Below are positions 1 to 58,358 of a DNA stretch of 58,358 bases, piece after piece. How positions within the stretch are numbered: position 1 is the first letter of the stretch; each line of letters begins with the position of its first letter. The notes beneath the pieces are model-generated. The model saw nothing but the letters and a program-made list of their open reading frames with translations, was not told where the DNA came from and did not search any database. Origin of the DNA: Flavobacteriales bacterium. GTDB lineage: Bacteria > Bacteroidota > Bacteroidia > Flavobacteriales_D > Sanyastnellaceae. The stretch spans positions 1 through 58,358 of the forward strand of contig JADFAK010000065.1 in assembly GCA_015665315.1 (NCBI GenBank), given 5' to 3'. The position numbers were made by a program, and so were the translations under genes.

Positions 1-9
1 GCTATCGAA

Positions 10-269
10 CTTTAAATAGAGATAATAGGGAGAGATAATAGAAAGAGATAATAGGGAGAGTTAAGTATTGGTTTTTCTGTTGGGTTATGGTTAGGGCGTT
101 TTAGGGGTGGGGCGCACAAGGCAAATATCTCAATACTCGTTCTCGCACTCGTTCTGGCACTCGCTTTGACCTTCAAGTACTCCTTTAAATAGAGGAAGAG
201 GAAGGGAATAGAGGAAGAGGTAAGTGGTTTTTTCTTACGGGTGAGGTTCAGACGTTTTAGGGGTGGGGC
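10..269. repeat. Diverged duplicated block in a gene-free region
   Basis: Two diverged copies of one arrangement lie in the first 270 bases. Each starts with CTTTAAATAGAG (10-21 and 183-194). A purine-rich GA tract follows, then a GT-rich stretch, and each ends with the identical 17-mer CGTTTTAGGGGTGGGGC (97-113 and 253-269). The first copy contains iterated AGAGATAATAG units. No convincing ORF was seen on either strand across 1-456, so this is probably the non-coding flank of the sensor gene that ends at 457. The function is unknown. Confidence 0.55.
135..170. repeat. Three imperfect 12-bp tandem repeats
   Basis: Three units lie head to tail between the two copies of the larger duplicated block: ACTCGTTCTCGC, ACTCGTTCTGGC and ACTCGCTTTGAC. 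They look like a simple-sequence expansion with no coding context. Confidence 0.6.
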
Positions 270-456
270 AGCAAATGACCGGCTTTGCTCGGATGATCCT
301 GTGAACTGGTGTGCTTGTTTGGGTGTAGGGAGTCCTTTTGGTGGACGAAAGAAGCAGCATTTGCGCTTGTCGCTAATCCAGATTATGGGGAGGATTGGAT
401 GTGGTTAAATCGCTCTAACGGGAATTAGATGCGAGCTCAGGAGATTGGTTTTTGGA

Positions 457-2424
457 CTACAGACGTGCACCAATAATAAGTACATCGTCGATTTGAGGAT
501 TGTCGCCGCACCAGGTTTTGAAGAAACTCTCTAGCTTGGATTTGGCGTGCTCGATGTTTTGCTCGTATGTTTCTAGTATCAGATCTCGGAAAAGGGACTT
601 GTTGAGCTTTTTATTTTCGGTTCCTCCGAATTGATCAACGAAACCATCGGTGAACATGAAGAGCATATTTCCGGCTTCGAAGCTGATTTTCTTCGTTGAG
701 AAGTGAAATGATCCGTTGAGCTTATTGCTAAGGATCGTGCCACCCAGACTCAGACTGTCGGCTTTGATTTCGTGGGCCTTCCCGTCTTTGACAATGATGA
801 TGGGGTTTTGAGCACCGGCAAATTCGATGGAATTCGTAGCTCTATCGATGACGCACAAGCTCATATCCATTCCATCCTGTGAATTGTCGATTCCCGTTTC
901 TTGGTTGAGTGAATGGACGATCTCTTTGTGGACTTCCGCTAAGACAAGCGAAGGTTCATGGATTCCTTTTTCGTTTACAACCTTGTTTAGTTTGTTGTTG
1001 GCAATCAAGGACATGAAAGCCCCAGGGACACCATGTCCGGTACAATCAACAGTAGCTATAAGGAGCTTTTCACCAATCTGTTCGAACCAGTAAAAATCAC
1101 CGCTAACAATGTCCTTTGGTCGGAAATAGATGAAGGACTCTGGCAAGTGTGTTCGAATGCGTTCTTCTGGAATGAGGATCGAATTCTGAATTTTTTTGGC
1201 GTAGTTAATGGAGGCCAGGATTTTCTGTCTTTGTAGAAGAATCTGGCTGTTTTGGTTGTTGAGAATGCGGTTTGTTCGGCGCTTGCGAATTATGCTAAAG
1301 AGCATCATGCCTATGACAAAAAGCACGCAAAGTCCAGCAACCAGAAGTACGCGATCCCTGGCTTTTTTATTGGCTTCTCCGGCTGCCATTTGAGCGGTGA
1401 TTTCTGCGAGCTCACGGTCGCGTTTTTCGGTTTCGTACTTGGCATTGAGCTCACTTACGCGGTTGAAGTTGTTCAGACTGTCGAGTTCAGAACGCAAGGT
1501 GAGGTATTGTTCTTTGAAGTCTAAAGCTTCTTGATAGCGGAATTGCTTCGAGAAGATTTTGGATTTGAGATCGTAGACGTCCAGAAGAGATTCGTTGAAT
1601 TCGTTGGCCAGACTAATGTCTTCAACCTCTTTGAGATGGGCCAAAGCATTGTCGTACAGGCCTTCTAGCATGTCGACTTCTGCTAATCCAGACAAGCAGG
1701 CAGTAAGTTGGTGGAAATCTTCATCGGCCAGACTTTCTGTGCGACCAATCTCAAACCAATGGCGAGCTGAATCGACTTGCTCCTCGTACAAGAACAGCTC
1801 TCCTTTAATTGGGGCCGGGCTAATGTACTGTTCGTGCAAATTTTGAAATTGCTCCAATTCTTGGACGTAGTGCCAGGAGCTGTCGTATTGTTTTACTTCT
1901 AGGAAATCGGTCGCGATATTGAATAGGTTCAAGGCCGAGCCGTTGAAATCGTCTAGTTCAAGACTTATGTTGTACGATTCGCGGTAGTGTTTGATGGACT
2001 CGTCGTAGTTATCCATGTAGCCATAGATCACCCCAATATTATTGACAATGCTGGCGATACCTCGCTTGTGGTCAATCAATCGATACCACTCTAGTGACTG
2101 CTGGAAGTTTTCCAGTCCGGTTAAATACTTCCCTTGAATGGTCCCTGCGATGCCAAAAACATTGTAGCATTCGGCGATATTGGTCGTGTCCTGGATTTGT
2201 TGCGCTCGTTCGAAAGATCTTCGGGCGTAAACAATGGCGCTGTCGGGGTTGTTAAACAAAAACTCACCGCTCAATTCGAGATTGATATCGATAAATGAGG
2301 AGTCGGTCACGCAATGGGCAAGACATGTCGTCAAGCTATCTATGGCATGTTTGTCCTGAGCATGGCCCAGAAAAGAGATGCCAACGAGTGACAATGTGAT
2401 CGATATGTTTCGTAGTGATAGCAA
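457..2424 (-). CDS. TPR-repeat membrane sensor with C-terminal SpoIIE/PP2C phosphatase domain
   Basis: This is a 655-residue protein. It has an N-terminal signal peptide (MLSLRN..., cleavage near GHAQ) and a long TPR-type helical region (about 40-320) with repeats such as AECYNVFGIAGTIQGKY. One membrane segment lies near 357-378, followed by a short coiled coil. A C-terminal SpoIIE-like serine phosphatase domain (about 425-655) carries SGDFYW, VDCTGHGVPGAFMS and MFTDGFVDQFGG, which hold the metal-binding aspartates and glycines. Such proteins are common in Bacteroidota and are thought to sense a periplasmic signal and dephosphorylate a cytoplasmic anti-sigma-antagonist type partner. No partner is encoded nearby. 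The signal and target are unknown; the domain calls are secure. Confidence 0.88.
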   Translation of the reverse strand: MLSLRNISITLSLVGISFLGHAQDKHAIDSLTTCLAHCVTDSSFIDINLELSGEFLFNNPDSAIVYARRSFERAQQIQDTTNIAECYNVFGIAGTIQGKYLTGLENFQQSLEWYRLIDHKRGIASIVNNIGVIYGYMDNYDESIKHYRESYNISLELDDFNGSALNLFNIATDFLEVKQYDSSWHYVQELEQFQNLHEQYISPAPIKGELFLYEEQVDSARHWFEIGRTESLADEDFHQLTACLSGLAEVDMLEGLYDNALAHLKEVEDISLANEFNESLLDVYDLKSKIFSKQFRYQEALDFKEQYLTLRSELDSLNNFNRVSELNAKYETEKRDRELAEITAQMAAGEANKKARDRVLLVAGLCVLFVIGMMLFSIIRKRRTNRILNNQNSQILLQRQKILASINYAKKIQNSILIPEERIRTHLPESFIYFRPKDIVSGDFYWFEQIGEKLLIATVDCTGHGVPGAFMSLIANNKLNKVVNEKGIHEPSLVLAEVHKEIVHSLNQETGIDNSQDGMDMSLCVIDRATNSIEFAGAQNPIIIVKDGKAHEIKADSLSLGGTILSNKLNGSFHFSTKKISFEAGNMLFMFTDGFVDQFGGTENKKLNKSLFRDLILETYEQNIEHAKSKLESFFKTWCGDNPQIDDVLIIGARL

Positions 2425-2494
2425 CGCGTAATAAGTGTATCTTGATGCTTGTACGTTGACAAGGCGAAAAGGTTTTGATCAAAAAATTAAAGAA

Positions 2495-2527
2495 TTTGGA
2501 AGTTTTTTGAAATAATGCGTATATTTG
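2495..2527 (+). promoter_or_regulatory. Bacteroidota-type promoter of rpsT
   Basis: TTTG (2495-2498) and TATATTTG (2520-2527) are separated by 21 bases. This matches the Bacteroidota -33 (TTTG/TTG) and -7 (TAnnTTTG) elements. Transcription would begin near 2533, about 22 bases before the rpsT start codon. Confidence 0.7.
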
Positions 2528-2555
2528 CACCCCTCTAAAAGAAGAAGAGATAATT

Positions 2556-2807
2556 ATGGCAAATCATCAATCAGCCAAGAAGCGAGCACGACAGGACGAA
2601 AAGAAGCGCGTCCACAATAAGTATTATCACAAGACAGCTAGAAATGCTGTCCGTGCATTACGTGCAACAACATCGAAAAGCGAAGCCGAAGGAATGCTTT
2701 CGCGGGTTAGTTCTCTATTGGACCGTTTGGCCAAGAGAAACATCATCCACAAGAAAAAAGCTGCGAATATAAAGTCGAGCGTAGCAAATCATGTGAATAG
2801 CCTGTAA
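2556..2807 (+). CDS. rpsT: 30S ribosomal protein S20
   Basis: An 83-residue, very basic protein starting MANHQSAKKRARQDEKKRVHN and ending with the conserved IHKKKAANIKSSVANHV segment typical of S20. S20 binds 16S rRNA and helps assemble the 30S subunit. Its length is normal for the family. It is a single-gene unit with a clear promoter upstream and a strong intrinsic terminator 28 bases after the stop codon. Confidence 0.98.
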   Translation: MANHQSAKKRARQDEKKRVHNKYYHKTARNAVRALRATTSKSEAEGMLSRVSSLLDRLAKRNIIHKKKAANIKSSVANHVNSL

Positions 2808-2835
2808 AAGGGATACCTTCATCTTATAATATTTT

Positions 2836-2864
2836 AAAAGACCCTCTTTCGTGGGTCTTTTTTT
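2836..2864 (+). terminator. Rho-independent terminator of rpsT
   Basis: A perfect 9-bp stem AAAAGACCC (2836-2844) / GGGTCTTTT (2853-2861) encloses an 8-base loop and runs into a T tract. It lies directly after rpsT and ends about a dozen bases before the radC start. Confidence 0.92.
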
Positions 2865-2876
2865 ATGCTTTAAAAG

Positions 2877-3578
2877 ATGAAGGAATTTGTAGTTTCTCCA
2901 GGAGGAGTAAAAAGTTGGGCAAGTGAAGACAGGCCAAGAGAGAAAATGTTGTCTTTGGGAAAAGCGGTATTGACCGACGCCGAATTGCTTGCGATTCTAA
3001 TCGGATCGGGTACCGTAGAAGAAAGCGCGGTAGACTTGGCTCGAAAGGTTCTTTCAGGTGTGAACAACAACCTCGGGGAGCTGGGGCGAAAGAGCGTACA
3101 CGATCTCACCAAACACAAAGGAATAGGGGAGGCCCGAGCCATTTGCATTCTTGCAGCTATGGAGCTTGCCAAACGTCGACAGCAGAGTGAGCCTATCCAG
3201 AAGAAAAAGATTACTTGTTCGCGAGATGCGTATGAACTGGTCTATCCCAAGCTTGCTGATTTGTCGCACGAGGAGTTTTGGATTTTGTTGTTGTCCCGAT
3301 CAAATAAGGTCATCGAGCTAAAAATGATTTCGAAAGGAGGGATTACAGGGACAGTTGTTGATGTTCGACTTATCTTTGCCGAGGCGCTGGCACAAAAAGC
3401 GTGCGCCATGATCTTGTCTCACAATCACCCCTCTGGAAACCTAAAGCCAAGTGAGAGTGATATTCGGCTGACCAAAAAGATGTGCGAGGCGGGGAAGATT
3501 CTGGATATTCCAGTACTCGATCATATTATTGCAACAGATAGTGCGTATTTCAGTTTTGCTGATGAATCCATGTTATAA
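2877..3578 (+). CDS. radC: RadC family JAMM/MPN+ domain protein
   Basis: A 233-residue protein of normal RadC length. The N-terminal half has the helix-hairpin-helix-like UPF0758 region (SWASEDRPREKMLSLG, LTDAELLAILIGSGT, KGIGEARAICILAA). The C-terminal half is a JAMM metalloprotease-like fold with the zinc motif HNHPSG followed by S and D (SHNHPSGNLKPSESD). Historically annotated as a DNA repair protein, the family's biochemical role is unresolved. The start ATG sits 12 bases beyond the rpsT terminator. Only 3 bases separate it from the epimerase gene, so the two are probably cotranscribed. Confidence 0.95.
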   Translation: MKEFVVSPGGVKSWASEDRPREKMLSLGKAVLTDAELLAILIGSGTVEESAVDLARKVLSGVNNNLGELGRKSVHDLTKHKGIGEARAICILAAMELAKRRQQSEPIQKKKITCSRDAYELVYPKLADLSHEEFWILLLSRSNKVIELKMISKGGITGTVVDVRLIFAEALAQKACAMILSHNHPSGNLKPSESDIRLTKKMCEAGKILDIPVLDHIIATDSAYFSFADESML

Positions 3579-3581
3579 AGA

Positions 3582-4727
3582 ATGAAAAAGATACTTACCG
3601 TAATAGGAGCCAGACCACAAATAATCAAGTCGGCTGCCGTGAGTCGTGCGATTTCACAGAAGTTCCCAAATCAACTGAAAGAGATCATCCTGCATACTGG
3701 TCAGCACTACGATGAAAATATGTCGCAGGTGTTTTTTGAGGAGATGTCGATTCCGAAGCCAGATGTCAATTTGCAAGTTGGTTCGGGTGCACATGGTAGT
3801 CAGACCGCCAAAATGATCGAAGGAATTGAAATTGCGTTGAACGAGTACAAGCCAGATGCTTTATTGGTATACGGTGATACGAATTCAACACTTGCCGGAG
3901 CCATTGCGGCGTCTAAGATTCACGTACCTGTCGTGCATGTTGAATCGGGATTGCGTTCATTTAACAAAAAAATGCCTGAGGAGATCAATCGGATAACTTG
4001 TGATCATTGCTCAACATTGTTATTTACACCAACAGATCAAGGCGTAGTGAATCTCAAGGCTGAAGGGTTCACCATAGATGCCGATGGTCCATATACGATG
4101 GACAATCCGGGTGCTTTTAGGTGTGGTGATGTGATGTACGACAATAGCTTGTACTTCGAAGCAACTGCCAATGAGCGGAGTTCGGTACTAAAAGATTTGG
4201 GAGTCGAGGAGAATGAATTTATCTTGGCTACAGTTCACCGTAACAACAACACGGATATTCCCGAACGGCTGAATGCTATTTTTAAAGCGTTTTTGGACAT
4301 AGCGAATTCGAGTGACAAGAAAATTGTGCTCCCATTGCATCCACGCACCAAGAATTTGTTAAGCGCCAATCTCGATCCGGCCGTCAAAGATTCTTTGGAT
4401 CGTTGTCAAAATTTTATACTTACGACACCTGTTTCATTTCTGGATATGGTTATGCTAGAAAGCAAATGCTCCATGGTCCTAACGGATTCAGGTGGGGTTC
4501 AAAAGGAAGCATTTTTCTTCAAGAAGCCTTGTGTGATTTTGAGAAGTGAAACGGAATGGGTTGAGCTAGTAGAGAACGGCAATGCGATTATCGCCGATGC
4601 AGACGAGAAGAAAATCATAGAAGCTTATCGTGCGCTTTCTGGAAAGTCAGACTACACCTATCCATCCTATTACGGAAAGGGTGATGCTGCCGAATTCATT
4701 TGCGATAAGATCTTGACTTGGCTATGA
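3582..4727 (+). CDS. wecB: UDP-N-acetylglucosamine 2-epimerase (non-hydrolysing)
   Basis: A 381-residue protein that would interconvert UDP-GlcNAc and UDP-ManNAc for surface polysaccharide synthesis. Family signatures are present: the N-terminal GARPQIIKSAAVSRA, HTGQHYDENMS, the YGDTNSTLAGA segment, the VHVESGLRSF motif, ATVHRNNNTD, LPLHPRT and TDSGGVQKEAFFFKKPC near the UDP site. The length is normal. It lies 3 bases after radC, and its stop codon overlaps the start of the next gene (ATGA at 4724-4727), which suggests translational coupling to the deacetylase-like protein. The gene symbol is by family similarity. Confidence 0.93.
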   Translation: MKKILTVIGARPQIIKSAAVSRAISQKFPNQLKEIILHTGQHYDENMSQVFFEEMSIPKPDVNLQVGSGAHGSQTAKMIEGIEIALNEYKPDALLVYGDTNSTLAGAIAASKIHVPVVHVESGLRSFNKKMPEEINRITCDHCSTLLFTPTDQGVVNLKAEGFTIDADGPYTMDNPGAFRCGDVMYDNSLYFEATANERSSVLKDLGVEENEFILATVHRNNNTDIPERLNAIFKAFLDIANSSDKKIVLPLHPRTKNLLSANLDPAVKDSLDRCQNFILTTPVSFLDMVMLESKCSMVLTDSGGVQKEAFFFKKPCVILRSETEWVELVENGNAIIADADEKKIIEAYRALSGKSDYTYPSYYGKGDAAEFICDKILTWL

Positions 4728-6049
4728 AAATTCTGGTATTTACAGATCAAGAGACCAATCGCCTGCATTATGCGTGCACTGTCCTATTTGTCTACGTTTT
4801 AGGTGTGGAGTTTGAGCTCACCAATGATGGAGAGTATTACAGGAATTTTGATGGCGTAAAAATCAATTATACAGGAGAAGCAGATTTGGCTGGTCTTCGC
4901 ATTGTGCCTCACGGATTGCTTTTCGAGAAAGGAGTGCATGATATTGTCCCGGAATTAGGGGAGTGGGATGAGTTGCCAGTGCTTTTTCCAAGTGGAGCAG
5001 CAGCAGATTGTCCTTTTGATATTTTTACCGCGACTTTTTTTCTTAGCTCGAGGTATGAGGAACATCTTCCTTTTATTGCCGATTCGAATGGTAGGTTTGA
5101 CGCGGAGAATGCGATTGCATTCAAATATGGTTTTCTCAAAAGACCGATAATAGATCTTTGGGCGTACAAATTGGCTAATCACATTGAGTCTACTGAAGCC
5201 AAGGTCATATTTCCGAAACGAACATATACCTACACTAGCACGCTCGACATAGACAGTGCTTATGCCTATCGACACAAAGGATTGATGCGAACCCTTGGAG
5301 GGATTGCAAAAGACTTGGTTTCGGGCAACGGAATGAATTTAAGTCAGCGCGTAAAAACCGTCCTAGGACTTGCTCCCGACCCCTATGATACCTACGATTT
5401 ACTATTGGAATGGCACAAAGAACTTCGTGTCCCGGCGATCTTCTTTTTCTTACTGGCCGACTATGGGATGAACGATAAAAATGTTCCTTTCTCGAGCACG
5501 AAGTACCAGTCTTTGATCAAGCGATTGGCCGACTACCATAAAGTGGGGATTCACCCTGGGTTTATGAGCAATGAGGACGATGAAAAGCTCGATAAAGAAA
5601 TCCTGCGTTTGTCCAAAATCACCCTCCGAGAGGTGGAACGGAGCCGACAGCATTTCTTGATGTTGCGCCTACCACGAACATATCGAAAGTTGATTGCCAA
5701 GGGAATCACTGAGGATTACACGATGGGCTTTGCGTCGCAGCCGGGCTTTAGACTGGGTACTTGTACACCGATTCCATTTTACGACTTGGAATATGAGAGT
5801 ACCACTAAGTTGTTGCTCTATCCTTTTGCAGTTATGGATGCGACACTGAATATGTACATGAAATTGACTCCCGACGAGGCCGTCGACGTATGCCAAGAAA
5901 TGGTTGGCGAAGTTAAAGCTGTGAACGGCAGTATGATAAGTCTGTGGCACAACGAATCCGTAAGTGAAAAATGGCATTGGAAAGGATGGTCGGAAGTCTA
6001 TCGCCGTATGCTCGAAATTGGCACATCCAGCGTCGAAACTGGGCGATAA
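4724..6049 (+). CDS. Polysaccharide deacetylase family protein (DUF7033-type)
   Basis: About 441 residues. I chose the ATG at 4724, which overlaps the epimerase stop as ATGA and begins MKILVFTDQETNRLHYACTV, over an upstream TTG. The C-terminal two-thirds resembles the Bacteroidota branch of NodB-like carbohydrate esterases: TSTLDIDSAYAYR (candidate metal aspartates), GIHPGF (in place of the usual HPS-type histidine motif), SRQHFLMLRLPRTY, EDYTMGFASQPGFRLGTC and ISLWHNES. It would remove acetyl groups from a cell-surface glycan precursor or polymer, consistent with the upstream epimerase. No signal peptide is visible. The substrate is unknown. Confidence 0.8.
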   Translation: MKILVFTDQETNRLHYACTVLFVYVLGVEFELTNDGEYYRNFDGVKINYTGEADLAGLRIVPHGLLFEKGVHDIVPELGEWDELPVLFPSGAAADCPFDIFTATFFLSSRYEEHLPFIADSNGRFDAENAIAFKYGFLKRPIIDLWAYKLANHIESTEAKVIFPKRTYTYTSTLDIDSAYAYRHKGLMRTLGGIAKDLVSGNGMNLSQRVKTVLGLAPDPYDTYDLLLEWHKELRVPAIFFFLLADYGMNDKNVPFSSTKYQSLIKRLADYHKVGIHPGFMSNEDDEKLDKEILRLSKITLREVERSRQHFLMLRLPRTYRKLIAKGITEDYTMGFASQPGFRLGTCTPIPFYDLEYESTTKLLLYPFAVMDATLNMYMKLTPDEAVDVCQEMVGEVKAVNGSMISLWHNESVSEKWHWKGWSEVYRRMLEIGTSSVETGR

Positions 6050-6139
6050 GCGACCTAATGCTTGGCAATTCGCTTAAATGGTGTTAAGCTTGCCGGATCA
6101 ACAATTTAATTGGCTATTTTTAAGTCAAATGAATACCCT

Positions 6140-6787
6140 ATGATTCACGACCTAAGTAAGAAAAACTCCATTCTCAGCAAGTTTATACGAGAAATTCGGG
6201 ACTCCGAAATTCAGAAAGATAGTATGCGATTTAGGCGCAACCTAGAACGCATTGGCGAGGTGATGGCTTATGAAATAAGTCAGGAATTGGAGTATACGCA
6301 GACCGAAATTGTGACCCCTTTGGCCTCGATGGACGTCCCTGTATTAAAGGACGAGCTGGTCTTGGCTACTATCCTGAGAGCGGGGCTGCCTTTGCATCAG
6401 GGCTTGCTTAATTACTTTGATACGGCAGATTCGGCTTTTGTGACGGCTTATAGAAAATACGATTCGGCAGACGAATTCACTGTTGAGGTAGATTATTTAT
6501 CTGCCCCAGATCTTACGGAAAAAGTACTCATTATAACGGACCCGATGATCGCTACAGGATCGTCACTTTACAAGAGCTATAAGGCCTTATTGTCGAGGGG
6601 GATTCCGAAAAAAATCCACGTGGTGGCGGCCATAGCTAGCGCTCAAGGGATAAGCTTCTTGAAGAAGAAAATGGGTAGTGACATTAAAATTTGGGTAGGT
6701 GCTGTTGACCTTGAACTGACAGCAAAGGCGTATATCGTTCCAGGACTGGGTGATGCGGGAGATTTGGCATATGGGAACAAAGAATAA
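6140..6787 (+). CDS. upp: Uracil phosphoribosyltransferase
   Basis: A 215-residue protein from the ATG at 6140 (MIHDLSKKNSIL). An upstream TTG at 6110 would add ten residues with no family match. The enzyme converts uracil and PRPP to UMP in pyrimidine salvage. The PRPP-binding motif is VLIITDPMIATGSS, and the C-terminal uracil-binding segment is IVPGLGDAGDLAYG, as in UPRTases. LATILRAGLPLHQGLLNYF is also characteristic. The next gene begins 2 bases after the stop codon. Confidence 0.92.
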   Translation: MIHDLSKKNSILSKFIREIRDSEIQKDSMRFRRNLERIGEVMAYEISQELEYTQTEIVTPLASMDVPVLKDELVLATILRAGLPLHQGLLNYFDTADSAFVTAYRKYDSADEFTVEVDYLSAPDLTEKVLIITDPMIATGSSLYKSYKALLSRGIPKKIHVVAAIASAQGISFLKKKMGSDIKIWVGAVDLELTAKAYIVPGLGDAGDLAYGNKE

Positions 6788-6789
6788 AT

Positions 6790-7242
6790 ATGGAAGACGG
6801 TGCATATTGGCTTGAGCTTGGGTTAATGCTTCTTTCGAGCATAGTCAAATTTGTATTGACACCCTCCTTCATGGTGGCTCGTGGCTGGAGTTTTATAGAG
6901 ATTGTGATTGTCACGACATGCGGATCGTCACTGGGCTTGTTTCTTTTCTATCATTTGGGAGATCTATTCTTCAAGTGGATGCAACGCAAGCGGCGGGGGC
7001 CTGCGAAGAAATTTTCATGGAAGAACAGAACGCTTGCACGCGTAAAATCCAATCTAGGCCTCAAAGGATTGATGCTGATTTCGGGGCTCATATCGGTGCC
7101 AATTACAGGGGTCCTTGCTGCCAGGTACTTTAAGTCTAAGAGTACATTGCCGCTACTCATCTTTGGTTTCTTCTTGTGGTCGCTCTTACTTACGACGATC
7201 AGCATGGGTTTTGGAAATTTAATTCAATTCTTATCTCAATGA
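6790..7242 (+). CDS. Small integral membrane protein, unknown function
   Basis: A 150-residue protein that I cannot place in a named family. It has a hydrophobic N-terminal segment (LELGLMLLSSIVKFVLTPSF), a second segment (IEIVIVTTCGSSLGLFLFYHLG), a very basic cytoplasmic-looking loop (MQRKRRGPAKKFSWKNR), then two more segments (LMLISGLISVPITGVLAARYF and LPLLIFGFFLWSLLLTTISM). The SVPITGVLAAR stretch resembles SNARE-associated/small multidrug-export type membrane proteins, but this is weak. It starts 2 bases after upp and its stop overlaps the start of the HAD gene, so it is embedded in an operon. Confidence 0.75.
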   Translation: MEDGAYWLELGLMLLSSIVKFVLTPSFMVARGWSFIEIVIVTTCGSSLGLFLFYHLGDLFFKWMQRKRRGPAKKFSWKNRTLARVKSNLGLKGLMLISGLISVPITGVLAARYFKSKSTLPLLIFGFFLWSLLLTTISMGFGNLIQFLSQ

Positions 7243-7931
7243 AATATCAGCATTTGTTTTTCGACTTGGATCGGACCTTGTGGCATTTTGAAAAGAACTC
7301 CCAAGAGACACTCGAGGAAATTATCGGTGCTTTGAATTTGACTGATCGAGGGATTGGGACATTGGAATTGATTGAAACCTACAGGAAGATCAACCATGAA
7401 TGTTGGAGCCTGTATCGAAAGGGCCTGATGGAAAAAGAGGAGCTTCGAACAGTTCGATTTCGTAGAACTTTGGCGCATTACGGAGTTCAAGATGTATCGA
7501 TGGCCGATCATTTGGCGAATGCCTATGTAGAAAGAAGTCCCACGAAAACACACTTGTGCGAAGGGACGATTCCTATGCTGGACTATCTTCAGAACAAAGG
7601 ATATGTCATGCACATAATTACCAATGGATTTCCTGAAGTCCAATACATCAAGTTGGAGAATTCTGGCCTGAAAAAATATTTTGATGAGATAATCGTCTCA
7701 GAAGAGGTTGGTCATAAGAAGCCACATATCGAGGTGTTTTCGGCTGCTTTGTTTAGCGCGAGCGCAAATAAATCTGAATCAATCGTAATTGGTGATGACC
7801 TGGAGGCCGATATAGGAGGTGCTCGAAATGCGGGTATTGATCAGGTGTACTACAATCCTGACGAAATTCCCCATGGTGAAGAGACCACCTATGAGATCAA
7901 GCACCTAGTAGAAATTCATAATATATTGTAA
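7239..7931 (+). CDS. HAD family hydrolase, YjjG-type (noncanonical nucleotidase-like)
   Basis: About 230 residues. I chose the ATG at 7239 (MKYQHLFFDLDRTLWHF), which overlaps the previous stop codon as ATGA. Motif I is FFDLDRTLW, motif II is HIITNGFPE, motif III is the lysine in GHKKPHIEVF, and motif IV is VIGDDLEADIGGARNAG. The whole protein resembles YjjG/YfnB-like HADs, which dephosphorylate (noncanonical) pyrimidine nucleotides. That fits upp two genes upstream, although substrate assignment from sequence alone is unsafe in this superfamily. Confidence 0.9.
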   Translation: MKYQHLFFDLDRTLWHFEKNSQETLEEIIGALNLTDRGIGTLELIETYRKINHECWSLYRKGLMEKEELRTVRFRRTLAHYGVQDVSMADHLANAYVERSPTKTHLCEGTIPMLDYLQNKGYVMHIITNGFPEVQYIKLENSGLKKYFDEIIVSEEVGHKKPHIEVFSAALFSASANKSESIVIGDDLEADIGGARNAGIDQVYYNPDEIPHGEETTYEIKHLVEIHNIL

Positions 7932-7980
7932 GACACAAGTCACAGGTTGGATCGAACGGCTCACTACCGATGTCGATTGT

Positions 7981-7988
7981 TATATTTG
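7981..7988 (+). promoter_or_regulatory. -7 promoter element before the DUF3467 gene
   Basis: TATATTTG fits the Bacteroidota -7 consensus and lies 18 bases before the start codon at 8007. I do not see a well-spaced TTTG/TTG, so the -33 element is weak or absent. Confidence 0.45.
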
Positions 7989-8006
7989 TGATTCAAAAAT
8001 TAAAAG

Positions 8007-8324
8007 ATGGCAGATCAGCAAAAGAAAGGACAGATTAATATTGAGCTACCCGAAGATAAGGCAGAAGGGGTTTACGCAAATTTGGCGGTGATTACACATT
8101 CACCTTCCGAGTTTGTTTTGGACTTCATTCGCATGATGCCGGGAATGCCAAAGGCACGTGTTCAATCGCGATTGATCTTGACTCCACAGCATGCAAAGCG
8201 TCTCATGCGCGCTCTAGGCGAAAATGTACAGAAGTTTGAGGCTCAACATGGCCCTATTAAGGATATCAAAGGCCCAGAGGCAGGAATTCCTATGAATTTT
8301 GGCGGACCAACAGGCGAAGCTTAG
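8007..8324 (+). CDS. DUF3467 domain protein
   Basis: A 105-residue soluble protein matching the DUF3467 family across its length (INIELPEDKAEGVYANLAVITHSPSEFVLDFIRMMPGMPKARVQSRLILTPQHAKRL is the recognisable core, residues 10-70). The family is widespread in Bacteroidota and archaea and is of unknown function. The gene has its own -7 element. Its TAG stop overlaps by 4 bases the TAA stop of the convergent dihydroorotase-like gene. Confidence 0.9.
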   Translation: MADQQKKGQINIELPEDKAEGVYANLAVITHSPSEFVLDFIRMMPGMPKARVQSRLILTPQHAKRLMRALGENVQKFEAQHGPIKDIKGPEAGIPMNFGGPTGEA

Positions 8325-9586
8325 TACAGTATTTCCGAAGTCCCTCGAATGACCCCTTTTATAGTGCCGAGAAGTTCTTGGCCTTCGAAAGGGGTGTTTT
8401 TTCCTTTCGATTTAAAGTCGGCTTTGTGAACTTGAAACTTGGCAGTTGGGTTGAACAAGGTCAGATTGGCTTCGGCTCCTTCTTGAATGCCCTCAATGGG
8501 ACAACCAAAAATATCACGTGGATTGGTTGAGATCTTACCGATGATTTCATCTGGGGTCAGGACGTCTTGAAGTGCTCCATTTGCAGTTGCAAAGGTTGTT
8601 TCGATGCTACTAATTCCGAATGCGGCATATTGAAATTCACAACACTTGCTTTCAATTTCGTGCGCATTGTGATCCGAACAGATGACATCTATCGTCCCAT
8701 CTTTTAGTCCGCGTTTCAGTGCTTTAATATCACTTTTGGCTCTAAAAGGAGGGTTCACCTTTCGATCAGAATCGAAGGCGTTCATATCCTGGTCAGAATA
8801 ATGAAGTTGATGAGCTGCTACACCGCAAGTGATGTTCAGACCTTCTTTTTTAGCTTTCTTGATCAAGTCGACCGATCCAGCCGTACTGATCATAAGAACG
8901 TGCATTTTCCCGCCTGTGTAGCGCAATATTTCTATATCCCGAGAAAGTCTCATTTCCTCCGAAATCGACGGCATTCCTTTTACTCCGTGGGCGACACTTG
9001 CTCCACCTTCGTGCCAAACTCCATCAGGAGATATTGTATTGTCGAAAGGAAAGGATAAAATCAACCCATTGAAATTCTTGCTGTACTCGAGCGCACGGTG
9101 CATGAGCTCAGGATTGTTGATGGGTTCTTTGTAATCGGTGAAGGCCACTGCCCCTGTATGGTGCATGTCCAACATTTCGGCCAATTGCATGCCTTGTGCT
9201 TTTTTGGAGAGCGCACCGGCTGGTAGTAATTGGACCAAATGAGTGCTCGACTTGAACTTAGCATATTCGACGCTTGCCTTGTTGTCGACGACTGGATAGG
9301 TCAATGGCATGGTGACAACTGCGGTAAAACCGCCATGAGCCGTTGCATTCAGTCCACTTGATATATCTTCTTTGTGCTCAAATCCTGGATCTCCGAATAA
9401 AGCGCAAGTGTCCATCCAGCCGGGTGAAACGCACAGACCTTTTTCCTTGATAACCGTATTCTTTTCTGCTGGGATATTGGCTGCGATTTTTACAATTTTC
9501 CCTCTTTGGATTAGAACGTCACGGTTTGCGTTGTTCAACTTACTCGTTGGATCTATGATCTGAACTGATTTGAGAAGAATGCCCAT
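8321..9586 (-). CDS. Dihydroorotase-like amidohydrolase lacking metal-binding histidines
   Basis: 421 residues with the overall dihydroorotase fold and sequence trail: ISSGLNATAHGGFTAVVTMP, KVNPPFRAKSDIKALKRGL, CSDHNAHEIESK. Key zinc ligands of active PyrC are missing. The usual HxH before REPG is replaced (DTCALFGDPG at about 58-67), and the histidine expected in the H(V/I)STA motif is methionine (LMISTAGS). Part of the later histidine motif (AAHQL) and the aspartate of CSDH remain. Many Bacteroidota carry such a degenerate paralogue annotated as pyrC. It may be a non-catalytic subunit or have another role. It is 4 bases downstream of the BatA-like gene. Confidence 0.82.
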   Translation of the reverse strand: MGILLKSVQIIDPTSKLNNANRDVLIQRGKIVKIAANIPAEKNTVIKEKGLCVSPGWMDTCALFGDPGFEHKEDISSGLNATAHGGFTAVVTMPLTYPVVDNKASVEYAKFKSSTHLVQLLPAGALSKKAQGMQLAEMLDMHHTGAVAFTDYKEPINNPELMHRALEYSKNFNGLILSFPFDNTISPDGVWHEGGASVAHGVKGMPSISEEMRLSRDIEILRYTGGKMHVLMISTAGSVDLIKKAKKEGLNITCGVAAHQLHYSDQDMNAFDSDRKVNPPFRAKSDIKALKRGLKDGTIDVICSDHNAHEIESKCCEFQYAAFGISSIETTFATANGALQDVLTPDEIIGKISTNPRDIFGCPIEGIQEGAEANLTLFNPTAKFQVHKADFKSKGKNTPFEGQELLGTIKGVIRGTSEILY

Positions 9587-9590
9587 ACCT

Positions 9591-11633
9591 TTATTTCAAA
9601 AGTTTGATCAATGCAATTTCGATAATCAAGAAAACTAGGGCCAACACAATGAGTAGAGGCCATAATTTTTTACCATTGTTTAATTCGCCCACTTCAGATT
9701 TGAGCGTTTCAAGTCCGCCTGTGAGTATCGTAAAGTTGGTCGCTCCAAGTTCTTGAATCAAGTTGTTTGCGTCGCTTGGTGTGAAGAACTCCAAAGCGCT
9801 TTCTTCTCGTTGGTAGTTGAATGAGAATACATCAACTGTATTTTGCTGGAGCTGGAGGTCGTAAGATCCGGCTTCCGAGGGCTGACCGTGGAGGTAGATT
9901 TCTGTTGTGCCTCCTATTCTGCGAAAGCCAGGAAGAAAATCCAAGCCTGTAACGGCGTCAACCAGGTGGAATGGCTCTTGCGTTGCGTCGGGTAGAGCAA
10001 ATGACTCTGCTAGTTCGTCTTTTCCTATAACGTAGCTCAGCTTATGCGTGCGCTGCGAAAATTCGGCGATTCGAATGAGGGAGGTTACAAACAAGGCATG
10101 CTGTGAGAAGTTACTTTCGGAAGAAAGCAATGAAACTGCGCTGAGGTAAACTCGGCCTTCACCGCTTTCAAATTCTCCGAGGAAAGTACCACCACCTTGC
10201 ATGGTGAGTAGCTGATCTCCTTTGACCCGACTGTTGAGTGCAAGTGAATAAAATCTTTGTGCAACGGGTAGGTCGATGTTTTTAGGCAGACTCTCGAACA
10301 CGTCTCGGTAAAGGAAATGGTCTAAGTTGATCTCGCTTACTTTTCTAGGACCGTTTGTAATTGCTCCAAGCGAAGGGGCATTGAGCAAGCCGAGGAAAGC
10401 ATTGTAAGAATTCAAGTCAACATCCTTGCCCGGGATGACGAGCAAGTTACCGCCCTCTTGAATAATTTTGGATAGCTCGGCGGCAAGACCGGTGCTTATT
10501 TGCGGAAGTTCATTCAGAATGATAAGCTCATGCTTCGAGAGGTCACTGTAGTCAACCCCAAGTGAAGAGACCTGAGTAAATGCGAAATACGGATCATCCT
10601 CAAATACTTTTCGCACGAAATTGGTCTGTCCGCTTCCAATTTCAAGTATGCTGATTCGCTCGGCTACTTCGAAAGAAAAGAAATAGGAATCGTCAAAGGT
10701 CACGGGGTGATCTTGGATTTGGACCACAGCCTTGTGGAATCCAGGCTCGGAAACAGTGAAGAAAAGTGTAGTGTCTGTGAATTGACCGGGTTCAATACTG
10801 AAGCTTGCAACGGCTTTTTGCGAGCCATCGATATGCAGTTTGAGAGGAATGTTCTCTATAGCCTCCGAATTCGTATTGCCTATGCGGATTCTAAGTTGTT
10901 CGGTTGCATTGGCTCTAATAACTGGAGAATCAAACCAAACAGAGTCGATGAAAATATTGTCTTGGTCCACAACGACATTTGGCACTAAGCGAAAATCGAT
11001 CGTTGTATCGGCATTCATTCCTTCAAAATCGTGCGTACTTTTTTGAAGATCGGAAATCAGATAGGCTGTTTTCGATGAAATGTCGGAGTTAGACAAGGCT
11101 TCCATCTGCCGCGCGATGACATCTGAAATATTTCGTGTAGTCGGGGAGATTTGAACTTCGTCAATGAGTTCTACGACCTCGTCCTTGTTTACGAGAAACT
11201 GGTGTCGTCCTTCAAAATCATTGGTTACGACATGAAATAAGTCTGTGGCTTGATAGGCATCGACAATTTCTAGCGCTTGATTTCGCGCCAAATCGATCAA
11301 TCGTCCGTCCTCATTTTCAGCTTCCATGCTGAAGCTATTGTCGATGTACAGACTCACGATTTTTTTACCGGCACTGGTGTCTGCATCGTCCACAGGTATA
11401 AAAGGCTGAGCAAATGCGAGAACGATTGCGGCAATCGCTAGCATACGAGAAGCTAGGATTAACAGGTGTTTTAAGCGTGATTTGCTTTGTGTTTCTTGCT
11501 TGACTTCCTTCAGAAAGGCTACATTGGAGAATGCAACGCGTTTGAATTTCCTGAAGTTGAAAAGGTGGACAATGACCGGAATAGCTAGCGCCAGAAGGCC
11601 AAAGAGTATTTCGGGGTAGACAAATTGCATCAA
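9591..11633 (-). CDS. BatA-type membrane protein with vWA-like domain
   Basis: A 680-residue protein. The N-terminus is the double-transmembrane BatA-like domain (YPEILFGLLALAIPVIVHLFNFRKFKRVAFSNV and a second segment near LAIAAIVLAFAQPFIP). The vWA-like fold begins at KIVSLYIDNSFSMEAE (DxSxS-type metal site). A long periplasmic-looking beta-rich region follows, with a segment resembling class I glutamine-amidotransferase-like folds (LIILNELPQISTGLAAEL), and a terminal membrane helix (WPLLIVLALVFLIIEIALI). Related proteins are linked to aerotolerance/envelope stress in Bacteroides, but the molecular role is not established. Its operon partner is the dihydroorotase-like gene. Confidence 0.82.
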   Translation of the reverse strand: MMQFVYPEILFGLLALAIPVIVHLFNFRKFKRVAFSNVAFLKEVKQETQSKSRLKHLLILASRMLAIAAIVLAFAQPFIPVDDADTSAGKKIVSLYIDNSFSMEAENEDGRLIDLARNQALEIVDAYQATDLFHVVTNDFEGRHQFLVNKDEVVELIDEVQISPTTRNISDVIARQMEALSNSDISSKTAYLISDLQKSTHDFEGMNADTTIDFRLVPNVVVDQDNIFIDSVWFDSPVIRANATEQLRIRIGNTNSEAIENIPLKLHIDGSQKAVASFSIEPGQFTDTTLFFTVSEPGFHKAVVQIQDHPVTFDDSYFFSFEVAERISILEIGSGQTNFVRKVFEDDPYFAFTQVSSLGVDYSDLSKHELIILNELPQISTGLAAELSKIIQEGGNLLVIPGKDVDLNSYNAFLGLLNAPSLGAITNGPRKVSEINLDHFLYRDVFESLPKNIDLPVAQRFYSLALNSRVKGDQLLTMQGGGTFLGEFESGEGRVYLSAVSLLSSESNFSQHALFVTSLIRIAEFSQRTHKLSYVIGKDELAESFALPDATQEPFHLVDAVTGLDFLPGFRRIGGTTEIYLHGQPSEAGSYDLQLQQNTVDVFSFNYQREESALEFFTPSDANNLIQELGATNFTILTGGLETLKSEVGELNNGKKLWPLLIVLALVFLIIEIALIKLLK

Positions 11634-11660
11634 GGCACAAAGGTATTAAGATTTCTATTG

Positions 11661-11695
11661 TTTGCGAGTTAAAAAAACTTTCCGCGTTAGATTTG
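11661..11695 (+). promoter_or_regulatory. Promoter of the DUF2400 gene, possibly leaderless
   Basis: TTTG (11661-11664) and TAGATTTG (11688-11695) are 23 bases apart and fit the Bacteroidota pattern. The -7 box ends only 4 bases before ATG 11700 and 10 before ATG 11706, so the transcript would have almost no 5' leader. Confidence 0.5.
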
Positions 11696-11699
11696 TAGA

Positions 11700-12494
11700 A
11701 TGGACATGAACAATCTAGAATTAAAGGGCTTTTTGGACATGCAGGTGGATCGTTTCAACCGGAAGGAATTCATCGAAATGGATCCGATTTCGATTCCACA
11801 TCGATTTGCACAACGTGCTGATAGGGAAATTATTGGCTTTTTAGTGGCTTCGATAAGCTGGGGCAATCGCAAAGCTATTTTGAAGAGCGGACAACGGATG
11901 GTTGAGTTAATGGACAATGCGCCATTTGACTTTATGTCTAATCACCAAGAATCGGATTTAAAGAGATTGGATGCTTTCAAGCACAGGACGTTTAACGGTT
12001 CGGATTTCATTTTTTTTGTGTCGAGCATGCGGCATTTGTTTGAGGAATTTGGTTCACTTGAATCGGCGTTTTTTCATCATTACCGTGGTGAGGCAGACCT
12101 GATGGATACCATTGAACGATTCAGAGGTGATTTTTTCACGACACCACATTTGCCTCGTGCTGAAAAACATGTATCGAACCCGGCAAAAGGCTCGGCAGCC
12201 AAGCGCATACACATGTTCTTGCGATGGATGATAAGAAATGACGATCGGGGTGTAGATTTCGGGATTTGGACTAAGTTTTCGCCCAGTATATTGTCTTGTC
12301 CCTTGGATGTGCACTCGGGAAAAATTGCGCGCGAACTGGGATTGCTCCATAGAAGGCAGGATGATCGAAAAGCTGTGGAGGAGCTTGATTTAGCCTTACG
12401 GCAAATGGATAAACTGGATCCCGTGAAATACGATTTCGCCCTATTTGGTTTGGGGGAGGAAAAAAGAAGGCTGAACATTTCTGCCCAGCCTTGA
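11700..12494 (+). CDS. TIGR02757/DUF2400 family protein
   Basis: A 264-residue protein that matches the TIGR02757 (DUF2400) family end to end: DPISIPHRFAQRADREIIGFLVASISWGNRKAI near the N-terminus, the central FRGDFFTTPHLPRAEKHVSNPAKGSAAKRIHMFLRWMIR, and the C-terminal PLDVHSGKIARELGLL. The family is common in Bacteroidota and epsilonproteobacteria and has no known function, although the helical fold and DVH motif recall HhH-GPD glycosylases. The start is ATG 11700 or ATG 11706; the promoter position slightly favours the second. Confidence 0.85.
   Translation: MDMNNLELKGFLDMQVDRFNRKEFIEMDPISIPHRFAQRADREIIGFLVASISWGNRKAILKSGQRMVELMDNAPFDFMSNHQESDLKRLDAFKHRTFNGSDFIFFVSSMRHLFEEFGSLESAFFHHYRGEADLMDTIERFRGDFFTTPHLPRAEKHVSNPAKGSAAKRIHMFLRWMIRNDDRGVDFGIWTKFSPSILSCPLDVHSGKIARELGLLHRRQDDRKAVEELDLALRQMDKLDPVKYDFALFGLGEEKRRLNISAQP
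12467..12492 (-). terminator. Probable terminator of the fad operon inside the convergent gene
   Basis: AAGGCTG (12467-12473) pairs with CAGCCTT (12486-12492) around a 12-base loop. Read on the minus strand, the stem is followed by CTTTTTT, the normal layout of an intrinsic terminator for the acyl-CoA dehydrogenase gene that ends at 12516. The stem lies in the last codons of the DUF2400 gene. On the plus strand a weaker T run follows. Confidence 0.6.
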
Positions 12495-12515
12495 TATTTT
12501 TAAAACGTGCGAATC

Positions 12516-14303
12516 TTACATCGTATACGCGTTCGCATCAATAAGGGTAGTTGCGATTTGTTGACGGGTATCCTTGATATTAAAAGGTTCCATCTTGGTA
12601 AATCGCTTGAGTCCTATCATCATCATTTTCAATTCGTCGCCTTCGGCAAATGATAACAGGGCCTCTTTCGCTGAGCTTTGGATGATTTCATTGGCCTCGT
12701 AAATGAAGGCCTTCATCATGTTGATCTGCGTTTCGCTTTCACTTAATCCCAAGGTTTTTACACGCTTTTCAACACGGAGAAGAATCGATTCTGCTGCGTA
12801 GGTTTGGATAATCATGTCTGCAACGTTCATCAAGACCTCTTGTTCTTTAGCCAAGGATGTCATCAACTTCTGAACGGCTGCACCGGCGACCATCAAGACC
12901 GCTTTTTTGTGGTTTTTGACGTATCCTCTAAAGAGATCAAAATCATCGTTTGGGGCTTCACCAAATTCGGGAATACCCATGAGATCATTGGCTACCTGCG
13001 TTGCAGGCCCCATGAGGTCGAGCTCACCTTTCATTGCTTTCTTGAGGATCATGTCCACGGTGAGCATGCGGTTGATTTCGTTGGTGCCTTCGAAGATTCG
13101 GTTGATACGTGAATCTCTGTATGACCGTTCAATTCGGGTCTCGGCACTGTAGCCCATTCCACCATGAATTTGAACACCTTCGTCAACACAGAAATCGAGC
13201 ACCTCACTTCCTTGTACCTTCAACATAGCGCACTCGGGAGCGAATGATGCTATTCCCTTGAGCATCGCCTCGCTTTTTGGCATGCCGTTCTTGATCAAAT
13301 CGGCAATGGCGTCGTCAATATTTTGAGCGGCACGGTAGGTGGCAGATTCAAGGGCATATATTTTGGTCGCCATTTTCGCCAATTTCGAGCGAATTGCGCC
13401 ATATTTTGAAATAGGTCGACCGAACTGACTTCTCTCGTTGGCGTAGTTAATCGAATTGGTCATTACACCTTTTGCTCCACCCAGAACACCGGCGGCCAAT
13501 TTGATTCTACCAATGTTGAGAATGTTCACGGCGATTTTAAATCCCTTTCCTCTTTCGTACAATTGATTTTCAACTGGGACTTTTACGTTGTTGAGGAATA
13601 CTTGGCGAGTAGATGATCCTTTGATACCCATTTTTTTCTCTTCGGGGTTCAAAGTGAGGCCTTCCATGTCTTTCGTCAGAATGAAGGCACTTAGATTTTC
13701 GTCGTCATCGATCTTGGCGAAGACCGTGAATACATCCGCAAATCCTGCGTTCGTAATCCACATTTTTTGGCCGTTCAAAATCCAATGCTTTCCATCTTCC
13801 GATAAAACAGCTTTGGTTTTTGCGCTATTGGCGTCTGATCCAGAACTAGGTTCTGTCAAGCAATAGGCAGCTTTCCACTCGCCCGTAGCCAATTTTGGAA
13901 CGAAGGCTTTGATTTGTTCTTGGCTGCCGTAATATAAGGTGGGCAAAGTACCGATTCCCGTATGGGCGCCAAATGCAACAGAGAACGAATGAGCTTGGCC
14001 CAGTACTTCTGTACAAAGCATCGACGTTACGAAATCCATTCCCATACCATTGAACTCTTCTGGCACCGAAATTCCAAGAAGTCCGAGCTCGCCGGCCTTC
14101 TCCAATAGTGAAGGCATCAACCCTTCCTCCATGGAGTCGATCTTGTCAAGGTTGGGAACGATTTCTTGCTTGACAAAGTCCTCGCATGTCTGAATGATCA
14201 TTTTTTGCTCTTCGGTCCATTCTTCAGGGATGAACACTTCGTGGCAATCGACGTCGCGGATTAAAAACTCGCCTCCGCTTATGGCATTTTTATTGTCTGA
14301 CAT
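12516..14303 (-). CDS. Acyl-CoA dehydrogenase with C-terminal extension
   Basis: 595 residues. This is an FAD flavoenzyme of beta-oxidation that converts acyl-CoA to trans-2-enoyl-CoA. ACAD signatures are present: AYCLTEPSSGSDANSAKTKA (flavin/substrate region), KMWITNAGFADVFTVFAKID, RSQFGRPISKYGAIRSKLA, IHGGMGYSAETRIERSYRDSRI and the catalytic-glutamate region IFEGTNEINRM. The extra C-terminal helical domain of about 170 residues places it with the longer VLCAD/ACAD9-like bacterial enzymes. It is the last gene of the marR-fadB-thiolase-ACAD operon, 24 bases after the thiolase. Confidence 0.93.
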   Translation of the reverse strand: MSDNKNAISGGEFLIRDVDCHEVFIPEEWTEEQKMIIQTCEDFVKQEIVPNLDKIDSMEEGLMPSLLEKAGELGLLGISVPEEFNGMGMDFVTSMLCTEVLGQAHSFSVAFGAHTGIGTLPTLYYGSQEQIKAFVPKLATGEWKAAYCLTEPSSGSDANSAKTKAVLSEDGKHWILNGQKMWITNAGFADVFTVFAKIDDDENLSAFILTKDMEGLTLNPEEKKMGIKGSSTRQVFLNNVKVPVENQLYERGKGFKIAVNILNIGRIKLAAGVLGGAKGVMTNSINYANERSQFGRPISKYGAIRSKLAKMATKIYALESATYRAAQNIDDAIADLIKNGMPKSEAMLKGIASFAPECAMLKVQGSEVLDFCVDEGVQIHGGMGYSAETRIERSYRDSRINRIFEGTNEINRMLTVDMILKKAMKGELDLMGPATQVANDLMGIPEFGEAPNDDFDLFRGYVKNHKKAVLMVAGAAVQKLMTSLAKEQEVLMNVADMIIQTYAAESILLRVEKRVKTLGLSESETQINMMKAFIYEANEIIQSSAKEALLSFAEGDELKMMMIGLKRFTKMEPFNIKDTRQQIATTLIDANAYTM

Positions 14304-14327
14304 CCTCGCTTAATTTATGGGGGTGGA

Positions 14328-15506
14328 TTACTTTAATAATTCAAAAACTCCGGCTGCGCCTTGTCCAGTTCCTACGCACATGGTGACCATGCCGTATTTG
14401 TTCTTTCGCCGACGCATTTCATTGAACAGTTGTACAGAGAGCTTGGCGCCTGTGCATCCAAGGGGATGGCCTAGTGCAATAGCACCTCCGTTAACGTTCA
14501 CGATTTCGGGGTTTAATTCGAGTTCACGCATTACAGCCAGAGACTGCGATGCAAATGCCTCGTTCAATTCGATGAGCTCAATATCATTTTTTGTAAGGCC
14601 TGCTCTTTCCAAGGCTCTTGGAATGGCATAGATCGGTCCGACACCCATGATGCGAGGCTCCAATCCGCTTACGTGATAACTCTTGAGTTGAGCGATAGGC
14701 TCGACGCCTAGTTCTTTCAATTTCTTTTCCGAGACGATAAGTACAAAGGCGGCACCATCAGATGTTTGCGAAGCATTTCCTGCCGTCACCGATCCGCGTG
14801 CATCGAATACCGGACGAAGTCTAGCTAAGCCTTCAGGTGAGGTGTCACGACGCACACCTTGGTCGGTGTCGACGGTATACGTTCTCGACTGTCTTTTCTC
14901 TTTTTCATCGAGGAAGATCTCTTCTACTTCGATGGGAACGATATCATCTTTAAACCGACCAGAGTCGATGGCGTCGGCTGCTTTGTAATGTGAATGTGCA
15001 GCGAAAACATCTTGATCCTCACGCGAAACTTTAAAGTCGCGAGCTACGGCTTCGGCTGTGAGGCCCATGCCCCAGTACCAACTTGGATGCTCTTTGGCAA
15101 CCTTGGCATTGGGAACAATCCTCCAACCTCCGAATGGAATCGGAGACATGGTTTCAACACCACCTGCAATAATGCAGTCGGCCATGCCAGCGTGAATTTT
15201 CGCCGAAGCGATGGCAATGGTTTCCAAGCCTGAAGAGCAATACCGATTGACGGTCATGCCTGGAACTTTCTCTGTGTCCAATCCCATCAAGCTGATCATT
15301 CGACCAATGTTCAAACCTTGTTCGGCCTCTGGGGTGGCGTTTCCAACGATTACGTCGTCAATTGTTTCTTTGTCTAATTGAGGAAAGTCCTTCATCAAAT
15401 GACGAATTACCTGGGCTCCTAAATCGTCGGGCCGCATAAACTTGAACAAACCTCTTGGGGCTTTGCCAACAGCTGTTCTGTATCCTCCTATTATATATGC
15501 ATTCAT
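14328..15506 (-). CDS. fadA: Acetyl-CoA C-acyltransferase (3-ketoacyl-CoA thiolase)
   Basis: A 392-residue thiolase of normal length. The nucleophilic cysteine is Cys90 in [10 protein letters not shown]. The other active-site elements are the [16 protein letters not shown] histidine loop and the [11 protein letters not shown]-terminal cysteine loop. [11 protein letters not shown] and [15 protein letters not shown] are also typical. It cleaves 3-ketoacyl-CoA to acetyl-CoA plus a shortened acyl-CoA. The gene lies 4 bases downstream of the multifunctional protein gene in the beta-oxidation operon. The symbol is by family and context. Confidence 0.93.
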
Positions 15507-15510
15507 GTTC

Positions 15511-17913
15511 TTAGTTTCTTAGGATTTTTCCTGTTTGTACCAGACTTTGCATACGTTCCAGTGTTTTGCGCTGCATGCATAGTTCAACGAAAGTCTTGCG
15601 TTCAAGATCGAGCAAGTATTGCTCTGATACTTGCGTAGGGGTGCTGAGATCTCCTCCGCACATCACCGTTCCAAGCTTTTCACTGATATACTGATCGTGT
15701 TCAGAAATGTAATTGCCACTCATCATCGTGTGTGCGCCGACGTATACGATTCCCAATCCTTCGTTGCCAAGAACGGTAATGTCCTTTCGTGGAATGGGAG
15801 CTGTATAGCCATCAGCCATGCTCAAGCAAGCTTGTTTGGCACGGGCCAATTGGTGGTCTCTTGAAACAACCACTTCATCGGTTCCCTGTCGCAGATATCC
15901 GAGTTCGAACCCCTCGTGTGCAGAGGTAGCAACTTTGGCTTGTCCGACCGTCAAGAAACGATTTCGCAGCTGGTTGATTTTAATATCACCTTCTTTGAAT
16001 TCATCGCTGGTACGTAGGGCAAATTCTTTGGTACCACCACCGCCAGGGATTACGCCGACTCCAAATTCTACGAGTCCGATGTATGTTTCGGCATGGGCTA
16101 TCACTTTATCGGCGTGCATGCTCAACTCGCACGCTCCACCGAGGGTCAAATTGTGAGGTGCAGAAACGGTAGGCACAGAACTATAGCGCATACGCATCAT
16201 CGTGTCTTGGAAGGCTTTGACCCCGAAATTGAGTTCGTCCCATTCTTGCTCTACAGCCATCATGAAGATCATACCGACATTTGCGCCAGCTGAAAAATTT
16301 TGACCTTCATTGGAAACCACTAATCCTTTATATTCTGATTCAGCCAAGTCCAGGGCTTTATTCAAGCCTTGAATGACCTCGGCGCCAATGGTGTTCATTT
16401 TGGTGTGGAACTCGATGTTTAGGATTCCATCTCCAATGTCTTTGATGGTCGTTCCGCTGTTCTTCCAGACAATTTTGGAGTCGGGAATATTTGACAGAAC
16501 GATTAAGTCTTCTTGACCAGGAATGACCTTGTAAGATTTGGACTGGACATCGTAATACTTTCGCACTCCGTTTTCGAGTTGGTAGAAAGTCGAACATCCG
16601 CTATCCAACATTTCCTTGATCCATGGAGCTGCGTTTGAATTGGCTGCTGTCATGGCCTCAAGCGTGGATTCAACTCCGATCGCATCCCATGTTTCGAAAG
16701 GCCCCATTTCCCATCCGAAGCCGGCCTTCATGGCGTCGTCAATTTTATAGAGTTCGTCGCTTATTTCAGGCAGACGGTGGGAGGCGTAGGCAAAAACTTG
16801 GTTGAAGATAGACCGGTAGAAATCTCCAGCTTTATCCTTACCGTTATACAACACTTTTGTGCGGTCGCCTAGGTTGTCTATTGTTTTCGCTTGCTCAAGC
16901 GTGGCAAACTTAGCTTTGTTTTGAGGTCGGTACTCAAGCGTTTCTAGGTCAAGTGCAAGGATTTCACTTTTGCCATCAGCTCCTTTTACTTTTTTGTAAA
17001 AACCTTGTCCGCTCTTACTACCCAACCATCCATTGTCCACCATGGTTTTGAGGTAGGCTGGAATAGCGAATACATCTTGTCGCTCGTCGTTTGGACAATT
17101 CTCCTTGACAATGCTGGCGACAAAAGTTAAGGTGTCAATACCCACAACATCGCAGGTTCTGAAGGTCGCCGATTTCGGTCGGCCCATTGCCGGACCTGTT
17201 AGTCTGTCGACCGTTTCAACATTCAATCCAAGTTCACCAATAGTATGAAAGAGGGCTTGAATAGCGAATACGCCAACCCGATTGGCGATAAAAGCGGGTG
17301 TGTCTTTGCAGAGCACCGTCTTTTTACCGAGAAAGCGAGAGCCGTAATCCATGAGGAAGTCGACTATCGCAGGATCTGTGTCGGGCGTAGGGATAATTTC
17401 GAGCAGACGAAGGTATCGAGGTGGGTTGAAGAAGTGCGATCCACAAAAGTGCTTTTTGAAATCCTCACTTCGTCCTTCGATAAGCTTGTGCATAGGAATG
17501 CTGGACGTGTTCGAAGTGATGAGCGTGCCTGGCTTTCTGAATTGCTCGACATTGGTGAACACTTTCTTTTTGATGTCGAGATTCTCGATCACTACTTCAA
17601 TTGTCCAATCGCACTCTGCAATCAGCTTGAGGTCGTCGTCGAAGTTTCCAGTTTGGATCCGACTTATAAACGACTTGGAGTAGATAGGGGAGGGATTCGA
17701 CTTGATTGTGTTGGTCAGCGCGTCGTTGACAATTCGATTTCGCACAGATTTATCCTCCAATTTGAGGCCGAGGTTTTGTTCTTTCTCTGTGAGTTCGCGT
17801 GGAACAATGTCCAGGAGCAGAACTTCACATCCAATGTTGGCAAAGTGGCATGCAATACGAGATCCCATGACTCCGGAACCTAGGATGGCTACTTTTTGAA
17901 TATTCCTTTTCAT
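15511..17913 (-). CDS. 3-hydroxyacyl-CoA dehydrogenase / enoyl-CoA hydratase fusion
   Basis: An 800-residue bifunctional protein. The NAD-binding Rossmann motif VAILGSGVMGSRIACHFANIG is at the N-terminus, followed by the HAD C-terminal domains (FFNPPRYLRLLEIIPTPDT, GSKSGQGFYKK). The enoyl-CoA hydratase/crotonase module is at the C-terminus (GQNFSAGANVGMIF, GGACELSMHADKVIAHAETYIG, GVIPGGGGTKEFALR). The domain order is therefore dehydrogenase first, opposite to E. coli FadB. It catalyses hydration of enoyl-CoA and oxidation of 3-hydroxyacyl-CoA. It sits between marR and the thiolase with short gaps. Confidence 0.93.
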   Translation of the reverse strand: MKRNIQKVAILGSGVMGSRIACHFANIGCEVLLLDIVPRELTEKEQNLGLKLEDKSVRNRIVNDALTNTIKSNPSPIYSKSFISRIQTGNFDDDLKLIAECDWTIEVVIENLDIKKKVFTNVEQFRKPGTLITSNTSSIPMHKLIEGRSEDFKKHFCGSHFFNPPRYLRLLEIIPTPDTDPAIVDFLMDYGSRFLGKKTVLCKDTPAFIANRVGVFAIQALFHTIGELGLNVETVDRLTGPAMGRPKSATFRTCDVVGIDTLTFVASIVKENCPNDERQDVFAIPAYLKTMVDNGWLGSKSGQGFYKKVKGADGKSEILALDLETLEYRPQNKAKFATLEQAKTIDNLGDRTKVLYNGKDKAGDFYRSIFNQVFAYASHRLPEISDELYKIDDAMKAGFGWEMGPFETWDAIGVESTLEAMTAANSNAAPWIKEMLDSGCSTFYQLENGVRKYYDVQSKSYKVIPGQEDLIVLSNIPDSKIVWKNSGTTIKDIGDGILNIEFHTKMNTIGAEVIQGLNKALDLAESEYKGLVVSNEGQNFSAGANVGMIFMMAVEQEWDELNFGVKAFQDTMMRMRYSSVPTVSAPHNLTLGGACELSMHADKVIAHAETYIGLVEFGVGVIPGGGGTKEFALRTSDEFKEGDIKINQLRNRFLTVGQAKVATSAHEGFELGYLRQGTDEVVVSRDHQLARAKQACLSMADGYTAPIPRKDITVLGNEGLGIVYVGAHTMMSGNYISEHDQYISEKLGTVMCGGDLSTPTQVSEQYLLDLERKTFVELCMQRKTLERMQSLVQTGKILRN

Positions 17914-17933
17914 AATATTAAGGATGCTTGAAT

Positions 17934-18383
17934 TTAGTGTTCGTCTAGTTTGGAGAAGAGTTGGTCATCTTCACATAAATTGTTGATTTGCGCTATTACT
18001 TCAAAGAAAACATCAAGTTTTTCAGGGTCGATTCTCTCTTGGATGTATTTGTTGAAGCAGATTACGACATTCTTAGAATGCTCGCGTAGGACAAAGCCCT
18101 TTTCTGTCAAAAATACCCGCACCATCCGTCGATCGATAGGGTCTGGTCGGCGCACAATAAGTCCGGCAGCTTCCATGCTTTTGAGTGTCCTAGTCAGACT
18201 TCTGGATTCCATACCCATTTTAGGCCCTAATTTGGTAGAAGGTGTTCCTTCCCGATCAATGTTGAGCAGGGTATATCCAACCGACATAGTCCCGCCTTCT
18301 TTGGCGGCTTCGTGGTTGTACATCCGCGATATTCTGGACCAAGCCCAGCGTATGTGGAAGTCAAGTGTATCTTCAGGTTTCAT
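17934..18383 (-). CDS. MarR family transcriptional regulator of the beta-oxidation operon
   Basis: 149 residues with a winged-helix MarR core: SVGYTLLNIDREGTPSTKLGPKMGMESRSLTRTLKSMEAAGLIVRRPDPIDRRMVRVFLTEKG includes the recognition helix and the DxR wing. It is the first gene of the fad operon, 20 bases before the bifunctional protein gene, and a perfect palindrome lies 53 bases upstream in the promoter. Inference: it represses the operon and is relieved by an acyl-CoA or fatty acid, as for other MarR/FadR-like regulators of lipid breakdown. Confidence 0.88.
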   Translation of the reverse strand: MKPEDTLDFHIRWAWSRISRMYNHEAAKEGGTMSVGYTLLNIDREGTPSTKLGPKMGMESRSLTRTLKSMEAAGLIVRRPDPIDRRMVRVFLTEKGFVLREHSKNVVICFNKYIQERIDPEKLDVFFEVIAQINNLCEDDQLFSKLDEH

Positions 18384-18418
18384 TCAGTTTCGTTTTAAGC
18401 TTCTCGTTTCAAGTGCTA

Positions 18419-18454
18419 CGAATATATTGAAAAAATGTTATGCACGCATAACAA
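18419..18454 (-). promoter_or_regulatory. Promoter region of the marR-fad operon
   Basis: On the minus strand TTG (18454-18452) and TATATTCG (18426-18419) form a near-consensus -33/-7 pair with a 25-base spacer. The -7 has one mismatch to TAnnTTTG. The palindromic operator almost fills the spacer, so a bound regulator would block RNA polymerase. Confidence 0.4.
18436..18453. promoter_or_regulatory. Palindromic operator, probably for the MarR regulator
   Basis: TGTTATGCACGCATAACA is a perfect inverted repeat with 8-bp arms and a 2-base centre, the size and style of MarR-family operators. It lies between the promoter elements and the marR start codon. Confidence 0.7.
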
Positions 18455-18545
18455 TGAGCTTAAATTTTATTGATTGCAGGAAAATTTATTGGATGCCTTA
18501 AATATACGCTAACATTGGCGAGTTTTGCGACAATTGGAAAGGAAA

Positions 18546-18715
18546 TGATTCACAATCTCCTGTTGTCTACTCAGTTGATATTCAATGTTCAAGCCTTCGG
18601 CAAATGACACAATCTCGACTGGGGATGGTTCTCCAATTCATTTGGAGTGCATCCCGTCCAAATTTTAACAGTCTGCCCAGCTTTCCTTAGACGATGATCC
18701 ATTAAAATAGGTTTC
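18546..18715. repeat. Copy A of a decayed dispersed element in a 620-base gene-free stretch
   Basis: The gap from marR to the next gene (18384-19004) has no convincing ORF beyond the regulatory sites. Within it, CAGTCT followed 25 bases later by ATGATCCATTAAAATAGGTTT (split 18694-18714) corresponds to CAGTCT followed 26 bases later by the ATGGTCCATCAAAATGGGTTT region at 49755-49775. An upstream GATTCA...CTGTTG...ACTC segment also matches loosely. This looks like an old, degenerate mobile or repetitive element. Confidence 0.4.
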
Positions 18716-18932
18716 AAAAGGTAGGCTTGGACGCATAGGTTCTTTGGATGATACATGTTGTCCCACGACAATCAAGCATTTGCCCGTAGGGCTGGAAATA
18801 ACTAAGAGATACAAATGGACTACCTGAGCCGAGCATCACAGAATCTCAATTTAAACAGAGACGACCAGCGCCAGACAATATCAATAGAGGTGACCTAACT
18901 ACGCGCCAAATCATAGATTGACTTCGATTTTT

Positions 18933-18968
18933 TTTGAGTTACATTTGGGAAGGGAATTTGTATATTTG
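18933..18968 (+). promoter_or_regulatory. Promoter of the tail-fibre-like protein gene
   Basis: TTTG (18933-18936) and TATATTTG (18961-18968) form a Bacteroidota-type promoter with a slightly long 24-base spacer, 36 bases before the chosen start at 19005. Confidence 0.5.
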
Positions 18969-19004
18969 GCTAACCACCTCCTGAAACCAAATTATTTTAA
19001 TTGC

Positions 19005-20570
19005 ATGAGACGTATTCTCTCCTTACTTGTCATGTGTCATATTGCCTTAGGGGCATTGGCACAACTCCCAGAAAAATTCTTTTATCAAGCTGTCGCACGT
19101 GATGTTGGAGGTGCCTTGATGATCAATACCAGTATTTCAATGAGAATCTCTTTGGTTGCTGATGATCCTTTGAATGCTCCGAGCTATCAAGAACTGCACG
19201 CCGTTACGACTTCTTTTCAAGGACTAGTGGATCTCGAAGTGGGTACAGGAATAGTGACAATAGGGACGTTTAGCGCCATAGACTGGAGTACTGGAACGTA
19301 TTTTCTGAAAGTAGAAATGGACCCACTGGGCGGACTCACCTTTATGGAGATGGGGACAACGCAATTGATTTCTGTGCCCTATGCGTTGCATGCGAAAACG
19401 GCCGAAATGGTAGATGACGCGGATGCTGACCCAAGCAATGAGATCCAGACTTTGTCTTTCGATGCTGGTGAATTATCTATTTCTGGTGGAAATACAATTA
19501 CCCTGCCCCCTCCTGGAGGCGGTGGTGGAGGTACGTTGGATCAAAGTTATGATTCAGGTGGTGCTGGGGCTGGTCGTGTGATAACGGCCGACGCGGGTGC
19601 TGTCGAAGTGAACTCCTCGAATGCCAATGGTTTTGGAATTGCCGTGACGAACAATGCGACTGGTGGTGTGGCTTTGGCAGCCGAGAATACCGTTGCAAAT
19701 AATACTTTTTCGGCTATTCAGGCGACAACCAACGTGAACAATATTCAAGCATCGGCGATACTTGGACATGCGAACAATAATGGTTGGGGGGTTACCGGAC
19801 AGGTTGCCGCAACGGGAACTGCCGAAAGCGCTGTTTTGGGAAATAACTTCCGATCTTCAGGTGGACATGGTGTCCTTGGTTATGGTTACAATGGTACGGT
19901 TGGTCAGACCAACTTTCGTCCGGGTTATGGAGTTTTTGGGGAGAATTACGATTTGGTAGGTTCTCTCGCTAGTTTGGCCGTGGGTACTGCTGGTAAGGGG
20001 TATTATGGTATTCTAGGTGAAGACAGATATTTAGGTGCTGTTGGGGGTGCCTACGGTGTGTTTAGCAATGGAGATTTAGGCGCTTCGGGTCTCAAGCTTT
20101 TCCAAATAGATTTGCCATCCGATCCTGAGAACTACTATCTCCGGCATTTTTGCGTGGAGTCGGATGAAGTCCTAAATATGTATCGAGGCAATGTAGTGCT
20201 TGATGAAAATGGAGAGGCCGTGGTGACCATGCCACAGTATTTCCATGATGTGAACATAAACTTCAGTTACGTGCTTACTCCTATTGGTGCTCCTGCTCAA
20301 TTGTATGTGAAGGAGAAAATTTCTGGAGAGAACTTTTCGGTTGCAGGCGGACTTCCAGGCCAGGAGATAAGCTGGGTGGTTTATGCCGAGCGTAACGATC
20401 CATATTTGCAACAATATCCTGAGCGTAAGGAGAATGTCGTTGCTAAGACAGAACGTGATCGAGGCACACTTCAAATGCCACAACTATATGGAGCAGATGA
20501 GGAGAAAGCTACTTTCAAATCTCCAACAACGCAAGGGCAGGTAGAGGTAACAGTGAAGACGCAGAAATGA
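19005..20570 (+). CDS. Exported tail-fibre-like protein
   Basis: About 521 residues from the ATG at 19005, which opens a signal peptide (MRRILSLLVMCHIALGALAQ). An upstream in-frame start at 18918 would overlap the promoter. The N-terminal domain (about 20-130) is the common Bacteroidota module with FFYQAVARDVGG, LVDLEVGTG and LISVPYALHAKTAE. The middle is Gly/Ala/Asn-rich, with repeated GVLGYGYNGTVG-like units. The C-terminal part (YYLRHFCVESDEVLNMYRGNVVLDENGEAVVTMPQYF) resembles a domain shared by many secreted or cell-surface proteins of unknown role. No T9SS sorting domain was seen. Its stop overlaps the next start as ATGA. Confidence 0.8.
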   Translation: MRRILSLLVMCHIALGALAQLPEKFFYQAVARDVGGALMINTSISMRISLVADDPLNAPSYQELHAVTTSFQGLVDLEVGTGIVTIGTFSAIDWSTGTYFLKVEMDPLGGLTFMEMGTTQLISVPYALHAKTAEMVDDADADPSNEIQTLSFDAGELSISGGNTITLPPPGGGGGGTLDQSYDSGGAGAGRVITADAGAVEVNSSNANGFGIAVTNNATGGVALAAENTVANNTFSAIQATTNVNNIQASAILGHANNNGWGVTGQVAATGTAESAVLGNNFRSSGGHGVLGYGYNGTVGQTNFRPGYGVFGENYDLVGSLASLAVGTAGKGYYGILGEDRYLGAVGGAYGVFSNGDLGASGLKLFQIDLPSDPENYYLRHFCVESDEVLNMYRGNVVLDENGEAVVTMPQYFHDVNINFSYVLTPIGAPAQLYVKEKISGENFSVAGGLPGQEISWVVYAERNDPYLQQYPERKENVVAKTERDRGTLQMPQLYGADEEKATFKSPTTQGQVEVTVKTQK

Positions 20571-20947
20571 GAAAGTTTGCGCTCGCTATATTGTTCTTCA
20601 TTCCACTCTTGGTATCGGCTCAGTCGCTTTCGCGCGAGGCAGTGACAAGCGGTGGTGGCCACATGGAAAATGGAGGGTATGAGCTTTCTTGTTCGTATGG
20701 ACAATTGGCTACATCTACTCTGGTTCCAGGACTAGGAGGGATTCTGTCACAAGGATTCCAGCAAGTAAATTTCGATTGTCCGGGCGATTTAAACTATGAT
20801 GGCCAAGTAAATACTGAAGACCTTTTGCTGTTTTTGGGCTTCTTTGGATGTGAGGGAGCTTGTATGGCTGACTTCAATTACGATGGTTTGGTAAATACCC
20901 AAGACCTGCTCTTCTTCCTTGGTTATTTTGGCACTTTCTGCAACTGA
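20567..20947 (+). CDS. Small exported protein with two dockerin-like calcium-binding repeats
   Basis: 126 residues. A signal peptide (MRKFALAILFFIPLLVSAQ) is followed by a short beta-rich segment (GGYELSCSYGQLATSTL) and two near-identical EF-hand-like repeats, GDLNYDGQVNTEDLLLFLG and ADFNYDGLVNTQDLLFFLG, each with the DxNxDGxV..xDLL dockerin type I pattern. In Bacteroidota such repeats often lie at the C-terminus of large surface proteins; here they make up half of a stand-alone protein. The start is coupled to the previous gene by a 4-base overlap, so the two products may act together. Confidence 0.8.
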   Translation: MRKFALAILFFIPLLVSAQSLSREAVTSGGGHMENGGYELSCSYGQLATSTLVPGLGGILSQGFQQVNFDCPGDLNYDGQVNTEDLLLFLGFFGCEGACMADFNYDGLVNTQDLLFFLGYFGTFCN

Positions 20948-21044
20948 TCGTAAGCCCATCCCTACAAATTGATCATTGTACTTCTCACAGTCCGACTCGG
21001 CTTGACCTGATACTTTTGGCGCATATGGTCCAAAGGACAAGCTT

Positions 21045-24000
21045 ATGCAACCATTCGTATTTCGCCTCTTACTCATTTTTGTCTGCACTTCCCTGAGTCA
21101 TCTCTCAGCACTAAGTCAGATTTTCACCATAAATCCCCTCGTTCAAACCGATGTTCAGGCATGTGCCATCGCGGTTGTTCATGAAGTCGAATTTCTCAAT
21201 GTTTCAGGACAAGAAGCTTCCGGTGTTGAACTTACTGTCAACCTACCAACCGGGGCCAATTTCGAAGCGGTGCTAGATGGAGAATTCTCTTTCGATGACC
21301 AAGTAGAGAACCTCGTGACTTTTGTTGCGATTCAAGATGTTGCCATCGATGAAAGCATTTCTTTGAGCTATAGTTTGTCGGCCAATTGCGTTGATGCGAC
21401 CCCCGTATTTACGTCCTATCATATTCGATGTGATCAGACGGTTGATCCGGAATTGAACGACCAAGGTACCGTCAATTGGAATTTCTTGGCGCCGTCGTTA
21501 AACATTATCTCAATCTCAGAATCCTCGCACCAATCACTCCCAGGTGAAACATATAGTCGAATTATTCAAGTACGAAATGCTGGAAACGAGTCGCTCGATC
21601 AATTCACTTTATCTGTCGATTATCTTCCAGCTGCGATTCAAGTGGTATCCTCAAATTTGGGGAGTGTATTAGACAATGTAGTAACACTCACTAGCACCGA
21701 TCTCCCCAACGGAAGTCTCGATCCAGAAGAAGATGTCTTCATTGAACTTATCGAGGAATATTCAAGCTGCGAAGTAGTCAATGGTACATACACGGCCGCC
21801 TGGTCGTGCGATGGAGAGACAATTTGTCAATCGGCCGTTGGGCTAGGTAGTACCTCTGTTATCCCTGGCGAACCAAGTTTGTCGGTGGAAGCTATCTCGG
21901 CCAATGACCCGAGTGATTGCGAAACGCCGGGTTGGAATAGTTTTCGAATTATCAATCATTCCAACGAGAATTCAGAAGGAGCTGCGAAAGCCACGAATGT
22001 CAAGCTCACCGCCGGGTTGGGGTGGCCAAGTGGTGACATCGGAGGCTCCAAATTTTCAGGGGAGTATTTCTTTGTGACTGGGTTTGAGTTGAATGGAGAA
22101 TTGTTTCCTGTCGACTCAACCATTATTGATCCCGATATTTCCGCTTCTAAGCAGATGTATCAATTCACTCTGGATCAACTCCCAGCACAAGATACACTTG
22201 AAGTCATTGTCCATTGGTTCTATCGTTATCCGAATAGTGGAAATCCGGCATGTGAAGATATGGTAGACGTCGTATTTCACGGGAAAATGAATCTGCAAGC
22301 GAATTATGAGAATAAATGCGGACTCACCAAGCCGAAGCAGTTCGAGGAAGGTAGCGGAAGTTACTTCCAATATAGGTACATGGATGAGACAGTTATCGCT
22401 CCGTCGGATGCTGATGAAGGCGATGTTTTTACTTTAGGAATTTATGAGAATTGGCGCATCGAAGGATCTACATGCAACGACCCTGTGTATGTCCTGCATC
22501 TCACTCCGCCAGCTGGCGTGGATTATATAGAAGGAACGCAATATGGGCTGCGCTCGGATTTGCCCCGCAATGTTCTAGTCTCGTCGATTGGCGACAGCAC
22601 GCTGGTTTTCGAAATGGACTTGCCAGATAATAGTACTATTTCGGCGTATGGACCTATGGAAGTGGGCGGACAGTTTCAGTTGAACTGCCCTGTTGAATCC
22701 GACTGGGGCATTGCCTACGAGGTTTTTCTCAAGTGCAACGATTGTCCCGATTCGACTTATATGTCCAAATTGGCCTGTGGCGTGACCGATAAGTTGCATC
22801 CCAACTGCAGCGATTGCGTGGGAATACAGGTCGCTGGAAACCCTGATGTGTTCCGCACCAATTACGGTTATACCGATGCTTCCATGACCCAATTGCTTTC
22901 TTATGAAGAGGTCGAGGCGATAGGCAACCTGAACAAGGCATTTACCCACGATACCGTACGCATGCAATTGCCAGCTCTGGTGTCTGGCGTTACCGATGTC
23001 TCCGCGGTCCAACTGGAAATTGGGTATTATAAATTGCATGCACTTGACGAACAATTGTTCACTTTATTGGATGGTGCACTCGTACATATATACGACGCCA
23101 GTGAAGATCTGCATTACGACCTAGTCGTCAACGAGCCTACTTTGATCGATACTTCTGGCTACGTTGTTATGCAGTTTGTTTTCGACGATCAATTGGCCGA
23201 TTTTCCATTGGGCTACTTGTTCAATGATGGTGATTCTCTGTGGTTTCAGGCCGATTTTGAGTTGACGGGAAACTCCTTGCTCGAAGACCGAACGGAGTTT
23301 GCAGAAATTGCCAATTTCCGATTTCAATTGCTGGCCGATGGCGAACCATGCAACAGCAAAGGCGTCGAGTTCTTCGTGGCTCAACCGCTGTACAACTGGC
23401 TTGGAAACAACGATATTCCCGAAGTTGCAGGTTGCGACCCATTCGAAATTGGCTTCTCGTTTAAAAATCTTGGACGTGAGAATGTTGGCCTTTTTCCCAA
23501 TGAATTCCGCCCGATGTTCCAGGCTCAGAGCTTCGAGTTGTTTATTCCCAATGGCTGGAGTTACGAAGAGGGGAGTCTGCATATCGACTACCTCGAAATG
23601 GACCAGTGCTTGGTGGCCAACGCCTCAAGCCATAGTATTAATGAAGAGCCAACGAATACAGAAACTGAGAATGGCACCTGGTTGCTATGGACGAATCCCG
23701 GTGATTGGCCCATCAAAGATGACGGCTGTATCTACTACGCCAATCAGTACAATTTCAAACTTACTCTATTGCCTTTATGCAATGCGGCCGATGGAGCGCA
23801 CCTGCATATGCCGGCCAATTTGGTGGTGTCGACAGATATGTACGGGGGGGCGGCTACTACGGAAACGAATTCGTGGACTTACGAGATTTTCAAACCTGAA
23901 GACAAGTGGACGGAGGTAGAACATAATTTGAGCGCCCTGGTTCAAAACGACAATCCTGTGGCTGGAAAGGGCGCTTGGACAGTGCGTATTACCAATGAAT

Positions 24001-27000
24001 CTGGAGAGTTTGATCAGACCGATATTTGGATCGCTATTCAAAATGATGGCGACTTGCTCAATGCGGTTGAGGTGACGGCGTTAAGCGATTTTAGTACACT
24101 CGAAATCAACGAGTACGACCTTGGTTTCTGGTTCAGTATCGACACACTTCCTCCCGGGGGCTATCTTGATTTTGCGATCGAGGCCGACTTTAACGGTTGT
24201 GATTTTGGTCAGTTTACGGTGCTTTCTGGAAAGTCTTGCGGACTGGTCGCCGAAGATTTTAACCCCATTGTCTACGATTGCGAACCAAACGAAGTGACGC
24301 TTTCATACGACCCGCAACCTGCCGAGCTTCAGGTGAATTTCACTTCGGTTTCGAACGAAATTGACTTGTGTGAAGTTGCCAATTACGAGGTGATTTTTAA
24401 CAATGCATTGCTCGGACACGTCAATAATCTTGAATTGCAAATTGAACTCCCCAATGGCGTCGATTACATTCCCGAACAGTCGTGGATCCAATATCCGGGC
24501 CCCGAGGAATCGACCGAAACCCCTGGAGATATCGTCTTAGGATCGCTGGGTGATCCTGTGATCGTTGGTCAAATTTTATCTTGGAGTATCGATGCGTTGT
24601 TGCCCGAAAACATTCAGTTGGACGGACTTCCAGGCGCACTCCAGCCAGACGACAATTCTATTCTGATCAACATCGCCCTTTCTCCCAATTGTCAGTTCTT
24701 CACCGGTTCAACAGTGCTTTTTTCAGCTTCTGGAAGTCGTGTGTGTGGAGCACCTTTGGACCCGATTTATGGAGCGCCATTGCCTATTCCTTTGGACGAA
24801 ATTGATCCTTCCATTCAAACCATTTCTGAGTTGGAAATCGAAGGGACGGTTGGCTGCGATAGTAGCATTGTGTTGTCGGCTTCGGTACAAATAATAGACT
24901 ATTGGGGGGCCTGCAATGAATCGGATGATGACCAGGAAATATGGATAGTTATTCCGCATGAGTTTAGTTTTATTTTGGGCTCGCTATACGCAAATGAGAA
25001 CGGGGAGTCCTTGCAAGGACTTGATCCCCAAGAAGAAATTGTAGACGACGGAATTCGGCTGTCATGGCCCATGCCAATGGGCGTTCCCGGAAACGAAATT
25101 ATTGAGCTGGAGTTTGGTTTGACCATGAATGAACCTCTTCTCGCCGACTTCCAAGCCGAGTTGTATACGGTTGAGTATGTGTATTACGGCTGCGGCGATG
25201 AAAATTGTCTCATGCCAATCGCCCAAGGATCGACGAGCATTGCCATAGAACAAGTGAATTGCAATGAACCCATAATCGCCGTCGATGATTATTTTCAAAT
25301 CGGCATCAACGAAACGTCGGTTCTGTCGGTTCTTGACAACGATATTAGCAACAATTTTGACAACAGTTCGTTCGAGATTTTACAGTACCCCGACCATGGT
25401 GTAACCTTCGAAATGTTCGCCGGTCAGTTTGAGTACACACCCAATCCTGGTTGGGCAGGAACGGATACCTTGGTCTATGTCATCTGCGATACATTTGCCT
25501 TGTGCGATACCGCCATCGTGTACTTGATTGTATTCGATGAAAATGCCGAATGCAACAACCTTTTCTTCGACGACGAAGTACAGCTGACCATAGAAAACTG
25601 TGAATCTGATGCGTCGTTCTGCCTACCTTTTATGTGGGAGGATGCCGCGCAATATGATATTTATGTCGACGGCCTACTGGAAACCGAACTCGAAGTGTGC
25701 AATTTACTGGAATACACGGCCTACAATTTGAGTTGGGGCGCTTGGAATTTATGTGCGCCAGTCGAACAATTTCCGGTTACAATCGAAAGCTGGGAAATTC
25801 AAGGAAATACCTACGGTCCGCAAACGGTCACTAGTTGGCAAGACTTTGAAATTTGGTTGAATACCGTCGACCCGTGCGGATTTTGGGATTTTGACGGCTT
25901 TGGCCAAATGCGAGGAGGTATGATCATCCTTGACTATGGAGATTTGGTGATTAGTTCGCCCTGCACCAACACGACCGAAACGTTTCAGTGGGAGGAATTT
26001 ATCATCCCCGAGAACCCTAAAATTATGTTGGAGCCTGGAAATTGTTACTGGGTGTCTATCGAAAATACAGCTTACGAGAATTGCTCAGATTCGGTGTTTG
26101 TGTGTGTTGATTGTCTCGGCATTGTGAATACAGCTCCTTATACGGTCGATGAAAATCAAGTACCTACGGATACCTTGTACGCAACGACCTATATCGATAT
26201 GATGATCGATTACTGCTTTGATTTTCAGGATGATGAGGGTCATGCGGTGGGGATTGATGATACGATTGAATTGAACGACCAAACCAGTATTTTCTACGAA
26301 CTGGGCGATGATTGCATCTGCTATTTGCCGCCTCCGGGATATTTGGGAAGCGACACGGTTATGGTAAATTATTGCGACAACGGTGACCCTGAATTGTGCG
26401 GTCAGGCTGTGCTTGTGGTCGAGGTGCTTCCTTTGGACGGACAAAATACCCTGCCTTATACTTTGGATGAACTGGCCCTGCCTGAAGACACGCTTACGAT
26501 TACGATTTTAATGAATCAATTCACCGAGTATTGCTTCGATTTTGCCGATGCTGAAGGAGATAATGTAGGCTTGGTTGATATTGTTGACTTGGGTAATGAT
26601 GCCTCACTCACAACATTTGCCGAAGGCGGAAATTGTATTCAATACAGTCCGGGCTTGAACTTTGTAGGCCCCGACGTGATTTTGGTGAATTACTGCGACG
26701 ATGGCGATCCGGTGCTCTGTAATTTCACGTGGCTGGTGATTGATATTGTGGAGGAGCTTGAACCTAATAATCCGCCGTATGCCGTCGACTCGCTCCTGAA
26801 CCCTGTCGACACCGTTTACGTCTCGACTTTTGAGAATGTCCCACTCACATGGTGTGCCCAAATTGTGGACCCCGACGGGGACAATACGTCCGTGATGGGA
26901 GTGACAGAATATGAAAATGGCAATGTTATTTGGTTGAACGGCGACGATTGTATTTGCTACGCTCCAGATATTGATTTTGTGGGGACAGACCTGGCAATAA

Positions 27001-28832
27001 TCACCTTTTGCGACGACGGAACTCCACAATTGTGTGGTGAGCTGGTTCTTGTTGTCGAAGTCCTGGAATTGGATTGCGGACTGATGCCGCAAGTAGCTGA
27101 TTCCCCATTGTTGACGCCCTATAGTTGCGATTCACTGCTGCCCTATTGTGTACCTGTCGACTTTGAATTATTGGAGGTTTTTGAGCTTTCGGCAAATGGA
27201 GAGCCCATTGCCTTCACTGCCTGTGGTACCGAAGAGTTTGTGGAATATGATTTCTCCTACCTGGACAATCTCGGTTGTTCGGAGGATAATTTCTTTCCCC
27301 TGAATGTGAACTATTGGATTGTGAATGGAGTCAATGTCAACGGGTTACAAGTATTCTCTTTCACAGAGCTTGTCGCCTTGATGAACATGATGGATGATGA
27401 CGCCGAGTGGACGTGGAACGGCAATCGAAAAATTCGCTCAGCAGTGAATTGGAACAACTACGGTGAAATGCTTTTGTTCAATCAATGCAGTCTGCAATTT
27501 GACTTGGTTTCCAGCGCCACGGTCGACCTTCCAACGCACCCGAAAGTGGATCTTTTGCCCGAAGGGTGCAACTCCTTTATGATAAGCGACCCGAATGACG
27601 AACTGTGTTTTACCACGTGGAATGTGTGTGTCGAATGTATTGGGAATCACCCGCCACATACGGTGAATAGTGATGGGGCAGCGCAAGAAGAATTTTCAGT
27701 TGAGCTGGATGCTGGCGTGTCGACCGATTACTGTTTTGAGATCATCGACCCCAATATGGACCAGATTACCGTAACGAATATCACCGACCTAGGCACCAAT
27801 TCTTCGATTTTCTGGGATGGTGAGGGCGCTTGCTTTTTCTACTTTCCCAATGATAATTTCCTTGGACAAGATACAGTTGTGATTTCCTATTGCGATGATG
27901 GAATCCCTGTGATGTGCGGCGAATCGATCGTTGTTTTTAATGTGTTCGATATCAACTTCCCACCCGATGCAGTCGATGATTTTATGGACATTCCGATGCA
28001 AGGATCTTCGACGATTGATGTGCTTGATAACGATAGCGATCCTGATGAAGATGACCTTACGATTACTTCGGTTTCTGCGACATTGGGCGGTGTTGTACTT
28101 GTCGACGGACAGATCTTTTATTACGCTCCCGAAGATTATTGTGGCCCCGATACCATTACATATGTGATTTGTGATTGGGAACCGCTTTGCGATACAGCTT
28201 ACGTTTTTGTGAATGTGTTTCCCGAGGATAGTGATGGCGATGGGATTCCGGATATGATCGAAAACGTGAACTTCGATTCAGATGGCGATGGCTTGCCCGA
28301 TTACTTGGATACCGATTCCGACAATGATAATATTCCCGACGGATTAGAAGGATATACCGATACTGAAGTTGTTGAGTGCATGCAAGCGCCTACCGATACC
28401 GATGGCGATGGAATTCCCGATTATTTGGACGAAGATTCCGATGATGACGGCCTGCTCGATAGCGAAGAGCTTATGGCCGATTGCGATGACGACTTCATTC
28501 CGAATTGGATTGATGCCGACGAAGATTGTGGCGAACCAATCGAACCCGAAGAGATTATTATTCCGGAAGGATTCTCTCCCAATGGCGATGGAATTGGCGA
28601 TCTATTTCAAATTATTGGACTCGATCCTTTGGCCGATATTCAGGTGGTGATTTACAATCGTTGGGGACATGAAATATATGCAGCCGATCCGTACAACAAC
28701 GATTGGAACGGACGAGCGAATGTAGGCGGAGCGGATAATGGAAAAGACTTGCCCGTGGGAGTTTATTACTACACGATCGACTGGAAAGATGGTGAAAAGC
28801 CTACGATTGGGTGGGTGTATTTGACGCGCTAA
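21045..28832 (+). CDS. Giant secreted surface protein with T9SS type B sorting domain
   Basis: 2595 residues. A signal peptide ([16 protein letters not shown]...LSQ) is followed by a long N-terminal half of DUF11/CARDB-like beta domains with paired cysteines. Then comes a bacterial Ig/cadherin-like VLDNDISNN domain (about 1405-1500) and a cysteine-rich unknown domain (about 1500-1692). Three tandem cadherin-like repeats ending in YCDDGDP-type motifs (about 1693-2008) precede a second copy of the unknown domain (about 2010-2199), a fourth repeat and a further VLDNDSDPD domain. Thrombospondin type 3-like calcium repeats (DSDGDGIPD) and a gliding-motility-type C-terminal domain ([16 protein letters not shown]...VYLTR) end the protein. 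It is probably secreted and anchored by the type IX system. Its stop directly abuts the lolD stop. Confidence 0.9.
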
Positions 28833-29483
28833 CTACAGCAATCGGCCATCGCTCATTACGAGCTTTCGATCGGCCATATTTGCCAGTTCTTCGTTGTGGG
28901 TGACGATGACGAAGGTCTGCTCAAACTCATCTCTCAACTTGAAAAACAGCTTGTGCAATTCGCGTGCATTGTGTGAATCGAGGTTTCCAGAAGGCTCATC
29001 GGCAAACACAACTTTCGGTCGGTTCATAAGTGATCTAGCTACGGCGACACGTTGTTGTTCTCCTCCTGATAATTCAGACGGTGTGTGGTTGACACGGTCT
29101 TTCAAACCAAGAAAATCAAGTAATTCTGTCGCGCGAATATTGGCCTCTTTCCGCGAAATATTGTTGATGTAAGCTGGCATGCCCACATTTTCCAAAGCTG
29201 TGAATTCAGGCAGCAAATGGTGAAACTGGAAGATAAATCCGATGTGTTGATTGCGGAATTTGGCCAATGCCTTTGACGAGAGTTTCTCAATCGATGTTCC
29301 GTCATACTTCAAAGATCCTTGATCGGGCAAGTCCAATGTGCCCAAGATTTGAAGCAAGGTCGTTTTTCCAGCTCCCGAGGCTCCTACGATAGAAACAACC
29401 TCGGCACGCGGAATGATCAAGTCAATTCCTTTCAGAACCTCAAGTTCGCCATATTTCTTCTTTATGCCTTTCGCTTCAATCAT
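28833..29483 (-). CDS. lolD: ABC transporter ATPase, LolD-type
   Basis: 216 residues with all ABC ATPase signatures: Walker [11 protein letters not shown]-loop [17 protein letters not shown], signature [15 protein letters not shown], Walker [14 protein letters not shown] and the H-loop VTHNEEL. The sequence is of the MacB/LolD subgroup. In Bacteroidota this single gene is usually annotated as the ATPase of lipoprotein release from the inner membrane. The LolC/E permease is not nearby, so the partner must be elsewhere. Its stop codon is immediately adjacent to that of the convergent giant protein gene. Confidence 0.9.
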
Positions 29484-29691
29484 GTTGCTCGTGTGCTGGA
29501 TGCAAACCTAGTACAAAGCGATGGTATTTCGATTTGATGCGGTGAAATTCTCTTCCGAAATTATTCTCAAAGTGATTGGTTGAACGTAAATACACGATGT
29601 ACTGCCAGTGCCATCTTCGCATTTGAACGGAAGCATATGAAGTCCCGCTCAACACAGCAGTAGTATTCAACTTATCGCCAATCCATTTCAC

Positions 29692-29943
29692 ATGAGAGTT
29701 ATCGTAGAACCCATTGCCCTGTCCTGGAAAGATGCCCAGGCATTTGCCCGCCACCGCGGAGGCCGACTGCCCAGTCCGAGTGAGATAATTCAGATTTCCC
29801 GGAGCAGACCAGTCACGGTCGATATCTGGACCGACGAAGAAAATCCCGAAGCCCCAGAAACAGCCAAGAGTTGGAGTAGGAGGTACCAAGCGATTAAGCC
29901 GAAGGATAAGGACAAGTTGTGTTTGTTGTTGTTTGTGATTTAA
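29692..29943 (+). CDS. Small DUF1566/FGE-like fragment-sized protein
   Basis: 83 residues. The core (LSWKDAQAFARHRGGRLPSPSEI, then IWTDEENPE) recalls the DUF1566/formylglycine-enzyme/C-type-lectin-like pattern in which W..A...A...GGRLPS..E is followed by a W(S/T)xE turn. It is much shorter than usual family members and has no signal peptide. I prefer this strand over an overlapping 137-codon minus-strand reading frame (29476-29889) because only this one has a recognisable motif and because it leaves a normal divergent promoter gap from lolD. The function is unknown. Confidence 0.5.
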   Translation: MRVIVEPIALSWKDAQAFARHRGGRLPSPSEIIQISRSRPVTVDIWTDEENPEAPETAKSWSRRYQAIKPKDKDKLCLLLFVI

Positions 29944-29955
29944 ACGATGATAGTT

Positions 29956-30210
29956 CTATTTAGGCTGTTTTTCTGAAGATATCCGAGTCCATTTTTCACC
30001 AAAAATCCAGAAGAAAATCACGAGTCCAAAGTTTATGATCCAGCCTAGGAGCCTTCCGATTGCTTTTCCTACAGCATATGGAGGTACATCCTCAGTCATA
30101 ACATGAAGAAAGATCATCACATCCTTAATGAGGTCAATAAGACGAAAGATTATGGCTAGCGCAAATAGCACTGAAAGTGTGTAAAAAATATAGCCAAATA
30201 CCTTCTTCAT
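29956..30210 (-). CDS. Small two-helix membrane protein
   Basis: 84 residues with two hydrophobic segments (FGYIFYTLSVLFALAIIFRLIDLI and IGRLLGWIINFGLVIFFWIFG) and a charged C-terminus. I do not recognise a family. The hydrophobicity pattern and basic N-terminal MKK support a real inner-membrane protein. It converges with the small DUF1566-like gene and lies 40 bases downstream of the DUF218 gene on the same strand. Confidence 0.6.
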   Translation of the reverse strand: MKKVFGYIFYTLSVLFALAIIFRLIDLIKDVMIFLHVMTEDVPPYAVGKAIGRLLGWIINFGLVIFFWIFGEKWTRISSEKQPK

Positions 30211-30250
30211 TGTGCTAGTTAATTCTGAGGTTATCAGATATGTATGCCCC

Positions 30251-30916
30251 TCAGTACTTCAAGAAATAATAAAACAACTTCACATACTCATTATTCAACA
30301 TGATCAGTCCGCCCTCAGATTTCCACCACTCGTCTTCATTGTAGTCGGATGATGGTGCGCCGTGGTAAAGCAGCTTGGTCGAACTGTCGGCAAATGCTTT
30401 TGAAAAGACCCGTCTCACCCGCCTAAGGTGAAATTTCGAACTCAATATCATGGCCGACTGGACATTATTCGCCTTGCAGTATTCCACGATTTCATTGGCC
30501 TCTTCCCACGTTGAGGTGGCTGTGGTGAGTACGTCTATTTGGGTTGAGTCAATGCCGTCGTTGATTAAGAGCCGACGGGTAATCTCATGCTCGTACAAAG
30601 GAAGATCAAGAGCGCTCAGCACCGTTGGGATATTACCACCCGAGCACACAATTTTATCGGTCCATTGATCATGAAAGAGCAAGGCCGCCTCATTGCCGCG
30701 ATCAAAGGAATTTCCGCCTAATACGAATAGTGCGTCAACGTGTTCTAGTTCATCTTCCGGACTTAAGAAATTTCCCAGTCCGCGTAAAATTTGACCACGA
30801 AAAAGGAAAAGCACCAAAACAACTACAGCGAAGCGCGCGCCCCAGCGGACAAATTTCCTTGAACGGCTTTTTTGACGAATGATTTTTTCCATGACCACTG
30901 ATTTTACGATTTCCAA
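30251..30916 (-). CDS. YdcF/SanA-like DUF218 membrane protein
   Basis: 221 residues. An N-terminal membrane anchor (FVRWGARFAVVVLVLFLFRGQIL) precedes a DUF218 domain: HVDALFVLGGNSFDRGNEAALLF, DKIVCSGGN, ALDLPLYEHEITRRLLINDGI, ATSTWEEANEIVEYCKANN and AMILSSKFHLRRVRRVF. Family members (SanA, YdcF, ElyC) act in envelope or peptidoglycan-related processes in proteobacteria, but the reaction is unknown. The start could be the first Met (30916) or the Met eight codons later (30892). A 15-bp palindrome lies 35 bases upstream. Confidence 0.82.
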   Translation of the reverse strand: MEIVKSVVMEKIIRQKSRSRKFVRWGARFAVVVLVLFLFRGQILRGLGNFLSPEDELEHVDALFVLGGNSFDRGNEAALLFHDQWTDKIVCSGGNIPTVLSALDLPLYEHEITRRLLINDGIDSTQIDVLTTATSTWEEANEIVEYCKANNVQSAMILSSKFHLRRVRRVFSKAFADSSTKLLYHGAPSSDYNEDEWWKSEGGLIMLNNEYVKLFYYFLKY

Positions 30917-30950
30917 ATATGGGAATATTCGACAGATATAATTTTCAACT

Positions 30951-30965
30951 ATCCTGCAGCAGGAT
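30951..30965. promoter_or_regulatory. 15-bp perfect palindrome
   Basis: ATCCTGCAGCAGGAT, 7-bp arms around one base, lies between the DUF218 gene start (30916) and the end of the Fic gene (31015). It may be an operator for the DUF218 gene or part of a read-through hairpin. No T tract follows on either strand. Confidence 0.35.
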
Positions 30966-31014
30966 TAAATGGGTGGCTTTGCGCGATTGAAATTGTCGTG
31001 CCTTAATGGCTTTG

Positions 31015-31611
31015 CTAACTCCTCGCGAAATCAAGTAGCAGGTCAAATTCATTTTTGTCAGCCGCCCGAACGGCCTTCAAATACCTGCTTCTTGAGTCGC
31101 TTTGGTTTGTGAGCTCTCCTGTTCCCCAACTGAAGAGTTCGCGTTTAAATATTCTATCAATTAGTATGTCAGCCATCATTCTGCTGTGCCGGCCATTTCC
31201 GTTTGGGAAGCAGTGTATGCATACTATCTTGTGTTTGAAACGTATGGCTATTTCTTCCGGTGGATAGGTCTCATTTTCGATCCAATAAAGGGTGTCTCCA
31301 CAGAGCTTGTTCAATTCCACAGGTATTTGCCATTTGTCAATGCCAAGATTCTTATCTGTTTTTCGATAGTCTCCTGCCCATTTCCATACTGAGCCAAACA
31401 TTCTCTTATGAATAGTGCGAATGAATTTTTCAGTTAGAACCGTTTCTAGTTTCATAGATGATGTCAGCACCCATTGGAGCGCGTCTTCTATGTTTTGTTG
31501 CTCAAACTCATCAAGTTCTTCACGTGTGGCTATTGTCGGAACTAAAAGGCCTTCTTTTTCATCTTCGTCCAATGGGGTTTGGCCTCTATTGTATTCTAGG
31601 TCTAATCCCAT
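31015..31611 (-). CDS. Mobile mystery protein B (Fic domain)
   Basis: 198 residues. The Fic motif is HCFPNGNGRHSR, matching HxFxxGNGRxxR, with the preceding helices typical of the family (EKFIRTIHKRMFGSVWKWAGDYRKTDKNLGIDKWQIP). The arrangement and sequence match mobile mystery protein B (TIGR02613), which always follows an HTH partner, mobile mystery protein A. Fic enzymes transfer AMP or other groups to target proteins; the target here is unknown. The start overlaps the 3' end of the partner gene by 10 bases, so the two are translated together as a toxin-antitoxin-like pair. Confidence 0.88.
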   Translation of the reverse strand: MGLDLEYNRGQTPLDEDEKEGLLVPTIATREELDEFEQQNIEDALQWVLTSSMKLETVLTEKFIRTIHKRMFGSVWKWAGDYRKTDKNLGIDKWQIPVELNKLCGDTLYWIENETYPPEEIAIRFKHKIVCIHCFPNGNGRHSRMMADILIDRIFKRELFSWGTGELTNQSDSRSRYLKAVRAADKNEFDLLLDFARS

Positions 31612-32063
31612 AAAGACTTTGGCATTTCTTCCTTGATAAGTAGCGTTCTTTCTTCGATTGCCTTTTTGATGCGCTTGTAGGCGATTTCTTGGTCCTCGAG
31701 TTTCATTGTTTGAGAGGTTCGAGAGACTATTTTTTCAGCCAATTCATAGGCCTTTGCTTCGATATATGCGTCTAGCGATCCATCTTTTGGAACAAAACCA
31801 TAAACCAATTCCATCTCCAATGCGCGTGCTGTCTCTCGCAATGAGTTGAGCGTTATTGCTCCATTTTTTTCACGCGTTTCAATTTCTTGGACACTCTGCT
31901 TAGTTATTGAAAGTTTGTTCGCCAATTGTTGTAGCGACATTCCCAATGAAGTGCGAATTGCCTTGACCCATCCTGTTGGAGGATTTGGGAGTTCTCGAGT
32001 TGCCGAAAACAGCTTGATTCTTGACTCTAACTGTTCTATTTGTAGCTTATTTTTATTCATCAT
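31602..32063 (-). CDS. Mobile mystery protein A (HTH regulator)
   Basis: 153 residues with an XRE-type helix-turn-helix (MSLQQLANKLSITKQSVQEIETREKNGAITLNSLRETARALEMELVYGFVP is the diagnostic run, about 54-106) and a C-terminal helical extension. This matches the TIGR02612 family, known from mobile regions and always paired with the Fic protein B. The start codon is at 32063 and the first of four 33-bp-spaced repeats begins at the next base, so it very probably autoregulates by binding these repeats. Confidence 0.88.
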   Translation of the reverse strand: MMNKNKLQIEQLESRIKLFSATRELPNPPTGWVKAIRTSLGMSLQQLANKLSITKQSVQEIETREKNGAITLNSLRETARALEMELVYGFVPKDGSLDAYIEAKAYELAEKIVSRTSQTMKLEDQEIAYKRIKKAIEERTLLIKEEMPKSLWD

Positions 32064-32195
32064 GTAAGGGTATTGCCTGACGATTATTTGTCAAAGGTAA
32101 GGATATAGCCTGACATAATAGCACAAAAAGTCAAGTAATAGCCTGATAATACATGTTTATTAGTAAGGATATACCCTGACAAAACACATTCGAGG
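32064..32195. repeat. Four 33-bp-period direct repeats upstream of the mobile mystery A/B operon
   Basis: Cores at 32064, 32097, 32130 and 32163 are exactly 33 bases apart. They read GTAAGGGTATTGCCTGAC, GTAAGGATATAGCCTGAC, GTCAAGTAATAGCCTGAT and GTAAGGATATACCCTGAC. A minus-strand -7-like box TACCTTTG (32099-32092) lies at the junction of units 1 and 2. Three helical turns per unit would place bound proteins on the same face of the DNA. Confidence 0.85.
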
Positions 32196-32290
32196 ATGCA
32201 AAGCTCAATACGACTCTTGAAGCACATGTTGAATCTATTCGTGACCTGAAGGACATTCAAATTGGTCGTGGCTTAGATAGATTTATTTGA
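32180..32290 (+). other. Possible 3' remnant of a truncated gene
   Basis: This open frame without a start codon encodes about 36 residues (ending TTLEAHVESIRDLKDI...RFI, then TGA). It looks protein-like and begins inside the last 33-bp unit. It may be the tail of a gene cut by insertion of the mobile mystery module. The evidence is weak. Confidence 0.2.
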
Positions 32291-32423
32291 TTCGGTTGGC
32301 ATATGAACAGTACATTGCCATCCGCCCTTCGTTGTTCACAATCCACTGGTAGAAGCCGATTGAGCCCGTCGAATATCCCTTCCTATTATGGTTATTATTG
32401 TAATAGAAATCTACTGTTGATCG

Positions 32424-34766
32424 ATGAAGATGTGGAACGGATTGAACAATAATCTTGGTGGCGCCCTGCTGGTAGTCGCATTGGCCGTGACCTTTCTTTT
32501 TGTCTTTTACGGACAAGTGCTTTTGAGCCCCAATAGCTATTGTTTTAGCAGCTCGGGCGATGGCATCAAGAATTATTTCACCTTCGTTTCCTACGTCGAT
32601 AACAACGCTGATCTCACCAATTTCGAGGGGCTCAATTATCCCTACGGCGAGAGCATGCTTTTCACCGATTGCCACCCCATTATTGCCGCACCCGCTCGCT
32701 TGTTGCAGTCGTATTTCCCGTGGATTGGGGTCTATGGGGTTGGATTGCTCAATTTCTTGATGCTCTTTTCTTTTGTGGTGGGCTCATTTTTTCTGTGGAA
32801 GCTTTTTCGCCGACTCGACGTCAACCCTTTGCTTTCGGTTCTAGGTGCTTTGGGGATCATGGTGCTCAGTCCGCAAATATTCCGCTTGGAAGGCCATTAC
32901 GCTTTGTCATACGGCTGTGCATTGCCCATCACATTCTACCTGCTTCTGGATTTTACGCAGCGCAAGAATGCCATGCGGAGCTCCGTTTTTCTCCTGATCA
33001 ACGCGCTGTTCTGGTTCTTTATTCACGCCTACTTGGGCATGATCGTTGTCGCCACAATGCTGGCTTTTGGCTTGGTCAAGCTCGTCGTTTCTCTGTTTGG
33101 CAAAGGCAAGTTTAACGGCTCATTCTTCTATTGGTCGGCAAGCATTTTACCTATGCTCATTTTCTCGGGCGTTAGCAGTTTCATCGATACCCACGAAAAT
33201 CGCAGCGATAATCCCTACGGTTTCTTCGAGTACTACGCCGATTTCGACACCGTGCTCCTTCCGAATCACCCGCCTTTCAGTCTGCAAGTGGAAAAGTACT
33301 TGCCTAGTTTCACGCAAACCTGGGAGGGCTGGAGTTACATTGGTTTGGTGGCCATTCTCTGCATTTTCGCCTTCTTTTATTTGAAACTTCGAAGCAAGAT
33401 TGGCAATGTCTTTCGCGATCAATACGTGCCCATCGATCCGTTTGTGGGCCAACTCATTTGCGCTAGCTTAATCATCCTTACCTTCTCTTTCGGAATTCCT
33501 TTTCGCTGGGGAATGGAGTCACTTTTAGACAGTTTCCCCACACTCAAGCAGTTCCGTTCTATTGGCCGATTTGCATGGGTGTTTTACTTTGCGATCAACG
33601 TGGGAGCCATCGTGTTTATTCAGCGTATTTTTCACCATTTATATTTAGCACGCAGGCAAATGCTAGCCTTCCTTATCATGATAGGCGCTCCTATATTTAT
33701 GATGTATGAAGGGATTTCCTACCACCAGGAAGTCGGCGAAAATATCGTGCAATCTCCCAATTTATTCGATCGACGTACGCCTCCGCCGTATTTGGAAGAA
33801 GCCCTAAAACTCATTGAAACACAAAAATACCAGGCGATTATTCCGCTTCCGTATTACAACATTGGCTCAGAGAATTTCATCAAAGAAGCCGCGGGTTCGA
33901 TCTATTTGAAATCCATGGTGATGTCCTACCATGCCAATATCCCTATCCTCGGAAGTTACTTGTCGCGCACCTCCATTTGCGAAGCGAAAAACATCCAACA
34001 GGTCTTGAGTGAACCTTATTATGACAAGCCTATTGAAGCCGATATTAAGTCTGATTTTCCATTTTTAATCGTCTACAGCAAGGACGCCTATTATGCGCAT
34101 GGCGAACGAGTTCGAGCAATGGGCACGATGATTTACGATGGTCCAGAGGTGCAACTTTACTCCATAGAAAAGGAAATTTTATTCAGCGACAAGCGCAAAT
34201 GGGAATGGGAAAATTGCATCGCTTTAGAATCCGAGTATTGTGCACGTGACGGCTATAGCGCGACTGATTCAACGAGCTTCGTATGGCGAGAAACTTTCGA
34301 TCATTTGCCCTCAACCGTGACCTACCGAGGAAAAGGAGCATTGGTCGGCAAGAAGAGCGAATACAATTACTTGTGCGGCATTGAAAGCGGGAAGTTGTAT
34401 GGAGGAGAGGGCTATGAGTTGTCGGTATGGCTCTACAACCAAGGAGAAAATTGCGGACAAGATCGCTTGAATAACCTGGACCTCGTCATGCAGCAAATAG
34501 GTGCCGATGGCGAAGAATCGTTCACCACTGTCAAGCCCATGAACAGTTTGACCATCGACGGAGACTGGACCAAAGTCGATCTGCCTTTTGCGGTTGAGAA
34601 AGACTACTCCAAGCTCAATTTCTACCTCCAAGGAATCGGGGAATCGAATCTAGACATTGTCATCGATGAGGTGTTCGTGCGCGCGCAGGCATGTGATTGG
34701 TATAAGATCGACATGGTGGATAACAGTTTGTTCAAGAACAACCATAAGATTGGTAGTGCTCAATAA
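32424..34766 (+). CDS. Large polytopic membrane protein, GT-C glycosyltransferase-like
   Basis: 780 residues with about ten to twelve hydrophobic segments between residues 10 and 430 (for example GALLVVALAVTFLFVFYGQVL, VGLLNFLMLFSFVVGSFFLW, LLSVLGALGIMVLSP). A soluble C-terminal domain of about 350 residues follows. The layout, with an early SGDGIKNYF loop and a LNYPYGESM motif, resembles YfhO/GT-C type lipid-linked sugar transferases of Bacteroidota, but no family could be confirmed. The C-terminal part contains a galactose-binding-like beta segment (YELSVWLYNQGENCGQD...WTKVDLPF). The start is ATG 32424 or ATG 32430. Confidence 0.75.
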   Translation: MKMWNGLNNNLGGALLVVALAVTFLFVFYGQVLLSPNSYCFSSSGDGIKNYFTFVSYVDNNADLTNFEGLNYPYGESMLFTDCHPIIAAPARLLQSYFPWIGVYGVGLLNFLMLFSFVVGSFFLWKLFRRLDVNPLLSVLGALGIMVLSPQIFRLEGHYALSYGCALPITFYLLLDFTQRKNAMRSSVFLLINALFWFFIHAYLGMIVVATMLAFGLVKLVVSLFGKGKFNGSFFYWSASILPMLIFSGVSSFIDTHENRSDNPYGFFEYYADFDTVLLPNHPPFSLQVEKYLPSFTQTWEGWSYIGLVAILCIFAFFYLKLRSKIGNVFRDQYVPIDPFVGQLICASLIILTFSFGIPFRWGMESLLDSFPTLKQFRSIGRFAWVFYFAINVGAIVFIQRIFHHLYLARRQMLAFLIMIGAPIFMMYEGISYHQEVGENIVQSPNLFDRRTPPPYLEEALKLIETQKYQAIIPLPYYNIGSENFIKEAAGSIYLKSMVMSYHANIPILGSYLSRTSICEAKNIQQVLSEPYYDKPIEADIKSDFPFLIVYSKDAYYAHGERVRAMGTMIYDGPEVQLYSIEKEILFSDKRKWEWENCIALESEYCARDGYSATDSTSFVWRETFDHLPSTVTYRGKGALVGKKSEYNYLCGIESGKLYGGEGYELSVWLYNQGENCGQDRLNNLDLVMQQIGADGEESFTTVKPMNSLTIDGDWTKVDLPFAVEKDYSKLNFYLQGIGESNLDIVIDEVFVRAQACDWYKIDMVDNSLFKNNHKIGSAQ

Positions 34767-34794
34767 GGGAACAAGATGTTGATTTGAGAAATGA

Positions 34795-34811
34795 CATTTG
34801 CGCTTGTCGCT
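34795..34811. repeat. Second copy of a 17-base word also at 358-374
   Basis: CATTTGCGCTTGTCGCT occurs identically at 358-374 and here, in both cases in non-coding sequence just beyond a gene end. It may belong to a dispersed intergenic repeat family. Confidence 0.45.
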
Positions 34812-34880
34812 TTTTATAGTGAAAGACACAACCGAGCTCTATCGTATCCAACATCCTCCCAGCCAATCGCAAGAAATAAA

Positions 34881-34906
34881 AAAGCCAGTCCGCGAAGACT
34901 GGCTTT
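34881..34906 (-). terminator. Rho-independent terminator of katG
   Basis: A perfect 10-bp stem AAAGCCAGTC (34881-34890) / GACTGGCTTT (34897-34906) encloses a 6-base loop. Read on the minus strand it is followed by a T-rich run, 60 bases beyond the katG stop. No T run follows on the plus strand. Confidence 0.88.
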
Positions 34907-34966
34907 ACAATGATGGATCAGGACGTGTGCCCACCAATGTCCATCGTGCTTAAGTTTCGTGCTGTA

Positions 34967-37246
<2,280 letters not shown>

Positions 37247-37267
37247 TTAAATGAGGTGATATTTATG

Positions 37268-37346
37268 CAAAGCTACCCTATTTGAAGACAGGAGACACTA
37301 TAGTCGAGATCGATAGTGCTTATAGTGGTATAGGTATTATTGATAG
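37268..37346 (-). promoter_or_regulatory. katG upstream region: -7-like box and clustered ATAG tetramers
   Basis: On the minus strand TAGCTTTG (37275-37268) fits the Bacteroidota -7 box, 31 bases before the start. Upstream, ATAG occurs five times in 47 bases (37300, 37313, 37322, 37330, 37343), with a CACTATA/TATAGTG inverted pair (37296-37302, 37321-37327). OxyR sites are built from ATAG/CTAT tetramers, but the spacing here is not canonical. Confidence 0.35.
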
Positions 37347-37428
37347 TTTACCTGAGGGATATCATTGCTTGCGATTGGAATTGGACTTTGAGCGTAAAAC
37401 GGCACTGTGCGCTCGCTAATTGACGCTA

Positions 37429-39516
37429 CTAGTACGTCCCATTGCGCTTACGCAACAACCATTCAATCGCCAAGAACCCAAGTAGCAGATACAGGATCCA
37501 ACGCGTATTGATGAAGTCAGAGAGAATGCGAGTCTCATGTGAAATAGACTGGACTTTTCCACTTTCAAATATGGTCGTCGGCAAGGTGTTCATCTCCGAA
37601 GGAGTAACCATTTTTCCACCTGAGGCCTCTGCGAAGTTGAACAGCATGCGGTGATTGGCTCGTGTTTTTACTTGCTCCAGTTGGATCTCAGAAACTGAAA
37701 ATTCTCCGCGTTCAGTGAGCTTTTCTCCGCCGACTTCCGTAGTAGCAGTGAAGGTGTAATTTCCAGTCGGAAAGCTACCCGCATCGAGTTTGAAACGATC
37801 ACCAAATGGCGAAAACTGAAAATTGTATTCCTTCCCTTCTTCGTCTTTGACACTCATCGCCACTTCGACGTCTTGCACCAATTCGTAGGACAGATTATAC
37901 ACCTCCGACTCAAATTGAACGGCTTCATTTTCCATCCAGTCGGTCTCGGTATCAATGCGAAAGCGGCTCTTGTCATCCTGTGACGCAAGAAATTGCACGA
38001 CTTTGGAAATCATGCGGTCAAAAGGATCGTGGCTCTGCTTTTCCAAATAGGTAAACAGCCTCCATCTCCAAATCCCTTCCCCTAGAAGTATGCCGATTTT
38101 TCGGTTGTTCTGTTGGTTAATCGCCAGCAATGGATCGCCTGTATCCAGGATTCCAGCGCGCTGCTGCAGCATAGTTGTCATTCCCGGACTGTAGGAAATA
38201 TTACCAAAAGGAATGTGCAATGGCGGGTACTTTTTGACCAGTTGCTTGAGCTCGTCATCGATGGAGAAAAGGGTAAAGCCTTCGGCAAATGACGTGTTGA
38301 TTTCATTCAATGTTCCTGAGAACCCCTTGACCGATATCCCCAAATTCAAATCATTGAACCCGTTGAAATTGGTCGCTCCTCCGAGAATATATAAAGTCGG
38401 TATTTCCTTGTCGGCAAGGGACTTCATGACTCCGGTCGACGCGTCGGACAGACTAGGAAGTTGATGCAGGATAACTAGGTTGTACTCATCTACTTTGCCA
38501 TCGAAGTCCTTGATCAAAACAGTCTCGGCTTCGTAGAGATCGTTTTTGTTGATCGCTAGGTTGAGTGCTCCCAAGTCGGGATGAGGGCTAGCCGCAAGCA
38601 GCAATACCTTTTGCCGACTGTCCAGCACATCGATAAACACCGAGCGCACATTGTTCGACGTAGTAATCTCCCCGTCGATTGCGCCTATGCTAATGACATA
38701 TTTCTGTAGACCCGATTTTTTGGCATCGAGCAGTACGGGGAAGATCTTTGAGTATTCTGAATTGTTGAATGACACGACCTCACTGTGAACTGTCTCGCCG
38801 TCGTGTGAGATTTTCAAGGTGCTTGTGCGTCCCTCCATTCCGTGTGCATCAACACGAATCTCCATGGGGAATCGATTTCCCAGGTAGGCCAGTCGGTTGT
38901 TGGAAACATGTGCGATCAACACGTCCTTTTGAGGAGTGGTGTCGCCAAGTGCGATGGTGTAAATTGGAGCTTCGAGTTTGCGAGCAGCATATTGCGGATT
39001 GAGCCCAGTATTGTAAATCCCATCCGACGCCACGATGACCGCTCCCAAATTTCGGTTGCTAAAACGGTTGTACACGTCATCCATCAAATCACTGAAATTG
39101 GTAGTCTGATCGCTGAGGTCAACCTTATCCCATCCATCGGTAACTTTTTCTCCAAAAGTCAAGGTGCGGACGTCATAATTTTCTTCTAGGGATTGGCGCA
39201 TTTGCGCTAGCGAAGTCATATAATCATTGAAGAAAGCACTGGTGTCGCCATCTACGATAATGGACTCACTGTTGTCCTGGGCAATAACGATAATAGGTTT
39301 CTCGACTTCTCGCTCGGTAGTTTTGATAAGCGGCTTCAATAGGAAAAAAGCCAAAACAGAAACGACCACCGCGCGCATGAAGAAAAGCAGGAAACGAAGG
39401 AAATTCCCGAAATGTCGGTTGAGGCGATCGCGCAGATACAGCAAGGCACCAGCAGCTATTCCGCCCGCAATGCAGAGAATTAAAAACCAAGAAGGGTAGT
39501 CGTAAATAATCTCCAC
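37429..39516 (-). CDS. Membrane protein with vWA-like extracytoplasmic domain
   Basis: 695 residues. Two N-terminal membrane helices (SWFLILCIAGGIAAGALLYL and FLRFLLFFMRAVVVSVLAFFLL) precede a vWA-like fold (PIIVIAQDNSESI, GAVIVASDGIYNTG). A beta-rich region follows, then a segment resembling glutamine-amidotransferase-like folds (KVLLLAASPHPDLGALNLAI), and a final membrane helix (WILYLLLGFLAIEWLLRKR). The architecture is the same as that of the BatA-type protein at 9591-11633, so the two are distant paralogues. It lies 14 bases downstream of fabG on the same strand. The function is unknown. Confidence 0.78.
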   Translation of the reverse strand: MEIIYDYPSWFLILCIAGGIAAGALLYLRDRLNRHFGNFLRFLLFFMRAVVVSVLAFFLLKPLIKTTEREVEKPIIVIAQDNSESIIVDGDTSAFFNDYMTSLAQMRQSLEENYDVRTLTFGEKVTDGWDKVDLSDQTTNFSDLMDDVYNRFSNRNLGAVIVASDGIYNTGLNPQYAARKLEAPIYTIALGDTTPQKDVLIAHVSNNRLAYLGNRFPMEIRVDAHGMEGRTSTLKISHDGETVHSEVVSFNNSEYSKIFPVLLDAKKSGLQKYVISIGAIDGEITTSNNVRSVFIDVLDSRQKVLLLAASPHPDLGALNLAINKNDLYEAETVLIKDFDGKVDEYNLVILHQLPSLSDASTGVMKSLADKEIPTLYILGGATNFNGFNDLNLGISVKGFSGTLNEINTSFAEGFTLFSIDDELKQLVKKYPPLHIPFGNISYSPGMTTMLQQRAGILDTGDPLLAINQQNNRKIGILLGEGIWRWRLFTYLEKQSHDPFDRMISKVVQFLASQDDKSRFRIDTETDWMENEAVQFESEVYNLSYELVQDVEVAMSVKDEEGKEYNFQFSPFGDRFKLDAGSFPTGNYTFTATTEVGGEKLTERGEFSVSEIQLEQVKTRANHRMLFNFAEASGGKMVTPSEMNTLPTTIFESGKVQSISHETRILSDFINTRWILYLLLGFLAIEWLLRKRNGTY

Positions 39517-39530
39517 GAACGAATTGTCTT

Positions 39531-40277
39531 TTACATTAACATGCCACCATCGACATTTATTACCTGGCCAGTGATATAAGCGCTCATGTCGCTAGCGAGA
39601 AAAAGGGTGAGGTTGGCAACGTCCTCGGTAGTTCCACCGCGCTTCAACGGAATGGAATCTCTCCATCCTTGAACAGTGGCCTCGTCGAGAGCATCGGTCA
39701 TCTCCGTTTCTATAAATCCTGGCGCAATGGCGTTGCAACGAATGCTTCGCGAACCAAGTTCCTGAGCCACAGACTTCGTAAAACCCAAAATTCCTGCTTT
39801 AGAAGCTGCGTAGTTGGACTGACCAGCATTTCCGCCGACACCCACTACTGAACTCATATTGATAATCGAACCCGATCGCTGCTTGAGCATTGTGCGCATA
39901 ACGGCTTTGGTAAGGTTGAACACCGACTTCAGGTTGATACGAATCACATCGTCCCAGGCCTCTTCGGTCATTCTCATCAACAGGTTGTCGCGTGTAATAC
40001 CGGCATTGTTGACCAATATATCCACACGTCCAAATTCTTCCACCACGGCATCCACCAAAGCTTGTGCCTGATCGAAATCGGCCGCATCGCTTTTAAACCC
40101 TTTGGCCACGCCAGATCCTTTGGACAATTCCTGCTCCAGGGCCTTGGCTTTTTCGTCGGATGAAACGTATGAAAAGGCAACCGTAGCCCCCTGAGCAACA
40201 AATGCTTCGGCTATTCCTTTGCCTATTCCTCTTGATGCCCCAGTGATGATGGCGACTTTCCCTTCTAATAATTTCAT
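39531..40277 (-). CDS. fabG: 3-oxoacyl-[acyl-carrier-protein] reductase
   Basis: A 248-residue short-chain dehydrogenase of normal FabG length. The cofactor motif is TGASRGIGKGIAEAF, the NNAG motif is ILVNNAGITRDNLLMRM, the catalytic Ser is in NMSSVVGVGG and Tyr/Lys in YAASKAG. The C-terminal EDVANLTLFLASDMSAYITGQVINVDGGM is typical. It reduces 3-oxoacyl-ACP with NADPH in fatty acid synthesis. It is probably transcribed with the vWA-like membrane protein gene, 14 bases downstream. Confidence 0.95.
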   Translation of the reverse strand: MKLLEGKVAIITGASRGIGKGIAEAFVAQGATVAFSYVSSDEKAKALEQELSKGSGVAKGFKSDAADFDQAQALVDAVVEEFGRVDILVNNAGITRDNLLMRMTEEAWDDVIRINLKSVFNLTKAVMRTMLKQRSGSIINMSSVVGVGGNAGQSNYAASKAGILGFTKSVAQELGSRSIRCNAIAPGFIETEMTDALDEATVQGWRDSIPLKRGGTTEDVANLTLFLASDMSAYITGQVINVDGGMLM

Positions 40278-40775
40278 GAACTTAACTTAGTGTGAAGACC
40301 GCCAAAGATAAGGAATTGATCGGTGGAGAATAATCGAATTTCAGGGCTTTTTTGGAATGATTGTTAAAAGGGGTTTTGGGGCTGAGATAGGGTGGGTAAA
40401 AAGGGAGTAGGGGCTATGGTTTGTTGGTCTGCGAGAGATTGATTGTAGCATCGTCGACTTACCTTTTGTGTAGTTGGGTAATATACGGGTATGTCTACAC
40501 TTATGTATTGCGTAAATATTATTTTATGAGCGAATCGATTTTGCTAGAATATGGAGTCGAACAGTTTAATTGGATGTTTGAGTCGGTCCTAGAGCACCTG
40601 TTTGAAGGAGGTTGGTTGCGTTTTGAATGGATTAGAGGTGTGGTTGAATGTTGATAAAACAATCGATAGTCTTAATGTTCATTTAGTTATATTGTGACGA
40701 AATTATGTCGGTAGTTGGCGCTCGGGAATTGAATGAATGATATCGATTTGTCACCTGTAATAAAGTTAAAATCAA
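40278..40775. other. 500-base gap at the left edge of the accessory island
   Basis: No convincing gene was seen. The first part is G/T-rich (AAAAGGGGTTTTGGGGC near 40367) and one 77-codon open frame (40421-40654) lacks any recognisable feature. Base composition becomes distinctly AT-rich after about 40,650 and stays so to about 51,200, marking the boundary of the accessory region. Confidence 0.5.
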
Positions 40776-41651
40776 ATGAATATACCAATTTCAGACATTC
40801 TAGCCATTCTTTCAATTATTCTTGGTTTAGTTGCATTAACTGTTACAATAGTTGGATTTTTTGCTTCCTTGAAGTTTTATCGAGACGGAGTAAATTTACA
40901 AGAGAAAGCAACAAATGCATTGACTAAAATTGAGGAAAAAACAAATTCCATTCAGACTCAAATTGGTGGGATGTTTGATAAAACCCTAGACGCTGCGATA
41001 AGCAACAAAGGGCAAAAAATCAATCAAGATTTCGAAGACATAAACAGCCAATTAGAAAAATCAAAGGAAGTTTTAATCAAGGATGCGATATCCCAAATTA
41101 AAAATATTGGCGAAGGCGAAAAATCGAAATTGGAAGCATTTATTAGTAACCAGTTTAAAATAATAACTGACCAGGTAAATATAAGCCAAGAAAATACGGA
41201 AGACATTATAAGTCAAGAGGATGATGATATTCCAATATCTCAATTTCAGGCACGAATAATAGGTATTATTAGACAGGAAAAAGTTGGACTAACGACGAAC
41301 AAAATTTCAGCTTTAGTTGGCTTTAACGAGTTTGCGGTTGAAAAAGCCCTAATCAGATTGATCAGAAAAAAACTGGTCACAAAAAATGAACAGAATGAAT
41401 TCGTTCTCAAAATTGGTGGAGAGAATCATGAAAAAATTCTATTAGATAGAGCTTTTAAAATTGCCACGAAAGATGGGGAAACTGTTTTGATCGCTCAACT
41501 AGGATTAGCAATAAAAAGGTTGGATAGGTCATTTCACCCAAGGAACTATGGATGTAATAACCTATCCGAATATCTTATAAATCAAGATGGGTACGAGCTA
41601 ATTGATAACCTAATAGAGGGGCATAACCATCCCATATTGATTAAAAAATAA
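40776..41651 (+). CDS. Membrane-anchored coiled-coil protein with winged-helix domain
   Basis: 291 residues. An N-terminal membrane helix (ILAILSIILGLVALTVTIVGFFAS) is followed by a long coiled coil (about 40-145). A winged-helix-like domain comes next (QFQARIIGIIRQEKVGLTTNKISALVGFNEFAVEKALIRLIRKKLV is its core, about 160-205), then a C-terminal helical region. I know no named family for it. It lies 84 bases before the SIR2 gene on the same strand, separated by an imperfect hairpin, so it may be an independent gene or an accessory component of the SIR2-STAND system. Codon use is AT-rich like its neighbours. Confidence 0.7.
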   Translation: MNIPISDILAILSIILGLVALTVTIVGFFASLKFYRDGVNLQEKATNALTKIEEKTNSIQTQIGGMFDKTLDAAISNKGQKINQDFEDINSQLEKSKEVLIKDAISQIKNIGEGEKSKLEAFISNQFKIITDQVNISQENTEDIISQEDDDIPISQFQARIIGIIRQEKVGLTTNKISALVGFNEFAVEKALIRLIRKKLVTKNEQNEFVLKIGGENHEKILLDRAFKIATKDGETVLIAQLGLAIKRLDRSFHPRNYGCNNLSEYLINQDGYELIDNLIEGHNHPILIKK

Positions 41652-41667
41652 AAATTGATAAAAACGA

Positions 41668-41707
41668 ATAACAAAACAGCCCCCCTCTAGTCGGCCTTGT
41701 TTGTTAT
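41668..41707 (+). terminator. Imperfect hairpin between the winged-helix gene and SIR2
   Basis: ATAACAAAACAGCC (41668-41681) pairs imperfectly with GGCCTTGTTTGTTAT (41693-41707). It lies just after the stop of the winged-helix gene and may be a weak terminator or a processing site. No long T run follows. Confidence 0.35.
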
Positions 41708-41735
41708 ACGAATGTTACAATTAAAGTAGACTGAA

Positions 41736-42896
41736 TTGAATAGAGAATTTGACATAGTAAGTTGTGACGAGAACAAGGAAAGTCAGGAGAAGCTCTTTAG
41801 GCTAATCGAGAGCGGTGAGGGTGTTTTGTTTGTGGGGTCAGGTAGCAGCGTAAGGTTGAAATATCCGTCATGGGAAGATGTTCTAAGACAATTGGCCGAT
41901 AATATTCCGGAAGAATTTATCAAAAAAATCATAGAAGATAAAATCAGGGATGGAGAACTGCTTATTGCTGCTGAAATAATTAAGAATAAAATTGATCTTG
42001 CAGTATATAGCTCAGCATTTGAGAAATTTTTCGGACCAAAAGATCCGACTCATGATGATTTTCACAAATTACTAGTAAGTGTTCGATTTAAGGGTTTTGT
42101 AACCACAAACTATGATCCCGTTATTGAGAGCGCGCTTAGGAGTGTTCAAAAGCCATCTGAGGATTACGGAGTGATAATATCGGAAGAGCAAAAATCAAGT
42201 GTTCATTTTTTTCTAAACTCAATAGTAAGTCCGACCAATTATAAGGAGCGATATCATCTATATCTACATGGAAAATACAATAATCCATCTTCAATAATAT
42301 TGTCTTATGGGGATTATGTAGAAAAGTATAATGGAAGAGATGTTAAACAAAAGAAGAAGCCATACGATAAATTAGTCGATGGTAGTCTTAGTATCGCTGA
42401 TTATGAATCTCAAACAAATTTAAAAGAAGAATCTTATAGAACCTTACATTATAAAGCTATTTATATGCTTTTTGCAAGCCAGCGCTTGGTGTTTACAGGG
42501 TTTGGGCTCAGAGATGATTTCTTGAAAAAAATAATTGATGACATTAAAGAAGATTTTGATCCCTTTCGTTCCAATCATTTTGCTTTAATGAGCAATAATC
42601 ATTGCGATTGGAATGAATTAAGATATCTAGAGGAAAGAAGGGAGTGGAAATCTAAAGGTGTTGAACTTGTTTTTTTTAATGATGATAATGATTATGGTGG
42701 AATCGTTAAGTTCTTCCAAGAGTTAACTCAAGACAGTTTTCATTCTGATTTGATTCGGCCATACCATTCAGATGCAGAATTGGGTGTTAAGGCCAGAGGA
42801 CTTGAAACATCGGGAAATAGTGAAGGAGATGAAAGTATAAACTCTAGATTGCGGGCAAGAGCAAGAAAAACTGCAGAAGAACTAAAAGGAAAATGA
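41736..42896 (+). CDS. SIR2-like domain protein, predicted NAD-consuming effector
   Basis: 386 residues. SIR2 landmarks of the SIR2_2-like defence branch are intact: the nucleotide-binding VLFVGSGSSVRL (Gly34-Ser38), TTNYD (123-127) with the catalytic asparagine, the YLHGKY motif with the catalytic His178, and the late RLVFTGFGLRDDF segment. Proteins of this branch act as NADases in antiphage systems. The start appears to be a TTG at 41736: the frame is closed just upstream and no early ATG exists. Its stop overlaps the ATG of the next gene by 4 bases, coupling it to the STAND NTPase. Confidence 0.85.
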   Translation: MNREFDIVSCDENKESQEKLFRLIESGEGVLFVGSGSSVRLKYPSWEDVLRQLADNIPEEFIKKIIEDKIRDGELLIAAEIIKNKIDLAVYSSAFEKFFGPKDPTHDDFHKLLVSVRFKGFVTTNYDPVIESALRSVQKPSEDYGVIISEEQKSSVHFFLNSIVSPTNYKERYHLYLHGKYNNPSSIILSYGDYVEKYNGRDVKQKKKPYDKLVDGSLSIADYESQTNLKEESYRTLHYKAIYMLFASQRLVFTGFGLRDDFLKKIIDDIKEDFDPFRSNHFALMSNNHCDWNELRYLEERREWKSKGVELVFFNDDNDYGGIVKFFQELTQDSFHSDLIRPYHSDAELGVKARGLETSGNSEGDESINSRLRARARKTAEELKGK

Positions 42897-45800
42897 AAAT
42901 AGATCGATCACATATTATTGAGGAATTATTCCAGTTTTCGCAAGAAGGAAGTGGGGTGATTATTGGTAAACCAGGGATTGGAAAAAGTTATTCTATTGCA
43001 CAATTGGAAGAAGTACTTGCCAATAAAAATATCCCTGTGGTTATATTACCAATTGATACTATTCTTGAAGGAACAGATTCATCTATCGGAGCAGAAATCG
43101 ATTCAGATGGGGATTGGATTTTATACTTGGACAAAGTAAAACTTTCCGAAGAGGAAAAAGCGATTTTGATTTTTGATGCTTATGATGCTGCAAGGGATGA
43201 AAAGCTCAAAAAGGAAATATTAATTCAGATCAAAAAAGCAATTGCTAAACTGCATAAATGGAATGTTTTAGTTAGCGTCAGAACTTATGATGCAACCAAA
43301 TCACCTCAATTACTAAGACTTTTTGGTAATCATGATTATGGAAATGGATTGACCTGTAGGCATTTTGAAATTACCCATTTAACAGAAAAGGAACTAGATA
43401 GTGTATTTGTAGATAATCTTACCATTAAAAAGTTATACCAAGAAGCAGGCGCAGAGTTGAAAAGTATTTTGAGGATTCCATTTTTTCTGAGACTTTTAGA
43501 AATTGTAGTGGATAGTACGAGATCAATTGGGCTTGAACAAATAAAATTGATTAAGTCAGAAACTGAATTGCTGAATATGTACTGGGAAAGTAAAGTAGGT
43601 AATACATCTGACTCATATAGGAAGGAGAAGTTGTTAAAAAGTCTTGCAGAACAGTTGGTAGAGAGCAAAAGTCTAAGCTATGCAAAAGAATTATTCATCG
43701 ATGATGAAGAAATATTCAAAGAGTTAAGGAGTGATGATTTAATTAGTGAGGTAGGACTAGCAGAGAGGAGAGTGGCTTTCTCGCATAATATATTGTTTGA
43801 TTATATTGTAGGAAGATTGGTTTTTCCAGTTGAACCTCGAGAGCTACTTAATTTCATTAGTGAAGATAAGTCTCGTCCATTCTTTTTAAGGCCTAGTTTT
43901 ATATTCTATTTCACTAACCTTTGGTATCAGCATAGAGAATTGTTCTGGAAAAACTATGATTATCTTGGAAAGGAATCGGATTCAAATATATTGCTGTTTA
44001 GAAGGTTGGTTCCAACTTCTGTTATTGCAAATGAATATGATAATGTAAAAGATGTTGAGTTTATCTTCAGAGATCATGACCTAATTCAACAGTTGCTTCA
44101 ATCAATTCTGTTTCTATCAAACAGAAAATTAGCACAGCGGGATATTGAACTGCTATATAGTCTGTCAAATCAACTTGATATTCATTTTCTTTGGGATTAT
44201 GCATTCGTTTTTGAAAAATTACTTCTAATTGAAGATGTTAATGATCCAGAAATATGTGGTGTTATTAGCAGAAGGTTTCTTAGATACATTTTAGTAGAAC
44301 AAAAAATACGGCCACAGAGAAATCAATCTTTGGATCGACTTGGAAGTACTAGAGGTGTTGATTTTGTGTCAAAAACATTTAGCTCTAAAACTGGGGAATC
44401 AATTATTCTTTTTCAAGAAATTCTAGATTTATTGGAGCAGCCAAACTTTGATATTTGGTACTTTTCCAATTTGTCAGATCATGTAAAAGACATTGTTAAC
44501 TATGCTCCTGAATTTGTAGCAGAAGTATATCAGAGGATTTTCTTTCATTCCGAGCTAAGTGATGAGAAAACTAATATGGGGACTGTAACTATGAACCTTG
44601 TTAGTAACAGAAGGCAGGACTTCGATATGTGTTACTATCGGTTAGGGAAAGTTTATCCAACTTTTTTATTATCAGCTCCTGAAGTCGCTATTGAGACAGG
44701 GCTTAAGATTGTGAATAATTATGTAAAAAGATTTAAGCTGCACTTATCCGATGAAAGTAAGGTTGTTCTACAAAAGATCAATGTTAATGGGATTTCCGGG
44801 GGTTATTTAGGTGATTTGTCTTCAGTGTGGCATGATAATCTTGTTTACGATAAACCCGCTCAATTAGTTGAAAGCATAATTAATTATCTAGGCAAGATTG
44901 TTGAGGGAGGTGAGATTGAGAAACTTAACCACTATGTGAATGTTTATATGTCTAATTCAATTGTTGGATTCACTTGGAAAAAATTTATTGAGCTTGGTAA
45001 TAAATATCCAGAAGTTTTCAAGAATTATTTGTATTTGTTAGTGCTTAATAAAGTCATTTTGACCTCTAGTGAGACCACATATGAAATAGGTACGTCTCTG
45101 CAACACATTTATCCTTTATTAAATAGTGATCAGCGAAAAAACGTAGAGTTTTCCATTTTAGAAATTTTAGAGGGTGCCGAGGGTGAATGTGAAAAATTTG
45201 CTATGCATAACGTTAATAGACTTATAAATTGCCTTCCTATAGATTTAGTAACCAATGAAAAAGCAATAAATATTATTGAAAGTGCAGTCCCCGTTGAAAA
45301 TGAACCTACTTATAAAAGTTCATGGTCTAGTGAGCCGTATGCAGCTGATAGATGGTTGGAAGATCAGGGTGTTGATTTGGGCAAAGTGGAGAATAGAAAA
45401 GTTTATAACTTAATGGATAGGCTTCAGTCGTTCAATAGTCAAAAAATGAATGATACTCCTTCTAGGAATGATTTTATTAAATTGCTGCCAATTGCAAACG
45501 AATTATTTGAAATTACAAAAGATGGTTCGTTTGATAGTGAGTTAGAATTTTCATCTCTTAGGGAAGTGTTTCAATTCTATTCGATTGTAACTCGAAATGC
45601 GGCACAAATAAAAGAAGCAGATTATAATAAAGCTAAGGAGGCGATTCAATATGGGTTAGAATACAAATCAAAGTACGATGAGTTTTTTGATGAGTCAAGT
45701 TCACCTTCATCTGGTTATTCTCCAACGCCAAGAATTGACGCTTCAAATGCTTTATTAGGGTTGTTTTCTTTTAAGAACGAAGATTCTATTTATGAAAACA

Positions 45801-46837
45801 TTAAGATAGCTGTCAAAGATTCAAATCCAATTGTAAGGTTTAATGTATTAAAGAATATTGCTCTTTTATGGGATTATATACCCGAAGGTTATTGGGAAAT
45901 AGTGTTGGAGCGTGTTCAAAACGAAACTGATTCTTATACAATTGCAACTGTTTTGAATAATGTTTATCGAAAGAATATCATTGATGATGAAGAAAAAGTT
46001 AACAAAGTCATTGAAATGTCTGCAACTAGAATTAAAGATTTCAATAAAAGAGATTCATTTACTACGAATTATGCAGGATTGCTCTTATTTCTGCTAGATA
46101 AGAAAAATAATAAAGTTGCTCAAAAGATAATTTATGACAATCTCGATAGCACGGATTTTATCCAGACTCTTGTGTTTAGGCTGTTCGATTTTATAGATCC
46201 AAAATATATCGACAACGACTATTCAATAGAATCAACTAGACTGCGGCTAATAAAGTTGTTTCAAGATTTGGCATTTGAAAATATGAAAATGTTAAAAAAA
46301 GATGATCCTTCTAAATTTTCAGCAGAGGGTAATCCGGAGAGAGATCGATTGCTTCTTGTTGATTTCATAATTCAGCGTATTTATTTTGGATTGCACATTA
46401 ATGAGAGAATAGGGAAGAATGATTTAAAGCCAAATCAAAAAAATAAAAGAGCATTTTATGATCGCGTCAAACCAATTCTAATCGATGTAATTGATAATTC
46501 CAATAGAATTGGAGAAGGAATTATTGCTGCTCACACAGCTCACTATTTGGTTCAGATATTAAATGGAGTAATTAAGTTTTATCCAGAAGAAGCTCAATCT
46601 ATTTTGGATATGGCGTCAAAGATTATTGAACTTTCATACAAAACGGGTTATACTTTTGATCCTTCGTCAATCAAAGAAGTTGTAAGTCTTACAGAAGTGC
46701 TTTTTGCTGACCACAAGGAGTTATTAAGAGACGATAATTCTCTAGACCAATTAGTTTCGATTCTTGACCTATACGTTCAAAGTGGATGGACTGAAGCATT
46801 AGAGCTGTTATGGAGACTGGACGAGGCTTTCAAATGA
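42893..46837 (+). CDS. STAND-type NTPase with long helical-repeat C-terminus
   Basis: 1314 residues. Near the N-terminus are Walker A GKPGIGKS (25-32), a Walker B-like ILIFDAYDA (91-99) and a sensor-type VLVSVRTYD (125-133). These are followed by a helical/winged-helix region (IPFFLRLLEIVVDS; FSHNILFDYIVGRLVF), the layout of NACHT/STAND signalling ATPases. The remaining 950 residues are helical, probably HEAT/ARM or TPR-like repeats that could recognise a phage product. There is no nuclease, TIR or protease domain; the effector is the overlapping SIR2 protein (4-base overlap). This splits into two genes what Avs-type proteins carry in one. Confidence 0.8.
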   Translation: MKIDRSHIIEELFQFSQEGSGVIIGKPGIGKSYSIAQLEEVLANKNIPVVILPIDTILEGTDSSIGAEIDSDGDWILYLDKVKLSEEEKAILIFDAYDAARDEKLKKEILIQIKKAIAKLHKWNVLVSVRTYDATKSPQLLRLFGNHDYGNGLTCRHFEITHLTEKELDSVFVDNLTIKKLYQEAGAELKSILRIPFFLRLLEIVVDSTRSIGLEQIKLIKSETELLNMYWESKVGNTSDSYRKEKLLKSLAEQLVESKSLSYAKELFIDDEEIFKELRSDDLISEVGLAERRVAFSHNILFDYIVGRLVFPVEPRELLNFISEDKSRPFFLRPSFIFYFTNLWYQHRELFWKNYDYLGKESDSNILLFRRLVPTSVIANEYDNVKDVEFIFRDHDLIQQLLQSILFLSNRKLAQRDIELLYSLSNQLDIHFLWDYAFVFEKLLLIEDVNDPEICGVISRRFLRYILVEQKIRPQRNQSLDRLGSTRGVDFVSKTFSSKTGESIILFQEILDLLEQPNFDIWYFSNLSDHVKDIVNYAPEFVAEVYQRIFFHSELSDEKTNMGTVTMNLVSNRRQDFDMCYYRLGKVYPTFLLSAPEVAIETGLKIVNNYVKRFKLHLSDESKVVLQKINVNGISGGYLGDLSSVWHDNLVYDKPAQLVESIINYLGKIVEGGEIEKLNHYVNVYMSNSIVGFTWKKFIELGNKYPEVFKNYLYLLVLNKVILTSSETTYEIGTSLQHIYPLLNSDQRKNVEFSILEILEGAEGECEKFAMHNVNRLINCLPIDLVTNEKAINIIESAVPVENEPTYKSSWSSEPYAADRWLEDQGVDLGKVENRKVYNLMDRLQSFNSQKMNDTPSRNDFIKLLPIANELFEITKDGSFDSELEFSSLREVFQFYSIVTRNAAQIKEADYNKAKEAIQYGLEYKSKYDEFFDESSSPSSGYSPTPRIDASNALLGLFSFKNEDSIYENIKIAVKDSNPIVRFNVLKNIALLWDYIPEGYWEIVLERVQNETDSYTIATVLNNVYRKNIIDDEEKVNKVIEMSATRIKDFNKRDSFTTNYAGLLLFLLDKKNNKVAQKIIYDNLDSTDFIQTLVFRLFDFIDPKYIDNDYSIESTRLRLIKLFQDLAFENMKMLKKDDPSKFSAEGNPERDRLLLVDFIIQRIYFGLHINERIGKNDLKPNQKNKRAFYDRVKPILIDVIDNSNRIGEGIIAAHTAHYLVQILNGVIKFYPEEAQSILDMASKIIELSYKTGYTFDPSSIKEVVSLTEVLFADHKELLRDDNSLDQLVSILDLYVQSGWTEALELLWRLDEAFK

Positions 46838-46916
46838 AGGAACCTGAAAATTATTCTCTAATGAGACGGGGTAGCGTACATTAAGGATAGGAGGAATATA
46901 ATTAAGTACAAGTCAT

Positions 46917-47471
46917 ATGACAATAGCCATGATGAAAATTCTTTTTGCTAGTTCCGTTTTGGCAGCTGTCATATCCGCAATGATTTCTTGGTTTGTATCT
47001 CTGCAACTCAAAAAACTTGACTACAAGAATGACTATTACAAAATAGTTATTAAAAAAAGATTGGAAGCATATTCGTTCATTGAAGGCCAGCTGTCAGTAT
47101 TGAAAAATGTAGTGTTTGATGAATCGGATAATCGACCATTTCATATGCTGTTCTCTAATGGGGAGATGTTGTTCTATGAGTCACAACAAAACCTTCAATC
47201 TGCAATGTCATTAGGCTTGTGGATATCTGAAAAAACCATAGCTATTTTGGACGATACCTTGACAGTCTTTCTAAAAATTTCGGTTGAAAATGACTTGTCA
47301 GCCAATGAACGTGTTATTGAAATTGGCAAGGAACATTACAAAGAACTAGCTGGGCTTAGGAAGAAGCTTGATGATTCGACCAGAAAAGACTTGCTTTCTT
47401 TATACAAAATGAAGGGGTTTGGAAAATCGGCTGATCGACCGAAGAAATTAATCTACATAAATCCAAAATGA
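46917..47471 (+). CDS. Small membrane-anchored protein, unknown function
   Basis: 184 residues. One N-terminal membrane helix (MKILFASSVLAAVISAMISWFVSL) is followed by a mostly helical cytoplasmic domain with YKIVIKKRLEAYSFIEGQLSVLK near its start. I do not recognise the family. It lies 79 bases after the STAND gene on the same strand and has the same AT-rich composition. It could belong to the same system or be a separate accessory gene. Confidence 0.65.
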   Translation: MTIAMMKILFASSVLAAVISAMISWFVSLQLKKLDYKNDYYKIVIKKRLEAYSFIEGQLSVLKNVVFDESDNRPFHMLFSNGEMLFYESQQNLQSAMSLGLWISEKTIAILDDTLTVFLKISVENDLSANERVIEIGKEHYKELAGLRKKLDDSTRKDLLSLYKMKGFGKSADRPKKLIYINPK

Positions 47472-47566
47472 AATAATACATAATAAGATGCGCACATATT
47501 TGCTGCCATCTAGCCTTTGATATTCATAAAGTCTCAATAATATTTCTAACAATCAATTCCCACGCT

Positions 47567-48622
47567 TTGGATAAAGAGGAACAGTACTACAAAGAAATAG
47601 CAGAATCACTTCGGGAAATAGCAGGAAAAGATCTTGTAATGTTGCAAGAATACATGGAAAAAGCTCAAAGAGGAATGCAACCTGAACTCATTTCGTTCTT
47701 GAGTGATTTTGCTGTAAAAAACTTCTCTGGTTTCTTTTCCGGTGGTTTAAATATTTCACTAGTCATCGATTCTAATTCGTTGATCAACTGCCTTCACAAT
47801 AAGTTTTTCAAAGAGCAAGACACCATACTGATCCCTATTTCTCAAAATCCATTGGTCACGATTTATTACAGTGATTATATTAAAAAAGAAACTTTTCGGA
47901 AGGTTAGAGAAGGTAAAATTAAAAAGAAACATAGAGAGACGCCATCTGTAGCTGAAGTATTGCAATATGCGGAATATTTGTTTTCATATTTCACGTTAGT
48001 CCCTGATGATGCTGTTTTTTCTCATCCTCTTGCTGACAAGCTAGAAAAGAGAGATCCGAAAGATGTTCCTATACTAAATTTGGTTTTTTCGAAGAATACA
48101 CATGGTATTTTAACTGGAGACAAAGATTTTGAAGATTTTGATCATAAATCATGGAAAATATCGGATTTTGGAGATACGGTCGGAACATTGAATAAGGGGG
48201 TTCTGTCCTTAGCATTTTCCACATTTGTCGGTTCCGTCATCATCCATTTTTTTAAACTGCTGTTTTTAATTTTTATGGAGCTGTGTCGATTTGCTCTACG
48301 AGTCTTGAAAGCTGGTGCGAAATTAATCCAAAAAAATCCACTACTTACCATTTTCCTGGTTGCTGGAGCTGGGCTTCTCAACGAATCGGTAAGAAAAAAA
48401 ACTGGGAATTCTCCGATTAGGGAGTTATTAGTAATTGCATCAGAAAGTGCCAAAAAGCTCTTTCAGAATTTATCCAATTTGATGCAAGAAGCAGAGAGGA
48501 GCCAGAGCGTTCAAACCCTCAGGCCTATTGCGGCCTACATAGTGTCTTTGACCTATGACTTGCTTCAAGCGTCCGAGGATTTAGATAGATTGCGTGAAAA
48601 CAAGCCTGAAGAGGATCGATGA
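47567..48622 (+). CDS. PIN-domain protein with C-terminal membrane segments
   Basis: 351 residues if the TTG at 47567 is used; the first ATG is at 47639 (MLQEYMEKAQ). The PIN nuclease fold spans about 60-200: SLVIDSNSLIN holds the first acidic residue (Asp68), KRDPKDVPIL supplies the central acidic residues, and GILTGDKDFEDF the last pair. It is followed by two hydrophobic segments (SLAFSTFVGSVIIHFFKLLFLIFMELC and LLTIFLVAGAGLLNES) and a helical tail. A membrane-tethered ribonuclease is predicted. No VapB-like antitoxin gene adjoins it. The true start is uncertain. Confidence 0.72.
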   Translation: MDKEEQYYKEIAESLREIAGKDLVMLQEYMEKAQRGMQPELISFLSDFAVKNFSGFFSGGLNISLVIDSNSLINCLHNKFFKEQDTILIPISQNPLVTIYYSDYIKKETFRKVREGKIKKKHRETPSVAEVLQYAEYLFSYFTLVPDDAVFSHPLADKLEKRDPKDVPILNLVFSKNTHGILTGDKDFEDFDHKSWKISDFGDTVGTLNKGVLSLAFSTFVGSVIIHFFKLLFLIFMELCRFALRVLKAGAKLIQKNPLLTIFLVAGAGLLNESVRKKTGNSPIRELLVIASESAKKLFQNLSNLMQEAERSQSVQTLRPIAAYIVSLTYDLLQASEDLDRLRENKPEEDR

Positions 48623-48882
48623 TTGAAGAATAAGAGTAGATCATTAATGTTGTCCAGCAAGTTTTGATATTCAAATAAGTGGATGGCATGCCTTGAGAGG
48701 GAAGACCTTAAGTACGGTTTGATATAGGGGGCTGAGGGGCTATGTCTAAGTTGTTACCTTTCGAGGTAGATAAATTGGTGGGGTGTTGGGCTCTACTCTG
48801 CGCAGCAATACTGTGCAAAAAAACACACGAAGTTCCCGAATTGGTAACTATTTGTGTATCTTTGCGTTAGAGTTTTAGGCGA
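48623..48882 (+). promoter_or_regulatory. Gap before higBA with a promoter -7 element
   Basis: This 260-base stretch has no gene. TATCTTTG (48857-48864) fits the Bacteroidota -7 box and lies 18 bases before the toxin start codon. A clear TTTG/TTG at normal spacing was not found. Confidence 0.45.
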
Positions 48883-49176
48883 ATGAGAGTTATTGCAAAG
48901 AGAACATTAAGAGAATTTTGGGAAAAACATGCTAACTCTGAGCAACAACTCAAAACCTGGTTTCATGAAACTGAAAGAGCTGATTGGAAAAATTTCAATG
49001 ACATTAAATCGGAATATCCATCAGCCAGTATATTGAACAATGGTCGGGTTTGCTTTAACATTAAAGGGAATGATTATAGGTTGATTGTAAGAATCAATTT
49101 TGAAATTAGAATAGTCTGGATTCGCTTTATTGGGACTCATGCCGAATATGACAAAATTGATGCTAACACTATTTGA
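48883..49176 (+). CDS. higB: HigB-type mRNA-degrading toxin
   Basis: 97 residues, the usual size for HigB toxins. Family features are MRVIAKRTLREFWEKH at the N-terminus, LKTWFHETERADWKNFNDIKSEYPSAS, then FNIKGNDYRLIVRINFEIRIVWIRFIGTHAEYDKID, which contains the conserved GNxYRLIV and WIRFIGTHAEYDKI segments. HigB proteins cleave translated mRNA at the ribosome. The antitoxin gene follows directly and overlaps or almost touches the stop codon (toxin first, as in higBA). Confidence 0.92.
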   Translation: MRVIAKRTLREFWEKHANSEQQLKTWFHETERADWKNFNDIKSEYPSASILNNGRVCFNIKGNDYRLIVRINFEIRIVWIRFIGTHAEYDKIDANTI

Positions 49177-49178
49177 AA

Positions 49179-49562
49179 ATGACTTTGAAGCCAATTAAAA
49201 ATGAAAAGGATTATCAATTAGCTCTAGCTAGACTTGAAGAAATCTTTGATGCCAAAATTGGCACTTCTAAAGGAGATGAGCTTGAGGTCCTTTCAATCCT
49301 CATTGATAATTATGAAAAGCAAACCGACCCAATAGCGTTTCCTGATCCAATTGAAGCCATTAAATTTCGAATGGAGCAGTTGGGATACAATCAAAACGAT
49401 TTAGTAGAAGCTATTGGATTCAAAAGTCGAGTCAGTGAAATTTTAAACAGGAAGCGAAAACTAACTGTCGAAATGATTCGAAAACTAAGCCTAAAACTAA
49501 GTATCCCTAGCGATATTTTGCTGCAGGAGTATGAACGTAAAAGTACGGCAGCTAACAACTAG
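49179..49562 (+). CDS. higA: HigA-type antitoxin (XRE HTH)
   Basis: 127 residues from the ATG at 49179 (a TTG at 49173 would overlap the toxin stop codon). The N-terminal segment (IKNEKDYQLALARLEEIFDAK) and the HTH (FRMEQLGYNQNDLVEAIGFKSRVSEILNRKRKLTVEMIRKLS) are typical of HigA. It would neutralise HigB and repress the pair by binding its promoter. The pair is complete and looks functional. Confidence 0.92.
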   Translation: MTLKPIKNEKDYQLALARLEEIFDAKIGTSKGDELEVLSILIDNYEKQTDPIAFPDPIEAIKFRMEQLGYNQNDLVEAIGFKSRVSEILNRKRKLTVEMIRKLSLKLSIPSDILLQEYERKSTAANN

Positions 49563-49565
49563 GCG

Positions 49566-49776
49566 CCAATGATGTGACATAAGACCGCGATTCATTAGAG
49601 CGACTGTTGCACTCTTCCTGTGGTAGCGCCCAGTCTGGACGCAATGGGGATTCAATAAATTTCTTGTGTTGTGCGATTGTGTGAGAGGTCGATAACTGGT
49701 CGGAAAGAAGGTGGCGCAAGGTCGATTGCAGTCTTGTTTTCCTGATATTTTCCAATGGTCCATCAAAATGGGTTTT
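49566..49776. repeat. Copy B of the dispersed element, between higA and the fic pseudogene
   Basis: The 470-base gap 49563-50031 has no gene. Its left part (49566-49627) aligns without gaps to 51221-51282 with 45 of 62 bases identical by hand count. Its right part (CAGTCT 49729 and the ATGGTCCATCAAAATGGG block 49755-49772) corresponds to copy A at 18669-18714. It is probably a decayed repetitive or mobile element. Confidence 0.45.
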
Positions 49777-49945
49777 CCTTCTGTTTTATGAAGTGCGCAG
49801 ACGTGGACATCTCGCTTCCGCAAGGCGGAGTGCTACATATGACCCCTCAAACCCCTCGCACGACCTAAAAAGAGATCGGCATTTGCCAAGCCACATGCCG
49901 TACACGTTATGCGTTAGCACCAATTAACTCAATATTGGCACAAAA

Positions 49946-50031
49946 GCTAATTTATGCGTAACTTCGTAGGCTAATATGTGCGCATCGCTAAAAGCTAATA
50001 TGTGTACAGCGCCAAAAGCTAAAATCAAGAA
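49946..50031. repeat. Four 24-bp-period direct repeats upstream of the fic pseudogene
   Basis: GCTAA cores begin at 49946, 49970, 49994 and 50018, exactly 24 bases apart. The middle two share GCTAATATGTG and three copies are preceded by AAAA. The last unit ends in the fic start codon region, so the array covers the promoter and is probably an operator. No coding ORF was seen in it. Confidence 0.85.
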
Positions 50032-51200
50032 ATGGCAAATCCGAATGTAAAACTTGCAGAATCTCTTGAAATCTTGCAAAAAGAACAGCAGAAATCCGGA
50101 AAGGCGATAAAGACTGACCAAATTTCAAGAACTCATAGAGAAAGGCTGGTAAAGAACAAGTTTCTTACTAAGGTCACAAAAGAGTGGTATATAGTTAGTA
50201 GCCCAACTCAAAAAGATGGAGATACAACAGCTTGGTACACTTCATTTTGGGAATTCTGTAAACGGTATCTTGAAGATCGCTATGGGGAAAATTATTGTCT
50301 GTCGGCTGAACAATCTGTATTGCTACATGCAGGTGCAACAACTATCCCTCATCAGTTAATCGTGAGGTCACCTGAAGCACCAAATAAAACGATAAAGCTC
50401 CTACATGGGACTTCTATGTACATCATGAAATCAGCAATAAAAAATAAAATTGAAACAGATTATTCAACAAAATTGCAAATCCAGTCCAAAGAAGATGCAC
50501 TGGTCAATATGTCTCCATTAATGTTTGAACAAAATCCATTTGAGATAAAAACACTAATTGCGGATATCCAAGATCCATCACGCTTGTTAAGAATTCTACT
50601 AAAAGGATCTCATTCAGTGAAGGCAGGAAGACTAATTGGAGGGTTCGAAAATATAGGCAATAAGCGAATAGCCGCGGAAATCAAAAAAACAATGGAAACG
50701 GCAGATTTCAAAATTAGAGTAATCGACCCCTTCAAGGATGTTTAGACCATGGTGAGTGGTACAGGCAGTTATTTCAACCAAGTGTAGCTGCTGGTCTATT
50801 GGGTGTTGCTGACTTAGCAGGATACAGAAATAATCAAGTCCATATTACTAATTCAATGCATGCCCCACTGAATAGAGATGCTGTTCGAGAGGCAATGCCA
50901 GCACTTATTGATTTGCTAAAACAAGAAGAGGAGCCTTCTGTTAGATGTGTGCTAGGTCACTTTGTATTTGTGTACATACATCCTTACATGGACGGAAACG
51001 GAAGAATGGGAAGGTTCCTTATGAATTTGATGCTCGCATCTGGAGGCTACCCTTGGACCGTAATTCCAGTGGAAAGAAGAGATGAATATATGAAGGCATT
51101 GGAACAAGCAAGCGTTCATAATAACATTGTTCCATTTGCAGAATTGCTAGGAAATTTAGTGAAGAAAAATATCGAAGGAAAACCAGAAGCAAAAGTATAA
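50032..51200 (+). pseudogene. Fic family gene with N-terminal AbiEi-like domain, broken by an internal deletion
   Basis: The first part (50032-50745, 237 codons) starts MANPNVKLAESLEIL and matches the winged-helix/AbiEi-like N-terminal region of a known type of Fic protein (LSAEQSVLLHAGATTIPHQLIVRSP; HGTSMYIMKSAIKNKI; GSHSVKAGRLIGGFENIG), ending VIDPFKDV and a stop. In another frame from about 50745 the sequence continues DHGEWYRQLFQPSVAAGLLGVADLAGYRN to the Fic motif HPYMDGNGRMGRFLMN and the normal C-terminus. Intact homologues have about 130 residues between these parts, so a deletion joined them out of frame. The lost segment contains the autoinhibitory SxxxEG helix. A residual product from 50799 is conceivable. 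Confidence 0.82.
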
Positions 51201-51220
51201 CGGGAGCTATCAATTTGGCT

Positions 51221-51282
51221 CCAAGGATGCGCGGTAAAACCCCAGTTCATTGAAGCAAGTGTTGTACTCTTCCAGTAGCAGC
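51221..51282. repeat. Copy C (left part) of the dispersed element, after the fic pseudogene
   Basis: These 62 bases align without gaps to 49566-49627, which begins 4 bases after the higA stop; this copy begins about 20 bases after the fic stop. Matching pieces include TTCATT, TGTTG, ACTCTTCC and AGC. The right part of the element is not recognisable here. The 200-base gap 51201-51399 otherwise holds nothing clear. Confidence 0.5.
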
Positions 51283-51399
51283 TTAACCAACCACGAATAA
51301 CAAGATTTCGTGATCTCTCTTTTTCAGTAAATTATATTTTTGCTGATTGGTAGGTCCTCGAGTTTAGTAGTCTCTTGGATTGACTAAGGGAACCGGGAT

Positions 51400-53655
51400 A
51401 TGAGCATTCACAAAATCATAGTTTTTACCGTATTGACTATTGTCTCTTCCATTGTTTTTGGACAGACATCCGGTGTGTACATCGTAGATGCCACAAGTAA
51501 GGTTCCTATTCAATCGGCAGCCGTGCAGAGCGATGATTTTAAATTTAACCGGGTCTCCGACGAAAATGGCTTTGTCGACTTGACCAAGTTGCCAGAGAAT
51601 ACCACTTCAATCTCGGTAAGTTGCATTGGGTTTCAGTCGACCTCGGTGCTGCTCACATCGCTCGCGTTTACCGATCAAGTAGCGATTATTTACCTCGAAC
51701 AAAAAGTTTCTAGTCTGTCCGAAGTCACCATCCTTGCTAGCTCGACCAATGGCGTGTTCAAAACTGTTGGTGAACTGGATATTCACATTCGCCCAATCAA
51801 CAATTCACAAGAGGTATTGCGCCTGGTTCCCGGGTTGTTTATTGGTCAGCATGCTGGAGGAGGAAAGGCGGAGCAAATATTTTTAAGGGGGTTCGACCTT
51901 GATCATGGGACAGACATCAACATTACAGTGGATGGTATGCCTGTCAACATGGTAAGCCATGCACACGGACAGGGATATGCCGATTTGCATTTTGTGATCC
52001 CCGAATTAATCGACCACGTGAACTTTAACAAAGGTCCGTATTTCGCCGACAAAGGAAATTTTACCACAGCAGGTTTTATTGAGTTTAAAACCAAGAAATA
52101 CTTGGAGGATAATTTCGTGAAGGTGGAAGGCGGGCCCTTCAGTACCGTTAGAAGTGTGGTGGGACTAAATTTACTTAAGTCAGCCGACAAGAAGCAAAAT
52201 CAAAGTTTATATGTAGCTGGTGAAGGCCTGTTCACAAAAGGATATTTTGACAGTCCGCAAGATTTTCTACGCTTCAACGGAATAATCAAGTATCATGGAA
52301 GGCTGAATGATCAAAACTCGCTATCGGCAACAGTTACGGGATTTTCCAGCGAGTGGACTGCTTCAGGTCAAATACCTGACCGCGCTGTGGCCGACGGATT
52401 GGTCGGTTTTTTTGGAGCTATTGATCCGAATGAAGGTGGGAAGACATCCAGGTACAACGCTAACGTGGAATTGCTCTCGTACTGGAGAAATGGAGCGGTG
52501 GTGAGGAATCAGCTTTATTACAGTAAGTACTTCTTCGAATTGTACTCCAATTTCACCTTCTTCAAAATTGATCCGGTCAATGGAGACCAAATCAGACAAA
52601 AGGAAAACAGAGACATATTCGGCTACAACGGGATCTATCAAAAGGAACTTAACATTGGAAGATTCGAAAGTGAGACGAAGGCGGGGGTTCAAGTGAGGTA
52701 CGATGTTGTTCAGGACGTTGAATTAACCAGAACGAAAGACCGGTCCGTTGTGACCAATCAAATCATGCTGGGCGATGTCAATGAGTTGAATGCAGGTGCT
52801 TATTATTCTCAAAAAGTTCTCTTTACCGATAAACTTAGTGTAACAGGAGCGGTACGATTCGAATATTTCGACAACCGATATTTCAATAAACTAGATTCCT
52901 CAGCGCTATCCTCAACTTCTTCAATTGTCTGTCCCAAACTAAACTTCAATTATCACGTGAACGAAAAAGTGCAGCTGTACTTATTCAATGGTCGCGGCTA
53001 TCACAGCAACGATACACGCGTAGCAGTGCAAGAAAATGGAAAGAAAGTATTGCCACCGGCTTACGGGTCAGATTTGGGCGGCGTATTCAAATTAGGCAAG
53101 CGGTTTTTCGTCCAAACGGCGTTTTGGTATTTATGGCTCGATCAAGAATTTATTTATGTGGGTGATGAGGGTGTTGTCGAAGCGGGAGGTCAAACAAGGA
53201 GGTATGGTGTCGATGTATCGCTTCGGTATGAAATCCTCAATAATTTGTTTGCCGATGTAGATGTGAGCATGGCTAACCCAAGGGCGATTGGAGTCCCTGA
53301 AAGCGAAAGTTATTTGCCCTTGGCTCCGGTTTTTACGAGTATTGGCGGATTGACCTACAGAAAGCAATACGGTTGGAATGGAAGTCTGAGGTACAGGTAC
53401 ATGGCCGACAGGCCGGCGAATGAAACGAATTCGGTGATTGCCAAGGGCTATTTCTTGATCGATGGAGCTGTCAATTATTCAGCTAGAAAATGGGCGGCTG
53501 GATTCACGATTCAAAACCTTTTGAATTCCGAATGGAAAGAAACACAGTTTGACACAGAAAGTCGCCTGCAAGATGAAAAGGCATCTGTTTCCGAAATCCA
53601 CTTTACACCTGGGACGCCCTTTTTTTTCCGACTTAATTTTACGGTGTTTTTGTGA
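51400..53655 (+). CDS. TonB-dependent outer-membrane receptor
   Basis: 751 residues. A signal peptide (MSIHKIIVFTVLTIVSSIVFGQ) and a carboxypeptidase-regulatory-like beta domain (about 24-105; VYIVDATSKVPIQSAAVQ) precede the plug (EVLRLVPGLFIGQHAGGGKAEQIFLRGFDLDHGTDINITVDGMPVN, about 140-185). A 22-strand-type barrel follows, ending FFFRLNFTVFL. The plug has an AHGQGYADLHFVIPELID segment common to receptors of this group. The substrate is unknown (metal chelates are common in relatives), and no partner lipoprotein is adjacent, so it is not a SusCD pair. It converges with the beta-helix gene 41 bases away. Confidence 0.9.
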   Translation: MSIHKIIVFTVLTIVSSIVFGQTSGVYIVDATSKVPIQSAAVQSDDFKFNRVSDENGFVDLTKLPENTTSISVSCIGFQSTSVLLTSLAFTDQVAIIYLEQKVSSLSEVTILASSTNGVFKTVGELDIHIRPINNSQEVLRLVPGLFIGQHAGGGKAEQIFLRGFDLDHGTDINITVDGMPVNMVSHAHGQGYADLHFVIPELIDHVNFNKGPYFADKGNFTTAGFIEFKTKKYLEDNFVKVEGGPFSTVRSVVGLNLLKSADKKQNQSLYVAGEGLFTKGYFDSPQDFLRFNGIIKYHGRLNDQNSLSATVTGFSSEWTASGQIPDRAVADGLVGFFGAIDPNEGGKTSRYNANVELLSYWRNGAVVRNQLYYSKYFFELYSNFTFFKIDPVNGDQIRQKENRDIFGYNGIYQKELNIGRFESETKAGVQVRYDVVQDVELTRTKDRSVVTNQIMLGDVNELNAGAYYSQKVLFTDKLSVTGAVRFEYFDNRYFNKLDSSALSSTSSIVCPKLNFNYHVNEKVQLYLFNGRGYHSNDTRVAVQENGKKVLPPAYGSDLGGVFKLGKRFFVQTAFWYLWLDQEFIYVGDEGVVEAGGQTRRYGVDVSLRYEILNNLFADVDVSMANPRAIGVPESESYLPLAPVFTSIGGLTYRKQYGWNGSLRYRYMADRPANETNSVIAKGYFLIDGAVNYSARKWAAGFTIQNLLNSEWKETQFDTESRLQDEKASVSEIHFTPGTPFFFRLNFTVFL

Positions 53656-53696
53656 TGAAGTGTCTTGGTTAGAAGCTGGATTTCTGTTTTTCTAAT

Positions 53697-55910
53697 CTAC
53701 TTGATCAATCGTAAACAATCCGTCATTGCCCCATCAAAAACAACCAACAAATAAACCCCACTTTCAATATGGGCTGCGTTCACTAGGTTTTGATCTCCTG
53801 TCAATACGTCCCTCAAAACGACTTTTCCATTCATGTCATACATGGTAATGTTCAAAGCAGTACCTGAATTATTCTTTACCAAAAATGACTCGTCGAAGTG
53901 TGTTGGATAAACACTGAATACTTCCTCTGCCTCGTCAATATTGATAATGATGTCGTCGACTGTTGTGTCGTCGGAAATTCCTTCACATCCAGAAGCATTT
54001 GTAACCTCCACGTGATACACGCCATTCACGGTGGCTTGGTAGGTGTTATCTGTAGCCCCAGCTATAGGACTTCCATCTAAAAACCATTGATAGGTCGTGA
54101 AAAAACCTGTCGATAGTAGGTTGTCCGTATTAAATATTGCAGGATTGGGAGTTGGGGCCTCTGTGATGTTGACAAAGGCTTCAACTGGACACCCTCCTTC
54201 GATTGATACAGCCGTGACTGTGAATTCTCCCTCTTCAGAGAATATGGCGTTCACACCTTCTTGTCCGTCACTCCATACATAGTTTGTATTGTCTCCGATA
54301 GCAGTCACAGTAGTAAAGCTTCCTTCACAAAATGAAACTTGACCAGTAATCTCAATAGAAGTGTCAAAGATCGTTACAGTTTCTTCGGCTTCGCCCAAAC
54401 AACCGTTTTCGTCGATTACTATCAAATGATAGACTCCACTTGCTTCTACTGTGACTGTCGAATCGTTGGAGTTATTCGACCAAATATAATCACCGGTAAC
54501 GGAAGCAGATAGCTCAATGGTCTCGCCATCGCAGGCTTCAAGCCCCGTGGCAGATAAAATTTCGATACTATTGTTGATGCAGTAAGGATTTTCGAATGCA
54601 CCTAGATCTACTGCCGCTCCATTGATCCTGTCGTTGCCATCAAAGTCAAAGTTCAATTCACTTGAGAAACTATCCACACCGGCGTCAACTGGAAAACCAA
54701 GTAAAGGGACTCTGTAATCATAGTCGTTGTAGAAAAATGGAGCCGCCGAAGAATTTCCAGGCGTTAGAAACTCAGGGTCGTTCTGATAGATGTTAGGTTG
54801 TTGCACCCCGCTTATAGTGTAGCCTCCGCTCACAATGGAATGGCTAATAGTCGTGCCACCAGAATTAATCTCTCCAGTTCCAACACCATTGTTATCCCAA
54901 ATAATGCAGTTTCTTATTTCTGTTTCATCGTTTAAAAACATGGATCGGCTGTTTGCCACGTTTTCAGTGTCAGTATTTCTATTGTGAGCAATTGTGCAAT
55001 TGATAAAACTTTGCGATTGGTTGTTGCTTAGTAGCGATACGTTGATGACACTGCTGCTATTGGCAATGTTTCCGACAATCAGCGAATTCGTACAATTGAC
55101 AGCTCCCTCATCGTCTACATTGATCGTTGAAGAGTTACCAGCTATGTTTCCAGAAATCGAACATTTGTCGATATTGATGGTTCCTTCGTAGACGCGAATG
55201 GCACCCCCAGAGCCCGTGCACTGATTACTTGATATATCACTGTTGGTGATGTTCAGGATTCCATCTCTAACAATGATACCACCGCCTTTGGAGTCTGATA
55301 TATTCGAGCGAATAATACAATTGTCCATGTTTAAAATGCCGCTACTGTATTGTGCAATGGCTCCACCGCCATACGAGCAATAATTACCTTGAAATACACA
55401 GTTGGCAACAGTGCAACTTCCACCTTCATTCATAAACCCTCCGCCCATTTCTGAAGATAAAAACGTTCCGTCGGCCCGTCCATTAATTACAGTAAATCCA
55501 TCCAAGCGAGTCCCTAACGAAGTGTCAAGAGCTTTGACCACGTGCAACAGATTATCTGTACTCGAACCAGGATCATTGATGTTTCCGTCCAATATAGTTG
55601 GGTACATCTCTATGTCTCTGTCTTCCAAAAGCATCTCATCTCCAGAAAACCCGCCATACATTTCAACGCCATTCTTCAGCGAGTAGTAGTCGGTGGAGCT
55701 AGTCGTCAACGGAGTATAAACACCTTCGGCCACCCAAATTTGGTCACCAAACGTAGCTGCGTCTATAGCTGCTTCAATCGTGTTAAACGCATCAACCCAC
55801 GTAGAACCGTCGTTGGAGCCTGTCGCCGTATGATCGACATAAAACACTGCTGAGAATCCTGAGGAGATGAATGTTAGGAGAAAAGTGAATGATAGAAGTA
55901 GCTTTCTCAT
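53697..55910 (-). CDS. Secreted right-handed beta-helix protein with T9SS type A sorting domain
   Basis: About 737 residues. I chose the ATG at 55910, which opens a signal peptide (MRKLLLSFTFLLTFISSGFSA); an upstream in-frame start at 55988 would add 26 residues before it. FYVDHTATGSNDGSTWVDAFNTIEAAIDAAT and repeated short units (NCVFQGNYCSYGGGA, NSDISSNQCTGSGGA) form a parallel beta-helix region. Two Ig/PKD-like domains follow (GDYIWSNNSNDSTVTVEASG, TNYVWSDGQEGVNAIF). The C-terminus (VFSVYPTHFDESFLVKNN...GVYLLVV) is a T9SS type A sorting signal. It is probably surface-exposed or released; the role is unknown. Confidence 0.87.
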   Translation of the reverse strand: MRKLLLSFTFLLTFISSGFSAVFYVDHTATGSNDGSTWVDAFNTIEAAIDAATFGDQIWVAEGVYTPLTTSSTDYYSLKNGVEMYGGFSGDEMLLEDRDIEMYPTILDGNINDPGSSTDNLLHVVKALDTSLGTRLDGFTVINGRADGTFLSSEMGGGFMNEGGSCTVANCVFQGNYCSYGGGAIAQYSSGILNMDNCIIRSNISDSKGGGIIVRDGILNITNSDISSNQCTGSGGAIRVYEGTINIDKCSISGNIAGNSSTINVDDEGAVNCTNSLIVGNIANSSSVINVSLLSNNQSQSFINCTIAHNRNTDTENVANSRSMFLNDETEIRNCIIWDNNGVGTGEINSGGTTISHSIVSGGYTISGVQQPNIYQNDPEFLTPGNSSAAPFFYNDYDYRVPLLGFPVDAGVDSFSSELNFDFDGNDRINGAAVDLGAFENPYCINNSIEILSATGLEACDGETIELSASVTGDYIWSNNSNDSTVTVEASGVYHLIVIDENGCLGEAEETVTIFDTSIEITGQVSFCEGSFTTVTAIGDNTNYVWSDGQEGVNAIFSEEGEFTVTAVSIEGGCPVEAFVNITEAPTPNPAIFNTDNLLSTGFFTTYQWFLDGSPIAGATDNTYQATVNGVYHVEVTNASGCEGISDDTTVDDIIINIDEAEEVFSVYPTHFDESFLVKNNSGTALNITMYDMNGKVVLRDVLTGDQNLVNAAHIESGVYLLVVFDGAMTDCLRLIK

Positions 55911-56112
55911 ATTGAATTGTATTTTGGAACTGGAGAATACGAATTTAATGAAAGTTTGCAGGTAGACTGATCTCCACATTGAACTCAAGTTGAATAGAAT
56001 CCATGTGCCACATGTATAAAGTAAGTGTTGTCAAGGCATGTGGAGTCTCTATTGACCAATTCACTCAGCGATAAATAGTAGGATCTCTTGGCAAAAGTCA
56101 ACCTTTTATGAA

Positions 56113-56886
56113 ATGATAAAATTCTTTAGAAAAATACGCTACGACCTAATGGAGAAAAATAAGACAGGAAAGTATCTAAAATACGCCCTTGGGGAAATCG
56201 TGTTGGTTGTTTTTGGAATTCTGATTGCCTTGCAGATTAACAATTGGAACGAGGGGAGGAAGGAGAAGGAATTGGAGCAAAGCTATTATTGCTTGCTGTT
56301 AGATGACATCAGACAGGATAGAGATCAAGTTGAAAAGCTCAAACAGCTAGTCCATGAGCGGATTGGCAGTTCAAACAAGGCCATTTCAGAAATCCAAAAA
56401 GACCAATCTGATGCGACCGAGGTAGGCGTCAATTTTTTGCTGTCTATCCGTATGGGGAAGCGAACATTTGATCCCAATGATGCCACGTTTCAAGACATTA
56501 AGTCCAGTGGAAACCTAGGGATAATTAAGGACAAAGAGATTCTTCAAAAATTGAACAGGTATTTTAAGAATGTTGACGGTTATAGCTCAACAATTTTGGC
56601 AAACTTCGAATTGGACTTTGAGCGTATTGCTAGCTTCAGGAATTGGTTTGATATAGGAATGTTCAATGGCAATGACTTTTTCTACAAAGATGTTTTTACA
56701 GAGGAAATTCGACTCAAATTACAACAAGATTTGCCTCTTTACATTGCTGATGAAGTAAAGTCCGACCTGTATAGCACCTTGGTCATGGGTGGCTTAAACA
56801 ATAGAAGGCGATTGGAGTTGTTGCTTCTTATAGAAGATGAGGTTGAAGGTATGTTTGAAACCATCTCCAAAAAGTGTGATAACTAG
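56113..56886 (+). CDS. DUF6090 family membrane protein
   Basis: 257 residues matching the Bacteroidota DUF6090 family. The N-terminus MIKFFRKIRYDLMEKNKTGKYLKYALGEIVLVVFGILIALQINNWNE includes its single membrane helix. A helical extracytoplasmic domain follows, with the family-typical LLDDIRQDRDQVEKL and TFQDIKSSGNLGII segments. The family function is unknown. It stands alone between two larger intergenic gaps (200 and 328 bases). Confidence 0.85.
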   Translation: MIKFFRKIRYDLMEKNKTGKYLKYALGEIVLVVFGILIALQINNWNEGRKEKELEQSYYCLLLDDIRQDRDQVEKLKQLVHERIGSSNKAISEIQKDQSDATEVGVNFLLSIRMGKRTFDPNDATFQDIKSSGNLGIIKDKEILQKLNRYFKNVDGYSSTILANFELDFERIASFRNWFDIGMFNGNDFFYKDVFTEEIRLKLQQDLPLYIADEVKSDLYSTLVMGGLNNRRRLELLLLIEDEVEGMFETISKKCDN

Positions 56887-57214
56887 AGTGCCCACATACG
56901 CGGCCTTTGGACTTGTTTATTTCTATTTAAAATCAATTGTACCCGTACTTTTTTCGCGTTGATGCATTCGGTGCTAGAAGTTTGGATCAGTATGTTGTTG
57001 AGAACAACTGAACGATTTTGACAGTTCATTGTTTTTATACAAAACATGGTTGGTCAAACTGGTATATGGTGATGAGCGAAAAGCTTAATAGTATAGTGTA
57101 TGGCTAAGCTTGTTCAACTGAGTTTCAAGAATACAAACGTGATAATTAATCCAAGCACAGTCTGAAAAGATGCTCTTGGAACAAGATTTAAAACAATAAA
57201 AGTTTACTACGATT
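56887..57214. other. 328-base gap without a gene
   Basis: No gene was seen. A 15-base inverted repeat GTTGTTGAGAACAAC (56994-57008) is the only clear structure. A minus-strand frame (57085-57342) overlaps the next gene's signal peptide and is not convincing. Confidence 0.4.
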
Positions 57215-58096
57215 ATGAAAAGTTTGAATAGAGTTGTTGCAATAAGTAGTCTGTTTGTTTTCGCGCTGATTTCCTTTACATCCTTTGCTTCTGGCTGGAC
57301 TAGGGCCGATGAAAAGACTCCCATTATGGATGTGAAAAGCATGCTCGAAGAAGCTCAGGAAATGGAGCTGAATTCTTCCACTTCTGAAGAAATAGGGATG
57401 GTACTTGAAGCCTACTTGGAAATTGAGAAGCTGGATCCCAACAATTACCTAGCTCTTTGGAAGATTGGTAACTACCACATGCTTATGGGGGCGGCACATT
57501 CGCAGAAGACGAAAAAGAAAAAATTCCATTACCGTGAGGCCATCAAATATTGCGAGAAAGCTATGTTTACCAACAAAGACTTCGCACAATCAATGAACGA
57601 AGGGGAAGAAGTGTCCGATGCGTGTGAAAAGCTCACAATAAATGAAATTGATGCGATGGGGTATTGGTATACATCCAGGTTCTACTATTTCAAAGAGTGC
57701 TTGAATCCACTGGGTAAAGTTCTAAATACACGCATCGTAAAAGAGAATAATGTGGTTATCGAACATGTTGATAAGCTTGATCCCAATTGGGGTGGTGGAG
57801 GAAACTATTTTTCAAGAGCACTCTACTATATCGCAACACCTGAAAAATTTGGCGGTAGTATGGAAAAGGCAGATGAAGAATTTGCCTCAGCTATCCTGTC
57901 TGGTCCCGATTACATTTCGAATCGATGGGGACGGGCAAAATACCTATATAGTTTAACTGGAAACGTGGAGGGTTTTGTATCAGATATGAATTGGGTTCTT
58001 CAACAAGATCCTCAGCAAGAAGGCAAGCCTTTTGCCTGGAATGTTTATTTTCAGAATGATGCAAGAATGGAGCTTGAAAAGTTAAGGGGGAAGTAG
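57215..58096 (+). CDS. Exported TatT/TPR-like protein
   Basis: 293 residues. A signal peptide (MKSLNRVVAISSLFVFALISFTSFASG) is followed by TPR-like helices (IGMVLEAYLEIEKLDPNNYLALWKIGNYHMLMGA). A C-terminal segment, NYFSRALYYIATPEKFGGSMEKADEEFASAI, recalls the P-x-x-x-GG-S-xx-K/A-x-x-x-F pattern of the TRAP-transporter T-component (TatT) family. TatT proteins are periplasmic TPR partners of substrate-binding proteins. No TRAP genes are nearby, so the role is only a suggestion. Good coding character and a clear ATG support the gene. Confidence 0.72.
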   Translation: MKSLNRVVAISSLFVFALISFTSFASGWTRADEKTPIMDVKSMLEEAQEMELNSSTSEEIGMVLEAYLEIEKLDPNNYLALWKIGNYHMLMGAAHSQKTKKKKFHYREAIKYCEKAMFTNKDFAQSMNEGEEVSDACEKLTINEIDAMGYWYTSRFYYFKECLNPLGKVLNTRIVKENNVVIEHVDKLDPNWGGGGNYFSRALYYIATPEKFGGSMEKADEEFASAILSGPDYISNRWGRAKYLYSLTGNVEGFVSDMNWVLQQDPQQEGKPFAWNVYFQNDARMELEKLRGK

Positions 58097-58264
58097 TATT
58101 CCGCCTTGAGTGCAGAAAGAGACAAATCCCAACCTTCGATTCTGAAGATCAATAATCTTTCCAAATCGAGTGGATTCGATGGAAGCTGAATTGCCAACAC
58201 GCACCACGAACTCTATCATAAATCCAACATTGCATATTGGAGCCAGTATATTAAGCCAATTATG

Positions 58265-58272
58265 TACATTTG
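58265..58272 (+). promoter_or_regulatory. -7-like element before the last, partial gene
   Basis: TACATTTG fits the Bacteroidota -7 box and lies 18 bases before ATG 58291. A TTGG at 58237-58240 is a possible -33 element with a 24-base spacer. Confidence 0.4.
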
Positions 58273-58290
58273 AACCCGAAACTAGCACCA

Positions 58291-58358
58291 ATGACCACAG
58301 AAGAACTAATTGCAAAGATTACCAAAGAGATCATTCAAGAACTCAACCTCGAAGAAAT
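58291..58358 (+). CDS. 5' end of a gene cut by the window edge
   Basis: An open frame of 22 codons runs off the window: MTTEELIAKITKEII and then QELNLEE. It is a short amphipathic helix at the extreme N-terminus. A -7 box at 58265 supports a real start. Too little is present to name it; such N-terminal helices occur on several enzyme families, including microcompartment-targeted ones. Confidence 0.45.
   Translation, partial: MTTEELIAKITKEIIQELNLEE

Follow-up and report, generated by a model that had tools for sequence, protein, structure and literature searches.

A phased operator array before a mobile mystery A/B operon: a probable autoregulatory site of a putative toxin-antitoxin-like module with a Fic partner

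On a Flavobacteriales contig, an array of related short sequences immediately precedes a gene for mobile mystery protein A, which is followed by one for mobile mystery protein B. What binds this array, and what kind of gene pair does it serve? TIGR02612 and TIGR02613, the models that name the two genes, are hypothetical equivalogs only in NCBIfam; the available part of PMC4750851 lists "mobile mystery" as a name only, and no paper on the A/B operator was found among open-licence PMC papers. We analysed the stretch of 58,358 nucleotides that holds the locus (the window) and compared it with its relatives. The reading that we favour, with a probability of about 0.85, is that the A/B operon is autoregulated with this array as its operator, and that it is most likely a type II toxin-antitoxin-like one with a Fic effector. 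The genes, the four operators (each found by a repeat search, a dyad scan and a dyad-pattern match) and the promoter box lie as follows.

31602 to 32063, minus strand: gene A, mobile mystery protein A (TIGR02612), Xre/Cro-type HTH protein (profile matches, alignment)
31015 to 31611, minus strand: gene B, mobile mystery protein B (TIGR02613), Fic fold (profile matches, model)
32064 to 32081, minus strand: operator 1, nearest the start of A, GTCAGGCAATACCCTTAC
32092 to 32099, minus strand: -7-like promoter box TACCTTTG, fitting TAnnTTTG, with three bases in common with operator 2
32097 to 32114, minus strand: operator 2, overlapping the -7-like box, GTCAGGCTATATCCTTAC
32130 to 32147, minus strand: operator 3, the weakest, ATCAGGCTATTACTTGAC
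32163 to 32180, minus strand: operator 4, GTCAGGGTATATCCTTAC

Both proteins score above the cut-offs of their families, A with 140.8 bits against TIGR02612 (cut-off 122.6) and B with 252.3 bits against TIGR02613 (cut-off 124.4), and the sole Pfam family matched by B at E ≤ 0.001 is Fic (PF02661). Gene A lies directly upstream of gene B, the start of which overlaps the end of A by 10 bp. Among relatives, a recognised B, in some cases broken, lies within 900 bp of A for 136 of 144 A genes, and the overlap is exactly 10 bp in 107 of 136 pairs; at four loci, A and B stand in one reading frame. At the junction (31602 to 31611), A ends in a conserved LWD-stop and B begins with MGL; the bases common to the two may account for some of the conservation seen at either end.

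A repeat search of the window found one four-member family before gene A, with start-to-start spacings of 33, 33 and 33. Its 18-bp cores are imperfect dyads of the pattern GT.AGG.TATA.CCT.AC, the weakest of them (at 32130) having three mismatches, and the likeness between the 33-bp units is confined to a core of roughly 18-21 bp. In the dyad-array (symmetrised) scan, the array reached z = 21.9, a score that none of 40 shuffles equalled; in a plain equal-spacing scan it gave p = 0.005, the floor with 200 dinucleotide shuffles. At up to three mismatches, the dyad pattern matched four times in the window, at the four cores, against 1.18 expected, and at least four such matches arose in 1 of 100 shuffles. 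Two claims of an earlier note on this DNA, that four related cores keep a strict 33-bp period and that they overlap a -7-like box, are thus borne out here. A third, that the first core adjoins the start codon of A, holds in part: operator 1 touches the first ATG (32063), but the true start is likely the second Met (ATG at 32060), which is present in 80 of 80 aligned A proteins, and the gap is therefore likely 3 bp, the commonest gap among relatives (25 of 115).

Across the 4.6-Mb assembly, perfect matches to the dyad were confined to cores 2 and 4, and those with one mismatch to core 1 and one unrelated site (on contig C12). With up to two mismatches, the backwards control (23 matches) exceeded the dyad itself (10), and the assembly therefore gave no sign of a wider regulon. 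Tandem Repeats Finder did not report the array in its run on the window; it did report short tandem repeats at 18 to 64 and 49970 to 50022, with 13-bp and 24-bp units. Between the array and the next gene (32150 to 32290, plus strand), there is an open tail, EDAKLNTTLEAHVESIRDLKDIQIGRGLDRFI, followed by a stop and with no ATG-kind start codon in view, which looks like the end of a lost gene.

Relatives were drawn from the family and the phylum, from 80 loci named via B (the best 80 of 583), from five viral contigs (a scan of such contigs yielded five loci), and from 18 plasmid regions among the 235 plasmid records that carry a relative of A; the phage collection held no match to protein A. Upstream regions of at least 150 bp were usable at 141 loci, and, with eight near-duplicates removed, 133 were scanned, mostly from Bacteroidota but also from plasmids of other phyla. 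For two plasmid loci, the start of A was set by hand (L135, where it was moved inside the annotated gene, and L140, which is unannotated). The main scan sought equally spaced 18-bp dyads at lags of 20 to 60, with 40 shuffles per region, and z ≥ 3 was taken as significant.

By this measure, 117 of the 133 regions were significant, and 115 of the 117 had a period of 32 (48 regions) or 33 (67 regions), the remaining two having lags of 37 and 46. At z ≥ 2, the period was 32 or 33 in 120 of 123 regions, and five of the ten regions below that level were still at 33. The best chain held two to five copies, most often three (57 of 115). Significance extended to 16 of the 18 plasmid loci, which come from Alpha- and Gammaproteobacteria and an actinomycete and include a Ti plasmid (L143), Bradyrhizobium (L136), Ruegeria (L142), Vibrio (L138), Shewanella (L144) and Euzebya (L132); L137 (z = 2.2) and L146 fell below the threshold. 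The operator hypothesis of the earlier note was to fail if other mobile mystery loci had no such phased motif upstream, and by these counts it survives. Its strict period of 33 applies to the window, but 48 of the 115 arrays use 32. Its proposal of three helical turns per unit, with all sites on one face of the DNA, holds approximately: at 10.5 bp per turn, 33 bp are 3.14 turns and 32 bp are 3.05, and successive sites drift by about 51 and 17 degrees, respectively.

Control segments from the same loci, scored with 20 shuffles, reached z ≥ 3 in 11 of 522 cases (inside A, 6/133; inside B, 2/132; far upstream, 2/129; downstream, 1/128), none of them at lag 32 or 33. Regardless of z, 32 or 33 was the best lag in 17, 1, 12 and 11 of these segments, respectively, and the resulting 41 non-significant cases of 522 somewhat exceed the share that the number of lags alone would predict, 2 in 41. 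Two other gene families of the same phylum were scored by the best of several windows per locus, which favours the controls. HipA loci of Bacteroidota were significant in 18 of 30 cases; lag 40 or 41 accounted for 13 of these, and lags 24, 28, 31, 32 and 48 for one each. A single HigB locus of 28 was significant, at lag 24. The scan thus detects operator pairs at loci where they are to be expected, and we regard 32/33 as the signature of the mobile mystery A/B family. A plain equal-spacing scan without dyad symmetry, which is less sensitive and was replaced by the symmetrised one, had earlier given p ≤ 0.01 in 72 of 116 regions, all with period 32 or 33. The operator pairs of the HipA loci (L154-L183), 40-41 bp apart in 13 of 30, are close to four helical turns apart.

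The earlier note had named the HTH protein encoded by A as the binder of the array, and this is supported by co-variation between operator bases and one part of that protein:

31893 to 31901, minus strand: codons K55-Q56-S57 of A (153-aa numbering), recognition helix (co-variation, hold-out)

The 434 repressor and 434 Cro align, as weak matches, to the same HTH stretch of protein A, and the matching Gln residues in 434 have a recognition role. Among 113 loci (the 115 arrays less L012 and L013), operator similarity followed overall protein A identity (r 0.64); corrected for identity, the column most strongly associated with it was Gln56 (partial r 0.44), followed by the residue after Gln56 (partial r 0.19). 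Two rules describe the 86 loci that have the key Gln. In the first, Lys or Arg before Gln goes with G at base 1, the outer base of the operator half-site (67 of 67 loci, against 0 of 19 with other residues). In the second, the residue after Gln goes with base 5, which is G in 34 of 43 loci with Ser and 3 of 3 with Thr, and A in 40 of 40 with Gly, Ala, Asn or Arg; the rule fails in 9 of the 43 Ser loci. The best of 112 columns was the residue before Gln for base 1 and the residue after Gln for base 5. By letter-by-letter association, the residue before Gln lies outside the top 22 columns; several C-terminal columns of protein A also reach the permutation floor, and values of 1e-8 are attained for base 1 by columns outside the helix too. 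Since columns outside the recognition helix score as well, shared descent contributes to the association, and the kinship of the loci also means that Fisher values should not be read as probabilities.

Pair contrasts and a hold-out set are the fairer tests. In disjoint pairs of closest relatives, the first rule went as predicted in 19 of 19, and the second in 37 of 43, with three ties and three pairs against. For the hold-out, the period and both rules were written down as predictions before newly fetched loci were scored; 35 of 39 loci, all from the phylum, were used, two being dropped because the start could not be placed (L254, L258) and two because their A was identical to a training protein (L224, L227). 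The A proteins in this set are 41-90% identical to their nearest training protein. The array reached z ≥ 3 in 28 of 35 loci, all 28 at period 32 or 33, with seven below that threshold; regardless of z, 32 of 35 had one of these two periods. Base 1 was as predicted in 24 of 24 scorable loci and base 5 in 20 of 23, the failures being 3 of 17 loci with Ser or Thr; unscored were four of the 28 that lack the Gln and, for the second rule, one more with an unlisted residue. By this comparative evidence, from co-variation and hold-out alike, the HTH protein of the first gene determines the operator sequence. Because operator bases track the recognition helix, also in unseen loci, A very probably binds its own array, a role that comparison strongly supports.

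The box TACCTTTG, which by the consensus TAnnTTTG we take to be a Bacteroidota -7-like box, has counterparts in many relatives. Among 97 non-plasmid loci (within L001-L130, mostly Bacteroidota by titles or lineage), 64 have TAnnTTTG within their last 110 bp, where shuffles lead one to expect 13.9. Of 70 boxes, 50 have their start exactly 6 bases beyond the centre of an operator, and these begin within the operator's final TAC. Boxes at offset 6 or 7 number 51, of which 47 are on operator 2; of the others, 14 are at offset 16, in the spacer, and five elsewhere. An overlap of sites and promoter is thus strongly supported by comparison. On the mechanism that we propose, dimers of protein A would bind each 18-bp dyad by a 434-repressor-like HTH, and neighbouring dimers, on dyads 33 bp apart (32 or 33 in the family), could touch, since the spacing is about three helical turns, and might bind cooperatively, as the earlier note proposed. 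With operators 1-3 occupied, both the -7 box and the transcript leader of A/B would be covered and the operon shut off. Because bound A would cover the core promoter and leader, we infer that A autorepresses the A/B operon.

What the operon does is a separate matter. In the favoured reading, B would be the Fic-fold effector of a module that is most likely type II toxin-antitoxin-like, and A would also inhibit B, probably by means of [T/S/N]MxLE, the conserved loop that separates the last two of its long helices. The most serious competitor, which we think unlikely, keeps A as the binder of the array but takes it for an ordinary autoregulator, and B for an accessory Fic enzyme that serves housekeeping, defence or a mobile element. 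Two further features bear on the choice.

31689 to 31709, minus strand: codons of A residues 119-125, the TMKLEDQ loop (alignments, protein A model)
31180 to 31215, minus strand: codons of B's Fic motif HCFPNGNGRHSR, with Asn for the canonical Asp/Glu (motif scan)

The structural model of protein B (mean pLDDT 84.3, pTM 0.81) has as its three best PDB matches VbhT solved with VbhA (3shg, 3zc7 and 3zcb; E 2.5e-5 to 6.2e-5). Its matches also list 8wt0 and 5jff, and Fic-1:AntF and EcFicT:EcFicA appear. This nearness to VbhT:VbhA speaks for a toxin-antitoxin pair, as do the weak matches of the HTH of A to the antitoxins HigA2 and HipB (and to the 434 repressor; best Foldseek E 0.027). The catalytic motif argues the other way. 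It reads HxFxNGNGRxxR instead of the canonical HxFx[D/E]GNGRxxR, position 5 being Asn in 126 of 128 recognised motifs, Asp in one and Ser in one, while 8 of 136 B genes have no motif match. With Asn in place of the metal-binding Asp/Glu, we do not call B an AMPylase, and classical AMPylation by B appears uncertain from its sequence. B also matches candidate PDC-S04 models of PADLOC (best 6.2e-19), another point in favour of the accessory enzyme.

For the candidate inhibitory loop, the model of protein A (pLDDT 87.9, pTM 0.65) has long C-terminal helices at 97-117 and 125-146, with TMKLEDQ between them; the loop is its least confident stretch (block 121-130, pLDDT 63). Leu122 and Glu123 are invariant in both alignments. 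The Fic-inhibition motif is [S/T]xxxE[G/N] (PMC5033356; see also PMC3667792), and in EcFicA, according to the available text, it reads SRRLEG and closes the first helix of a pair (PMC5033356). At residues 119-123 of A, [STN]xxxE is found in 80 of 80 aligned proteins and [S/T]xxxE in 66%, the full [S/T]xxxE[G/N] in 9%; the residue four before the Glu is Thr, Ser or Asn in 138 of 144 A genes. The loop thus resembles the motif in sequence without matching it in full. The solved relatives of A by sequence are HTH proteins, two unrelated chains match its C-terminal part (E about 0.4 to 0.6), and four C-terminal segments of A matched no Pfam antitoxin domain. Protein B has a candidate of its own: T/S-xxx-E occupies residues 12-16 in 88% of 77 B proteins, by which B could be self-inhibited, with this segment as an internal inhibitor. 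A more detailed picture, which we offer tentatively and hold to be possible rather than probable, would make A a two-headed antitoxin. One head would be the 434-like HTH, on a 32/33-bp array with a residue-to-base code, and the other a VbhA/FicA-like inhibitory loop inserted as a plug in B's active site. B, for its part, would be a Fic toxin that is non-AMPylating (or metal-altered), has HxFPNGNGRHSR and is spread across Bacteroidota, Proteobacteria and plasmids; occupancy of the array would report the A:B ratio. The open-licence PMC literature that was searched held no two-headed antitoxin of this kind.

Patterns of gene loss favour the toxin-antitoxin-like reading over the accessory enzyme, since B is lost or broken without loss of A. 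Among loci found through A (42 A genes, less L004, L011 and L012, which are cut by contig ends), an intact B went unrecognised in 8 of 39 informative cases (three broken, five not found), against 0 of 79 informative B-found loci for A (Fisher p 8e-5, a contrast between sets that come from different searches). The loci without a recognised A are L014, L015, L016 and L059, the last cut by a contig end; three B-found loci have a broken B (L072, L082 and L104). B is broken or partly deleted in L013, L008, L025, L033, L072, L082 and L104, in which A is open, though in L013 for the HTH part only, which a deletion has left fused to the end of B. Some loci, for example L030, L139 and L148, keep A and the array without an intact B, which suits an ordinary regulator too. 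A regulator gene that comes first, with the common 10-bp overlap at the start of the second gene, and the many plasmid records fit the accessory enzyme less well than a toxin-antitoxin-like operon.

A further possibility, which we consider very improbable, is that the repeats serve a mobile element in recombination, transposition or plasmid maintenance and are not operators. It draws on the abundance of the family on plasmids (235 records) and on a same-genus genome (G028:C262; L216, L218), where the two neighbours of the A/B module in the window, a DUF218 gene and a 780-aa gene (compared span, 30916-32424), are adjacent, their matched ends about 150 bp apart. From this adjacency, the module is either an accessory insertion here or was lost there, and because the same-genus intergenic sequence is too diverged, the exact insertion boundaries are left unset. 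That genome has its own A/B copy on another contig. Against it speak the position of the array, on the start side of A and in register with the start codon and the -7 box, and the way in which its bases follow the recognition helix of A.

Still less probable is that the repeats act as RNA, as in type III toxin-antitoxin systems (ToxIN), or as a CRISPR-like array. In ToxIN, tandem RNA repeats that are conserved over the unit inhibit the toxin, and a ToxI unit is about as long as the tandem units here, which likewise stand upstream of a toxin-like gene. In the array, on the other hand, likeness is restricted to the core of each 33-bp unit, the core bases track a DNA-recognition helix, and 30900-32500 has no Rfam match at the gathering threshold. 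As the likely promoter box lies inside the array, most of the array would fall outside the transcript. Membership of ToxIN was set aside, the conservation being that of a core and not of the whole unit, and Rfam giving no match. A chance or low-complexity AT-rich pattern, suggested by the AT-richness of many upstream regions, is refuted by the dinucleotide shuffles, the internal controls, the two other gene families and the hold-out, and its probability is negligible.

On the reading of the array as an autoregulatory operator, A gains a concrete, testable function as an array-binding autoregulator, and more than 100 loci gain an operator. The two-residue recognition code predicted operator bases in unseen genomes and would be useful for orthogonal repressors in laboratory strains. 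The result also singles out, as probable toxins or effectors, a large group of Fic-fold proteins whose catalytic motif is altered.

Among known systems, A/B can be set beside HipBA, in which the antitoxin gene comes first and the toxin gene second. It shares with HipBA an Xre/434-like HTH gene in first place, a partner in second, and several similar 18-bp dyads before the regulator gene. HipB binds cooperatively to four operators, TATCCN8GGATA, and in this way represses hipBA; in the O1O2 oligonucleotide the 18-bp operators are 28 bp apart by our count (PMC3376134, available text). Unlike HipBA, however, A/B has a spacing of 32-33 (28 bp for HipB O1-O2, and 40-41 at the Bacteroidota HipA loci), operators of another sequence, and a partner with a Fic fold and no HipA kinase. 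Membership of HipBA was rejected on that last ground, the Pfam family of B being Fic PF02661.

The class I FicTA pairs (VbhT/VbhA, EcFicT/EcFicA and Fic-1/AntF) are alike in that the model of B is closest to VbhT, that a small gene precedes the Fic gene, and that the [T/S/N]xxLE segment which lies between two helices of A holds an invariant Glu. They differ in that A carries a DNA-binding HTH and has the full [S/T]xxxE[G/N] in 9% of cases, and B, though of Fic fold, reads HxFxNGNGRxxR and not the canonical motif. The restriction-modification controllers C.Esp1396I and C.BclI are small 434-like HTH proteins that control restriction-modification genes from tandem operators; they are weak sequence and fold relatives of A, which, unlike them, has an extra two-helix C-terminal region. 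Phd-Doc pairs a Fic-fold toxin with an autoregulating DNA-binding antitoxin, but Phd lies outside the Xre HTH proteins, and Doc is a Fic protein of the kinase type. A/B is like Phd-Doc in joining a Fic-fold partner to a DNA-binding regulator and unlike it in that A is an Xre HTH protein; the seven Pfam families that are listed at E ≤ 1 for protein A of the window include no Phd model. In its available part, a 2009 toxin-antitoxin survey gives AbrB, Phd and YhfG as partners of Fic/Doc and notes no Xre-Fic pair (PMC2701414). From sequences and structural models, our reading of A/B is a toxin-antitoxin module that resembles HipBA and has a Fic partner.
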